Positions 1-64,000 of a stretch of DNA of 64,000 nt are shown in pieces. The stretch comes from Neocallimastix lanati (nom. inval.) (taxonomy: Eukaryota > Neocallimastigomycota > Neocallimastigomycetes > Neocallimastigales > Neocallimastigaceae). The notes under the pieces were generated by a model. That model had not been told where the DNA came from, made no database searches, and saw nothing but the letters and a program-made list of their open reading frames with translations. The stretch is from positions 1,550,001 to 1,614,000 of the forward strand of contig JACVTC010000022.1 in NCBI GenBank assembly GCA_016946835.1. The letters are read 5' to 3'. Each line of letters begins with the position of its first letter. Within the stretch, counting starts at the first letter, position 1. The translations under genes and the position numbers were made by a program.

Positions 1-528
1 TTAACGTAATTATTATTAATATATTATTTATATTAAAAGGAAAAGAAAAAAATATATATATGTTCTTATATATAATGTAATGTGTCCAACTACTTTTATT
101 AAATCAATTTATTTATTTAATGAATAAAGGTTTTATTAATTTATTCTTTATTTTTGTTTAATTTGAATTATCATATGTATTATATATAATTTTTTTAAAT
201 AAATATTATTTTTTAACATTATTTAGTAACATAATTTTATTATTATGTATTTATTTTCCTTCTTATCTATTTCTTTTTATTATATAAAATTTCATCTTTT
301 TAAAAATTATATTTTATTTTATTATATTTTTAATCAGCATATTTCCTTTTTTTTTTTTTTTTTTATAAATCAAATACATTGAATTACTTATTAAAATTAA
401 AATTTTGAATATATATTTTAGACCTTTTATGGTAATATTAAAATCTATCCCAGTTATTATTACATTTTTTTTCACATACAAAAAATATATACTTATATTT
501 TTTTCTTCAAATATTTATATTTATTTAT
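1..528. other. AT-rich stretch without recognisable gene
   Basis: Low-complexity A/T sequence with short homopolymers (T run near 350). No open frame or familiar motif was seen on either strand before the decayed LTR that starts at about 529. Confidence 0.6.
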
Positions 529-1610
529 GTTAGATGTAAAACATTTTAATATTTGTAATTACATATTTTTAATTACTAAGTATTAATAAATATACTTTAA
601 TTAATAATAAAACGTTTTATTCGCTTTTTGAATGAGTCTCAAAATGTATAAGATGTCTACGGAATTTCAATTATTTTATTAAAACAAGAAGTTTGTCTTA
701 ATAAAGCTGCCTTTGATATATGATCTCTTTTAATTAAAAATGTTTTAATGGCTAAATTAAAGGAAATTAACAAAGGAAATGAAAATATCTATATGCAACT
801 ATTAATGGATATATTTTACTCATTGAAGGTTAAAAGTGAAATTAAGGAAATAGTTAACTCTATAGAAAAACTTAATAGGAGTCTTTGGAAAATAAGAAAA
901 CCTTAGAATATTCTACCTTTCTTTTCCTGTCAATCAATTTATAATAAAGGAAGAATTAATCTGTAAAAATTACTCCAATGAAAGATAAGACCGGTCTTTT
1001 AACTCTTAAGTACAACAACAAGAAACAGAAGAATAATTTACTGGACTCATTTGAATTAAAGAGAAATAATATGATATAAATTATGAAGTTATAGTTATAT
1101 TGATTCAATGGTAAATAGTATTCTTTCTAGCTAAGAATAGGAATTAGATGATCAAAATTAGACTTTTATGGCATCGAAGATTAGGATTCTTCTACCATGA
1201 AAGCTTTGAGAAATATTTAACTATCCATTAATGTCAAAAATCCCTCAATGAATGACTGGAAAAAGGTTATAAAAATTTTATAATATCTCAATTATATAAA
1301 AAATAACAAAACCACTTATAAAGGCAAAAGTAAAATATTAGCTTATACCAATTTAGATTACTCTAGAGATCCGCTTGATATCTAGAAGATAGAAAAGATC
1401 AAACTCTTGATATATAATGATAACAGGAATGGGACAAATTTGTTAGTAATAGAAAAAGAAATCTATAGTTGCCGCCTCTACAAATGAAGTAAAATATTTT
1501 GCAATTAGTAAATGTATAAGGAAAGCTCTATAGATCGGAAATATTATCATAGAACTTTTATGATAAAACTCTCTAAAATTATGACTGATAATCTTTCAAG
1601 TAAAACGATA

Positions 1611-1656
<46 letters not shown>

Positions 1657-2106
1657 GAAATAATTAATTATTTAAAACAAATGGATATAAAATTTCATTT
1701 TAATTATGATAATATTAAAAATAATAAAATAATTTTGGTTTATATTAAGGTGGATCCCTTAACCAAGTTCTTAAATAGACCAAAGATAACCCAATTTACA
1801 AACTAAATATTTTATAAAAAGTATTCTAGTCTGAGGTGGAATGCTATGTTAGATTATATGAAGTTAATTAAAAATGTTTAAAATTATATTAATTATATAG
1901 TATATTAATTATATAGTATATGTCGTTATGTGAGAATTAATCTCTCCGTATTTGAAATACATTATTTTATACATTATTAAAAATAATTTATTGTATTATT
2001 AACAAGCCGTAATTAGAAGTATTTTAATCTTTGTAATTATCTATTTCAAAATTATAAAATTTTAAAAAATAAACTTTAATTACTAATAAAACGGCTTATT
2101 CACTTT
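529..2106 (+). pseudogene. Decayed Ty1/copia retrotransposon with LTR remnants
   Basis: This is a relic of a copia element related to the intact one at 18589-24010. Both LTR remnants start with TGTTAGAT (529 and 1847) and share an end around AAAACG..TTATTC..CTTTTT (about 627 and 2106). The 5' copy is much shorter, so it has lost internal sequence. The integrase zinc-finger start (LWHRRLG) is readable near 1166-1190. It runs directly into RNase H sequence from about 1256 (matching the WKMVINILKYLNYTKYYKIK block of the intact copy), so most integrase and all reverse transcriptase are deleted. Many stops are present. A run of about 40 A at 1613-1653 replaces a few RNase H codons. A purine tract with CTGAGGTGGAA (about 1831-1841) precedes the 3' LTR as in the intact element. 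The element cannot be functional. Confidence 0.8.
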
Positions 2107-2344
2107 TTATTTATTTATTTATTAATTTATTTATTATTTATGGAAGTATTGCATTTCAGAAAATGTGGCGTTTAAAATTTTAATAAATAATATAATTAAG
2201 ATCATAATTAAAATTCAAACTTTATTGTTATAAATGAATAAATGATATAAAATGAAATATTCAAACCTTAATTAATATAAAATAAGTTTTATTATTCAAA
2301 CATTAATTAATATCATAAATCAAATTTAAATCTAATGATTTTAT
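2107..2344. other. AT-rich spacer with a MITE-end motif
   Basis: A short motif near 2146-2175 (TTGCATTTC..AAATGTGGCG) matches the ends of the dispersed MITE family seen at 5.1, 24.2, 36.4, 44.7 and 57.8 kb. Nothing else is recognisable. Confidence 0.4.
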
Positions 2345-3081
2345 AATATTATCTTTTTTTTTAATTTTTCAAATAATATTTTATATGTTTCTTATTCTTT
2401 ATTTTTTAATATTGCAAAAGAAGTATTGTAAAAATTATCTAATTCTTTAGCGTAAGTTCTTGTAATAAATATTTGATAACTAAATTTAAGGGCAATAAAA
2501 AATGTACCATCAACAAATATATCATCATTATATTCCCTAAATAATTTTACTTGAAAAGGGGATTGAAAAATTATTAAATTAGAATTTTTTGAATATCATA
2601 AAATTTTCACCTCTCTTTGTTTTATAATATTTAGATTCATTAGGAATTTCAGCAAATGTTGTTACATTGGATGGTAGTTTTTTATTTAAATTTCTTGATA
2701 TTTTGGATTTAATTGAATTATATTCTGGACATATAAATCTCATTTCTTTAGAAATTTTATTATATAGGGGCTTTATCTATATATCAAAAGGAATTGAACT
2801 TTTTTCAATTCCATCTTTAATTTTATGTTTCATTATAGATAGAGATACATCGTATTCTTTTTCAGGATGATTATGTAAACTATCATATTTTAAGATTTCT
2901 TTCTTATCATTTAATATAATAAAAGATTTACATTTATTTATTTTTTTTTTATATTCGGTACATTTATAAACTTTGGAATTATCTTTTCTTATATATGAAA
3001 AATTAAATTTATATTTTTTATTAATAATAATTTATTTTTTTCCTTTGTTAGACTCACATCAATAATTAGATTTTCTTCCAT
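2345..3081 (-). pseudogene. FLYWCH / MULE-type transposase relic
   Basis: Read on the minus strand from an ATG at 3081, the translation first gives a FLYWCH-like zinc-finger region: KCTEYKKKINKCKSFI, then an HNHPEKEYDVS stretch that carries the two histidines. It then gives a segment with YNSIKSKISRNLNKKLPS, and then the start of a MULE transposase core with a DGTF motif (DDIFVDGTFFIALKFSYQ, near 2460-2520) followed by FITRTYAKELDNFYNTSFAI. FLYWCH fingers fused to MULE transposases are a known arrangement. Several frameshifts and stops interrupt the frame, and the frame is lost after the first catalytic Asp region, so this is a 3'-truncated fossil of a DNA transposon. Family assignment rests on motif reading only. 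Confidence 0.65.
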
Positions 3082-3154
3082 TTCTATATTTTTATAAATA
3101 TTTTTTAATTATATAATTATATTATCTAATATTATTCTTAATACTAATTTTGAA

Positions 3155-5060
3155 AAATTAGTTTTTCAATTATTTGTAAAAAAAAAAAAAAATAAATAAA
3201 TAAAGAATGCAATAATATAAGTACAAGTATACAAAATAAAATAAATTAAATTAAAAAAATAGTAGAATATAAGTATAAAGTACAGATTGAATAAAATAAA
3301 ATAAAATAAAATAAAATAAATAGTAGAATATAAGTATAAAGTACAGATTGAATAAAATAAAATTAAATAAAATATAATATAATATAATATAATATAATAA
3401 AATTAAATAAAATATAATATAATATAATATAATAAAATTAAATAAAATAAAATAAAATAAAATAAAATAAATAGTAGAATATGAATATAAAGTACAAATT
3501 AAATAAAATAAAAAAATATATATTAAAATATGAATATAAAGTACAGATTGAATAAAATAAAATTAATAGTAGAATATAAGTATAAAGTATCGATTGAATA
3601 AAATAAAATAAAATAAAATTAAATAAAATAAAATAAAATAAATAAAATAAAATAAAATAAAATAAAATTAAATAAAATAAAATAAATAGTAGAATATAAG
3701 TATAAAGTACAGATTGAATAAAATAAAATAAAATAAAATAAATAGTAGAATATAAGTATAAAGTACAGATTGAATAAAATAAAATAAAATAAAATAAATA
3801 GTAGAATATAAGTATAAAGTACAGATTGAATAAAATAAAATAAAATAAAATAAATAGTAGAAATATGAATATAAAGTACAGATTGAATAAAATAAAATAA
3901 AATAAAATAAAATAAAATAAAATAAAATAAAATAAAATAAAATAAAATAAAATAAAATAAAATAAAATTAAATAAAATAAAATAAAATTAAATAAAATAA
4001 AATAAATAGTAGAATATAAGTATAAAGTATCGATTGAATAAAATAAAATTAAATAAAGTAAAATATAAAAAAAAAATAAATAGTAGAATATGAATATAAA
4101 GTACAAATTAAATAAAATAAAAAAAATATATATTAAAATATGAATATAAAGTACAGATTGAATAAAATAAAATAAAATAAAATAAAATAAATAGTAGAAT
4201 ATAAGTATAAAGTATCGATTGAATAAAATAAAATAAAATAAAATATAATATAATATAATATAATATAATAAAATTAAATAAAATAAAATAAAATAAAATA
4301 AAATAAAATAAAATATAATATAATATAATAAAATTAAATAAAATAAAATAAAATAAAATAAATATTGAATGTAATATAAAAGTACAGGTATATAAAATAA
4401 AATAAAATAAATATTGAATGTAATAATATAAAAGTACAGGTATATAAAATAAAATAAAATAAATATTGAATGTAATAATATAAAAGTACAGGTATATAAA
4501 ATAAAATAAAATAAATATTGAATGTAATAATATAAAAGTACAGGTATATAAAATAAAATAAAATAAATATTTATTATTATTTTTTATTAAAGAATATTAA
4601 AGACAATTTATTTTTAAGAATAAAATGTTTTATTTAATTATATATGTTAGAAAGCAAAAAAATCATTTATTTTTAATGAGATTATTAGAAACCAATAATA
4701 TTGTTTTATATATTAAATTACATCATTAATTGAATATAATAAAAATGTAAAAAAATTTCATTTCTAAAACATTGTCTATAATATTCTTTAATAAGAAATA
4801 ATATTAGATATTTATTTTACTTTATTTTATTTTATTTTATTCAATCTATACTTATATTTATATTCTACTATTTATTTTATTTTATTTTATTTTATTTTAT
4901 ATTATTCTATCTAAACTTTATATTTATATTCTACTATTTATTTTATTTTATTTTATATACTTATATTATTACATTCTTTATTTATTTATTTATTTGTTTA
5001 TTTATTTATTTATTCATACATTTATTTTTTTTTTACATATAATTGTATTAAAATTTTTTA
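3155..5060. mobile_element. Foldback-like element with TAAAA arrays
   Basis: The left arm (about 3160-4560) consists of (TAAAA)n blocks punctuated by a recurring unit that reads TAGTAGAATATAAGTATAAA then GTACAGATTG, about 12 copies. The right arm (about 4810-5050) is the reverse complement of the same pattern. The outermost sequences also pair: CAATTATTTGT + A-run + (ATAA)n + AAGAATGCAAT at 3168-3210 against its complement at 4970-5047. The inner segments pair too (TTAAAGAATATTAAAGACAA at about 4590 against its near complement at about 4772). The whole is therefore a large imperfect palindrome. No coding capacity is credible. Confidence 0.65.
3190..4560. repeat. TAAAA microsatellite with interspersed 32-35 bp unit
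   Basis: Pentanucleotide TAAAA arrays of variable length alternate with a unit carrying GTAGAATATAAGTATAAAG. A second unit type, GAATGTAATAATATAAAAGT + ACAGGTATATAAAATAAAA, repeats four times at 4366-4560. Long translations on the minus strand here consist only of F, Y, I and L and are repeat artefacts. Confidence 0.9.
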
Positions 5061-5061
5061 T

Positions 5062-5175
5062 GGCGTTAACAAAAATTTTTATAAGAATTAAAAATAAATG
5101 GCGTATTAAAAATTTGTATTATAAAAATTGGCGAAATGCACTACATTCTTTTTAATATGTGACGTGAATTCTAAA
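5062..5175. mobile_element. MITE fragment
   Basis: The stretch carries GGCGTTAAC, AATGGCGTATTAAAAA and TTGGCGAAATGCACTAC, which match the end sequences of the MITE at 36432-36660. It abuts the right arm of the foldback element. Only part of an element is visible. Confidence 0.4.
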
Positions 5176-5213
5176 TATTAATAATTAATAATAAATTTTA
5201 AAACATAAATCAA

Positions 5214-5536
5214 TGTTCTAATTTATTCCTTTATTTTATATTTATCTTTATATAGTTAGTAAGTATTTCCTTAAATAATAATTATTAATATTTATAATAC
5301 TTAAAACATAAAAATACATTAAATAGTTTATTTTAATCACAAGAGCAACTAATAACATAAAAATAAAGCATTTCTCTGAATTAAGAGAAGTTGTTAGATA
5401 GTTTTAAATGTGTAATGAAATATAATTATATTTCTTTAATAAATATAATTTTATTATTTATGTAATCATAATAATAAAATTAAATAAATATATAAATAAA
5501 TAATACTTTAATAAATTTAATAAATAAATCCCAACA
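5214..5536 (-). mobile_element. Candidate solo copia-type LTR
   Basis: On the minus strand a purine-rich tract (GGTTCGAGGAGGTA) at about 5537-5550 is followed by TGTTGGGATT, a typical copia LTR start. A matching AGAACA end lies near 5214. The sequence between is AT-rich. The LTR is unlike those at 529 or 18589, so it would be another family. The end point is a guess. Confidence 0.35.
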
Positions 5537-5666
5537 TACCTCCTCGAACCTGAGTTATATATCATAAATTCATAAATGATATTAATAATAATAATAAATC
5601 AATTATTTAGAAATATATAATGATAAAAATATATTTTAATAAAATTTTTTTTTTTTTTAATTTTTT

Positions 5667-5716
5667 AAATTTGAGCTCTTCCCGCTTCACTCGCCGTTAC
5701 TAAGGGAATCCTTGTT

Positions 5717-5749
<33 letters not shown>

Positions 5750-5784
5750 GTTCAGCGGGTACTCTTATCTGATTTGAGATCAAG
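5667..5784 (-). rRNA. 28S rRNA 5' end, truncated copy
   Basis: On the minus strand this is the conserved start of fungal large-subunit rRNA. It includes GATCTCAAATCAGATAAGAG, CCGCTGAACTTAAGCATATC, AATAAGCGGAGGAAAAG and GTAACGGCGAGTGAAGCGG. It stops after about 118 nt at GAGCTCAAATTT and runs straight into an A-rich tract (minus strand). It is a fragment, not a functional rRNA gene. Confidence 0.9.
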
Positions 5785-6012
5785 TTATTTTGATTAAATT
5801 TTCCTTTTAAATTAAGCACAATAATATTTAATTTTTACCCTTTAAAACTGAAAAGTTTATTCCTTTTTACGGAAAAATTTTATCCAATTTTATTAGATAA
5901 AAACCAAAAAAAAAGTTGGCTTTTAAAAATCAATTTAAAGTGAAACAACTTGTTTATCGTTGTAAAACACTCATTACCATAAAAAAAAAATTTTTTTTTT
6001 ATGAGAATATTT
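5785..6012 (-). other. ITS2 spacer of the truncated rDNA copy
   Basis: This AT-rich sequence lies between the 5.8S end and the 28S start on the minus strand. Its position defines it as ITS2. Its presence means the copy derives from rDNA or unprocessed pre-rRNA and not from mature rRNA. Confidence 0.8.
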
Positions 6013-6035
6013 TACTGATACTCAAACAGACATAC
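6013..6035 (-). rRNA. 3' end of 5.8S rRNA, fragment
   Basis: The minus strand reads GTATGTCTGTTTGAGTATCA, the conserved 3' end of fungal 5.8S rRNA. Only about 20 nt remain; the upstream sequence is unrelated AT-rich DNA. Confidence 0.8.
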
Positions 6036-6309
6036 TTTATTTTTTAATGTTTTAAAAAATAACATTTTTTTTTTCAGTTATTTTATATTTATATTTTATT
6101 ATTTGCTATTTAAATTTAATTATTTATTATAAATAAATTGATATTAATTATTCAATTTTTTTAAATTATCAAAAGTTTTTAAGAGAATATCTTATTTTTA
6201 AATGTTTAAAAAAAAAAAATTTTTTTTTAATTATTTGATTTGTTATTTATATTAAATTATTTAGTTATTTATTATATATTTAATTATTTATTTTGAATAA
6301 AAATATTTT

Positions 6310-6505
6310 AGACACACATAATGAGTGCCCATCTCCCATGATGACCATAACAGATATAATTGTTAAGTGTGATCTACTGACATAGTACTACTGCATCGCC
6401 CCTCCCCACGTCGTTACACATCTGCCTGGGGATGTATTCCCTAACATTCCTACATATATCTCTATCTCCATTGTCCATGAACATCGGAATAGGAATCATT
6501 TGAAA
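6310..6505 (-). mobile_element. SINE-B fragment
   Basis: The stretch has unusually high GC for the region. It matches 52660-52880, including GCCCATCTCCCA, CGTTACACA, CCTACATATATCTC and GAACA..GGAATCATT. The related copy at 52.65-53.06 kb carries a tRNA-like head on the minus strand, so this is the 5'-truncated tail half of the same family. Confidence 0.6.
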
Positions 6506-6599
6506 CTTATTTGCAATTTAAAATAATGATATTTCAAATAATAGTTTTTACAACGAAATAAAAATATAATTAATTTTAATTTATTTGACACATATCTAA

Positions 6600-6835
6600 T
6601 TTAATGTTCGTATATGCCTGTTAACACCTTTAGTCAAAAGTTCAGCTAACGTTTTTTCAGAGTTTATTTAATCTAATAAAACTTTCTTTATTTTTTTTTT
6701 TTTATATATATTATCCTTGTCGAAATGAAATTTTATGTCTATTTACCTTAATTTATTGTTTAATTCTCCATTTTCTATAGTTGCTTTGCTTGATTATCAT
6801 CAATTAAGTAGTAATTATGAAACTTTATTAATGTA
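6600..6835 (-). pseudogene. Copia RNase H 3' end relic
   Basis: Minus-strand translation in broken frames aligns to the last 70 residues of the intact copia polyprotein: DNQAK.., ENGELNNKL-like, DIKFHFDKDNI-like, EKTLAELLTKGV-like. The expected order is kept. Stops and frameshifts are frequent and a T run interrupts it. The rest of the element is absent. Confidence 0.65.
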
Positions 6836-7024
6836 TTATCTAAAAAAAAAACTATAAAGATTTGGGGCTCCTACCATATGTTTTCAAGAATCATTTAATT
6901 ATATGAAGGGAAAATGTCCTATATGTATTTAAGGGATTATTCTTTCTTTAGTTACTACAAATTAGGTTGAAATATAGGTAATAATTATAGAACAACATAG
7001 AATGAATCCTTATTATCTATAGTT

Positions 7025-8040
7025 TTTAAAGCAATCCTGTGAAAAATATCAGGACGTAAATTTTTGTTATGATAAGTATTATGAATACGACTTCATTATC
7101 ATGAATCTTATAGAATATGGCATTGATTTTGGAATTTTTATTGATGACAATGGAAATAGTGCAGTAACATATTTAATAATTATTAAAAATTAATTAACTG
7201 TAAGTATATTGTTAATATTATTGATCCTGATGATATATCCTCAAAAAAATAGTAATAATCAATGTGTTGAAAACCATTAGTTAATATAGATAGTCCATAT
7301 ATTTATGAATTACTTGAAGATTATATTATGGATAAATGTAAAATTGACTACATAGATCAATATGTTAACTATCATTTAACTATCATAAAGAAAAAGCCAA
7401 ATTTCTTCATTAAAAAAATTAAAAAATTATCCAAAGGCTATAAATCATATCATTAAAAAAAGAGGGAAATAGAATTAAATTATTGCTGCTAAATTATATT
7501 GTCATGATATTATATTAAGTAACTTTGTATGCAATTTAGCTATAGATTATCAAGATAATCTTGGAAGTGTTGCTCTTCATTATGCTGTTGAACTAAGTGA
7601 TATATAAAAGACTAATTCATTAATGACTTGTAAAGCAAATCCAGACATTAAAAATAACATAGAAAAAAATTAAAAAAGATTTAGATATTGAAATTGATGA
7701 TGAAGAAATCCAAGAGATATTAAATAATTCCATGCCATAAAGTGATCTAAAAAAAAAATGAATAAAATGAAATCTAAATCTTTTGAAAATCATATCAACA
7801 TGATAGTTCAGAATTATCGATTAAAAAAAATTGAAAAAGGATTGTGATTATTTAAAAAGAAAGTATAAGTAATAAAAATCCTTATCAACCCCGAAATCAA
7901 TGTATTATCATAAAAGCTAATAAATATGATATTCATCAAAATGAAAGTTTAATTATAGAAAAATATTAGAATATTGATGCAACAAACGGTTTTTCATAAG
8001 AATTCGAAGATGAAATATATTGATGATGCTGTATTCCGCT
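7025..8040 (+). pseudogene. Ankyrin-repeat protein pseudogene
   Basis: The plus strand encodes, in changing frames, ankyrin-like repeats: NLIEYGIDFGIFIDDNGNSA (about 7107-7166) and AIDYQDNLGSVALHYAVELS (about 7539-7600), with further degenerate helical sequence between and after. GxDxxxxDxxGxxALHYA is the standard repeat consensus. Ankyrin proteins are common in these fungi. At least several stops and frameshifts interrupt the frame, so it is not an intact gene. No other domain was recognised. Confidence 0.6.
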
Positions 8041-8064
8041 TAATATTTAATCCTATAATTATAA

Positions 8065-8100
<36 letters not shown>

Positions 8101-8168
8101 TAATATAAATGAAATCAATTTCAATAAAAAACAATAATATTATTAATATATGAAATCAATCTCAAACA

Positions 8169-8205
<37 letters not shown>

Positions 8206-9853
8206 ATAATAGCATAATAAATTTATATTAAAATAAAAAGGTAAATAAATAAATAAATAAAAAAAGAATTGATAAACAAATAAACAAAGATGAAGAAATT
8301 AATAAATTATTACTTATTCAACTAAAAAAAAATAAATAAGTAATAATAAAAGTAAATTTAATATATTCATCTATATAAATTTTACATATTTTATTTATTA
8401 GGTATATTCTTATAAATATATTTTACATAAATTAAAAAAAAGTAATACTATATATGATTATATTCAATAAATGAATAGTATTTTATCATTCTCTTATCCT
8501 TTTAAGAAAAAAATATAATTTTTTTTTTTTTTTTTGGTATTGTATTCTTTACAACCATATTAAATTATTATAAAACCTAAGAATAATAGTTTTATATTTT
8601 CATTATATTTAATATTAAAAGATTTATTTTCATTACAGTAGGATTAGATTTACTATATTTTTCTTTTTTTTTTTTTTTTAATTATTAATTTTTTTAACTA
8701 ATTCTTCCTGAGATGTATTGATCAATATATAATTTCAGTCACAGTTTGAATAATAACTAATAGATTATTTTTTATTATATATTATAATAATATTATTATT
8801 AAAGAAATATGTTGAAATATAAATAAAATATGTTCATATATATATATCATATATATCTTTTACTACCTATAAGTATATATATATATATTATATATATTTA
8901 TTTAGTTATTTAGTTATCATATCAAATTCTATGTTTATAATGTAAATGTATTTTTTTTACTTAATATGTATTATCTTAAAATTTTTAATATTTCTTTTGG
9001 TTATTCACAATCCAGTTATATATATGTATATATGTATATGCTATTTTTTAATATTATCTGATTGTATACTTTAAAAAAAAAAATATTAAATAATAATATA
9101 TTTTCGAATTATTTTTTAATATATATAAAAGTAGAAAAAATTTTATATATATATTAGTTTTACGAGAATATAATTAATCCAAAATAAAAAATATATATAT
9201 ATGTATATATAAGCTTATAATTCATAAAAAAATATATATATATTTAACTATAATTTCAATATATTTCTTTATTATTATTATTTATCATATATAGTAGAAA
9301 ATAATTAATTATAGTTCAACCAGTGATTGAAGTTATATACTGTTCAATTCAATACAATCCATGAAGAATTAGTTAAAAAAAATTCATTAGAAAAACTTGT
9401 AAAATTTATATTATTTTAATAAACGAATTTAAGAAATGAATATTAATGATACAATTCTTTATGGCTTGTTATTGATAAAAGCATATTTTTCCTTTTTTTC
9501 TAAAAAAAAAAAAAGAAAGAAAGAAAAGAGAGAAAGACAAAAAAGGTAAAGTAAATTAAATCAAACAGGAAATAAAAAATATAAAAAAATTTTTTTTTAA
9601 ACCAAAAATCAATAATTATTTCTAAACAATTTAAAAATCTTTCTTACAGTTATACAAAATCAAATTATTAGTTATTTTATTGTTACTTTATTCTATATTA
9701 TTTTCTTATTAATCTATTATACAAAAAATGAAATAATTATAAGTATTATAATAACATTTTTATTGTATATAATATAAATATTAAAATTTTACAATATATA
9801 TATATATATATTTTCTTATATATTTTAGTTTTCCTAAATGTAATATTAATACA

Positions 9854-9912
<59 letters not shown>

Positions 9913-10199
9913 TATATTTAATGCAACTGGAGAAAAATCTAAAAAAAATTTTTTTTTATTTTTTTATTTTTTATAACCAAAACGAATAATTATTTCTAAA
10001 ACAATTTAAAAAAAAATTGATAAATTTTAAATAGATAATATTAATTTCAATGAATAGGAAAATATATTTTAAAGAACAAAAAAAAAAGAGTTTCTAGTAT
10101 ATTTAATAATACTTTACTTTTACTACTTCTTTAAGATAAATAGAATTATAAAATATTAAAGTATTAATAAAAAATAAAATTAATAATATTTAATAATAT
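8041..10199. other. AT-rich spacer with homopolymers
   Basis: It holds A runs (8071-8096, 8170-8201, 9859-9893), T runs and (AT)n tracts. A short run near 9350-9420 gives a faint helical reading with stops. No gene or repeat family was recognised. Confidence 0.5.
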
Positions 10200-11045
10200 A
10201 AAATAAAATAGATAATAGAATATGATTATAATTAAAGAACAGAATAAATAAAATAATATAATATGAAATAAAATAAAATAAAATAAAATAAAATATAATA
10301 TAATAAAATAAAATAAAATAAAATAAAATAAAATAAAATAAAATAAAATAAAATAAAATAAAATAAAATAAAATAAAATAAAATAAAATAAAATAAAATA
10401 AAATAAAATAAAATAAAATAAAATAAAATAAATAGTAGAATATTAAAAATAAAGTACAGATTGAATAAAATAAAATAAAATAAAATAAAATAAAATAAAA
10501 TAAAATAAAATAAAATAAAATAAAATAAAATAAAATAAAATAAAATAAAATAAAATAAAATAAAATAAAATAAATAGTAGAATATTAAAAATAAAGTACA
10601 GATTGAATAAAATAAAATAAAATAAAATAAAATAAAATAAAATAAAATAAAATAAAATAAAATAAAATAAAATAAAATAAAATAAAATAAAATAAAATAA
10701 AATAAAATAAAATAAAATAAAATAAAATAGATAATAGAATATGATTATAATTAAAGAACAGAATAAATAAAATTAAATAATATAATATAAAATTATTTAA
10801 AATAATATAAAATAAAATAAAATAAATAGTTGAAATATGAATATAAAGTACAGATTGAATAAAATAAAATAAAATAAAATAAAATAAATAGTTGAAATAT
10901 GAATATAAAGTACAGATTGAATAAAATAAAATAAAATAAATAGTTGAAATTTGAATATAAAGTACAGATTGAATAAAATAAAATAAAATAAAATAAATAG
11001 TAGAATATCAAATATTAAAGTACAGATGATTAAAATAAAACAAAA
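10200..11045. repeat. Second TAAAA satellite block
   Basis: Long uninterrupted (TAAAA)n arrays of up to about 150 bp alternate with units such as TAGTAGAATATTAAAAATAA + AGTACAGATTG and ATAGTTGAAATATGAATATA + AAGTACAGATTG. This is the same repeat family as at 3.2-4.6 kb and in the same orientation as its left arm. No inverted partner was seen here. Confidence 0.9.
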
Positions 11046-11185
11046 TAAAATAAAGAATAAATTGTAAAGAATCAGAATATATTTATAAAATTTACTTTAA
11101 TTTTAAATTAAATTTATTTTAAAATAATAAAAAAATAAAAAAAATATAAAATATAAAAAATATAAAAAATATAAAATATATAAAA

Positions 11186-11229
<44 letters not shown>

Positions 11230-11708
11230 AACTTTTTTAATTTATCATTAGATAATTAGATAATATGAATTTATAAATATATTATATTATTAAATATATC
11301 CTTTTTAGTTTGAATCTATGTTAATTTTTGCTTTATATAATATTTACTATTTACTATTTAAATATTAAATATATTATTTGACTTCATATATATAATTAAT
11401 ACTTTATTCCATACATACTTTTACTGTAAAAAAGTATAAATATACTAATATATGTATACTTTAAAATATACTATATAAATAAATATACTTATATAATTAT
11501 AAATAAGATGTTAAAAAAAAAAAGAAGGAAAGATTTTTTTTTTCTTTGTTAATTAAAGACAAGTTAAGTCTCTCTTTTTATTATATATAACAATGTTTCT
11601 TCCAAACTTGTATACTTTGAGATGCATTAAAAAAAAAACTAATAAATAAAATTTATTTAATTAAATCTAAATATTTTAATTAAATTAAAAAACCAAAATT
11701 TAGTTATT

Positions 11709-11739
<31 letters not shown>

Positions 11740-11787
11740 TTATATTATATAAAAAATAAAATTAATACTTAATAATCAATAATAATC

Positions 11788-11822
<35 letters not shown>

Positions 11823-14816
11823 TTGTATTAACAAGATATATTTAATAATAACAATAACAAACAAATTCTTTATTTTATTTTAATAATTATAAAGAATTAT
11901 TATTATATTTATAATAATAACCCTTTTTTTTTTTTTTTTATTTTAATACTTTTTACTTTTTATATTAATATATTTTTTTTTTATTTTATTCTATTGGCTG
12001 ATTTAAACAAATAAAAGTTTAGTAAAAATAAAAATAATATAGATAAAATATTAATAATTAAACTTTATTAATTGTATTATCCCCTATATCGATTAGATTA
12101 AAGATACCCCAAATTCCATTTTTTCTTTATTCTTTTTTTTTTTTTTTTTTTTTTTTTTTGTTTATTTTTCAATTTTTTTTATTTTATTAATAAATAAAAT
12201 AAATGATATATGATAAATAAAAATTATTAATTAATGAAAATAATTTTATATTATTAAAAGTTAACATTTATATCCATTCCTTTTCAATGAATTTTTTTTT
12301 TTTTTTTTTTTTGATATTATATATTTATATGGTATTGTTTATATTTAAATAACATTATATATATTTATTTGATATTATTTATATTTATGTGATATTATAT
12401 ATATAATTGATAATGTTATTCTATATATAATCAATACTTGTATAGGATTATTATTTTAAATTTAAATATATTTTCAAGGATTAATTAACAATTATTTGTA
12501 ATTTATTAGAGATTAAGGAAAATCCCAAAAGTTCAAGATGAAAATTAAAAGAAATAATTTCCAATTATAAAATCACTAATGATAAATTAATATTTCTGTA
12601 ATATCTTAAAGTTATATTTATTTATATTATGTACTTTATATTTTTTATAAAAATATATAATTTTATATTTTATAGTATTTAAATATTATAATAAATCAAT
12701 AAAGAAATATATATTTCTTTTCATTCTTGTTTATTAAAAGTATAAACCATAAATATTTTTATAGGCCTGAAATAATATGGATACTACGTAATATTTAAAA
12801 AATATTAATAATAAACAAATAAAAGCAATAATATATGATTATCTTACTTTAAACTTTATTATCGCTAAATATTTTTCTTTTAATCAAATTTTATGAAATA
12901 TAAAATTAATTTATAACTATTAATATTAATTAAAAAAAGATAACTAAGAATGTTTTAATAATATATATATATTTAATAAATAAACAAATAAAGTCAAAGA
13001 TTAAATCAAAATCTATATATTACTAATATTTTATCATAACTTGTATATAAAATTTTTCATTAAATAAAAAAAATATTTATATATATTTATTAGTAATATC
13101 AAGGGAAAAAAAGTATCTCCTCCTTTAATCGGAGCTATTGTCGGAAAACAGTTAATTTAACCTAATCTGTCGGAAAAATTCAATAAAAAATAATTTTTAA
13201 ATTATTTATAAATAAATAAATAATTAAATAATAAATAAATAAATAGACAGATAGATTGATAGATAAATAAGTAAGTATTAAATAAATATATAAATAAATA
13301 AATAGATAAATAAATAAATAATTTTTTTCTATATTTACATGTTGGTAAATTTATTAATAAAATTTAATTTATATTTAATATTACCAATGGGCTACAAATT
13401 TTAATGAGATTATTATATATATAATATATATATTATATATAAAAATCAAATCATTAATATATAAAACACTTTTTTAATAGTATATACACATTGACACATT
13501 GCAATTATATAAATAACAATATACATATTATATTTTTACAACATAAAAAATATAATATGTATATTATTATTATTATTATTACTTTTTGAAAATAATAATA
13601 AATAATATTAATAAAATTATAAATATTGTATTTTTATATTTAATTTATTTATTGTATAGATATTCAAATATTTAGGGTAATTTTAATTATTAATCTTTAT
13701 TATAATTATACATAAATCATATTCAATTTATTATTATAAAATTAAAAAAATAAATCATACTAATATTGATTACTTTAAATAAGCCATTTATTTATTTAAA
13801 TATTTTATTTTTCAAACTAATTTTATTCAAATAAAAATATAGTAAAAAAAAAAAAAAAAAAAAAAAAAACATTAAAATTTTACAAAATAAAAAAGAAAAT
13901 TTTATTTTATTTTTATATATATATATATTTATATATAATTTTTTATATTTAATATTTATTTATATAGATATTTTAATACTTAATTTTTTATATTTATTTA
14001 TTTATTTATATATTTTTTATATATAATTTTTTATATTTATTTATATATATATTTTCGTATATAATTTTTTATATTTATTTATATATATATATTTGTATAT
14101 ATATTTTTTTTTATAAATTTTATTTTTTTTATATATTTATTTTTTTAAAATATATTTTTGATAATTAAAAAGAGAGATTTTGTATTACTTTTGAAATATA
14201 AACTTTAATATTATTTTAAATTATATCAAATCAATAGCCAATAAAATTAGATGTATACAATACTATCTCTATATATCCATATAAATTATTTAAAATTATT
14301 TATCATTTTTAATTTATGTTGTGTCTCTATTATTATATAAAAAAAATAATATGGTCAAATAAAATATATAAAATATATATTATATATATACTATACTATA
14401 AATTTTTTTTTTTTTTTTTTTTATTTAAACATTAAAATTTTTCTGTTTTTTTTTTTTTTTTTTTCATAAATATTAAAATAAAAAAATTTATATTTTTCAT
14501 AACTGTTTTAAATTAATTTAAAAAATTAAAAAGTATTTTTTTTTTTAAATTTATTTAAAAAAGTAGAGTTAATATTAATATCATACTTTAATAAATATTT
14601 ACATTATATATTTTATATATAATACTAAAATATTATTCAATTATAAAATTATATTTATAAATTGATTATAATAATAGGAAATTATTTAAATTTTTTTTTT
14701 TTTAATTATCAATATAATATATAAATAACTATATAATTATATAGAAATAAATATATAAATACACTATTTTAAAGAATCAAACAACAAATTAATTTTTAAT
14801 TTAACATAAAAAAAAA
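11046..14816. other. AT-rich intergenic region upstream of the sugar transporter
   Basis: It holds A or T homopolymers (11190-11227, 11709-11733, 12131-12159, 13842-13869), (AAT)n near 11795-11820 and (TA)n tracts. A short GC-richer island at about 13116-13175 (CTCCTCC..CGGAG, two CTGTCGGAAAA-like repeats) stands out. No coding sequence was recognised. The promoter of the gene at 14817 should lie in the last few hundred bases, but no defined element can be named. Confidence 0.5.
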
Positions 14817-16388
14817 ATGGAGGAAAATAAAGAACAAAGAGGTTTTTATAAACTTTCCTGGTTACAGCGTATAGGTTATGCATCTGGTGATCTTGCACAA
14901 AACTTCATTTATCAAACAATTAGTCAATATATTCTTATTTTTTATACTGATGTATATCTATTAGGAGGAGACCCATCAAAGACTGCTGGTTTGGCATCAA
15001 CAATGTTATTTGTTGTTCGTTTTATAGATTTAATTTGGGATCCAATTGTAGGAGCTTTAGTAGATAAGAAAAATCCTCGTTGGGGTAAATATCGTTCTTA
15101 TCTTATATTTGGAGGTCTTCCATTGAGTATTTTCTCTATTCTTTGTTTCTATGATGGATTTAAACCTTCCATTCTTTATGCATACATTACATACATTGGA
15201 CTTTCTATGCTTTACACTCTTGTTAACGTTCCTTATGGTGCATTAAATTCTTCATTAACTAGAGATACGGATGAAGTTACCATTCTTACTACAACTCGTA
15301 TGTTTTTCGCTAATATTGGTGGTTTTTGTGTTGGTGCTGGTGTACCAATCATTGTTGCCTTTTTTGCTGGTAAAAAAGTTCCATACGAATTAGTTTTCTT
15401 CCAAGGTATTGGTTCTCTTCCTTCCTTTATCTTTTTACCTTTAATTCCGGTCATTAAAAGTAAAGTTGGTAAGAAGAATATGTTCTATCTTTTCATCACC
15501 ATTGCTATTTTTGGAATGGCCATGTTATACGTTGTCAGTAGATATGATATTAACAAATATATTGTTTTAATTTACATTGCTCAATTTATAAAGGGAACTG
15601 GTCTCACTGTTGCTGGAGGATACGCGTGGGTTTTAGTTCCAGAAGTTATTTCTTATGGTGAATATAAAACTGGCCGTAGAATTTCTGGTATTGTAAATTC
15701 TCTTACTGGTATTTTTTACAGAGCTGGTGTTGTTATTGGTGGATTAGTTCCAGGAAAGGTTTTAGATTGGACAAATTATAAGGCTCCTGATGAAGAAGAA
15801 ACCAATTTACCAAATGATTCAAGAGCATGGTTCTGGACCATTTTTATTTATTCTGTTGTAGGTTTCTTCCTTCTTGTTTTCTGTTTCATTGAAAGTAAGG
15901 AACGTGTTGTTATGAAAGATAAGGAAGAAAAAAATGTAAAATTTAGTGATTTATGGGTTGAATTTATACGTAATCGTCCATTACGTGTCGTTGCTCTCTA
16001 CTTCATTACGTCCTTCACCTTAGGTAATATTAATAGTGCCTCTGGTGCCTATTTAATGAATAATCTTGAGGCCCAATCTTCAAGTGCACAAGAAGGTATT
16101 CGTTGGTTGGTAAGTGTTATCCCAGCCGCGTTATTAATTCTTGAAATGATAATCATATCTAGATATGAATTGACGGATGAAAAAATTGATGAAATTAACA
16201 TGGCTATTGAAAATAATGAACATATTAAACCTGAAAGTGATATTACTGAAATTGAAGTTGAAGATCCGAATAAAATTGAAAAAGAGAAAGAAAAAGAAAT
16301 CAATACTGAAAAAAATAAAAAGGAAAAAGATATCAGTGATATTGAAGCTAATGATGATGATACTATTGATGTTAAAGTGGATAAATAA
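14817..16388 (+). CDS. GPH/MelB-family (MFS_2) sugar:cation symporter with rearranged helix order
   Basis: The product (523 aa) is a glycoside-pentoside-hexuronide:cation symporter of the MelB type and should import a sugar at the plasma membrane. The N-terminal half is canonical: GDLAQNFIYQTISQY..FYTDV (residues 24-46), D71 and D75 in FIDLIWDPIVG, and RWGKYRSYL (88-96). The loop motif VPEVISYGEYKTGRR is at residues 274-288. After helix 5 the order is unusual. Blocks that normally form helices 8-11 (about 191-330) come before blocks that normally form helices 6-7 (ESKERV at 359-364, NRPL at 386-389). The normal last helix (GIRWLVSVIPAALL..ISRYELTDEKIDEI) follows. The frame is open throughout. 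The C-terminal tail (465-523) is charged and Lys/Glu-rich. There is no intron, and base composition is far higher in GC than the flanks. The family is mostly bacterial, so bacterial origin is plausible. An AATAAA signal follows the stop. The substrate cannot be told. Confidence 0.88.
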   Translation: MEENKEQRGFYKLSWLQRIGYASGDLAQNFIYQTISQYILIFYTDVYLLGGDPSKTAGLASTMLFVVRFIDLIWDPIVGALVDKKNPRWGKYRSYLIFGGLPLSIFSILCFYDGFKPSILYAYITYIGLSMLYTLVNVPYGALNSSLTRDTDEVTILTTTRMFFANIGGFCVGAGVPIIVAFFAGKKVPYELVFFQGIGSLPSFIFLPLIPVIKSKVGKKNMFYLFITIAIFGMAMLYVVSRYDINKYIVLIYIAQFIKGTGLTVAGGYAWVLVPEVISYGEYKTGRRISGIVNSLTGIFYRAGVVIGGLVPGKVLDWTNYKAPDEEETNLPNDSRAWFWTIFIYSVVGFFLLVFCFIESKERVVMKDKEEKNVKFSDLWVEFIRNRPLRVVALYFITSFTLGNINSASGAYLMNNLEAQSSSAQEGIRWLVSVIPAALLILEMIIISRYELTDEKIDEINMAIENNEHIKPESDITEIEVEDPNKIEKEKEKEINTEKNKKEKDISDIEANDDDTIDVKVDK

Positions 16389-16448
16389 AAATAGAATAAA
16401 AGTCATATTAATATTTAAAAATGGGTTTTTTCATGGGATGATACTAAC

Positions 16449-16483
<35 letters not shown>

Positions 16484-16906
16484 CTTTATTTTTAATATTT
16501 AATTATTTTATTTTCATTTTTATAACTTCTTCAATAATTTTATATATATTATATTTATATTTAAAATGTTTATTTATTATTAATAGGAATTTATTGAATA
16601 CCATTTTTTTTTTTTTTAAAATAAAATTAAATGAAACGCTTTTTTTTTATTTTTATTTTTGTTCTAAAAATGTAATATTTATCATTAATATTATTAAATT
16701 AAATTGGTTTTAATTTTATTTAATTATTATAATTTAATTATACATAACAATTATAATTTTTACTATTCTTTATTAATTCTTTAAAAATAAAAAGAAAAAA
16801 TAAAAAAAAAATAAAAAATGAATAAATAAAATAAAATAAAACAAAATAATAGTTTGATTTCAGTTATGTCTATAATAATAATTATTACAAGAATTATTAT
16901 TATATA

Positions 16907-16970
<64 letters not shown>

Positions 16971-17089
16971 CAATTCATTTTATTTTATTTATAAATAAAG
17001 TATTTTTTATTATGTTACTTCTACTTAAATTTAATTTTTTTTAAAAAGTTTTATTTATATATTTATTTATTTTTTTTTTTTTTTGAAAA
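16389..17089. other. AT-rich 3' flank of the transporter
   Basis: GAATAAAAG at 16394-16402 is a likely polyadenylation signal for the upstream gene. After it come A (16455-16480) and T (16937-16970) homopolymers and a (TA)n tract. The long Lys/Ile-rich frame that overlaps the gene end is a shadow. Confidence 0.5.
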
Positions 17090-17260
17090 TTTATATTTGA
17101 ATTTTTTCAATTGTTTTGTTGATCTCATTATCGTAACCTGAAATTAAAATATCATCAACACATAAAGTTAATAAACTTATTAATTTTTTATTATTATTAT
17201 ATTTTTCCAAATAGGTCCTTGTCAGTTTTATAACGAATATAAGCAATTCTCATGACAAAA
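17090..17260 (-). pseudogene. Copia reverse transcriptase fragment
   Basis: Minus-strand translation gives ISLLTLCVDDILISGYDNEI followed by NKTIEKI. This is the copia polymerase signature (YVDD-type box, Tyr replaced by Cys) and its downstream helix. Only about 50 codons remain and no other copia domain is contiguous. Confidence 0.6.
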
Positions 17261-18274
17261 ATTAATAAATAAAAATTCAATTATAAACAATATTTAAAAT
17301 TATTAATTAAAAATCAATCGAAACTATAAATTCTAAAATCTTCTTTACATATGCTTTATATGAAGAGCTAGAACGATTCTTAGTACAGTTCCTGAAAGTG
17401 CTCTGAATAAACAACAAAATGATATTAAAATCATGCTCCAAACTTGAATATTAAATGAGTAATTATCATTTGAAAATGAGCACTGACTTTCTATTAAACA
17501 ACAAATACAATTAATTAATAATTTTTATAACTTAAAATTAAATAATTAATTTAGTATTAATTGCAATTACTATTCCGGAATAATTATAAATACTCTAATT
17601 CACTTCACTTCATATAATAAGAAAAATTATTTTTATTATAATAATTACTAATAATTATATTTTTATAATAATTTTTATATTTACAAATATTATAATTTAG
17701 TTTATTGATAGTCTTTTAAGATATTCTTCTAAAGCAAAACAATATAAAAGAAATTCTTAACAATAACAATATTAATATAAATGATAATATAAATATTTAT
17801 ATCATTATTTCTAGTTATAATAAACATTATTATTAGTTTAGTATTATTTTATATAATTGTTTAGTCTTAGATATATCTAATATATAGTTTTATTTAAAAA
17901 TCATCAATTAAGATAATAGTAATTAAATAGTCATTAGTTATAAATTATAAAATATTGCATTTGATGTAAAATATAAATGGTTCTAAAGATTTCTAATAAT
18001 TAAATTTCTTTGTAAGATTATAAATTATTAAACACTAAACATTAAATACTAAATATTAAGCATTAATTATTATCTAATTAATTATAATCTTTAAAAACTA
18101 ATAAAAATTTATATTCTAATAAAATGAATTATGAAGTTTTCTTAAAAATTAATATTAAAATTATATTCTTATAAAGCATTTTTGTATTTCGTATACTTTA
18201 ATAAATCATAATCATAATTAGTTTAATTAAATTTTTAAATATTTAAAAAAATTTTATGGAAAAATATTTAAATA
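17261..18274. other. AT-rich spacer
   Basis: No gene was recognised. A slightly less AT-rich patch at 17340-17500 has no readable protein on either strand. Confidence 0.5.
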
Positions 18275-18430
18275 GGAGTGTTGCATTTTGGAACGTGGCT
18301 TATAATGAAAAATTAATTTTTAATTTAACGCCCCACATTTTTTTTCTTTTTTTAATAATTGTAAATAAATAAATAAAATAAATATAAATATAAATGGATT
18401 ATTTTTTTTTCTTTTTTTGTTTTTTTCTAA
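18275..18430 (+). repeat. Left copy of an inverted repeat of about 150 bp
   Basis: Starts GGAGTGTTGCATTTTGGAAC, continues GTGGCTTATAATGAAAAATT and a T run, then AATAATTGTAAATAAATAAA. Its reverse complement, with substitutions and small gaps, lies at about 27262-27413. The end motif is that of the dispersed MITE family. Confidence 0.6.
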
Positions 18431-18588
18431 TAAACACATTATTTATAATAAATAAATTAAATATTAATAAATATTATTATTATTTTAACAAAAAATATTA
18501 AATTATTTCTTTAAAATTAAATATTATCAAATATTTTAACAAAAAGTATTAGAATATTATTTTAAAATTTAATAGTATTGTATATTAT

Positions 18589-18847
18589 TGTTAGAATACA
18601 AAGAAAAATATATTAAATTTATATTAAAATAATTTATGTGTATTAAATAAATTAAAAGATATTTTTATAATACAACGAACTCGTTAAGCTAATACAATGA
18701 AATATATTATGTAATAATTTCTCGTTATATTTTTATTTAGCCACAAATAGTATAAATACAAATGTAATCTCATAAATTTTAAAAATCAAGTAATTACTCA
18801 TATTAAAATAAATAAACTTTAATCAATAAAATATTTTATAAACAAAA
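18589..18847 (+). repeat. 5' LTR of the copia element
   Basis: 259 bp, starting TGTTAGAATACA. It contains a TATA-like AGTATAAATACAAATG (about 18750-18765), the probable promoter of the element. Its right end (ATAAACAAAA) is set by where identity with the 3' LTR stops and by the target duplication. Confidence 0.9.
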
Positions 18848-18882
18848 GATTAAGAGTCTCATCCTCTTATACTATCTACGAC

Positions 18883-21800
18883 ATGTCTAACGAAACCAAA
18901 TTAAGAACTGAAGATATTCTCAATAAGGATAACTTCGAAAACTGGGAATTCCTTATTAAAAACATTCTCAAATCTTTAAAAATTTTACAGTATGTAAATG
19001 AGAATGTAATCGGTAAATTAAATGATAAGCTTAAGGAGGAAAAGGGAAAACCCAAATCCGACGAAACCGTCAAAGCTATCAAGGACTTGGAAAAGGATAT
19101 CAAAGAAGCTGAAACTCAAGATGCCTTAGCCAGTACCATTATCAGTAAAAATGTAAGTCAAGAAGTTTTGAGCTACATAAGATATCTTACCACCGCCTAT
19201 GATATTATGGAAAAATTAAAGGTCTTATATGGAAAAAAGAAAACTGCTGATCTCAACTACTGGTTGAAGAAGTTATATTCTTTAAAAGCCAAAAATCTTT
19301 CGGAATGCAAGGATATCATTAATCAAATTAAAGAAATCTTTGAAGTAATGGATAAGAACAATATCAAACTCGGAACTTGGGAAAAGATCAGGGTTTTATA
19401 TTTGTCTTATCCAAAAGTTTTAAGAGACCTTATTCATCCTAGTGGAACAGAAACAGTTGATGACTTCCTCGAAGAGTCAATCAACAAGATTAATTTCCAC
19501 ATTTTCCTGCACAGTGCTATCAATTTCGATAGAAGCGTCACAGATAAAGGTGACTTCATGGATATTGATAACATTGAGTCAAGCGGTTCAAAAAATAATA
19601 AAACCAGACCAAGTCCGGAGCCAAACTATTGTTACCTGTGCAAAATGTTTGGACATACTACCGATGAATGTAGATTTAACCTTATCAACAAAAACAGGAA
19701 CAGATCGACTCAAAAAGGCAAGAAGCAATCAAACAAAAAGAAAACTAAAATCAATAAAAGGAAAGGTAAAAATAGCCACCAAAAATCAATTGCAAACGTC
19801 GAATATGAAGAACGAAATTCTGATGAAGAACTTTCCTTAGAAGAACTTAGGACCATGTATGATAAAAATTTAGACAGCTTTGAGCCGTTAGAAGAAAAAA
19901 AGAACACTAAAGAAAACTATGAAAATAAATGCATTTCTTTAGTATTAAATTCTTCAGAAGATACAACGATTTGGACCTTTGATACTGGTGCTTCAGAGCA
20001 CATTACCAATAACAAAGATATCCTCTCAAACTTTAGAGAAGAAAAGATCACTATGCAGTGTGCAAATAATTCAATCTGTGAGTTTGACGGGGTTGGTACC
20101 TATGAAGGAAGTATTAATGGTTACAACATAAAATTCGAAAATGTCCTCTATTCTAAACAAGTTAACAAGAATCTTCTGAGTGGAATTAAACTTGCGAAGA
20201 ATGGATTAAAATGTAACATTAAATCCAGGAGAGACAAAGTTTTTCTCACTTTAAAAACCACACTTGAAAACAAAAGAACAATTAATATAGGCACATTTAA
20301 AGCTAATAAAAACAATACAATTCATATACTTACGAAGAATAAATCGAATTTAAAGAATTGTATTGACATCGTTTCACCTGAAGAAACAATGGACATAAAT
20401 GACCAGTCTAAAATGCTATGGCATAGAAGACTTGGACATTTTTATCAAGACAATTTAACTAAATATCTAAAACTCCACAATGTCAAAATTAATGAATGCT
20501 TAAATTGTAAAATTGCCAAATTAAATAGGAAACCCCATAATGGAGACACTCCAAAAGCAAAGCATCCACTAGATGTAGTCCATTCTGATGTTATCGGTCC
20601 TATTTCAAAATCATACTCAGGGAAAAGGTATGTTCTTACCTTTATTGACGAATATACTCGCAAAAGTTGGATCTTCCTCTTGGAAAACAAATCAGAAGTT
20701 CCAAGAACAATTATAAATTTCTTTACTTACTTAAATAATCAATTCTATTATAATATTAAAACTTTTCGTTCGGATCAAGGTACTGAATATAACAATAAAA
20801 AGGTACTAAACTACTGCAAGGAACACGGTATAATAAAAACATTTTCACCACCATACAACCCTCAAAACAACGGGATTGCTGAACGATTCAACTACACCAT
20901 TGTAAGTTGTGCAAAAACTTTAATTCAGTGGAGCAAAATGTCTAGTGAGTTTTGGGATTACGCTATCAAATATGCAAATTTACTTTATAACATAACTCCA
21001 CATAAAGGAATTGGAAATAAAATTCCAAATGAAATCTATTATAACAAAAAGATCAGTCTTAAATATATTAAAGTTTTTGGTTGTGATGCCTACTATAAAG
21101 ATTTTTCACAAGGAAAAATGAAATTTGATAGCAACAGTAAAAAGGGCGTATTTTTAGGAATAAGCATTGAATCCAATTGCTATATAATTATGGATTCAAA
21201 GGACTACAGTATTCACTTAGTAAGAGAAGCAGTATTTGATGAAGAAACTCCATCAAATTTATCAACCAAGATACGCAACAATAAATTACCAACCAACATT
21301 TTCAATAACGACAATTATATTTACGAATTACCAATTATCAACTCTAACGAAAATGAAAATACATACGATGATTCTGGAAAATTGATATACAATGAAGAAT
21401 CTAATGAAGAATCTAATGAAGAATCTAATGAAGAATCTAATGAAGAATCTAATGAAGAATCTAATGAAGAATCTAATGAAGAATCTAATGAAGAATCTAA
21501 TGAAGAATCTAATGAAGAATCTAATGAAGAATCTAATGAAGAATCTAATGAAGAATCTAATGAAGAATCTAATGAAGAATCTAATGAAGAATCTAATGAA
21601 GAATCTAATGAAGAATCTAATGAAGAATCTAATGAAGAATCTAATGAAGAAAATACAGAATCCAAAGAAAATAATTCTTCATCAAGAAAAGGTAAGGAAT
21701 CAGAAATTGATTCATCTGTTTCATCTATTAAAAACAATAATATTAATAAAATTATAAATACTCCTATTACTAACAACAAGAAAGATGAGAATAATAACTC

Positions 21801-23727
21801 TGCTAAAGGTAAGGAACCTGAAGACAATTATCTAAATGATGAAAAAATTGAATCCATTGATGATCTCGCTTCAGATTTCCAATCTATTAGTGTTTCAAAT
21901 GATGAATCAAATTTCTCTGGGGACATTTCTTTAGAAAAGGATAAAATAAAATTTAATCCATCCACTAAAAGAAAGTCATCAACTTGTAATATTTCACCTA
22001 CCAAAAAGAAGATTAACTTAAACAATGAAATATTAAACACTGTTCCCCTTAAACATAAATTGATTCATTCCGAACATCCAGAGAGTAAGAAATTAAGACC
22101 ATCCATGAATGAATCGCATAAAAGACCTGGAAACCCTATTCAATCCAACAGTAACAAAAAGCACAAGATCTCCCTCGACAATGTTGAAACTTCTAAAAGA
22201 TGTATTACCGAAACACCTCTTTCATATAAACAAGCCATCACGCGTTCAGATAAAATCCGGTGGATAGAAGCTATGAATTCCGAATTACAAAACTTCTATG
22301 ACAACCGAACCATGATTTTTGTTAAATCGCTTCCTCCTGATGTTAAACCCATAACTACTAAGTGGGTTTATACTCTAAAAAAGGACGGTAATGGTAATAT
22401 CTCAAAATACAAGGCTCGTCTGGTTGCTCGTGGTTTCACCCAGAGAAAGGGAATTGATTATAACTTAACATATTCTCCTACCCTTAGTTTAGATAGTCTA
22501 AAACTTATAATTGCGCTTGCTTCAAAATTCAATTGGGATCTAATGCAGCTTGATATTAAAGCTGCCTATCTTAATGCTCCGTTGGATAAGGATATTTATG
22601 TTAATATCCCCCCTGGTGACAAGAATTTTGGTAAAGGTTATTGGCTTCTTAGAAAAGCTTTATACGGATTAAAACAGTCAGGTCGCCAATGGCACATCCA
22701 CTTCACAAACTTTCTCAAAAATAATGGTTTCACTCAATTGACATCTGAACCATGTATTTTTGTTAAAATGGAGGGAGGAAGAGCTGTCTGTATTATTGGA
22801 GTTTACGTGGATGACTTATTAATAACAGGAATAAAATACTATATAAATAAAATTATTAAAAGAATTAAGAAAAACTTTAAAGTTTCAAAATGCAGTGAAG
22901 CGGATTATATTTTAGGAATTAATATTGAAAAGGAAAATACAAGCTGCGTAATTTCTCAAATTCAATTAATAAATGATATATTACAAAAATTCAAAGTTAA
23001 AAATATAAGAAAGTCAAAAACGCCTTGTTCAAGCATCTCAAATTCAGCAAAGAATAATGAACCATTCGATAAAACAACATTTAAAAGTGCAATCGGATCG
23101 TTAATCTATCTAGCCAGGTGTACCCGTCCAGATATTACTTACGCTGTAGGAAAGATTGCTAGAAATTCTGAGAATCCTACCATAGCTGATTGGAAAATGG
23201 TAATAAATATATTAAAATACTTAAATTATACTAAATACTACAAAATTAAATATAAAGGACAGGGGGAAATTATGGCATATACTGATGCTGACTACGCTGG
23301 TGACCCAAAAGATAGGAAATCTACTTCGGGGTATATAATATCAATGAATAATGATCCAATATGTTGGCAATCCAAGAAACAAACAGTAGTTGCCACATCT
23401 ACCGCGGAAGCTGAATACATTGCTACCGCTGAATGTACTAAAAAGGTTTTATGGATCCGAAATATTTTATATGAAATATTCAACATTAAAAAACCAATAA
23501 AAATATTCACTGATAACTTAGCAAGTAAAACGACAATAGAAAACGGTGAACTCAACAATAAATTAAAACATATAGAAATAAAATTTTACTTCAATAAAGA
23601 TAATATCAAAAATAACAGAATAAAATTAGAATACATCAATACCGAAAGGATGTTGGCAGATCCATTAACAAAAGATTTTAATGGACCAAAAATGACTAAG
23701 TTTACAAACCAAATCTTTGACAAGTAA
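18883..23727 (+). CDS. Copia Gag-Pol polyprotein
   Basis: 1614 aa in one frame, with no frameshift between Gag and Pol. Domains in order: Gag (start DNFENWEFLIKNIL, 1-240); CCHC zinc knuckle CYLCKMFGHTTDEC (249-262); aspartic protease DTGASEH (367-373); integrase zinc finger HRRLGH..C..C (about 514-545); integrase core with DVIGP (about 566), SDQGTEY (about 630) and the Glu of GIAERF (about 667); reverse transcriptase from WVYTLKKDGNG (about 1161) with YVDD at 1308-1311; RNase H (AYTDADYAGD near 1465, then STAEAEYIA and FTDNLAS). All key motifs are intact, so the copy may be active. Between integrase and reverse transcriptase lies an EESN tetrapeptide repeat of about 21 copies, then Ser/Asn/Lys-rich sequence. 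The ATG at 18883 lies 35 nt after the 5' LTR. Confidence 0.95.
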   Translation: MSNETKLRTEDILNKDNFENWEFLIKNILKSLKILQYVNENVIGKLNDKLKEEKGKPKSDETVKAIKDLEKDIKEAETQDALASTIISKNVSQEVLSYIRYLTTAYDIMEKLKVLYGKKKTADLNYWLKKLYSLKAKNLSECKDIINQIKEIFEVMDKNNIKLGTWEKIRVLYLSYPKVLRDLIHPSGTETVDDFLEESINKINFHIFLHSAINFDRSVTDKGDFMDIDNIESSGSKNNKTRPSPEPNYCYLCKMFGHTTDECRFNLINKNRNRSTQKGKKQSNKKKTKINKRKGKNSHQKSIANVEYEERNSDEELSLEELRTMYDKNLDSFEPLEEKKNTKENYENKCISLVLNSSEDTTIWTFDTGASEHITNNKDILSNFREEKITMQCANNSICEFDGVGTYEGSINGYNIKFENVLYSKQVNKNLLSGIKLAKNGLKCNIKSRRDKVFLTLKTTLENKRTINIGTFKANKNNTIHILTKNKSNLKNCIDIVSPEETMDINDQSKMLWHRRLGHFYQDNLTKYLKLHNVKINECLNCKIAKLNRKPHNGDTPKAKHPLDVVHSDVIGPISKSYSGKRYVLTFIDEYTRKSWIFLLENKSEVPRTIINFFTYLNNQFYYNIKTFRSDQGTEYNNKKVLNYCKEHGIIKTFSPPYNPQNNGIAERFNYTIVSCAKTLIQWSKMSSEFWDYAIKYANLLYNITPHKGIGNKIPNEIYYNKKISLKYIKVFGCDAYYKDFSQGKMKFDSNSKKGVFLGISIESNCYIIMDSKDYSIHLVREAVFDEETPSNLSTKIRNNKLPTNIFNNDNYIYELPIINSNENENTYDDSGKLIYNEESNEESNEESNEESNEESNEESNEESNEESNEESNEESNEESNEESNEESNEESNEESNEESNEESNEESNEESNEESNEESNEENTESKENNSSSRKGKESEIDSSVSSIKNNNINKIINTPITNNKKDENNNSAKGKEPEDNYLNDEKIESIDDLASDFQSISVSNDESNFSGDISLEKDKIKFNPSTKRKSSTCNISPTKKKINLNNEILNTVPLKHKLIHSEHPESKKLRPSMNESHKRPGNPIQSNSNKKHKISLDNVETSKRCITETPLSYKQAITRSDKIRWIEAMNSELQNFYDNRTMIFVKSLPPDVKPITTKWVYTLKKDGNGNISKYKARLVARGFTQRKGIDYNLTYSPTLSLDSLKLIIALASKFNWDLMQLDIKAAYLNAPLDKDIYVNIPPGDKNFGKGYWLLRKALYGLKQSGRQWHIHFTNFLKNNGFTQLTSEPCIFVKMEGGRAVCIIGVYVDDLLITGIKYYINKIIKRIKKNFKVSKCSEADYILGINIEKENTSCVISQIQLINDILQKFKVKNIRKSKTPCSSISNSAKNNEPFDKTTFKSAIGSLIYLARCTRPDITYAVGKIARNSENPTIADWKMVINILKYLNYTKYYKIKYKGQGEIMAYTDADYAGDPKDRKSTSGYIISMNNDPICWQSKKQTVVATSTAEAEYIATAECTKKVLWIRNILYEIFNIKKPIKIFTDNLASKTTIENGELNNKLKHIEIKFYFNKDNIKNNRIKLEYINTERMLADPLTKDFNGPKMTKFTNQIFDK
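21391..21650 (+). repeat. 12-bp coding minisatellite in copia pol
   Basis: About 21 near-perfect copies of GAATCTAATGAA encode (EESN)n. The unit is a multiple of three, so copy-number change keeps the frame. Shadow frames here give runs of MKNL and SSLD repeats. Confidence 0.95.
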
Positions 23728-23748
23728 ACATTCTGGTCTGAGGGGGAA

Positions 23749-24010
23749 TGTTAGAATACAAAAAAAAATATATTAAATTTATATTAAAATAATTTATGTG
23801 TATTAAATAAATTAAAAGATATTTTTATAATACAACGAACTCGTTGTTAAGCTAATACAATGAAATATATTATGTAATAATTTCTTGTTATATTTTTATT
23901 TAGCCACAAATAGTATAAATACAAATGTAATCTCATAAATTTTAAAAATCAAGTAATTACTCATATTAAAATAAATAAACTTTAATCAATAAAATATTTT
24001 ATAAACAAAA
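23749..24010 (+). repeat. 3' LTR of the copia element
   Basis: 262 bp, identical to the 5' LTR except for two substitutions and a duplicated GTT after AACTCGTT. It follows the purine tract directly. Confidence 0.9.
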
Positions 24011-24172
24011 ATTATTTCATTACTTTATTATTTATTAAAAAAATTTAAACATTATTACTTATTTTAGCCACCCTTACATCAACGGTTTATTAAAGTATGC
24101 CTCATTTCATAAAAAGCCATGTTCTGAAATACAACATTCTAAATGTACTACATCCATTTAAATTGAATGGGG

Positions 24173-24889
24173 AGTGTGCATTTCCTAATGTGGCTTATAA
24201 ATGTTTTAAAATAAAGCCATACATTTTTAAGATATTCTATGCAATCATAAATAAATATATAAATAGCTAAATAATTAAATAAATAATTAAATAAATAAAA
24301 AAAAATGCAATGAACAATATTCAAAAAAAAAAATTTAGACGAACTGATGAAATAAATGCCTTAATTAAATATTACAAAAATATGGGAATTCGATTAAAAA
24401 AAGAAAAAAGAAAAAGAAATGAATTCATTGAATTATGGTTGAAGGATTTAAGAGATTTAAATATAAAAATTATTAATTAAAAAATAAATAATTAATATTT
24501 AAACGAAAAAATGACTAAATGAAAATGATCAATAAAATTTGTCGAATTACAATTAATTAATACTTAAAATAATTCTTAATGAAAAAAAAAAAAAAAAATC
24601 AGTAAATTGAATTTCTTAATTAACTGAAATACTTGTTTAAAAACTTTAATATTTTTATATAAATAAGAGTTTAATTATATATTATTATCTTAAAAGAAAT
24701 AATATTTTATACAATTAAATATTATTAAAGAATTATTTCAAAAGAAATATATTTTATTAAAAAAAGAATTATAAAAAATTATTTTTACAATTGAATATTA
24801 ATAAATTATATATATAAAAGAATATTTATTATTTATTTAATTAGTAAAAACAAGCCACATACTAAAATACACCATATTGAGAAATACAC
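24173..24889. mobile_element. MITE A (about 717 bp)
   Basis: Imperfect terminal inverted repeats: the left end AGTGTGCATTTCCTAATGTG pairs with the complement of the right end, which reads CACATACTAAAATACACC..GAGAAATACAC. The interior near both ends matches MITE B at 57825-58198 (AAAGCCATACATTTTTAAGA + TATTCTATGCAATCATAAAT on the left, AATATTAATAAATTATATAT on the right). MITE B therefore looks like an internally deleted relative. A 56-codon frame sits inside. Confidence 0.65.
24310..24480 (+). CDS. Small ORF inside MITE A, unknown
   Basis: 56 codons from an ATG at 24310, stop at 24480. The product is basic (start MNNIQKKKFRR, then INALIKYYKNMGIRLKKEKR) and probably helical. I do not recognise it. 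It may be a scrap of the transposase of a parent element or a chance frame. MITE B lacks it. Confidence 0.3.
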   Translation: MNNIQKKKFRRTDEINALIKYYKNMGIRLKKEKRKRNEFIELWLKDLRDLNIKIIN

Positions 24890-25082
24890 GATCCTGTTTT
24901 GTTAAAATTTAATTTATTAATAAAGAAAGCAAACACTCAAACGTACAAAACTTAATTAATTAAACAATTGGGTTTATGAAATAATATTTTATTAATAAAT
25001 AAATAATATATCTACATTAAACAATGTTAATCTTTTTTTTTTTTTTTTATAAAACTTAAAAATCGAAAATCAGGAAAAGAAA

Positions 25083-25117
<35 letters not shown>

Positions 25118-25243
25118 TTAAAATAAAATATTAATAATTACTAAATAAATACATTTTACATTGATATTTGTACTACATATTATTTACTTATTTTTTAATA
25201 TTAAATGTATTTATTATTTCACATTCCCCCTAATTATTAATTT
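24890..25243. other. AT-rich spacer with T run
   Basis: A T homopolymer at about 25087-25117 lies 3' (in minus-strand sense) of the copia fragment, so on that strand it is an A tail-like tract. Nothing else is seen. Confidence 0.5.
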
Positions 25244-26540
25244 TTATTTATACTTGTATAATAAACTATTTCTAAAATTTTGCATTTTATATTTATTTAA
25301 AAATTTTGTCAGACCATCTGCTTTATTATTCTTTGATTCTATGTATTCAAGTTCTACTTTTCCTTCCTTTATTAATTCTCTGATTTTATGATATTTAATG
25401 TCAATGTGTTTTGATCTTGGGTTTATTGTATTATTTTCAGTGTTATATATTGTTGCTTGATTGTCAATGTAGATTTTTATACATTCTCTTTGATCCTTTA
25501 TTTCTCCTATAATGTTTCTATACCATAAAGCTTGTTTCGCACATTCACATAGTCCATAATATTCGGTTTCTGCAGTGGAGGTAGCTACACACTTTTGGAG
25601 CTTTGAGTACCAACTAGTTGGACCTGAACCCATAAAATAGATAAAACTTGTCGTAGACCTTCTCGTTTCTTTATCATTAGTATAATCTAAATCGACATAC
25701 GTTTTTAGACATTTTTCTCCATTAAATAAAATATCGTAATATTTTGTTCCTTTTAAGTATCTGAATATTTGTATTACTTTTTTCCAATCTTTTACTTTTG
25801 GTTCCTTGTAATGTTGAGCTACCGAACCAAACTATTTTAAAGTAGTACTAATATTATTATTCCATTCTCTTGCAGCCTGTTTTAATCCAAATAGAGCCTT
25901 TTGTAACTTAAAATATCCTTTTCCAAAATTTAGATCTCCTTCAGGTATCTTCATAAAAATATTTTCCTTCAATTCGGCATATAGATAAACTGCCTTTATA
26001 TCCATTTGGTGAATGTTAAAATTATTTTCTGCAGCAATAGATATTATTATTCTTAATGAATCCTGTTTTTTAGTGTTGGTGAAAAAGTTTCTTTATAATC
26101 TTCTCCATATTCCTGGGTATAGCCTCTTGCTACTAGTCTTGCTTTATATTTATCAATTTTTCCTTCACTCTCTCTTTAAATCTTGAAAACCCACCTGGAA
26201 TCGATTATATTAGCTTCTTCAGGAACCTTTTCAATATTTTTGAATACTTTCTTTTCTTTCATAGTATTTAATTCGTTTTCCATAGCATTTATCCATTTAT
26301 CTTTGTCTTTTCTTTTAAAAACTTCCTTATATGAATTTGGTTCTCTGATTTGATTAATTGTTGCTAAATATTCCCTTTTCCTTTTATTAATGTTTTCTTG
26401 TATTTCTCCTCTATTGTCATTTACGTTAATTCCTTCCACATTTTCCTCTACATTTGTATTTACATTAACATCTTTATTTAAACTTTTAACTTTTCTTTTT
26501 CCTTTATTCATTATTGTTTCATATTCTCTACTTTTATATT
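25244..26540 (-). pseudogene. Truncated copia pol fragment (second family)
   Basis: On the minus strand from 26511 an open part reads LATINQIREPNSYKEVFKRK and NIIDSRWVFKI, the start of a copia reverse transcriptase. After a frameshift come KARLVARGYTQEYGEDYKET and ALFGLKQAAREW. The sequence then jumps to FGSVAQHYKEP and DWKKVIQIFRYLKGT, so the YVDD catalytic region is deleted. RNase H ends in the open 25244-25633 part (STAETEYYGLCECAKQALWY, then IDNQATI). The residues differ from the intact element, so it is another family. A-type tracts on the coding strand bound both ends (26573-26602 and 25087-25117). Confidence 0.85.
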
Positions 26541-26570
26541 TGTTAAAATTTAGGGAATCAAGAAAAGAAA

Positions 26571-26601
<31 letters not shown>

Positions 26602-26602
26602 G

Positions 26603-27225
26603 TAAGATTATCATAAAATTCCCAAGAGATTACAAAGGAGACAAGGCTACTCCGTTTCTTATTAGCTATCATCAAATTGGTGGTAGTGCCTCTCAATTGG
26701 AAGGTGGTTCTCAAGTTGCTAAAGCTTGCACTTAATAATGGTGCCAAAGGTCAAATGGGTCAAGTTGATGTTGATGATGTTCAGTTTACTTGTGACTTCA
26801 TTAAAGAAATTATTAGTAACTCTTGTGTTGATCCAAAAAAAGTATTTATGTAGCTAGATTTTCTATTGGTGTTGGTATGTGTAACTATGTTTGTTGTTTC
26901 TTTTTTGATGTTATTTCTACCTCTGCTCCATCAGCTTTTAATCTTGTTAAGGAAATTGTTGATGATGGCAAAAGTAAGCTATTTTGTCCATTTCCAATCC
27001 TTAACTTCTGTGGTACTCAAGATCCAATAGTTATGTACAATGATGTTCCTTTTCAAGTTGTTCGAGGTAAACCAATTAACTTTATTGGATAACACATATA
27101 ACTTAAGGGAATGAACTAAGATGAATGGTTGGTTGTACAAGAGAACTAAAACAAAATACTCCAGAAATAGTGTAAGAAAATTGTTAGGATGGTGTTATGG
27201 TTGGCCTTTGCTCTATTAACAGAGG
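26603..27225 (+). pseudogene. CE1-type (feruloyl/PHB-depolymerase-like) esterase pseudogene
   Basis: The plus strand encodes, with frameshifts and in-frame stops, an alpha/beta-hydrolase of the esterase/PHB-depolymerase group (CE1; feruloyl or acetylxylan esterases). Readable blocks are DYKGDKATPFLISYHQIGGS, QVDVDDVQFTCDFIKEIISN then SCVDPKKV, the nucleophile-elbow region ARFSIGVGMCNYV (Ser kept, the first Gly of GxSxG replaced by Arg), LNFCGTQDPIVMYNDVPFQV with the acid-residue motif, and NGCTRELKQNTPEIV. The order matches the family. Such esterases cleave hemicellulose ester links and are typical secreted enzymes of gut fungi. The N-terminus (signal peptide) is missing. The coding sequence starts directly after a T run. 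It cannot make a working enzyme as it stands. Confidence 0.7.
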
Positions 27226-27261
27226 GAGAAAAAAATTTTTTTTTTTTTTTGAGTTTTATAA

Positions 27262-27413
27262 AAAAACAAAATTAACCCATTTATATTTATTTCTAGTTTA
27301 ATTTATTTATTTACAATTATTTATTTTTTTAAAAAAAAAAAAAAACTAAAAATGTGGGCATTAAATTACGAATTAAAATTTTATTTATAAGCTACAATCC
27401 GAAATGCAGCATA
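27262..27413 (-). repeat. Right copy of the inverted repeat
   Basis: In reverse complement it reads GCTGCATTTCGGATTGTAGC + TTATAAATAAAATTTTAATT, then a T run, AATAATTGTAAATAAATAAA and AATAAATATAAATGG. This matches 18275-18430 in the same order. Confidence 0.6.
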
Positions 27414-27482
27414 TTTCAATATTCCCATACCATAAGGAGAGACTGAAAATAAGGGTGGTTCATACCAGAAGTAAAAAAAAAA
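27414..27482 (+). mobile_element. SINE-A 3' tail fragment
   Basis: TTCAATATTCCCATACC..AAATAAGGGTGGTTCATACC + AGAAGTAAAAAA matches the 3' end of the SINE at 36718-37165. It ends in an A run. Confidence 0.6.
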
Positions 27483-27661
27483 TATTATTATAAAAAAATC
27501 ATTTATAATTAAAAAATTATTTATCCATTATTAATTAAAAAAAATAACATATAAAACTATTATATTAATTTTAACAAAAAATTATTTTTCATTAATACAT
27601 TTTTATTTAATATTTAATATTAATATATTATGATTAATTATATATTAAAAAATTATATACT

Positions 27662-27701
<40 letters not shown>

Positions 27702-28395
27702 TTATTTAATATTGAAAAGATTTTTTATTGATATATAATATTTATTATTTATTATTTGATATTTATTATTTAGTTATTTAATAAATATAATTTTTTGAAT
27801 TAATAATAAATGTTAAAAAGTTTTATAATAATAATTATATAATAATAATAATTATATATAATAATTAATAAATAATAAATATATATTTTTATTTTTATAA
27901 TTATTGAAGAATAGAATATTATATTTTAATTAATACTATTTTGTATATATTGTTATGATAATACCAAAAAAATTTATTAAAATATTTAAATATTTGAATT
28001 AAAATAGATGATATTGGTGGCTTAATTTTAATTAATATTTTTATTTTTTAAAATATTAAAGTATAATGTAATATATGAAGTATAAATATATTGCAATTAA
28101 AATTTTTAAATTAAAAATAAAATAAAAAAGTTTCATAATCAATATATAAAAAATATTGTATTTAACTATATTTAACTATATTAACTTTTTTTTTCCTTTA
28201 ATTTATGATCCATAAAAGAAATTAGATTACATTAAATTAAAGAAAATAAAATTTTTCATAAAAAAAAAAAAAGTTATATATATATAAAATAAGAATTACT
28301 TTTTTTTTTATATTTTTTTATTTTATTTTCCACTTTTTTAATTTTATTTTTATCTTTATGTCATATTAACTATTAGAATAAAATAATTTTAAAAA
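27483..28395. promoter_or_regulatory. 5' flank of TTLL copy 1, duplicated at copy 3
   Basis: From about 27760 this AT-rich sequence aligns with 44935-45640, with few differences over the last 450 bp. It is the presumed promoter region. No specific factor site can be named. Confidence 0.45.
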
Positions 28396-31300
28396 TGTTT
28401 ACTTTAAAATATTTTAGGTAAAATAGAATGTTAAATAATCATATATACCATATTTATTATTTTATTTTATTTGATATATAGAGGCTTAACATTTAATATG
28501 TATTATATATATAAATCTAGTATTCTATATATTGCTATATTTCAAGGATTTTTATCAAATTTAGTAAAAGCACTTAGTAAAGTATCTTAATACAAATTAA
28601 ATAAATACTATTAAACTCGAAATTTTTATATAAATTCAAAATAATTTAAATATATATTAATAGTTATTTATAATTTTGTTTTTAAATATTTTTTATAATT
28701 TTTATTTTTTTTTAACTAATATTATATTATATATATATCTTTTATATCATACCTGTACATTTTAAAATTTAAATTAATAATGTCACATAATTATTTATCA
28801 ACACCTTTAATTTCATTGTTAAATATAAACATTTTTTTTCATATATTATCTTTATCATAACATAACATATATATTAAAATATAATAGATAGTTGCGGTAA
28901 TTAAATTTTTATTTAAAAAATTAAAAAAAAATATATATAAATATATATATAATCAACAAATAAAAATATTTAAAATGAAATATAAATTTAATACTAATAT
29001 ATTTATTATATATATATAATACATATTATTCTTTAATGACTTTTATAACTAAAAATAAAAATATTTGAAAGTTGAAAGTATGTAAAAAATAATTGCTTTT
29101 ATGAAAATAATATATATATGTTAAACTAAAATGAAAATAGTAATATTGTTATTTTTGTTAAATTTATACATACTTAAAGTATGAAAAAATTTATATAAAA
29201 ATAACATTTTATATTTTATTAGTTAAGAAATAGAAATACTTAAAATTTTAAAATTTTATTCTAAAAAATATTGAATTTATTAATATTATATTAAATTAAT
29301 ATTTACAATATAAATAATTAATATTTTATATTACCTTTTTTGCTTATATATTGTTAGCTGGTAAACAGGATTTAAATTTTTTTTATTATTTAATAAATTT
29401 AATATAATTGCATATTAAAATTTTAATTCCTTTCTCATAATTAATATAAATCTAAATTTATATAAATATTTTTAATAAAATATTTATAAATAGGAAAGAA
29501 TGAGTGCCTAAATAGTAAATATCATTTTGCATATATATTAATATAAAAAGATATAATAATATAATTTTATATCCAATAATATTTGATTCATATACCAATA
29601 TTATAAATTATATATAATATTGATAATTTTCAATGTAACTAAAATTTTTATTATTGATTTTTAAATACTTAATATAATTTAAAAAAAATAAAAAAAATCA
29701 TTATATTATGTTATAAATTATTTATAAAATAAATTTACTTGTATAGTGCGTGAGTAAAATTAAAAATTAATGATTATTAATCATTATTAAAATTATTCAA
29801 TTTAAGTTTAACTTTTATATTTATTAATTATAAATATTTTAACTATGAATTCTAAATTTTAATTTGACTTAAATCGCATGAATAGCTGGTAAGAATAATT
29901 AAATTTATAAAACTTAAAATTTAAACTTTATTCAAAATTGAAAAATTAATTGTAAAAATTATTTTAATTATTAATATTTTAATTATGGATATATTTTTAA
30001 TTAATTATTTCTTTGTTTTCAAAATAAATTAAATAAATAGTTGGTAAGTAAAAATATGAATATAAGTTATTATTTTATATTTTTTTTTTATTTCACAAAT
30101 CAAAAGAAAATTAATTTTTTTATTATTATTTTATTTTTTTAAATATTATTGATATACTAATATTATATAATTTTTAAAATTAATAGGTCGTAAGTGTTAT
30201 ATATTTAAATGTATTTTAATTATAAAATTATATTCAGATCAGTTATAATAATAATAAATATATAAATTAAACACTGTTATTTTAATTTCAAATCAATATA
30301 TATTACCTTGTATAATTAGAAGGTATGTATAAATTTAAAAATTAATTGTTATTCTAAATATTATAAGAACTATTTCAATTAAAGGTATAAAATATTTATT
30401 AATTTAAATTAAATATAAATATTTAATTTATATCACGAATTGTTTTAAATTAATAGCCAGTAAGTATAAATAAATAATTTTAATCATATTTTAAAAATTA
30501 TTAAAATAATTCAAAATAATTTCAAATATTATATATATATTATTAATTTTATATGAAATATTTGTTTACAATTATTTTTATTTTATTTTTATAAATAGAT
30601 TGTAAGTATAAATATAATTTTTGAATAATTTTTTTAATATACTCTAAAATTTTAAATAAAATCTTTTGTTTTATGGCTTTAAATTATTCTTAATTTTTTA
30701 TTTTTACAATTGAATCATTTCAATAGTTGGTAAAGTATAAATACATATAAATAATAATTTAATTATATGAAATTCCTGAAATTGGATTATAATTGACATA
30801 TATATATTATTAATAATTTAATATACAATATATTTATATGCTTTTAATTTATTTTTAAATTGTATATTATAAATAGCATGTAAGACAATATTATATATTA
30901 ATAAATATTTTTATAAATATCATTAGTATTTTTTCATATATTAAATATATTATTATAATTTTACATTTAAATCTTCAAATCAATTACAAATAAAAATGTA
31001 TATTATAATTATTTTTCATATAAAATATAACTATTGTACTCTTATAATAATCATTAATAAATATTCAGCAATTGGTAAATATTTTATGATGTTATTAAAT
31101 AAATTATTTATAAAATTAAATTTGTTAAAGAAGTTTTAAAATTTATATTAATAATTAATATCTATTTATAATATAATAATTACTATTTATTTATTTATTA
31201 TATATAAGGATATAAGGATTATTCTAGTATGCAAAATTATATATTTATTTAAAATTAAAATTAATAATGAATATATTTTAAATTTTATATTGTTTATAAA

Positions 31301-33164
31301 AAAATATATTTAATAAAATATTAGCATATCAAGTTGACAGATCGATTAACTATTCTGGATGTATTGGAAGTAAGTACAATAGATATTTGTTAAAATTATA
31401 GATTAATAGTAAAAATAATTAATGATAGTATTATTAATAATTAATAATAATTATTAATAATAAAACATATTTATTGAATAGTAAAATATATGAAAATATA
31501 TAATTGTTAATAAAAATAAAATAAAAATATATATATATAAATATAATTATTAATTAAAATTTTATAAAATTTGTATTAAAAATGTCTTTTTAAAAAATAT
31601 ATATATTAAATAATTAATATTTATTATTTATTTCTTAAAAAAAAAATAAAATGAAATAAAATAAATTAAAAAAAAAAAAAAAAAAAAAGATGAATGTAAA
31701 TCAAATAATTTAAAAGAATATAGAACAGAAGATATTGAAAAATTTGAAAAGAAATTTAAAGAATTTAAAGATGTTGAACAGCAAGATTTATCAATGCTAA
31801 GCCCTTCTAATTATTGTAAATGTCACCAGAGAACGGTATATTTCAAATACCATGATTTTATTGGAAAAAATAATACTAGTGAAAATATAGATAATGTTAC
31901 CATATATAATAAAGAATATTTTGTTGGTGGAACACAAAATTTTTCGAAAAACCCAAACTCAAAATTTTCTTATGAATGTGTAAAAAATCCATACGAATAC
32001 AATAATATTATTAGACTTTTTAATAATACTGAATCAAATTTGTTGTGGCATAATTCATCAAATATGACTTTGATAGGAACTTTTAATAAATATCAAAGAT
32101 ATAATCATATTTTTAAGCATAGCGATATTACTTTAAAAAACAGATTATATGATAATTTTTTAAGATTCCAAAAAAAATATCCAAAGGACTATAATTATAT
32201 GACTGAAACTTACACTAGTAAAAGATTAGAAATTTTCAAAAATCGTTATAAGGATTATAAAATTTCGCAAGATAATTTATGGTTAGTAAAGCCTAGAGGA
32301 TCTGCCAGAGGTAAAGGAATTCATTTTCTTGAAGATATTAACAATATTAATAAAACTGATATCATTACAAGATACATTTCAAATCCATTACTACTTGAAA
32401 AAAAAAAATTTGATTTAAGAATCTATGTATTAGTCACTGGACATGATCCTTTAAAAATTTATATTTTTGAAGATAGTTTTGCAAGATTATCTTCAGATGA
32501 ATATGATACTGAATTAAATGATTTAAATAATGTTTATAAGCATTTAACTAATGTATCCGTTAATAAGAAGAAAAAGACAAATAATAGTACTTCATATGTA
32601 TGGTCCGTTAAAAAGGTTAAAAGATATTTATTGGAAGAATATGGTGTTGAATTTAGTGATATTTGGAAAAAAATTGAAGATATAGCTATTAAAGCAGTTA
32701 TTACTATGAATAAATCCGAAATAAAAAGAGAAAAGGAACTTAATTCAAAAAATAATTTTAATATAAAATCAAATAATATATTCGAAGTATATGGTTTTGA
32801 TGTTTTAATTGATAATAATATGAAGCCATGGTTATTAGAAATAAATTTAAGTCCTGATTTATCCATCAATAGTAAATTCCAAAAACAATTAAAATATAGA
32901 TTAATGGATGATACATTTAATATTGTTGGATTAGTTCCTTATTCTCATATTACAGGTTTAGCAATGGAAGGAGAATGTGAATATAAGGATCCTGTGGATG
33001 AAGCCGTACAACAAAGTGTTTGTGAAATCACAAGACCTACGGGTGGATATAAAAGAATATTTCCTTTAAAAGAAAATATTGATTATTATAAGAAATTCTT
33101 TGAAGAAGTTTCACCAAATAATCAAGCATTATGGGATGAAATTCAAAAAAATGAAAAAATTTAA
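28396..33164 (+). CDS. TTLL-family ligase with signal peptide, copy 1 (18 exons)
   Basis: Tubulin-tyrosine-ligase-like ATP-grasp enzyme; the family attaches amino acids (Glu, Gly, Tyr) to protein carboxylates. The model gives 560 aa. Exons: 28396-28418, 28521-28576, 28888-28896, 29358-29360, 29494-29514, 29747-29749, 29886-29888, 30041-30043, 30187-30189, 30320-30322, 30457-30459, 30599-30601, 30727-30729, 30877-30879, 31069-31074, 31209-31226, 31325-31369, 31690-33164. Residues 1-25 look like a signal peptide (MFTLKYFSILYIAIFQG). Cys 29, 35, 67 and 72 follow. The TTL domain has WLVKPRGSARGKGI (267-280), KKFDLRIYVLV (308-318), HLTNVSVNK (354-362), and GFDVLIDNNMKPWLLEINLS. The ATG at 31794 is internal to the last exon; the frame is open back to 31690. 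A 6-nt exon TTGAAA (before GTATGT, about 29073) is an optional extra. An acceptor inside an A run at 31688 is weak. Target protein and cell site are unknown. Confidence 0.8.
28888..31226 (+). other. Array of micro-exons including ten 3-nt exons (copy 1)
   Basis: Exons of 9, 3, 21, then nine of 3, one of 6 and one of 18 nt are each bounded by AG and GT. The 3-nt exons read CTG, TGC, CTG, TTG, GTC, AAG, CCA, ATT, TTG, CAT. Donors are GTAAGT, GTGAGT, GTATGT, GTAAAG and similar; acceptors are almost all (A/T)TAG. Every exon here enters and leaves in phase 1. Joined, they read ..NSCAGKNECLNMPVGQANF.., with no stop. Start-to-start spacing of the nine consecutive 3-nt exons is 128-155 bp. Confidence 0.75.
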
Positions 33165-33543
33165 ATCAATTATAAGATTATTTTATTGTTATCACATAAT
33201 TTATCTTATTTTAAATATAAAAAATATTAATTTTTTTTATTTTTGTTTTTTCTACTTTTTAATATCTTTTTAATTACTTCAAAATTTTTCAAAATTATTA
33301 TTAAAATGTACATTATAAATATTAAAATTTAATTTATATTTTAATTAATAAATAAATAAATATATATATAAATATATTTATAAATACATAATTTTATTAA
33401 CAATTACATTATATTATTAATAAAAAATATTAAAAATTTAATTAAATGATAATATTATGTTTTAATTTTATATTTCAATAATAAATAAATTATTTATTAT
33501 TAAATTATTTAATAGTGTAATTTTATTTATTTTATTTATTATA

Positions 33544-33583
<40 letters not shown>

Positions 33584-33662
33584 TTTTTTCTTTTATATTC
33601 TTTCTGTATTATTTATAAATTTATTTATATATTTTGTTTTTTATATACGTATAAAAAATTAT
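33165..33662. other. AT-rich 3' flank of TTLL copy 1
   Basis: It aligns in part with the 3' flank of copy 3. It ends in (AT)n and a T run (33567-33590) just before the first LINE fragment. Confidence 0.5.
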
Positions 33663-34662
33663 TTAATTTTGGAAAAATCAAATAAAATGAATTTTTGGTT
33701 TTATGGTCTAAAAACAATTGAAATAAAAAAGTTTTATTGGGAAAGAGATGTCTTCAAACCCTCAAAAACTAAAAAAGAAATTATTTACAAGGAGAATGAT
33801 TTTGGATTTATTTCAGAAATCAAAAACTTAACATTTCAATATCCTAAGTATCAATTTGGATTCTTTTGGATTTCTCGAATTAGATGTGGTTTTAAATTTG
33901 ACATTAGTATTTCCATTAAAAGAAAAATAATCTCAGAAAATTGCCCTAAATGTTGCCCATGTTGAGGTGTTAGTGTATCTAGCTTTTCTCACTGGATCTT
34001 TGAATGTAAAGAATTGGAAAATTACAGAAATAAATCTTTACCTTTTCTAGATGATCTCTTTTTGAAGTTTGCAATGATAATTGAACAAAAATCCTTGGAT
34101 GTTTCTTTAGATTCAGAAAAGGATTATGATAATAGTATTTATTATTTTATATTGAGTGCTCTTCTTGGCGGGCGTACAATATATAAAAAAAAAATTAAAG
34201 TTAATAATAAGGGAACAAAGACAATTAGTTGACAATATTTTTAAGCAAAGTTCAACTTCGTCGATTGTTCCGTATTTTGTGGGGATTGCGGAGTTTCTAA
34301 CAAACGTAATACCATTAATTTGTCGTTCTTTTAGATTTATGATGAAATGGTATTCCGTTGAATCTATTGAATCTACCGTTGTTAAGAGCGTCGATGTTCA
34401 AATGATAAGGCATAGATTTAATACAGATTCGTTTGATAATACTAATACTGAAATTATTACTCGCAATAATGGATGTGGTCTTATCATCGATGAATGGGAA
34501 AAATTAGAAAATACTGCTTCTAACTCATTTTTATAATTATTATAATATATAATATTTAATTTCATGTATTTTATATTTTTCATTTAAATAATGTAATTTT
34601 ATTATTATTATAAATTAAATAAAGTTATCTCTAAGTCTAAAAAAAAAAAAAAAAAAAAAAAA
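33663..34662 (+). pseudogene. 5'-truncated LINE fragment 1
   Basis: End of a non-LTR retrotransposon ORF2. The translation has a degenerate zinc-finger-like block (NCPKCCPC, stop, then SHWIFECKELE) that in the sister copies reads CCPCCGKGDPSF. A C-terminal region follows (LSALLGGRTIY; after a frameshift IVPYFVGIAEFLTN). An AATAAA-like signal, a TCTAAGTCT tail motif and an A run of about 24 close it. Its 5' part is missing, as is usual for target-primed insertions. Confidence 0.65.
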
Positions 34663-35295
34663 TGTTTTATGGTCTTATATTATTGGTATAACCCTTTTCT
34701 ATACACCTCTACTTGGTTCCATTAAAATTTTTACTAGAAGTATTCAATCTTTAATTACTACTGGTGTATTGTATTTTACATAGGTATTCCCCTTCATGTA
34801 ATAATCTTTGCCTTGAGCCTATTATCACTTATATGAATACTAAAGTAAGAAAATCTATATTTTCTTTCGCTAGTTTTTTATCCAATAATAAAGTTCCATT
34901 AACATTTAAAAGATATATTATTCAATCATATATTATTAGTAAATTTCTTGTGGTTAAGGGGAAAGTTTAGTGGATACCACACTATCTATTTCAAAAATGT
35001 TAACTTCTTTGTTTTATTATTTTAGATTTAACTGGTGATCATGTTACTATATATAGTATACATTATACAGAAATTTTTTTAACTTTTGAACTTATTTTTA
35101 TTCTTTATAACAATAAATTTTCTATGATTAATTAAAATTTGTTTTTTTATTTTTATTATTTTTTATTTTACTTAATCTTTTACATAAATTTATTTTTATC
35201 TTTAAATTATATAATATATATTTTTTTAATAAATGTAATATATAAAAATTAAATCATCTATTTAATAAAACACTGGAAGTGTATTCTCTTCCTAG

Positions 35296-35327
<32 letters not shown>
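34663..35327 (+). pseudogene. 5'-truncated LINE fragment 2
   Basis: Begins exactly at the A tail of fragment 1. The translation, with shifts, contains NLCLEPIITYMNTKVRKSIF + SFASFLSNNKVPLTFKRYII, a late reverse-transcriptase region also seen at 53.8 kb. The 3' end carries GGAAGTGTATTCTCTTCCTA + GTCT and an A run of about 29. Confidence 0.65.
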
Positions 35328-35332
<5 letters not shown>

Positions 35333-35825
35333 CATTAAAGATCGTATTAAAAATATTTGTACTACTGTAAAAATATTCTTAGGCTAAAGAATCTTGTATT
35401 CTAAATACAAAAATCCATAAAAAAAAATAAAAAAGTTCATTGATGCTATTGAAGTATATTGGTTTGATATTGCTACAAAACAAGGCATTAAAGGAACAAA
35501 CTATGATAAATCAAAATTCATTCACACAAGAATTTTATTCAATTTTAGCTGTAAATACACAAAGCTTAGTATAGGATTTTAATTGGAAGTTTCGTTTAAG
35601 ATGTGGATATATGTATAATACTACTATTATCTTTAGATGTGGTAGAGTTACAGAAAATGGTCCCAAATGTTGTCCATGTTGTGGTAAAGGTGATCCGTCA
35701 TTTATCCATTGAATATTTGGATGTTTCACTTTTTCAAATCCTAAATTGAAATCAATTGATTCCATCAATGAACTTTTTATTTTGTTTGGAAGTAAAATAA
35801 GGAATTTACCTTTTTAATAACAAAT
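35328..35825 (+). pseudogene. 5'-truncated LINE fragment 3
   Basis: Follows directly on the A tail of fragment 2. The translation includes FRLRCGYMYNTTIIFRCGRV + TENGPKCCPCCGKGDPSFIH, then a TGA, then IFGCFTFSNPKLKSID. The zinc-finger block is complete, but Trp of HWIF is a stop. No clear A tail was seen. The frame on the opposite strand is a shadow. Confidence 0.65.
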
Positions 35826-36431
35826 AATGAATAATAATGAAAATATTACATCTATTTTTATTTTTCAAAAGAATTAAACTATTTTACATTTTAAATAATA
35901 AAAGAAATAAAATAATATTATTTATTTACAAGTTTACTATTTACAAGAATATTTACATGTTAAAATAATAAAGAAAGTTACTTTTAAAGTAATTATTTAT
36001 TATTTAAAAATAACTGGAATTAAACACACGCTTTTGTATAAGTTTATATTAAAGAATTAATAATATATGAAGAAAGAATATTTTTATTACATTTTAGAAT
36101 ATTTTCATTAAATTTTGTTGTAAATAATTTATGATAATTTATTAATAGTTTTGTTTATTATTTTGTTTATTATTGATTTTTATTATTAATATTTTTATTT
36201 TAAAGAAGAAAGGAGAATATTTTAAGGCGGACTTTGTTTATAAAATTTTACTTTGTACGACCTTTTCGATTTTAGATTGATATTGAGATATTTTTAAATT
36301 AAGTTTTAATTAATATTCCTAAAAATTAGAAAATTGGAAAAGAGTTTAATTTTATTTTAAGTTTATGGATGGTTATCAATTTAATAATTTGATTTAGTTT
36401 TGGATTAGGTTAAAGTTTGTAATTTTGGGAG
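35826..36431. other. AT-rich spacer
   Basis: No gene or repeat was recognised. Confidence 0.5.
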
Positions 36432-36660
36432 TGGTGCATTTCGCCAGATTGCATTTCGCAAAATTTTTTGAAAGCATGTGGCGTATTAAAAAATGTTGCA
36501 TTTCGCCAAATTGAAAATTATTAAATAAATAAATAAATAAAATTAAATATTATTATTATAGTAATAAGCAAGTTTAAAAAAAATTAATTTGAATTTTTTA
36601 TTTATTTATTCATTCATTTATTTATATCAATATGCAACTTGACGAAATGCAACTCTCATT
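36432..36660. mobile_element. MITE C (about 229 bp)
   Basis: Ends pair as inverted repeats: left GTGGTGCATTTCGCCAGATT + GCATTTCGC, right GCAACTTGACGAAATGCAAC + TCTC. A second internal copy, AAATGTTGCATTTCGCCAAA, follows AGCATGTGGCGTATT. This is the same end family as MITEs A and B, with an (AAAT)n core. Confidence 0.6.
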
Positions 36661-36717
36661 AATTTTATTAAGAGTTGATTTACAATTTCATTATATTTCA
36701 TATTTTTTGAGTTAGAA

Positions 36718-37165
36718 TTGTGGAATCTGGTTATTAGTCCGTAGGTAGTATACATAAGGTTCCTGGTTCGATTCCACACTTTGACCAAGTTTTCTTCTCA
36801 AGATGTCTTTATGGAATATAATGGTTAAGATTACAGGTAGATATATTCCACTAAATTACAATTTATATACATTTGCGAAGTGAGCTAGTATATATCTCAT
36901 TGGGTTAGGCTATACCAGTCTTGCTTCAAAGAAGAGTTAGGAACTGGAGAGGTACTCCTTGAAAAAGGGTACTAAAAAATTATCAGCAATAATATGCATG
37001 CCAAAGATCTAATGCTGAACACTCAGTAAGACCGTCCAGTAGGGACATTATCTTCCGATGCTGCCTTTGTGACAGCATACAGAAGTATTATGATTACTTC
37101 AATATTCCCATGCCCTTGAGGGGGAGTGTGTTAAAAATAAGGGATGTACACATCGGAAATAAAAA
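36718..37165 (+). mobile_element. SINE-A, full copy
   Basis: A tRNA-like head carries a polymerase III B box, GGTTCGATTCC, at 36765-36775. A plausible A box (TGGTTATTAGTCCG) lies about 30 nt before it. The body is markedly richer in GC than its surroundings and matches, in reverse, 44265-44645 (GTTAGGAACTGGAGA, GCAATAATATGCAT, GAACAC..AGTAA). It ends GGAAATAAAAAAAAAAAG. No protein is expected. Confidence 0.75.
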
Positions 37166-40100
37166 AAAAAAGTTTATTTTTAATAATTTTATTTTGTTTA
37201 AATCATTTCTTATATAATATATATATATATATATATATTTCATTTCAATATATAATAGTATATTTTTCATTTATAATATAATTTATATTTTAATATATTT
37301 TTAATAATTAATTAGTAAAACAATGTAATTCTATCCTCTTCCAAATCTAATAAAATACAATTTTTTTTTTCCATAAGCAAATCATTCATGTAAAAAATCA
37401 TTCATATAAAATAATTTATTATATATACCAATGTAATTATGATATTGTTTTCTTTTTATGTAGGAATTGATTCATTCTTCAATATATACATAAATTAACA
37501 AAAAAAATAGATAAAGATATTAAAATTTTAAAATATATTTATCAACAAAATTTTATAAAATTTTCATTTAAAAATGAAAAGAAAAAAAATAAAAATAGTC
37601 TTTTCTGAATTTCAATAGAACACTTACCAATTTGGTTTTTTATTATTTAATTAGATAGTAAATATTTGTGTGATAATATAAACAAAGAAATAAAAAACAA
37701 AAAAAAAATTACTTCAAGAGAAAATAATACTTTAAATTACAAAATTGTTAATTTTATATATGTATAAAGGACAAATATAAAAATATCATATAAATTATAT
37801 GAATTTTAAAACATAATTACATTATCATTTAAACTCTATACATTTTATGAAAAAGTTTTTATTTTTTAATAAAAAAAAAAGATATTATAAAGTTAGACTA
37901 TAAATACTTTTATTTTATAATTTTTTATTTGTAAATAATATGAATATATTTTAATAATTATATTTAATATATTATATAGGATTTTTCAAAGATTTTAAAT
38001 GATTTAAATATTCAAATTCATGTGATTAAAATTTTATTAATGTCTTTATATATAGACATTTTTGAATTTATAAGAATGAGAATTGATTTACTAATTTAAA
38101 TAAAACTTCAAGTCAATATTATTCTTTCCAAATATATTAGATATATTCAATATTCAAAATTAAAATATTTCTTTATTCAAAGATTTAGTATTTTTGTTAA
38201 AGTGAAAAAAAAAAAAATATAGAAATTATTATTGTAATGATCGTTTTATTGGATTTAGATATTCCCATTCCAAAGGAATTGGTTAATTCTTAATTGTTTA
38301 TATATTTAATAGAATAAATTCCAAAAAAAAAGAGAGCTAGTAATTTATTTTTTGAGATTTAACAACTTTTTCTACTCCATTGATTATGAATATATTATAA
38401 ATGGGTCGAAATAGTTCTAAAAATATAATCATTTTAGTTTTCTGAATGCTACTATAGCATATAAATTGTGTCCATGAGCTTGGAAGGATAAACATATTTT
38501 GCTTAATACTTCATAGTTAGTGTTATCAAATAACAAATATCTATGACTTTCTCTTGGATAATGTTAAAAATCAATTATGTGTAAATTTAGTACATTGTTA
38601 TTATAAATTGTTAAATTATATATATCATAATTAATATCTAAGGAAATTTACGATATTTAAGTTACATTAACATATTTTCTATTAGATTAAAAATGAATAA
38701 GTTATTAGCATATGTTTTAAATTATTTAATGTATATTTTATAAAAGTTTTTTAAAATATAATATATAATAAATGTTAAATTAATTTCAATTAGATTAATT
38801 AATTATTTGTAAATCTATATATTATTAATTAATTTATCTTTATAATAATTTATCCACAATTACATTTTTAATTTGTCTATCTATAGAAAAAATTAAACAA
38901 TATCTATATCTTTAAAATTAATTTAATCTATTTAGACATTATTAAATGATTTATCCATTCATAATAATTATTTTAAAACATAAACCATTATATATTATTT
39001 ATAAAAGTTTTTAAAATATATGTTATAAATATTAAATTAATATCAATAACTATTAAATAATATTTAAATTTATTCAAATATTAAGGTTAATTAATTCATC
39101 CATTTATCTGTAAATCTGTATATTATTAATTAATTTATCTTTATATAGATATAATTGGATTTTTAATTTATCCACAATTACATTATTTAATTTGTCTATC
39201 TCTAGAAAAAATTAAATAATATATCTTTAAAATTAATTTAATCTATTTATATATACTATTAAATGATTTATCAATTTATTGAAACATAGTCAAAAATTTA
39301 AGTAAACTTAAAAAAAATTAAATTAGTAAATAATTTATATATCCTGTAATCTTTTGTAATATTTTAATATTTACAATTTATATATTTTTAATATTATGTA
39401 TAATATAATATAATTTTATTTTATAAATATAATTTTCTTATTTTTTTTTAAACTAAATATTTTAAATAGTTAATTTTAATCATTAACTAATATCAAACAA
39501 ATTCTTTTTTAATAATAAGTTATAATTAATTAAAAATATAATATATATATTTCAATATATATATATATATTTTTTTTTTCAAAATTTTATTTTTATTAAA
39601 CTTAAAGATTATTAATTTAATAAAAATATAAATAATTAATTATTTAATTAATAAAGCATTTCTCTCTGAAAAAAGGAAAAAGAGAAAAAATGTATAGAAT
39701 TGAAATTTTTAATAAAAAGTACAAAGTAAATAGTACAAAATTAAAAGTAAAATAAAAAAAAAATAAGAGTTTGTATATTAAAAGAGATCATAATTTTATT
39801 TAAAGTTAACAATAAAATATATAAAAAATAAAAAAAAATAAAAAATTTTAATATAGAAATTGAATAAAAAAAATTAATATGAATATATAATAGTAAATAA
39901 ATAGTAAATAATAGTAATAAAAATTGAATAAAAAATATTATTCATATAATAAAAATAAATAATTAATTAAAAAGATACATAGAATAATAATGTATAAAAA
40001 ATTATTATTCTTTGAATTCTATGATATTAATTAGAATTCTAAAATATTATATAATTTTTAATAATTTTAAATAAAAAAATTAGTAATAAATAAATAAATT

Positions 40101-40193
40101 ATCTTTTTTATTATTAAAATATCTATATTTTATTTAATATTTAAGATAATAAAAAAAAGATATTTATTATTTAGAAACAACATTTCATTTAAA

Positions 40194-40232
<39 letters not shown>

Positions 40233-40556
40233 TAAATATATATTGAAAAATAATAAAAATTTAAATATGATAATAAAAATTTATTAATTAATAAAATATA
40301 TAGTTTACCACCAATATTATATGGTTAATTATATTATTGTGTCTTAAATTACAAAAATATATTAATTAAATTTTTAAATTAGAAGTCTTTTATGTAGTAA
40401 ATATTTATACATAGATGTATATTAATATATAAATAAAATTTTATAGTATAAAATATTTTTTATTTTATAACTTTTTATTTATTTTTATTTTTTTATTTTT
40501 TTTATTTATCTTTTTTAAAATACCAGTTTTAATATCAGAATAAAATATTTTTAAAA
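37166..40556. other. AT-rich region upstream of TTLL copy 2
   Basis: Mostly low complexity. A LINE-tail-like motif (ATCCTCTTCCAAATCTAATA) lies at 37332-37351. A short minus-strand frame at about 38440-38572 reads ESHRYLLFDNTNYEVLSKIC + LSFQAHGHNLYA; I do not recognise it. An imperfect tandem duplication of about 330 bp is visible at 38740-39260 (repeated AATTAATTTATCTTTATA and CACAATTACATT blocks). Confidence 0.4.
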
Positions 40557-40558
40557 AT

Positions 40559-42401
40559 GCTTTATATAAAAAATTTAAGGTAATATAGAATGGAATATAT
40601 TTTTTACATAACATTTAATATATATATTATAATTGTATATCTAATATACGTAAATATTAATATATTACATATAAATAAAGTATACTATATGTTGTTGTTC
40701 TTCAAGGATTTTTATCGAATTTAGTAAAAGCTCTTAGTAAAGTATCTTTATACCAAATTGAATAAATTATGTTGATATTTAAATTTATACATAATTTAAA
40801 TATATACGAAATAATTTAAATATACATATTAATAGTTATTCTATTTTTTTTATATCTTTTCTGTATATTTTAATTATTTTTTTATTATTTATTTTAAACT
40901 AACATTTATTTATATTTTATATATGTAATGATTGTTTTAAATAAATAATAAATTATTGGATGTAGATGGTAAAAAAAAATAATCGATTCTTTAAAAAATA
41001 TATATATATCTAACTAAAAAAAAAATGAATAATGATATTTTTGTAAAAAAATATATATATATGTATATGTATATATATACTTTTAGTATTAAAAATTTCA
41101 TATAGAAATAACATATAAAATTAATAATAATAAAGAAATAGAAATATAAAAAATTCAATTAAATTTAATAGATTTTTCTTTCTAATAAATATTAATTTAA
41201 AAAATATTTTGTTGGTGGAATACAAACATTTTCTTCTAATAAACCTTACTCAAAATTTTCTGTGTCATGTCTTAGAGATACATTAGAATATAATAATATT
41301 ATTAGACTTTTCAATAATACTGATTCAAATTTAATATGGAGTAATAGCTCAAATAAGACTATAGCAGCCGGTTTAAGTAAATATCAAAGATTTAACCATA
41401 TTGTTAAACATGGTCAAATTACTTTAAAAGACAAATTATACAATAATTTTTTAAGATTCCAAAAAAAATTTCCAGATGATTATACTTATATGGCTGATAC
41501 ATACACAAGTGAAAGAATAAACCAATTCAAAAAGAAATATAGAAATTATGAAATTTCAAAAGACAATTTATGGTTAATAAAGCCTAAAGGAGCTGCCAGA
41601 GGTATTGGAATTCATTTTCTTAAAAATGTAGATGAAATTAATAAAACTGATATCGTTACAAAATATATTTCGAATCCATTACTTCTTGAAAAGAAAAAAT
41701 TTGATTTAAGAGTCTATTTATTAGTCACTGGACATGATCACTTAAAAATTTATATTTATAAAGAAAGTTTTGCAAGAATGTCTTCCGATGAATATGATTT
41801 AGAATTAGAAGATTTAGATAATGTATTTAAACATTTAACTAATGTATCTGTTAATAAGAAAAAGAAGACACAAAATGGTAGTTCATTTATATGGTCCCTT
41901 CCAAAGGTTAAAAGATATATTTCAGAAGAATATGGGGTTGATTTTAATGAAGTTTGGGAAAAAATTGAAGATATAGCTATTAAAGCAGTAATTACTATGA
42001 ATAAATTAGAAATAGACACAGAGAAGAAGATGTATTCACATTTAAATTCAAGTAATACTTTCGAACTCTATGGTGTTGATATTTTAATTGATGATAATAT
42101 GAAGCCATGGTTATTAGAAATAAATTTAAGTCCAGGTTTATCAAGTAAAACTGGCTATCAAAGAAGTTTAAAATATAAATTAATGGATGATACATTTAAT
42201 ATTGTTGGATTAGTTCCTTATTCCCATATTACAGGTTTAGCAATGGAAGGAGAATGTGAATATAAGGATCCTGTGGATGAAGCCGTACAACAAAGTGTTT
42301 GTGAAATTACTAGACCTACAGGTGGATATAAAAGAATATTTCCTTTAAAAGAAAATATTGATTATAAATTTTATTTATATATTTTAATTTTAGTTATATA
42401 A
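40559..42401 (+). pseudogene. TTLL copy 2, chimeric and truncated
   Basis: A signal-peptide exon pair like those of copies 1 and 3 is present: ATG at about 40558 with donor GTAATA, then the exon after AAAG at about 40680 that encodes ILYVVVLQGFLSNLVKAL. The micro-exon region is missing. From 41203 to 42365 the sequence is almost identical to 49439-50601 of copy 3 (one residue change, GHDP to GHDH). An in-frame TAA lies just upstream of 41203, with no acceptor after it, and the C-terminal 30 residues are replaced from 42366. The frame called from 41262 starts at a GTG inside the protein. ATP-grasp motifs are intact, but no complete protein is predicted. Confidence 0.7.
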
Positions 42402-42479
42402 TTAATAAAAATACATAATAAAAATAAATGATAGATAATATATTTTTATTTATTATAAATATATAAGATATAATTATTC

Positions 42480-42940
42480 AATATTAGTTTAAAAATTTTT
42501 ACATAGTGTGTCCTCTAATGAAGTATATGAAATCTTAAAGATCAGCTCAGGTGAAAGAAAGTGTTTCATTAATAATAAATTTCAATCCCCTTCACCGGAG
42601 ATCTTCTTTCAAGATTTCATATTTTGTGGAACTTAGGGAATTCCTTACTGATGTTGTGTTTATTGTGTAACTAGTGATTTTCACACATTGATCAATTTGT
42701 ATACCATTATACCTATCATTGGTAAAGAGTATCAAAGCAATAAAACAAGTAAGAAATTCTGATACAGATTTGAATGATAATTTTTATCTACATGAAATTT
42801 ATCATTGATAAATAGGAACAGTTAAAAGGCAATTTCGTCCTCGAAACTTAGTATTTTAATATTAATTTAAAAGTTTCCTCTATTTTTTTTTTTAATAAAT
42901 ATTATTAAATAAAGTTTATTTCTAGTCTAATAAAAAAAAG
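42480..42940 (+). pseudogene. LINE fragment 4 (3' end)
   Basis: Decayed match to the last part of LINE fragment 1 (ATATTTTGTGGAACTTAGGG, GATACAGATTTGAATGATAA). It ends in AATAAAGTTTATTTCTAGTC + TAATAAAAAAAAG, the family's 3' tail. No frame survives. Confidence 0.5.
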
Positions 42941-44114
42941 AATTTTCTTTGGCAAGTGAGATTATCTATTATTTAATTATTTTGAAGTTTTCTAATAAAT
43001 ATAAAAAAAAAAAAAAATTATTTGGAGAAATATTTTAATTACCAAGTTAACTAGATATTTAGATTTTATAAAATTATTATTAAAATGTAATTCCGTATTA
43101 TTATTTAGAATAATTCAAACTTTTTATGCTTTCGTAAACTTTAAATTATAAAAAGTTTTTTAAAAGATAAATGTATAATGCACCATAAATAATTTGTACT
43201 ATAAAAAGATAAATTTTCTAAAAAAGGTTAAAAAAAAAAGTACATAATATATATTATATAATTTTTTATTTTTATATATTTATTTATATATTTATTTAAT
43301 TATATATATATATATTTATTTATCTACTTTTTTCGATTATTCTTGATTAAGCGAAATTGTATATATATCTAATATATTAATATTTAATTCTAGTACTTTT
43401 AATTTTAAAATTTATATTTTTTTTAGATTAAACTTTTTTAAACATATGGATATTTCAATATAAAATTATAGTAGATAAAGATAATATATTTATCTAATGT
43501 ATTAATATATTATTTATTAATATTTTATTATTTTTATTTTTTAATTATATGAATTCTTATTTTAAAATATTTCCAATTTAATACATTAATCCTATTACAA
43601 AATTTGATTTATTATTCTCAACAACAGTCATACTTTAATATTATGTTATACAAATAAAAAAAAAAATAACATTATGCACAAACTTACCTAAAATTTTCTA
43701 ATTATTCAGCTGATTTTTAAGTTATAATTATCTCAAATTTAAACTTCAAATTCCACAGTATTATTTATTTTGAATATCTTACAATTATTGTGTATTATGA
43801 ATTTAACTCTATATTATCAAACTTTCACCGTGGCATCCGCATTACGGATGTGTATTCAATAAATTTTTCACGATATTCATCTATAAACTCAAAAATTGGT
43901 TAGTAAAAAAAAAACTTTACAATTGTATCAGTAATTTATATAGTTCTTTTTTTAATATTATCTTTTCAATTGTTAAAAAATTTTCACCTATATATGGTTC
44001 TTATTTTATTATTAAAATAAATGCTCTCAATAGTAATACCTTTAAATTAAATCCATTTTTACAATATACATAATTAAATTCATATAAACTATTAAAAATA
44101 CTGTGTATATTTTG

Positions 44115-44147
<33 letters not shown>

Positions 44148-44264
44148 TAATATTTAATAAGGATATATATAAATTTAATATATACATATCTTTATATATG
44201 TATAATTAAAGTTTTTACTAAGTATAAATAAAATTATTTTTAACTTATCATTTTTTTTATTATT
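42941..44264. other. AT-rich spacer
   Basis: Holds an A run at 44117-44145 and a short perfect hairpin at 43834-43850. No gene was recognised. Confidence 0.5.
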
Positions 44265-44645
44265 TCTGGTGTGTACCGCCCTTGGTTTCAGCCCCCACCT
44301 CAGGGTAGTAGGAATATTGAAATAGTCATACACTTCTATATTGGCAGATATTGTCCCTTCTAAACAGTTTTACTAAGTGTTCAACATTTACACTCTAATA
44401 TGCATATTATTGCTGGGAATCCTTTGAGTTCTTTTTCTCAGAGTGCTTCTCCAGTTCCTAACTTCCTTTGAAGCGAGGAATAATTTAGTAGAATAAATCT
44501 ATATTCTTACCTGTAACACTAATCACCATATTCCGTAACAACTACTTGTGAGGAAAACCTGGAAAATAATCATAGAGTGGGATGAACTAAGAGCCTTATT
44601 TATGCTAGCTCACTGACTAACAACTAGGATAGAACCTGGTTTGAT
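44265..44645 (-). mobile_element. SINE-A, inverted copy
   Basis: The reverse complement aligns along its length with 36718-37165: the tRNA-like head at the high-coordinate end (B box decayed to TTAGTTCATCC), GTTAGGAACTGGAGA, GCAATAATATGCATA, TTGAACACTTAGTAA and the tail with TTTCAATATTCC. Confidence 0.7.
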
Positions 44646-45640
44646 TTTTTAATAATAGAATAATTGATTATGGCATATTTAAATATTGAACTATAGAATT
44701 CAGGAAAATAAATTGTATGTTAAGTATTGTATTTTGCAATGTGGCGTTTCTAAGTTGTAATTTAAAGACATAATTTTTTAAATACAAAATAAATAAATAT
44801 TTTTTTAAATACAAAATTATATATAATTGCATTATTTATTTATATATTATTTAATTTATTTATTTATTTATTATTTTATATTTATTATTTACTTGATATT
44901 TAATATTTATTATTTAATTATTTATTATTTAATTATTTATTATTTAATTATTTAATATTACAATTTTTTTAATTAATAATAAATATTAAAAAGTTTTATA
45001 ATATTAATTATATAATAATAATAGTAATTATATATATAATTATATATATAATAATTGTATAAAAATAATAATTTAATAATAAATAATAAATATATATTTT
45101 TATTTTTATAATTATTGAAGAATAGATTATTATATTTTAATTTATACTATTTTGTATATATTGTTATGATAATACCAAAAAAATTTATTAAAATATTTAA
45201 ATATTTGAATTAAAATAGATGATTTTGGTGGCTTAATTTTAATTAATATTTTTATTTTTTAAAATATTATAGTATAGTGTAATATATGAAGTATAAATAT
45301 ATTGCATATTTAAAAAAATTTTAAATTTATAAAATTATTCAATTAAAATTTTTAAATTAAAAATAAAATAAAAAAGTTTCATAATCAATATATAAAAAAT
45401 ATTGTATTTAACTATATTTAACTATATTAACTTTTTTTTCCTTTAATTTATGGTCCATAAAAGAAATTAGATTACATTAAATTAAAGAAAATAAAATTTT
45501 TCATAAAAAAAAAAAAAGTTATATATATATAAAATAAGAATTACTTTTTTTTTTTATATTTTTTTATTTTATTTTCCACTTTTTTAATTTTATTTTTATC
45601 TTTATGTCATATTAACTATTAGAATAAAATATTTTTAAAA
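44646..45640. promoter_or_regulatory. 5' flank of TTLL copy 3
   Basis: A MITE-end motif (TTGCAATGTGGCGTTTC) lies at 44735-44751. From about 44935 the sequence matches the 5' flank of copy 1. It is the presumed promoter, but no defined element was seen. Confidence 0.4.
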
Positions 45641-48600
45641 ATGTTTGCTTTAAAATATTTTAGGTAAAATAGGATGTTAAGTAATCATATATACCATATT
45701 TATTATTTTATTTGATATATAGAGGCTTAACATTTAATATGTATTATATATATAAATCTAGTATTCTATATATTGCTATATTTCAAGGATTTTTATCAAA
45801 TTTAGTAAAAGCACTTAGTAAAGTATCTTAATACAAATTTAAATAAATACTATTAAACTCGAAATTTTTATAAAGATTCAAAATAATTTAAATATAAATA
45901 TTAATATATATTTATAATTTTGTTTTTAAATATGTTTTATTTAACAATACTTTTTTTTTTATTATTAAATATAAACATTTTTCATATATTAATATATTAT
46001 CTTTATAATAACATAACATGCATATTAAAATATAATAGATAGTTGCGGTAATTAAATTTTTATTTAATTTAAAAAATTAAAAAAATATATATAAATATAT
46101 ATATATCAACAAATAAAAATATATAAAATGAAATATAAATTTAATACTAATATATTTATTATATATATATAATATATATTATTCTTTAATGACTTTTATA
46201 ACTAAAAATAAAAATATTTGAAAGTTGAAAGTATGTAAAAAATGATTGCTTTTATGAAAATAATATATATATGTTAAACTAAAATGAAAATAGTAATATT
46301 GTTATTTTTGTTAAATTTATACATACACTAAGTATGAAAAATTTATATAAAAATAACATTTTATACTTTATTAGTTAAGAAATAGAAATATTTAAATTTA
46401 TAAAATTTTTTTCTAAAAAATATTAAATTTATAAATTTTATATTAAATTAATATTTACAATATAAATAATTAATATTTTTATATTACCTTTTTGCTTATA
46501 TATTGTTAGCTGGTAAACTGGATTTAATTTTTTTTATTATTTAATAAATTTAATATAAATATACATTAAAATTTTAATTTTTTTCTATAAATTAATATAA
46601 TTTTAAATATATATAAATATTATTAATAAAATATTTATAAATAGGAAAGAATGAGTGCCTAAATAGTAAATATCATTTTGCATATATATTAATATAAAAA
46701 GATATAATAATATAATTTTATAAATAATAACATTTAAATTATATACCAATATTATAAATTACATATAATATTAATAATTTTCAATGTAACTAAAAAATTT
46801 TATTTTTGTTTTTTAAATATTAAATATAATTTAAAAAAAAAAAAAAAAAATCATTATATTATGTTATAAATTATTTATAAAATAATTTACATGTACAGTG
46901 CGTGAGTAAAACTAAAAATTAATGATTATTTATTCATTATTAAAATTATTCAATTTAAGTTTTAACTTTTAAATTTATTAATCATAAATATTTAACTATA
47001 TGAATGCTAAATTTTAATATTTAAATCAATTTCATGAATAGCTGGTAAGAATAATTAAATTTATAAAACTTAAAATTTAAGCTTTATTCAAAATTGAAAA
47101 ATTAATTGTAAAAATTATTTTAATTATTAATATTTTGATTATGGTGGATATATTTTTAATTTTTTTTTTCGAAATGAACCATATAAATAGCTGGTAAGTA
47201 AAATATAAATTATTATAAATTTTATTAAAATTAATAGAAAATTGAATTTTTTTTTTACTAATATTTTAACTAATTATATATGTTTAAATTGTTGATAGGA
47301 TGTATGTATAAAATATATAATTAAACATAATAAATAAACATTATTAGAGCTGATTCATTTAAATGTATATATAATTTATTTATTTTAAATTACATGTAAA
47401 TTTGTAATTTGTTTGACAAATCTTTAAAAATAAATAGCTAGTAAGTATAACATATATATTTTAAAAAATATATTTTTAATATATATATATTTTTTTTGAT
47501 CATTATTCCAATAAAATAATTAAATTAAAAATAAATCTATATATGACTAATTTTTATATTTTATTTTATATCTTTATTTTTATTTATAATGTAAAATCAT
47601 TCTTTTTTATTTTGTTAAAAATAGAAAGTAAGTACAAATAAATATTTTTGAGATATTTTTTAATTATAAATAAATTAATAATAATTAATTATAAGAAATA
47701 TATGAATTAATTTTATAAATACTATATAATAAATTTTATTATATAATTTATAATACTTTTTTTTAAAAAAAATAGTAGGAAGTATGTATATAAATAATTT
47801 TAATTAGTATTTTAAACATTAATAGATTAATTTAAAATAATTGAAAATATATATATATATTTGTTATTAATTTTTAAATTGTAATTTATTTATAATTTTA
47901 TAACATATTTTTTTATAAAAATAGATTGTAAGTAAAAAAAAGTAATTATATGAATAAAATTTTAAGAAAAATTAAATCTTTATTAATTGAAATTAATTTT
48001 TTTTTCATAAAAATTATACTATGTTCATATTTTTAAATTCATTAAATTGAATTAATTAAAAAAATAGTTGGTAAGTATATAATCATATAATCATTTAAAT
48101 TGTTTAATTTTTTTTAAATTATTTAATATTATTGATATTAATAGTAATCCTTAACAAAAAATATTTAACATATATATTATTATAAATTATTTATATATAT
48201 AATATATATACATTTTTTTTTAAATTACTTTATGTAAATAGCATGTAAAGGAAAAATATATATATATATTTGTTATTGTTATTTAATTATTAATATTATT
48301 TCATACATTACAATATAATTATATATTTTTAACTTCATAAATTTAATAAATATTTTTTTTCAAATTAATTGCATATAAATATATATTATGAATATCTTTC
48401 ATATATAAAACTATAAATATTAATATTAATATTAATATTAATATTATTTTCATTAATAAATATTTAGCAATTGGTAAATATTTTATGATATTATATTAAA
48501 TAAATAATATATTAAAACTTAAATTTATATATATATATATATTAATTTGAGAATTTATTTTCTAATTCTAATTTTCGAAAATATATATTTAAAAATTAAT

Positions 48601-50679
48601 GTAAATTATTTATGATATAAGGATATAAGGATTATTCTGATAGTAAGTAAAATTAAACATTTATATAAAATTAAAAATTAAAATTAAATATATAATAAAT
48701 TTTATATTGTATAATAAAAAAATATTTAATAAAATGTTAGCATATCAAGTAGACAGATCGATAAACTATTCTGGATGTATTGGAAGTAAGTACAATATAT
48801 ATTTATTAAAATTATAGATTAATAGTAAAAATAATTAAAGATAACAATAATAAATAATTAGCAATACTTTTTAAAAATAAAATATGTTTATTGAATAGTA
48901 CAATATATGAAAATATTGAAAATTATTAATAAAAATAAAATAAAAAAAATATTTAAATATAATTATTAATTAAAATTTTAATATATATATTTTTTAAAAA
49001 ATTCATTTTTAAATATTATAAAATTTAATTAATTAATAATAATAATAATAATAATAATTTATAATAATAAATAATAATAATAATAATAATTAATAATAAA
49101 TAATAATAATAATAATTAATAATAATTAATAATAAATAATAATAATAATAATAAATAATAATTAATAATAATTTATACTAATAATTTATACTAATAATTA
49201 TATTATAAAACAGAAGAATGTAAAACGGATACTTCAGAAAAAATTATTGTTGAAAATACTAAATATTTTCAAGATAAATTTAAAGAATTCAAAAAGGTTA
49301 AACAACAAAATTTATTAATGCTTTCCCCTTCCAATTACTGTAAATGTCACCAGAGAACCGTTTTTTTCAAATACCATGATTTTACTGCAAAAGATAATAT
49401 CAATGAAAATGTAAATAGTATTTCATTAAATAATAAAGAATATTTTGTTGGTGGAATACAAACATTTTCTTCTAATAAACCTTACTCAAAATTTTCTGTG
49501 TCATGTCTTAGAGATACATTAGAATATAATAATATTATTAGACTTTTCAATAATACTGATTCAAATTTAATATGGAGTAATAGCTCAAATAAGACTATAG
49601 CAGCCGGTTTAAGTAAATATCAAAGATTTAACCATATTGTTAAACATGGTCAAATTACTTTAAAAGACAAATTATACAATAATTTTTTAAGATTCCAAAA
49701 AAAATTTCCAGATGATTATACTTATATGGCTGATACATACACAAGTGAAAGAATAAACCAATTCAAAAAGAAATATAGAAATTATGAAATTTCAAAAGAC
49801 AATTTATGGTTAATAAAGCCTAAAGGAGCTGCCAGAGGTATTGGAATTCATTTTCTTAAAAATGTAGATGAAATTAATAAAACTGATATCGTTACAAAAT
49901 ATATTTCGAATCCATTACTTCTTGAAAAGAAAAAATTTGATTTAAGAGTCTATTTATTAGTCACTGGACATGATCCCTTAAAAATTTATATTTATAAAGA
50001 AAGTTTTGCAAGAATGTCTTCCGATGAATATGATTTAGAATTAGAAGATTTAGATAATGTATTTAAACATTTAACTAATGTATCTGTTAATAAGAAAAAG
50101 AAGACACAAAATGGTAGTTCATTTATATGGTCCCTTCCAAAGGTTAAAAGATATATTTCAGAAGAATATGGGGTTGATTTTAATGAAGTTTGGGAAAAAA
50201 TTGAAGATATAGCTATTAAAGCAGTAATTACTATGAATAAATTAGAAATAGACACAGAGAAGAAGATGTATTCACATTTAAATTCAAGTAATACTTTCGA
50301 ACTCTATGGTGTTGATATTTTAATTGATGATAATATGAAGCCATGGTTATTAGAAATAAATTTAAGTCCAGGTTTATCAAGTAAAACTGGCTATCAAAGA
50401 AGTTTAAAATATAAATTAATGGATGATACATTTAATATTGTTGGATTAGTTCCTTATTCCCATATTACAGGTTTAGCAATGGAAGGAGAATGTGAATATA
50501 AGGATCCTGTGGATGAAGCCGTACAACAAAGTGTTTGTGAAATTACTAGACCTACAGGTGGATATAAAAGAATATTTCCTTTAAAAGAAAATATTGATTA
50601 TTATAAGAAATTCTTTGAAGAAGTTTCACCAAATAATCAAGCATTATGGGATGAAATTAAAAAAAATGAAAATCTTTAA
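45641..50679 (+). CDS. TTLL-family ligase with signal peptide, copy 3 (19 exons)
   Basis: Paralog of copy 1; the model gives 559 aa. Exons: 45641-45663, 45762-45817, 46039-46047, 46510-46512, 46645-46665, 46899-46901, 47042-47044, 47191-47193, 47299-47301, 47438-47440, 47625-47627, 47779-47781, 47925-47927, 48068-48070, 48242-48244, 48468-48473, 48622-48642, 48741-48785, 49214-50679. It starts MFALKYFSILYIAIFQGF, a likely signal peptide, followed by NSC, NEC and SGC..KEC cysteines. The TTL core has WLIKPKGAARGIGI, KKFDLRVYLLV, HLTNVSVNK and GVDILIDDNMKPWLLEINLS. The last exon holds all ATP-grasp motifs, while all introns fall in the first fifth of the protein. Compared with copy 1 it has one more 3-nt exon and one more codon in exon 17. 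An insertion of about 100 nt with an A run right after the stop region (50673-50776) changed the last residues. The ATG at 49318 is internal. Confidence 0.8.
46039..48642 (+). other. Array of micro-exons including eleven 3-nt exons (copy 3)
   Basis: The 3-nt exons read CTG, TGC, CTG, CTG, GAT, CTA, AAA, GAA, ATT, TTG, CAT, each between AG and a GTAAGT-, GTGAGT- or GTATGT-like donor. With the 9-, 21-, 6- and 21-nt exons the joined frame reads ..NSCAGKNECLNMPAGSKRNF.., which aligns with copy 1. First and last micro-exons are identical between copies; the middle ones differ. All are phase 1-1. Confidence 0.75.
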
Positions 50680-51279
50680 AAATTTTTTTTTTAAAGGATC
50701 TTATATTACCTTAAATGAATTCAATCACTATGTGAGATAAATTTCAAAAAAAAAAAAAAAAAAAAAAAAAAGAAAAAGAGAAATGAAAAATTTTAAATCT
50801 ATTATCATAAGAATATTTTTATTTTTTATCACTTCTTTATTAGATTAATATAATATAAAAAAATTTAATTTTATATTTTTTAAATATCTAATTAATTATT
50901 AAAATGACTTATAAATATTATATTATATTTTTTCTTATAATTTAATTGTGATTAATTATTATTAATTATACTTAATATTTTAATGAATTTTTTATATATA
51001 AAATATACTCTCAATTGGATTTATATGTATATTTTTATATCAGACATTATATAAAAACTAAAAAGTTTAAATATTTTATATCTTATTATGTTTATTTTAA
51101 AAAAAATATATATATATATATATGTTTTTTTTTTTTATTTTTAAAAAAAAAATTAATTAAGAGAAATATATATAAAAGTATAATCATTAAATATAATAAA
51201 TATATGGATTTATTATAATAAAAAAAATTTTTTATGATAGTTGTATTAAGAATTATATATATAATTTCAAATTCATTCA
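50680..51279. other. 3' flank of TTLL copy 3
   Basis: Holds an A run (50746-50771) and AT-rich sequence that aligns in part with the 3' flank of copy 1. The short F/I/Y/K frames here are composition artefacts. Confidence 0.5.
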
Positions 51280-52069
51280 ATCAAGAATTTTATTCAATCT
51301 ATTCTGTAAATACACTTAGCATAGTATAGAATTTAATTGGATATTTCTTTTATAATGTGGATATAAGTACAATACCACTATATTGCCTTTAGAAGTGGTA
51401 AAGTTATAGATAATGGTCCTAGATGTTGTCCATATTAATAGTAATAGTTATAATAGTAATAATAATATTAGTAATAGTATTTTTAGTAATGTTAGTAATA
51501 GTATTGAAAATAATGTGTATATTGATTCTAGTGTGTGTGAAAAAGTGTTTAATTTCCTTCTTGGAGGTCGAAGTATTAATAACAGTACAAGGGAATGGAA
51601 GGATCTATTTAAGTGCCAGATGAAATCAGGTGCTTATTCTGATACTCCGTTCTTAGTGGTTACTGCGGCACTTCTCCAATCGATTATACCTATTGCTATT
51701 GGCCAGCAATGGTCTATGTTCAATAGGTTCAAATCGAATCGTACTACTACTACCAAGAGCGTCAATGCTGAAGAAACAGTAAGACAGGCCAGCAGGGCTA
51801 GCGCAACCAATGAAGATCATAATTTTGTATCTTAAAATTATGATTAACATTGCGAAGTCAAAGTTAATTATTATACTTCAGTATAATAATGCCCTTGTGA
51901 AGTCTTACAAATATTAATTAAATGAAACTAGAATATATTATACCATTATTTTATTTTTATTTTGTGTTTTATTTTTTGTTTATTTTTTTATCTTTTTTTT
52001 TTTTTTATTATTTTATTACATGTATTTTATCAAATATTTAATTAATAAAGATGAAACAAGTTTGCTGCC

Positions 52070-52101
<32 letters not shown>
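51280..52101 (+). pseudogene. LINE fragment 5 (3' end of ORF2)
   Basis: Matches LINE fragment 3 at its start (TTCTGTAAATACACTTAGC, GGTAAAGTTATAGATAATGG). It then breaks in the zinc-finger block after CCPY. The open part 51413-51835 reads Asn/Ser-rich sequence, VFNFLLGGRSINNSTREW, then SDTPFLVVTAALLQSIIPIA and a Thr/Ser/Asn-rich end; this resembles the C-terminus of fragment 1. An A run of about 27 at 52074-52100 closes it. It is truncated at the 5' end and internally deleted. Confidence 0.65.
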
Positions 52102-52103
<2 letters not shown>

Positions 52104-52326
52104 TTGTCCATATTGTGGTAAAGGAGATCCGTCATTTATCCATTGAATATTAATTCACATTAATCTTTTTTTATTTTCCTTTTTTCTTTTTATTTGTCTT
52201 ACTTCCTTTTTATATTTATATATTCCTTCTTAGTGGAATTTCAGCTTTAGATGAGCTACAATTCAAAATTAATAAAGTTTTGGAAGTGTATTCTCTTCCC
52301 TGTCTAAAAAAAAAAAAAAAAAAAAA
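52102..52326 (+). pseudogene. LINE fragment 6
   Basis: Starts at the tail of fragment 5. The first codons give CCPYCGKGDPSFIH, stop, I, the zinc-finger block with the same TGA as fragment 3. The rest is 3' untranslated sequence with GGAAGTGTATTCTCTTCCCT + GTCT and an A run. Confidence 0.7.
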
Positions 52327-52640
52327 GAAAAGAGCTACAATTCGATACTGGGGAGCAGAGACATTTAAATGAACAACTTCTAAAAAGTTCACAGGGGTCT
52401 ACTGTTCCGTATATTGTAGTACTTGCTAATCTCAGCTATCCCTAACTTTAAAGCTTGTGGTCCTGACGGTATTCCATTGGAATTCTTCAAAGATTTGATT
52501 CCACGCCTGAATAATAATAATATTTTTTTTATATATTCTTTTTTATGTTAATATATTAATAATATTTTTTCACACTTTAATGTATATAATATATAATTAA
52601 TAAATAAAGCAATGGAAGTGTATTCTCTTCCTTGTCTAAA
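52327..52640 (+). pseudogene. LINE fragment 7
   Basis: Starts at the tail of fragment 6. It encodes KACGPDGIPLEFFKDLIPRL (about 52450-52510), the opening motif of the LINE reverse transcriptase. It then jumps to the family 3' tail (GGAAGTGTATTCTCTTCCTT + GTCT), so most of the domain is deleted. Confidence 0.7.
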
Positions 52641-52644
52641 AAAC

Positions 52645-53062
52645 AAAAACATAGACTTGCACATAATGGGTACCCATCTCCCAATATGGGTACCCATACA
52701 GTTATTAATTAACTGCAAGGTGATGAGTTATTGGCATACTGTAACAGCTTCGCCGCTATCAATTGTCGTTACACACTGCACGGGGATGCCTTCCTAACTT
52801 TCCTACATATATCTCCATTGACCTCGAGCATCAGAACAGAATCATTAACTCCTTCCTAGTGGGTGTAATCATTGACGATTGGAAATTTTACAATCATCAA
52901 GGTCTATGTTTTAATTCAAAGCGTAGTATCAGGTTCATTTGAGGGAAAGAGTTTTATGAATATCACGTATGGTCTCATGAAACCTCATCCGATTATTTGG
53001 TGCTATGCCGAGGATTCGAACCCCGCCCTTTACAGTAACCTGTATCGTCCTATCCTTGTCTG
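52645..53062 (-). mobile_element. SINE-B with tRNA-like head
   Basis: GC-richer than its flanks. On the minus strand a T-arm-like hairpin with B box GGTTCGAATCC (53012-53022) is followed by TCGGCATAGCACC, like a tRNA 3' acceptor end. No matching 5' acceptor strand is present, so it is tRNA-derived and not a tRNA gene. The low-coordinate part is shared with 6310-6505. The two translations on the plus strand are not credible proteins. Confidence 0.6.
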
Positions 53063-53689
53063 AAAAAATAATTTAAATAAAATTGTATATTAATACATAT
53101 TAATGTATTAATGTTTATTATTGTATATTAATGTATATGATATGAAATAGAAATAAAAACTCTAATTAATAATAAATTTATGTTAATTAAGAAATGTAGT
53201 CAAAGCATAAATTTATGTATTAATCTAGTTTTTATTGTATTTATATTATAAATTAATTTATACATTTTTATTATTTAATTTAATCATTAATGAAAGTAAA
53301 TTAATGTTTATACTTTAATATAGGAAAACTTTATTATAGTAAATAATTATAAAAGAGAAAAATACTTAGAAATAGTTTTAGTTCTTTGTCCAAGAATAAT
53401 AAATAGTAGATTATAGTAATTCTTGAGATCAAGATATGAAAATAAATATTAATTTTAGGAATAAATGTTAGTTTATATTTTAAATAATGATAAGTAAATG
53501 TAATTCTTCTAAATAAATAAAATTTAAATAAATAATTTTTATAAAACATATAAATTAAATCCCCATCTAAAAAAACAAACCTTAAAAGAACTGAACCTGA
53601 ACTTCGTACTTTATCATATATTATTGTATATTATTGTATATTATTATATATTATTATATATTGGTAAAATTACCTTGTAAAATTTTTTT
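53063..53689. other. AT-rich spacer
   Basis: TATTATTGTA-type short repeats occur at 53620-53665. No gene was recognised. Confidence 0.5.
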
Positions 53690-54060
53690 TAAAATGCGAT
53701 ACACTAATTGTTTGAATCAAAGATCTTCACAGCTTCAAAACAACATGAGAATCCTATATTAATACTTAGCATGAGCCGTCCACAGAGTACTAATCAATTT
53801 ACATATCTCTGAATACCATTCGATGAGTTATTGGGTTTAGAACTTATTATTACTAATATTAATAGTAAAATAAATTATACGGTTGACTCTTTCTTTAAAT
53901 TTTTAATCAATAGGATGTACCTTTCTACTTCAAAAGCACATATCTTAATTTCATTTATGCTTATTTGCTTAATTTTTTTATTATACACCTTTATTAGGAT
54001 CAAATAAAAAAGAACATTGAAAAAGTTCAAACCGCTTTTAGAGGTTTTTTTTTTTTTTGA
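53690..54060 (+). pseudogene. LINE fragment 8 (late reverse transcriptase)
   Basis: The translation includes IPFDELLGLELIITNINSKI + NYTVDSFFKFLINRMYLSTS, the same region as LINE fragment 2 but better preserved. Frame breaks occur on both sides and the sequence ends at a T run. Confidence 0.6.
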
Positions 54061-55493
54061 GTTTAAGGATTAAAAATAAGACCTCCAATATTATTGTGTC
54101 TAAATAATTATTTATACTTCCTAACTTCCTTTAGCAAATTTTTGTGTTTAAGTGATGATTAGTTGTTTTTTAAAATAGAAGATAGAATATTCTTTAATTA
54201 TATTTCATTTAATCGAAAATATATTAACATTTTCACATTATTCCTGAATGAAAAAAAAAAGCACATAGATTAGCAATACATAAACACTATAATAAAACTT
54301 CCTTGAAGAGATAAGAAGTTTTTATTGGAAAAATATTCATTATATAGGCAATTCAATGATTAGATCAATTAAATATAATAAATTTAAATTTGATTTTTTT
54401 AAAAAAAAATGGAAAAAAATTATTTTATTTAATGTCTATCTCTGAAGTATTCACAATTTTCCTTTGGTTTTTTTTTTTTTTGAATTGGTCAAATTAAAAT
54501 TGTGGATTCAAATTTGAAAATATTTTTATTATTAAAAGTTGATAATAATTATCATATATTTCATTGTCTTTCAAAAATAAATAAAATGAACTTAAATTTG
54601 GTGTTTTGTTTATTATATTTGGTATAATAAACTCAACATATTAGATAGGTATCATAGGAAGGCATGATTCTTTTCTAACCTGTAATATAATAATATTAGA
54701 GCTAATATTAATGATCAATAATGTAATTATAATTAATTTTATAATTACATTATTTCATTTTGGTATGGTACCAAAACTAAAAATATAATATTTATAAAAT
54801 TATTAGCTTAATGTTCACCAGTAAAACTAAATAAGAAATAATTATATAGAAATGATATTAATTAAATTTAAAATAATACAAAAATAATAAAATAATAATA
54901 TAAATAATGTATTAATTGAATCAATAGGATTTAATGACAAAAAATAAATTAAAACAATAAATACGACTTAAAAGAAGAGAGTTAGAAAAAGAGATTGAAA
55001 ATTTTATTATTTTATAGTATAAGTTTAATAAGTTAAATTTATTAATTCCTAATTTAATCTAAGTAAGGAATACTTATAAAATACTTATTTGTGTTAAAAA
55101 AAATTAGTCATTAAATATAAAATAAATACTTATTAAGATTAAGGTTTAATTATTCAAGGGAATAGATTAAAATAACTTATATGTGTTTAATAATAGTTAA
55201 TGTAAAATAAATAAATTAATACATATTAATATTGAGTAAAATTTTAACCGATTTTACTAAAATTTTATAAATTATCAATTAATCAAAATTACATTTTTAT
55301 GTAGTTAATACATTACATTTAATTTGTTTTACATTATTTTCTCATAATAATAAGTGAATAAATTAATATATTATTTCATATTAATAAATATTAAAATTGA
55401 AATAAAAAATAAATTAATTAAATAATCAGAAGATAGATTATTTTATATGAAATAAATCTATGTTCTTATATTTAGACTTCGTTACAGTTATTA

Positions 55494-55539
<46 letters not shown>

Positions 55540-55650
55540 ATTATTTTTATTTTTATTTTTATTTTTTATTTTTGTTTATGATATAATTGTTTGCATCAGT
55601 AATTTTACTTTTATTTATTTTATCATTTTTAATTTTGTTTACTGCATGGC
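54061..55650. other. AT-rich spacer with (TTA)n
   Basis: A (TTA)n microsatellite of about 45 bp lies at 55491-55535. No gene or mobile element was recognised. Confidence 0.5.
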
Positions 55651-55739
55651 CTCCTGTGATCTTTAATTATTGTTAAGTTACTAGATTCACCGTCTTCTTC
55701 TGAATTTTAATTATCTGTCAAGAAGGAATAGTCAAAGTT

Positions 55740-56640
55740 ATAAAAGGTTTTATTTTTTATTTGAATATTATCTGTTTTACTTTTATTTCTATTTTTATTC
55801 ACAGGTTGAGGTTATAATATTTAGAAATATGACCGGTATTCTGGAAGATAAATCTTTTCTTTTTCTCTTCTTTTATTTGTTTTTCTTTTAAAGTTTCTTT
55901 GTTAATTGTATTTTATTTGAGAACTATACGTAACATTATTTTTGTTTCTTATTGTTTTATTTTATTCTTTCAAATATATTAAATGAGGAATAGTGGATTT
56001 TAAATGTTCCACCGTTTGATTTCATTGCTCATTATAATTGATTATATTTGATCCAGAAATTAAATCATATAGAAGTGCATAATACAAGAAGTTGTATTTT
56101 TCCTCTTCCGAGATTTTATATTTTAAATCTCTCAATTCCTCATATATCATTTTGAGCTTTGATATAAATAGGAGTATTTCTTCATCTCTTGAATACTTCA
56201 TGCCTTCCAACTTATCCTTGAGCTATGATATTCTTCTTTCGTCACTTTTAGTGCTTTTGATAAGGTTCATTTTTTAAAAAGACACTTAGTTACTGAAAAT
56301 TTAATTTAACTTTTATATCATTTGATATACTATTACGAAGATAATATTTGGCTTTAATATCAGCTTTTACCATGTCTTTGATAACACTTATGTAATAATA
56401 TAAATTTTCCTTTTTCTTTATTTTTCTGTATTTAGAAATATCTTCCTTTTTATATGGCTTTTATCTATATATTTTATTATTTCTTCATAAATGTGCTAAT
56501 CAACACCATTCATAGATAAAAGTAAATTAATTTCTTGTAACCAAAACATATAATTTTCTTTGATTAATAAATCCTTTGTTTAGACTCTCTCAGTGTCATC
56601 AATCATTTTGTTATATATAAACTAATTATTTACAATTTGA
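55740..56640 (-). pseudogene. Copia gag relic with decayed zinc knuckle
   Basis: Minus-strand translation gives LLIKENYMFWLQEINLLLSM + NGVDEHIYEEIIKYI near 56600-56480, the usual start of copia Gag. MEGMKYSRDEEILLFISKLK + MIYEELRDLKYKISEEEKYN (56210-56090) follows, then after a gap RFIFQNTGHISKYYNLN (about 55840-55790). The last is a CCHC knuckle in which the cysteines have become Phe/Gln/Tyr while GH remains. Stops and shifts are frequent. No pol sequence follows. Confidence 0.6.
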
Positions 56641-57823
56641 TGTTTTATAATTTATATTTTATTAGCTCTTGAGTCACTGAAACCATTAATATTTTGATGT
56701 TTTATTTTGATGTTTTATTTTGATATTTTTATCATTAATTTTATATATTTTATTTTTATTAATTAGAGATGTCCATTTATTAATTATACATTAATTATAT
56801 GTATTATTCTAAACCAATATATTCAGAGACTTTAACTGAATAATAGCCTAATTAAAAAAATATTTAATTTTAATATAATAAAATTTATTCTTAATAATTA
56901 TTAAAAAAATTAATAAAATTTTCTTTCAAATTTAATGAAATAAATTCTAAAGAAAATAAGAAGCTAAATGTATTTTTAATGAAAAAACTATTACAATTAT
57001 TATTTTTTATAATGAATATGGACATATTAATAAATTAAATAGTATTTTTCTTTAAAATTAATTGTGAAAGAAACTGTTTTAATAAGATAACTTGTATTAA
57101 ACTAAAAGAAACAATAAATTTTATAAATTTTACATTTTTTTAATTTTAATATATATACAATTATTTAAAAACTTTTTTTTTTCAATAAATAAAATATATA
57201 CATATATATTAAAAAAAAAATATTTACAACTAGGAAATTCTGTTAGTATTATGTTTTATAATATTTAATAATATATTAATATATATGTATTATTAATGAA
57301 ATATATTTGCTCTTCATATTAAAATTTAAAATTAAAGAAATAAAACCACAAATAATAATATATATAAATTAAAAACTTTATAAAATTAAAAATAAAATTA
57401 AAATTATAAATTAAAAAAAAAAAATTAAAAATTTTAAAATTTAAAAATTTTAAATTAAAAACAAAATTAGAATTATTAATTAAAACAAAAAAAAAAAAAA
57501 AATTTAAAAATTTTAAAAGTTTATATACAAAAAAAATAGTTTAGCAAAAATAATGGGTATATTCATCATTTTCAAAAAAAAAAAGCTATTATTGTTATTG
57601 TTATTGTTATTTTATTTTTTTTGTAATAAATTTTATTAAATAAAATCTTTATTAGAAATTAATACTTCATATATTAAAGTGATTGATATATCAACAGTTG
57701 TAACCATTATTAATTAAAGATTTTATGATAATATCATCTCAATGACCCCCCTGTATTTTCCCAAATATTAACAATTTTTGTCACAATAATTGAATGAATA
57801 TACATATATATTTCATGGGAGGA
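56641..57823. other. AT-rich spacer
   Basis: A/T runs and short repeats such as ATTTTAAAATTTAAAAATTT (57429-57448). Nothing coding was recognised. Confidence 0.5.
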
Positions 57824-57824
57824 T

Positions 57825-58198
57825 TGTGCATTTCGCAATCGTGCATTTCGTAATGTGGCAAATAAAAATTTTTTAATAAAGCCATACATTTTTAAGATAT
57901 TCTATACAATCATAAATAAATATATAAATAATTATTATTTTAAAAGAAATAATAATATATTTTTTCAATTAAATATTATTAAATAACTATTTCCAAAGAA
58001 ATAATAATATATTCTATTAAAAAAGAATTATATAAAATTATTTTTATTATTGAATATTAATAAATTATATATATAAAAAAAGAATATTTATTATTTACTT
58101 AATTATTATTTATTTAATTATTATTTATTTAATTATTATTTATTTGATTATTAAAAAAACAAGCCGCATACAAAAATACACCACATTGCGAAACTCAC
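57825..58198. mobile_element. MITE B (about 374 bp)
   Basis: Inverted ends: left TTGTGCATTTCGCAATCGTG + CATTTCGTAATGTGGC, right GCCGCATACAAAAATACACC + ACATTGCGAAACTCAC. The subterminal sequence matches MITE A on both sides; the central part of A, with its small ORF, is absent. Confidence 0.7.
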
Positions 58199-59159
58199 TA
58201 GATTCTATTTCATGTATTATATGTTTTATATCAATAAACCTGAAAATTATTGCATATAAGCAATTAATATTTTAATTTATATATCATTATACACTCTTCT
58301 TAAAAGTCATTATTTTACAACGGAAAAATATCTATTATAATCATAGAAAAATTATATAAATAAAATTATTAAAAAAATTTTAAATAATTTTTTACAAATG
58401 TTTTTAACTAATTCCTAACATATAAAAAATAACGAATAAAAAAGATACAATATAAACTTAAATTGTTTTTATTTAAACTATATAATATATTATTTATCAA
58501 ATGTAATTATTATCTCAACTATTATTATTATTTCTTATCTCACTTTCCCTTACCATTTGTAAATACTACTTTTACTTTTATTATCACTCATATATTATTA
58601 GTTTAATGACTTTAATACTAATAATTAAATATTATAAAAATAGTATATAGATTATTTATTTAGATTTTTTCATTTATAGTAATAACAAAAATAAGATAAG
58701 ATAAAAATAGTATAAAAATATAAATAATTATATAAATATTGTTATAATTATAATAAGATAATAATAGGAATACTACTATTTTACTAATAAAAAAAATTAC
58801 ATCAAGAATACACACATATATATAAAACTAACCCTTTATACATATAATAAATATATAAAAAAAAATAAATTAATAAAATGAAACATAAAAAGTTATCTCA
58901 ATATTAAACTTATATTATTATTTAGAATTACAAATTTTATTAATTATAGATTATACTACAAGAAATTTATATTTTTAAATAATGAATTTTATTTATAACA
59001 AAGAGGATAATGAAATAATTCATAATAATAAAAATTTTTTAATTGTGTAATAAGAAATGAAAGATAATAAATATAAAAGGTGATTGTAATGAAATTATAT
59101 AAAAAATTGATATATTTTAATTATGGTTTTAATTTTGATATTTTGAAATAAGAAAAATA
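58199..59159. other. AT-rich spacer
   Basis: No gene or repeat family was recognised. Confidence 0.5.
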
Positions 59160-61440
59160 ATATTATATTTAAATAAATTTAATATTATTATTTATTATTA
59201 ATTATTAATTATTAATAATAATAATAAAAAAAATAAAATAATGAAGTTTATTAATTAAATAATAATTTATTTATTTATTATATTATTTATTATTTATTAT
59301 TTAATTATTTATTATTTATTATTTATTATTTATTATTTATTATTTTTTATTTATTATTTATTATTTATTATATATTATTTATTATTTTTTATTTATTATT
59401 TATTATATATTATTTATTATTTATTATATATTATTTATTATATATTATTATTTTTTATTTATTATTTATTATATATTATTTATTATTTATTATATATTAT
59501 TTATTATATATTATTATTTTTTATTTATTATTTATTATTTATTATTTATTATTTATTTTTATTTTTATTATTTATTATTTTTATTATTTTTATTTTTTAT
59601 TTTTTTATTATATATTATTTGTTATTGATTATTGATTATTATTGATTATTGAAAAGAATATTTATTATTTATTATTTATTATTTATTATTTATTATTTAT
59701 TATTTATTATTTATTATTTATTATTTATTATTTATTATTTATTATTTATTATTTATTTTTATTTTTATTATTTATTATTTTTATTATTTTTATTTTTTAT
59801 TTTTTTTTATTATTTATTATTTTTATTTTTTATTTTTTTATTTTTTTTTTTCAATTTTTATTTTTTTTTTATTATTTATTATTTATTATTTATTATTTAT
59901 TTATTAATAAATACTTTTTTAATTATTTATTATTTATTTATTATTCAATTATTTATTATTTATTATATATTATTCCATTATTCCATTATTTATTATTTTT
60001 TATTTATTTATTATTATATATTATTTATTATTTATTTATTATTAATTTATTATTTATTTATTATTTATTATATTAAATATTAATTATTTATTATTTATTA
60101 CTTTTATTTTTATATATATATTTTTTTTATTATTTAATATTTGTTATTGATTATTGAAAAGAATATTATTTATTATTTTTATTTATTATTTATTATTTAT
60201 TATTTGTTATTGATTATTGAAAAGAATATTATTTATTATTTATTCAATTTTTCATTTTTTTTATTTATGATTTATGATTTATGATTTATTATTATTTATT
60301 TATTATTTATTATTTATTATTTTTAATTTTTAATTTTTATTTATTATTTATTATATTAAATATTAATTATTTATTATTTATTACTTTTATTTTTATATAT
60401 ATATTTTTTTTATTATTTAATATTTGTTATTGATTATTGAAAAGAATATTATTTATTATTTTTATTTATTATTTATTATTTATTATTTGTTATTGATTAT
60501 TGAAAAGAATATTATTTATTATTTATTATTTATTATTTGTTATTGATTATTGAAAAGAATATTTATTATTTATTATTATTATTATTATTATTTTTTTTTT
60601 ATTATTTATTATTTATTATTTTTATTACTTATTATTTATAATTTATTATTTATTGTTCATTTCATTTTTTATTTTTTTTTTTAATATATATTAATTATTT
60701 TTATTTTTTATTTTTTATTTGTTTTTTATTTTTTATTTTTTATTTATTATTTATTATTTTTTATTTATTATTTATTATTTATTATTTATTATTTATTATT
60801 ATTTATTATTTATTATTTATTATTATTTATTTATTACTTTTATTATTATTTTTTTTATTTTTATTTATTAATTATTATTTATTATATATTATTTATTATT
60901 TAATTATTTATTATTTATTATTTATTATTTATTAATAAATACTCTTTTTATTATTTAATTATTTATTATTTATTAATAAATACTCTTTTTATTATTTAAT
61001 TATTTATTATTTAATTATTTATTATTTATTATTTATTAATAAATACTCTTTTTATTATTTAATTATTTATTATTTATTATTTATTATTTAATTATTTATT
61101 ATTTATTAATAAATACTCTTTTTATTATTTAATTATTTATTATTTATTATTTATTATTCCATTATTTATTATTCCATTATTTATTATTTATTATTTATCG
61201 TTTATTATTTATTATTTATTACTTATTATTTATTATTCAGTATTTAGACTATTTATTATTCAATTATTTATTATTTATTATTTATTATTCAATTATTTAA
61301 TTATTTAATTATTTAATTATTTATTATTTATTATTTATTATTTATTATTTATTATTTTTTGTTTATTATTTATTATTTATTATTTATTATGTATAATTTA
61401 TTATTGATTATTGATTATTAAAAGAATTATTTATTATTTG
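59160..61440. repeat. TTATTTA-type satellite block
   Basis: About 2.3 kb of (TTATTTA)n and related units. Two higher-order units stand out. GTTATTGATTATTGAAAAGA + ATATT occurs about six times at 59620-60560. AATAAATACTCTTTTTATTA + TTTAATTATTTATTATTTA occurs about five times at 60930-61140. A stretch with TTACTTTTATTTTTATATAT + ATTTTTTTTATTATTTAATA is duplicated at 60098 and 60380. The two long frames at 59642-60083 are repeat translations. Confidence 0.9.
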
Positions 61441-62230
61441 TTTATTTTATGATTTATCATTTAAAAATAACCAATTAGATTATATCTTTAATACAGTAAA
61501 TTTATAAAAGTTGTTACAATTTAATACATTTTTATATAATACTGAAAACTTATTGGCTTAAGCTTTTCATCTATTAAAAATAAAAAATTTTTTTTAAATT
61601 CTTTTTTTAAATTTAAATTAATTTGTGTATTTTTTATTTTTTTAAAATTCTATCTTATTTGTAATATATTTAAATGTTTTGGATACAACATATTAACTAT
61701 TTATTATCAATACTTACTTTAAATCAATTGAATTTAATTCAAAAAAGATGCACCTGCAGTAGAAAAGTCAATATAAATTTAATTAAATTTAGGATTTAAT
61801 TTTTTTTTTTTTTTAATTAATCAATAATACTTTTTATCTTTAAATTATTCAAATAAACATTTTTAATTTTATTTTATTTTATTATACCTATTAGACTAAA
61901 AAATATATATATAGAACAATTTCTTTTATTTTCTTTTTTGATTTTTTTTTATACGGAACTTTAATAATTTAAGAGATTAATAATATAATTATTTGTATTA
62001 TTAATAAATAAAGAATAATAATATAATTTATTTAAGATTTAGTTAATTTAATAATAAAACTTTTATATATAGATAGATATTTACTATCTTTTTTGATCTA
62101 TCTATCTATATATATATTTATTAAATATTTATTTTTATTTATATCTTAATTTAAAACAAAAACATAAATTTTTTTATTTATTTATATATTAAGTTATTAA
62201 ATATCATACTATTGTATAATAATAAGCAAA
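61441..62230. promoter_or_regulatory. 5' flank of the DHA2 exporter
   Basis: AT-rich with T runs and a GATAGATA/TATCTATC inverted pair near 62070-62110. It must contain the promoter of the gene at 62231, but no defined element is recognisable. Confidence 0.35.
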
Positions 62231-63970
62231 ATGGATCCAGCAAATATGACTGAAGTTTCTTTAGACACTCTTAATAATGAAAAATCATTGGAATATTCAG
62301 CGACTAATGATGTTAGTATTTCTACTAATGATATTACTGAAATTTCCATAGATACGCTTAATAATGAAAAGGTTAATGTAATGATCACTCTTCCAGATAA
62401 TGATATGGATCATTCTTCAGTTCAGGAAAATGATTTTCTTAATCAAAAAGTTGATGAAAAGGGTTACCCCATCGTTAAGAAAGTAGGTGGTGGTGGTCCT
62501 GAATACCCAAAATTCTTCCCAATGTTAATTACTATCATTTCAATATTATTTTTCACTATTTTAAATGAATCAGTTGCCTCTGTAATGTATGCCGATTTAA
62601 CAAAGGAATTTAACAAGGAAATTACTACTGTTCAATGGGTTACTACTGCTTTTATTATTGTATTAGCTATAGGTATGGTACTTTCAGCTTATCTCTCAAA
62701 ACATCTTTTGCTACGTACAATCTTCTTTGTTGCAGATGGCTTTTTTTTGATTGGCTCTATTTTATGTGTTGTTGCTCCTACTTTCGCCGTTTTAATTGTG
62801 GCTCGTATCTTCCAAGCCATTGGTACCTCTATGCTTATGCCACAAATTACTCCAGTGATTATGATTATGGCTCCAAGAGAACATGTAGGTATGTATAATG
62901 GTTTAACCATGGTCGTTGCTGGTTCTGGCGCTGCTTTAGGTCCAACTCTTTCAGGTGTAATTACCAATTACTTGGGTTGGAGATATGTCTTTTTAATTTT
63001 GACTCCAATTCCACTTATTGGTGGTCTTTGTGGTATTAAAACCATGGGTAATGTAGTGAAACAAGAAAAAACTCGTATTGATTTCCTCTCTTTAATTTTA
63101 GTCTTCCTTGGTTATGGTGGCATTTCTCTTGGTTTAGGTTTTGCTGGTGATGAAGGTTTTACTTCCTGGAAAGTTTTGGTTCCATTAATCATTGGTATTT
63201 TGGCCTTACCTTTACTTTTCCTTTCCTTCGATAGAAGTAAGAATCCTCTTATTAATGTCAAGAATATGGGTAATGCCTACTTTATTTTAAATATCTTTTA
63301 CAGTGCATCTCAATCTTTCTTCGTTTTAGGTCTTTTAGCAATCTTCCCATTCATAATAGAGCACAGTTTAGGTAAGAGTGTCTTTATTAGTGGAATCTCT
63401 CTTTTACCTGGAGGTATTGTTAATGCCCTTATGAATATTGTGGCAGGAAAAATTTATGATAAATATAGATTTAAGTACTCTTATATTGCCTACTTCTTCA
63501 TGTTATTAAGTGCTATCTTTATGTTCTTAATGTTCCGTTATGGTCATGCTGAATTATGGGTCATAATATTGGGTTATCTTATCGTCTCCTCCTTAGTTCC
63601 TATTATTCCAACTACATTCAGTACTGCGGCATTAACCAGTATTCCACCTCAATCTACACCTCATGGAGGTGCTCTTTTCCATTCCTCTTACCAATTATTC
63701 GGTGCTTTAGGTACTGCTGTCTATATTGCCATCTTAAAGGGTTGTGGTTCAGTCTCCTGGGTTGATAGTGAAGATCCATTTATCAGAGGTGGTACAATGT
63801 GTTTACTTTTATTAATTATAACTATGGTATTCTTCTTTATTACTTCCGCAATTTGGTGTAATTATTACTTCCATAAGCATCCATTAAAATTAGAAACAAA
63901 GAAGAATATGGAAAAAGAAAAAAATATGAAAGAAATTAAAAATGAAAAAAATGAAAAAGGAAAAATATAA
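62231..63970 (+). CDS. DHA2-family (14-TM MFS) drug:H+ antiporter-like transporter
   Basis: 579 aa, major facilitator of the drug:H+ antiporter-2 group (EmrB/QacA/LmrB-like), a plasma-membrane exporter of toxic small molecules or similar. The first 93 residues are soluble and contain a duplicated motif: EVSLDTLNNEK (8-18) and EISIDTLNNEK (37-47). Helix 1 starts near FFPMLITIISILFFT (95-109) with LNESV following. TVQWVTTAFII (133-143) is the family's helix-2 signature, and the motif C region AGSGAALGPTLSG is at 230-242. About 14 hydrophobic segments follow. The tail is Lys/Glu/Asn-rich and probably cytosolic. There is no intron, and the codons are much richer in GC than the flanks. Sequence style is close to Firmicutes exporters, so bacterial origin is possible. 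The substrate is unknown. AATAAAG follows the stop. Confidence 0.9.
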   Translation: MDPANMTEVSLDTLNNEKSLEYSATNDVSISTNDITEISIDTLNNEKVNVMITLPDNDMDHSSVQENDFLNQKVDEKGYPIVKKVGGGGPEYPKFFPMLITIISILFFTILNESVASVMYADLTKEFNKEITTVQWVTTAFIIVLAIGMVLSAYLSKHLLLRTIFFVADGFFLIGSILCVVAPTFAVLIVARIFQAIGTSMLMPQITPVIMIMAPREHVGMYNGLTMVVAGSGAALGPTLSGVITNYLGWRYVFLILTPIPLIGGLCGIKTMGNVVKQEKTRIDFLSLILVFLGYGGISLGLGFAGDEGFTSWKVLVPLIIGILALPLLFLSFDRSKNPLINVKNMGNAYFILNIFYSASQSFFVLGLLAIFPFIIEHSLGKSVFISGISLLPGGIVNALMNIVAGKIYDKYRFKYSYIAYFFMLLSAIFMFLMFRYGHAELWVIILGYLIVSSLVPIIPTTFSTAALTSIPPQSTPHGGALFHSSYQLFGALGTAVYIAILKGCGSVSWVDSEDPFIRGGTMCLLLLIITMVFFFITSAIWCNYYFHKHPLKLETKKNMEKEKNMKEIKNEKNEKGKI

Positions 63971-64000
63971 AAATTGAATAAAGACTAATGAAAAGGAGGA

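Follow-up and report, generated by a model that had tools for sequence, protein, structure and literature searches.

Locus and gene copies

The window analysed here, a stretch of 64,000 nucleotides (C135:1550001-1614000), comes from the 199-Mb, 762-contig assembly of Neocallimastix lanati, which is described as an anaerobic gut fungus with a PacBio-sequenced genome (PMC8561657). Its GC content is 17.7%, and it carries a tubulin-tyrosine-ligase-like gene in three tandem copies, named A, C and B in window order:

28395-33164, plus strand: copy A, 19-exon model with 1689 nt of coding sequence (gene span 4770 nt)
about 40557-42401, plus strand: copy C, exon-1/2-like sequence and a truncated TTL core
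45641-50679, plus strand: copy B, 20 exons (gene span 5039 nt)

Elsewhere in the window, two MFS transporter genes (14817-16388 and 62231-63970; PF13347, PF07690) and a Copia-type retrotransposon frame of 1614 aa (18883-23727) were observed. A perfect 12-nt repeat of 21.8 copies, AATGAAGAATCT, lies inside this frame at 21391-21651.

All three TTL cores were recovered in a domain profile search (PF03133; E-values of 3.5e-69 for A, 2.1e-70 for C and 3.3e-71 for B). The core of copy C is without its first part, and we therefore rejected the idea that C is an intact paralog free of the 3-nt exon array described below; when looked for in copy C, no such array was seen. Copy C matches the N. lanati model P0008 at 347 of 348 aligned residues. 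P0008, its annotated product, appears to be joined to sequence further downstream.

Copies A and B belong to the TTL/TTLL family, having both the PF03133 domain and the TTLL fold. The closest structural matches of the TTL core of P0003, a database protein that fits copy B, were TTLL6 (best 6vzv_D). In the AlphaFold model of P0003 the TTL core is confident and residues 31-81 have pLDDT values below 50; the array codes for residues 27-60, most of which fall in this stretch. The N-terminus of the A and B proteins is hydrophobic, with a helix predicted at residues 2-31, and judged by its sequence it is probably secretory. Secretion of a TTL enzyme would be odd. The next four best TTL matches in the genome (L004-L007) have a hydrophobic N-terminus and the core in one open frame, and among the seven strongest of 12 TTL matches the array is peculiar to A and B. 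The TTL-like genes L004-L007 with their hydrophobic N-termini form a family in N. lanati.

Exon structure of copies A and B

The exons of copy A were obtained by spliced alignment of the database protein P0002 (its residue 3 changed to Thr) and by an exhaustive path search. All are on the plus strand:

28395..28417: exon 1, 23 nt, hydrophobic N-terminus (MFTLKYF..), from the P0002 alignment
28521..28576: exon 2, 56 nt; P0001 instead takes an upstream acceptor at 28482
28888..28896: exon 3, 9 nt, ATAGTTGCG
29072..29077: exon 4, 6 nt, TTGAAA
29358..29360: exon 5, 3 nt, CTG
29494..29514: exon 6, 21 nt
29747..29749: exon 7, 3 nt, TGC, first of a row of nine
29886..29888: exon 8, 3 nt, CTG
30041..30043: exon 9, 3 nt, TTG, also in P0001
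30187..30189: exon 10, 3 nt, GTC, also in P0001
30320..30322: exon 11, 3 nt, AAG
30457..30459: exon 12, 3 nt, CCA, also in P0001
30599..30601: exon 13, 3 nt, ATT, also in P0001
30727..30729: exon 14, 3 nt, TTG
30877..30879: exon 15, 3 nt, CAT, last of the row of nine
31069..31074: exon 16, 6 nt, CAATTG
31209..31226: exon 17, 18 nt, predicted; missing from P0002 and P0001, counterpart in B present in P0003
31325..31369: exon 18, 45 nt
31690..33164: exon 19, TTL catalytic core (PF03133, E-value as above)

The region from exon 1 to the core covers 3.3 kb, and its introns measure 98-320 nt. An initial annotation of this DNA had described ten AG-NNN-GT units in copy A, and every one lies where it was placed; nine of them (29747-30877) form an unbroken row, which is borne out by both the model and the P0002 peptide. 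As proposed, phase 1 applies at both ends of the exons at 29358 and 29747-30877, and all of exons 3-19 of A and 3-20 of B enter in this phase. The joined frame, expected to be stop-free, is open as far as the stop at 33164. The coding total given earlier, 1683 nt, needs correction: the 19-exon frame is open, but the full model has 1689 nt, and the difference of 6 nt would fit the 6-nt exon at 29072-29077 having been overlooked.

For copy B, spliced alignment of P0003 and the exhaustive path search gave the following exons, again all on the plus strand:

45641-45663 and 45762-45817: exons 1-2, from the P0003 spliced alignment
46039..46665: exons 3-6, with 9 nt at 46039, 6 nt at 46225, 3 nt at 46510 and 21 nt at 46645
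46899 (TGC), 47042 (CTG) and 47191 (CTG): exons 7-9, 3 nt each
47299 (GAT), 47438 (CTA) and 47625 (AAA): exons 10-12, 3 nt each
47776..47781: exon 13, 6 nt, TAGGAA; use of an inner second acceptor would leave a 3-nt exon, GAA
47925 (ATT), 48068 (TTG) and 48242 (CAT, ..48244): exons 14-16, 3 nt each
48468..48785: exons 17-19, with 6 nt at 48468, 21 nt at 48622 and 45 nt at 48741
49214..50679: exon 20, TTL core (PF03133, E-value as above)

Like copy A, copy B thus has ten 3-nt exons, six of them consecutive (exons 7-12, 46899..47627).

Database proteins and splice paths

The exons of A and B are supported by the genome sequence together with database proteins. P0003 (562 aa, from a contig of 1753 bases) fits B with 20 exons, and P0002 (553 aa, contig of 1662 bases) fits A with 18. 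Under rules of exact translation, GT-AG borders and introns of 50-1500 nt, the path search returned a single valid path for P0003 on B, for P0002 on A and for P0001 on A. For P0002 and P0001 to map to A, residue 3 had to be changed to Thr as in the window; in P0002 itself this residue is Ala.

Every 3-nt exon of A is present in P0002 and every one of B in P0003. The segment MPVGQANFA of P0002 corresponds to nine consecutive exons (TGC, CTG, TTG, GTC, AAG, CCA, ATT, TTG and CAT). The reading of the units as one-codon exons, already put forward in the initial annotation, is therefore upheld by a peptide that follows the predicted order in copy A, and likewise in copy B. Neither permuted peptides (0 of 300 per copy) nor shuffled array DNA (0 of 200 per copy) yielded a splice path.

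The contigs of P0002 and P0003, known here by their lengths, are shorter than the gene spans of 4770 and 5039 nt and thus lack the introns, and we infer that both proteins derive from transcripts. The P0002 record may be a CDS rather than a transcript, because its contig is exactly of CDS length (1662 = 3 x 553 + 3). Both proteins are mosaics of the two copies. P0002 follows B at residue 3, A over residues 42-138 and B again from 147 onwards, and P0003 is B-like except at the last three differences, where it is A-like. They may reflect mosaic assembly or recombinant gene copies. Because A and B code for identical residues 1-41 except at residue 3, P0002 is tied to A only by residues from 42 onwards. 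Over the array portion of the mRNA (about 72 nt in A and 99 nt in B), each protein fits one copy at all A/B differences.

Three further proteins bear on array usage. The N. californiae gene model P0001 shares with A a core stretch of 456 identical residues; its path on A goes from exon 2 with the upstream acceptor to the 21-nt exon, then through TTG, GTC, CCA and ATT to the 45-nt exon. P0001 thus includes four of the 3-nt exons of A and leaves out the others, a subset that suggests in-frame exon skipping, as read from one gene model of another species. The core of P0004, also from N. californiae, is identical to B, and the entire array is missing from this protein. P0005, whose locus lies outside this analysis, has a longer segment at the array position. 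The array length seems to change, given this longer segment and the one additional array exon of B relative to A. An N-terminal sequence search returned only P0001-P0005, and a search for further isoforms among 3109 short partial proteins gave none with an E-value up to 1.

Chance controls and comparison of A with B

A scan of the window for chains of such sites, based on DNA sequence alone, ranked copy B best (score 41.4; ten sites, one of which arises when a 6-nt exon is read alternatively as 3 nt) and copy A second (nine sites, 35.3). In 100 dinucleotide-shuffled 64-kb windows the best chain scored 9.0. Sites scoring at least 2 occur at 8 per 1.6 kb in the A array versus 0.11 elsewhere on the plus strand; two of the ten sites in A, at 29358 (-0.1) and 30727 (0.2), are weak. 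An assembly or chance artefact is rejected by these shuffles and by the genome-wide controls given below.

Introns 3-8 of A and B are 88-96% identical and introns 9-16 are 61-76% identical. Despite the divergence of introns 9-16, the exons ATT, TTG, CAT and CAATTG, taken in exon order, are unchanged between the copies; the middle three or four triplets of the run differ. Among the aligned bases of 3-nt exons, 21 of 30 were identical in an alignment that misplaced one TTG exon by 4 nt.

Arrays elsewhere in the genome

Paired ATAG-NNN-GTAWGT units separated by 105-135 nt occur 108 times in the genome (30 + 78), and the reversed control gave 0. The same genome-wide pattern scan found no pairs with 4-nt exons and none with 6-nt exons (for the latter, the reversed control gave 1), and 3-nt exon pairs with a gap of 136-166 nt numbered 8. 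About ten distinct arrays can be recognised, A and B included. Among the matches listed, they are on C90, C104 (two), C112, C135 (A and B), C235, C268 and C445; near-identical copies of one C104 array are present at C70, C351 and C431, and of the C445 array at C571, with C351, C431 and C571 grouped on the listed strings alone, from which the array grouping as a whole was made. Genome queries with array introns add an array of 13 units on C643, and similarity to array introns with few or no units was seen at a second place on C643 (C643b), C31 and C25 (L053, L054, L055), possibly decaying arrays or single copies.

Two of the outside arrays, all of which are predictions from the genome sequence, have the following positions:

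C445:11771-20126, minus strand: array (L039, L040) 12-20 kb from the contig start
C90:1467275-1470499, same strand as the downstream domains: array (L010-L012) upstream of an acidic repeat and Chitin_bind_1 domains (PF00187)

The C445 array has 57 strong 3-nt AG-NNN-GT units, 45 of which are predicted to be uninterrupted. Its triplets follow mainly a three-unit cycle of ATG, ATT and TTG, and the phase-1 reading consists mostly of DDF repeats. On C268 there are 39 strong 3-nt units, with a longest unbroken run of 10. The position of the C90 array suggests that arrays may be combined with different domains. When six stretches upstream of outside arrays were scanned, one ATG exon candidate was found (C104a); this hydrophobic candidate, at C104:6426, would leave in phase 2 and not in phase 1.

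When exon lengths of 1-30 nt were counted in 12 array loci, eight of them found by the 3-nt pattern and four by intron queries (C70 being a copy), 170 units were of 3 nt and every other length occurred at most twice. In the window outside A and B, there was one 3-nt unit and no length peak.

Counted over runs of four or more units, with A and B among them and the C70 copy excluded, the in-run codons contain no stops in phase 1 (0/138), two in phase 0 (2/155) and 46 in phase 2 (46/138). With C445 excluded, 3.0 phase-1 stops are expected when triplet order is shuffled, and 2.1% of 2000 shuffles are free of them. A phase-1 motif recurs in related arrays (DKSVELM, AQSVELV, NKSVELI).

Kinship of array introns

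Array introns outside A and B are related between loci (median z 2.3-5.6), with a consensus of about 134 nt. Pairwise similarity of A/B introns to these introns is weak (median z 0.9-2.0). A profile of the outside introns, built with no A/B sequence, placed its eight best window hits on array introns of A and B (E-values of 0.0036-0.082), where 9 of its 15 window hits fall. The recurrence of arrays across the genome and the kinship of their introns are therefore evident from the sequence. Within A and B, tandem duplication as a visible pattern was rejected, since only the pair A7-A11 stands out (of 211 within-gene intron pairs, it alone exceeds a z of 4). The three-unit cycle of C445 shows growth of that array by tandem duplication, as read from its sequence.

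Outside C445, where flanks are 0.80-0.85 identical, the triplets match at 0.93 of 3 bases, which is near random. This divergence is only suggestive of diversifying selection, because AT-rich sequences that are not related also reach fairly high identity when aligned.

Interpretation and alternatives

We consider, with a probability of about 0.87, that A and B contain a real array of one-codon exons in which codon-plus-intron units were multiplied, which is spliced intron by intron and codes for a variable disordered segment. In both copies the ten triplets, their phase and the uniqueness of the path are established from sequence and database proteins.

A different origin of equally real exons would be a mobile intron that creates a 3-bp target-site duplication and adds one codon with each insertion. 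Such an origin does not conflict with what the explanation above says on splicing. Known introners make duplications of 3-9 bp (PMC9860276), and array introns of separate loci, as the consensus of about 134 nt and the profile hits in A and B indicate, are similar to one another. Neighbouring triplets, however, are not identical more often than others: identical neighbours make up 3 of 77 pairs outside C445 versus 2.8% of sampled non-neighbours, and 2 of 49 in C445 versus 19.8%, a comparison with no sign of a 3-bp target-site duplication. In addition, when the genome was searched with two array introns (87 and 91 matches), the 40 candidates scored for each query lay in array loci and at a small number of sites that have a single unit or no unit (C31, C25), their contexts being read in part. 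Since the C445 cycle also points to tandem duplication, we regard the mobile-intron origin as unlikely.

The units could also be ratchet points of recursive splicing, with triplets mostly lost from the mature mRNA or kept as noise. AG-NNN-GTAAGT resembles the zero-nucleotide recursive site AG-GT (PMC13149111), and several triplets are missing from P0001. P0002 and P0003 nevertheless retain all triplets, and an exon length strictly fixed at 3 nt together with phase 1 implies constraint on coding; moreover, recursive splicing goes with very long introns (PMC13149111), whereas those of A measure at most 320 nt. This explanation is very improbable. The third alternative, in which the units are a satellite-like repeat whose motifs resemble splice sites, the whole is excised as a single long intron and the triplets are not exons, would suit the repetitiveness of other arrays such as C445 and the fact that outside arrays are known from the genome alone, but it is the least credible of the three given the ordered residues and unique paths in P0002 and P0003, the stop-free phase-1 codons and the four array exons common to A and B between diverged introns.

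If the array consists of one-codon exons, as we favor, A and B pre-mRNAs would be spliced one intron after another. The factors of both splice sites do not fit on three nucleotides together. Each unit would for this reason have to act as acceptor and then as donor, or in the reverse order; in the former case an AG-NNN-GT unit would be used as a 3′ splice site first and as a 5′ splice site later, with one codon staying in the mRNA. Exon definition presumably cannot work on 3-nt exons, and introns of about 132 nt would suit intron definition. The array codons would form a short disordered segment with the hydrophobic, probably secretory N-terminus on one side and the TTL core on the other. Because all array exons are multiples of 3 and in phase 1-1, any subset could be skipped without a frameshift, and the array may make many N-terminal variants by such in-frame skipping. 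The arrays of A and B may have grown by multiplication of a unit of about 135 nt, namely a 3-nt exon and an intron of about 132 nt, and about eight further arrays in the genome would be built from such units.

A wider reading, to which we give even odds, is that of a "codon satellite": tandem units of codon plus intron, about 135 nt long, in up to 45 unbroken copies at about ten loci, from which splicing makes a repeat peptide, with codons changing faster than the flanking introns and with splicing serving to diversify secreted proteins.

Relation to known micro-exon systems

Micro-exon genes have been described in flatworms, aphids and plants, in addition to single exons of 1 or 3 nt, in the literature cited here. 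Like the flatworm MEGs of schistosomes and tapeworms, A and B have many symmetrical short exons behind an N-terminus that is secretory in MEGs and probably so in A and B, and skipping would alter few residues with no frameshift (PMC7653826, PMC4350168, PMC10526429). According to one structural definition, a MEG has at least 7 exons, at least half of them micro-exons (below 70 nt and divisible by 3), in a run of at least 4 (PMC7653826). Copy A has this structure: exons 3-18 (16 of 19) are 3-45 nt long, divisible by 3 and in one run. By another, the coding region consists mostly of micro-exons (PMC4350168), which does not apply to A (135 of 1689 nt). MEGs are animal genes made mostly of micro-exons, whereas those of A stand ahead of a large enzyme core. 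MEG exons range over 6-81 nt, the majority being of 15 (body of PMC10526429; its abstract gives 3-81), in contrast to the purely 3-nt run of A and B, and the array introns of A and B, unlike those of MEGs, are akin to one another and much alike in length.

Schistosome VAL-6 is, like A and B, a conserved-domain gene of which a part consists of very small symmetrical exons (PMC4350168); its domain and kingdom are different, and the likeness leaves VAL-6 exon sizes aside. Aphid bicycle and megacycle genes also have many micro-exons of the same phase, more than 100 in megacycle (PMC9168663). Bicycle genes are in phase 2 and encode unrelated proteins, whereas A and B are in phase 1 and do not qualify as bicycle genes, the likeness again being drawn apart from exon sizes (PMC9168663). 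Exons too small for exon definition are also known from Arabidopsis APC11 (1 nt) and human RPS24 (3, 18 and 22 nt in a row) (PMC4674806, PMC12686416); these are isolated, in contrast to the runs of 3-nt exons in A and B. Fungal introner-like elements place similar introns in several genes, as do the arrays (PMC4457414, PMC9860276), but the intron copies found here sit in or near one-codon arrays, with C31 and C25 as possible single copies. At zero-nucleotide recursive sites, a 3′ site is followed directly by a 5′ site (PMC13149111), an arrangement similar to that of array units; the latter, however, keep three nucleotides per step, present in P0002 and P0003, and are thus not zero-nucleotide sites. 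Among top-ranked results in open-licence PubMed Central, we found no described run of 3-nt exons, in agreement with what the initial annotation had assumed, and no micro-exons in Neocallimastigomycota.

Nine consecutive one-codon exons, with 45 predicted elsewhere, are a challenge to site recognition by a spliceosome that is bigger than the exon, and the arrays offer a natural system in which splicing order and fidelity could be tested. Gene models miss such arrays (P0004 the whole, P0001 a part), and similar genes may therefore be overlooked elsewhere. The finding would place micro-exon genes in a fungus and in an enzyme gene, and would show that codons can be gained singly, each together with an intron.
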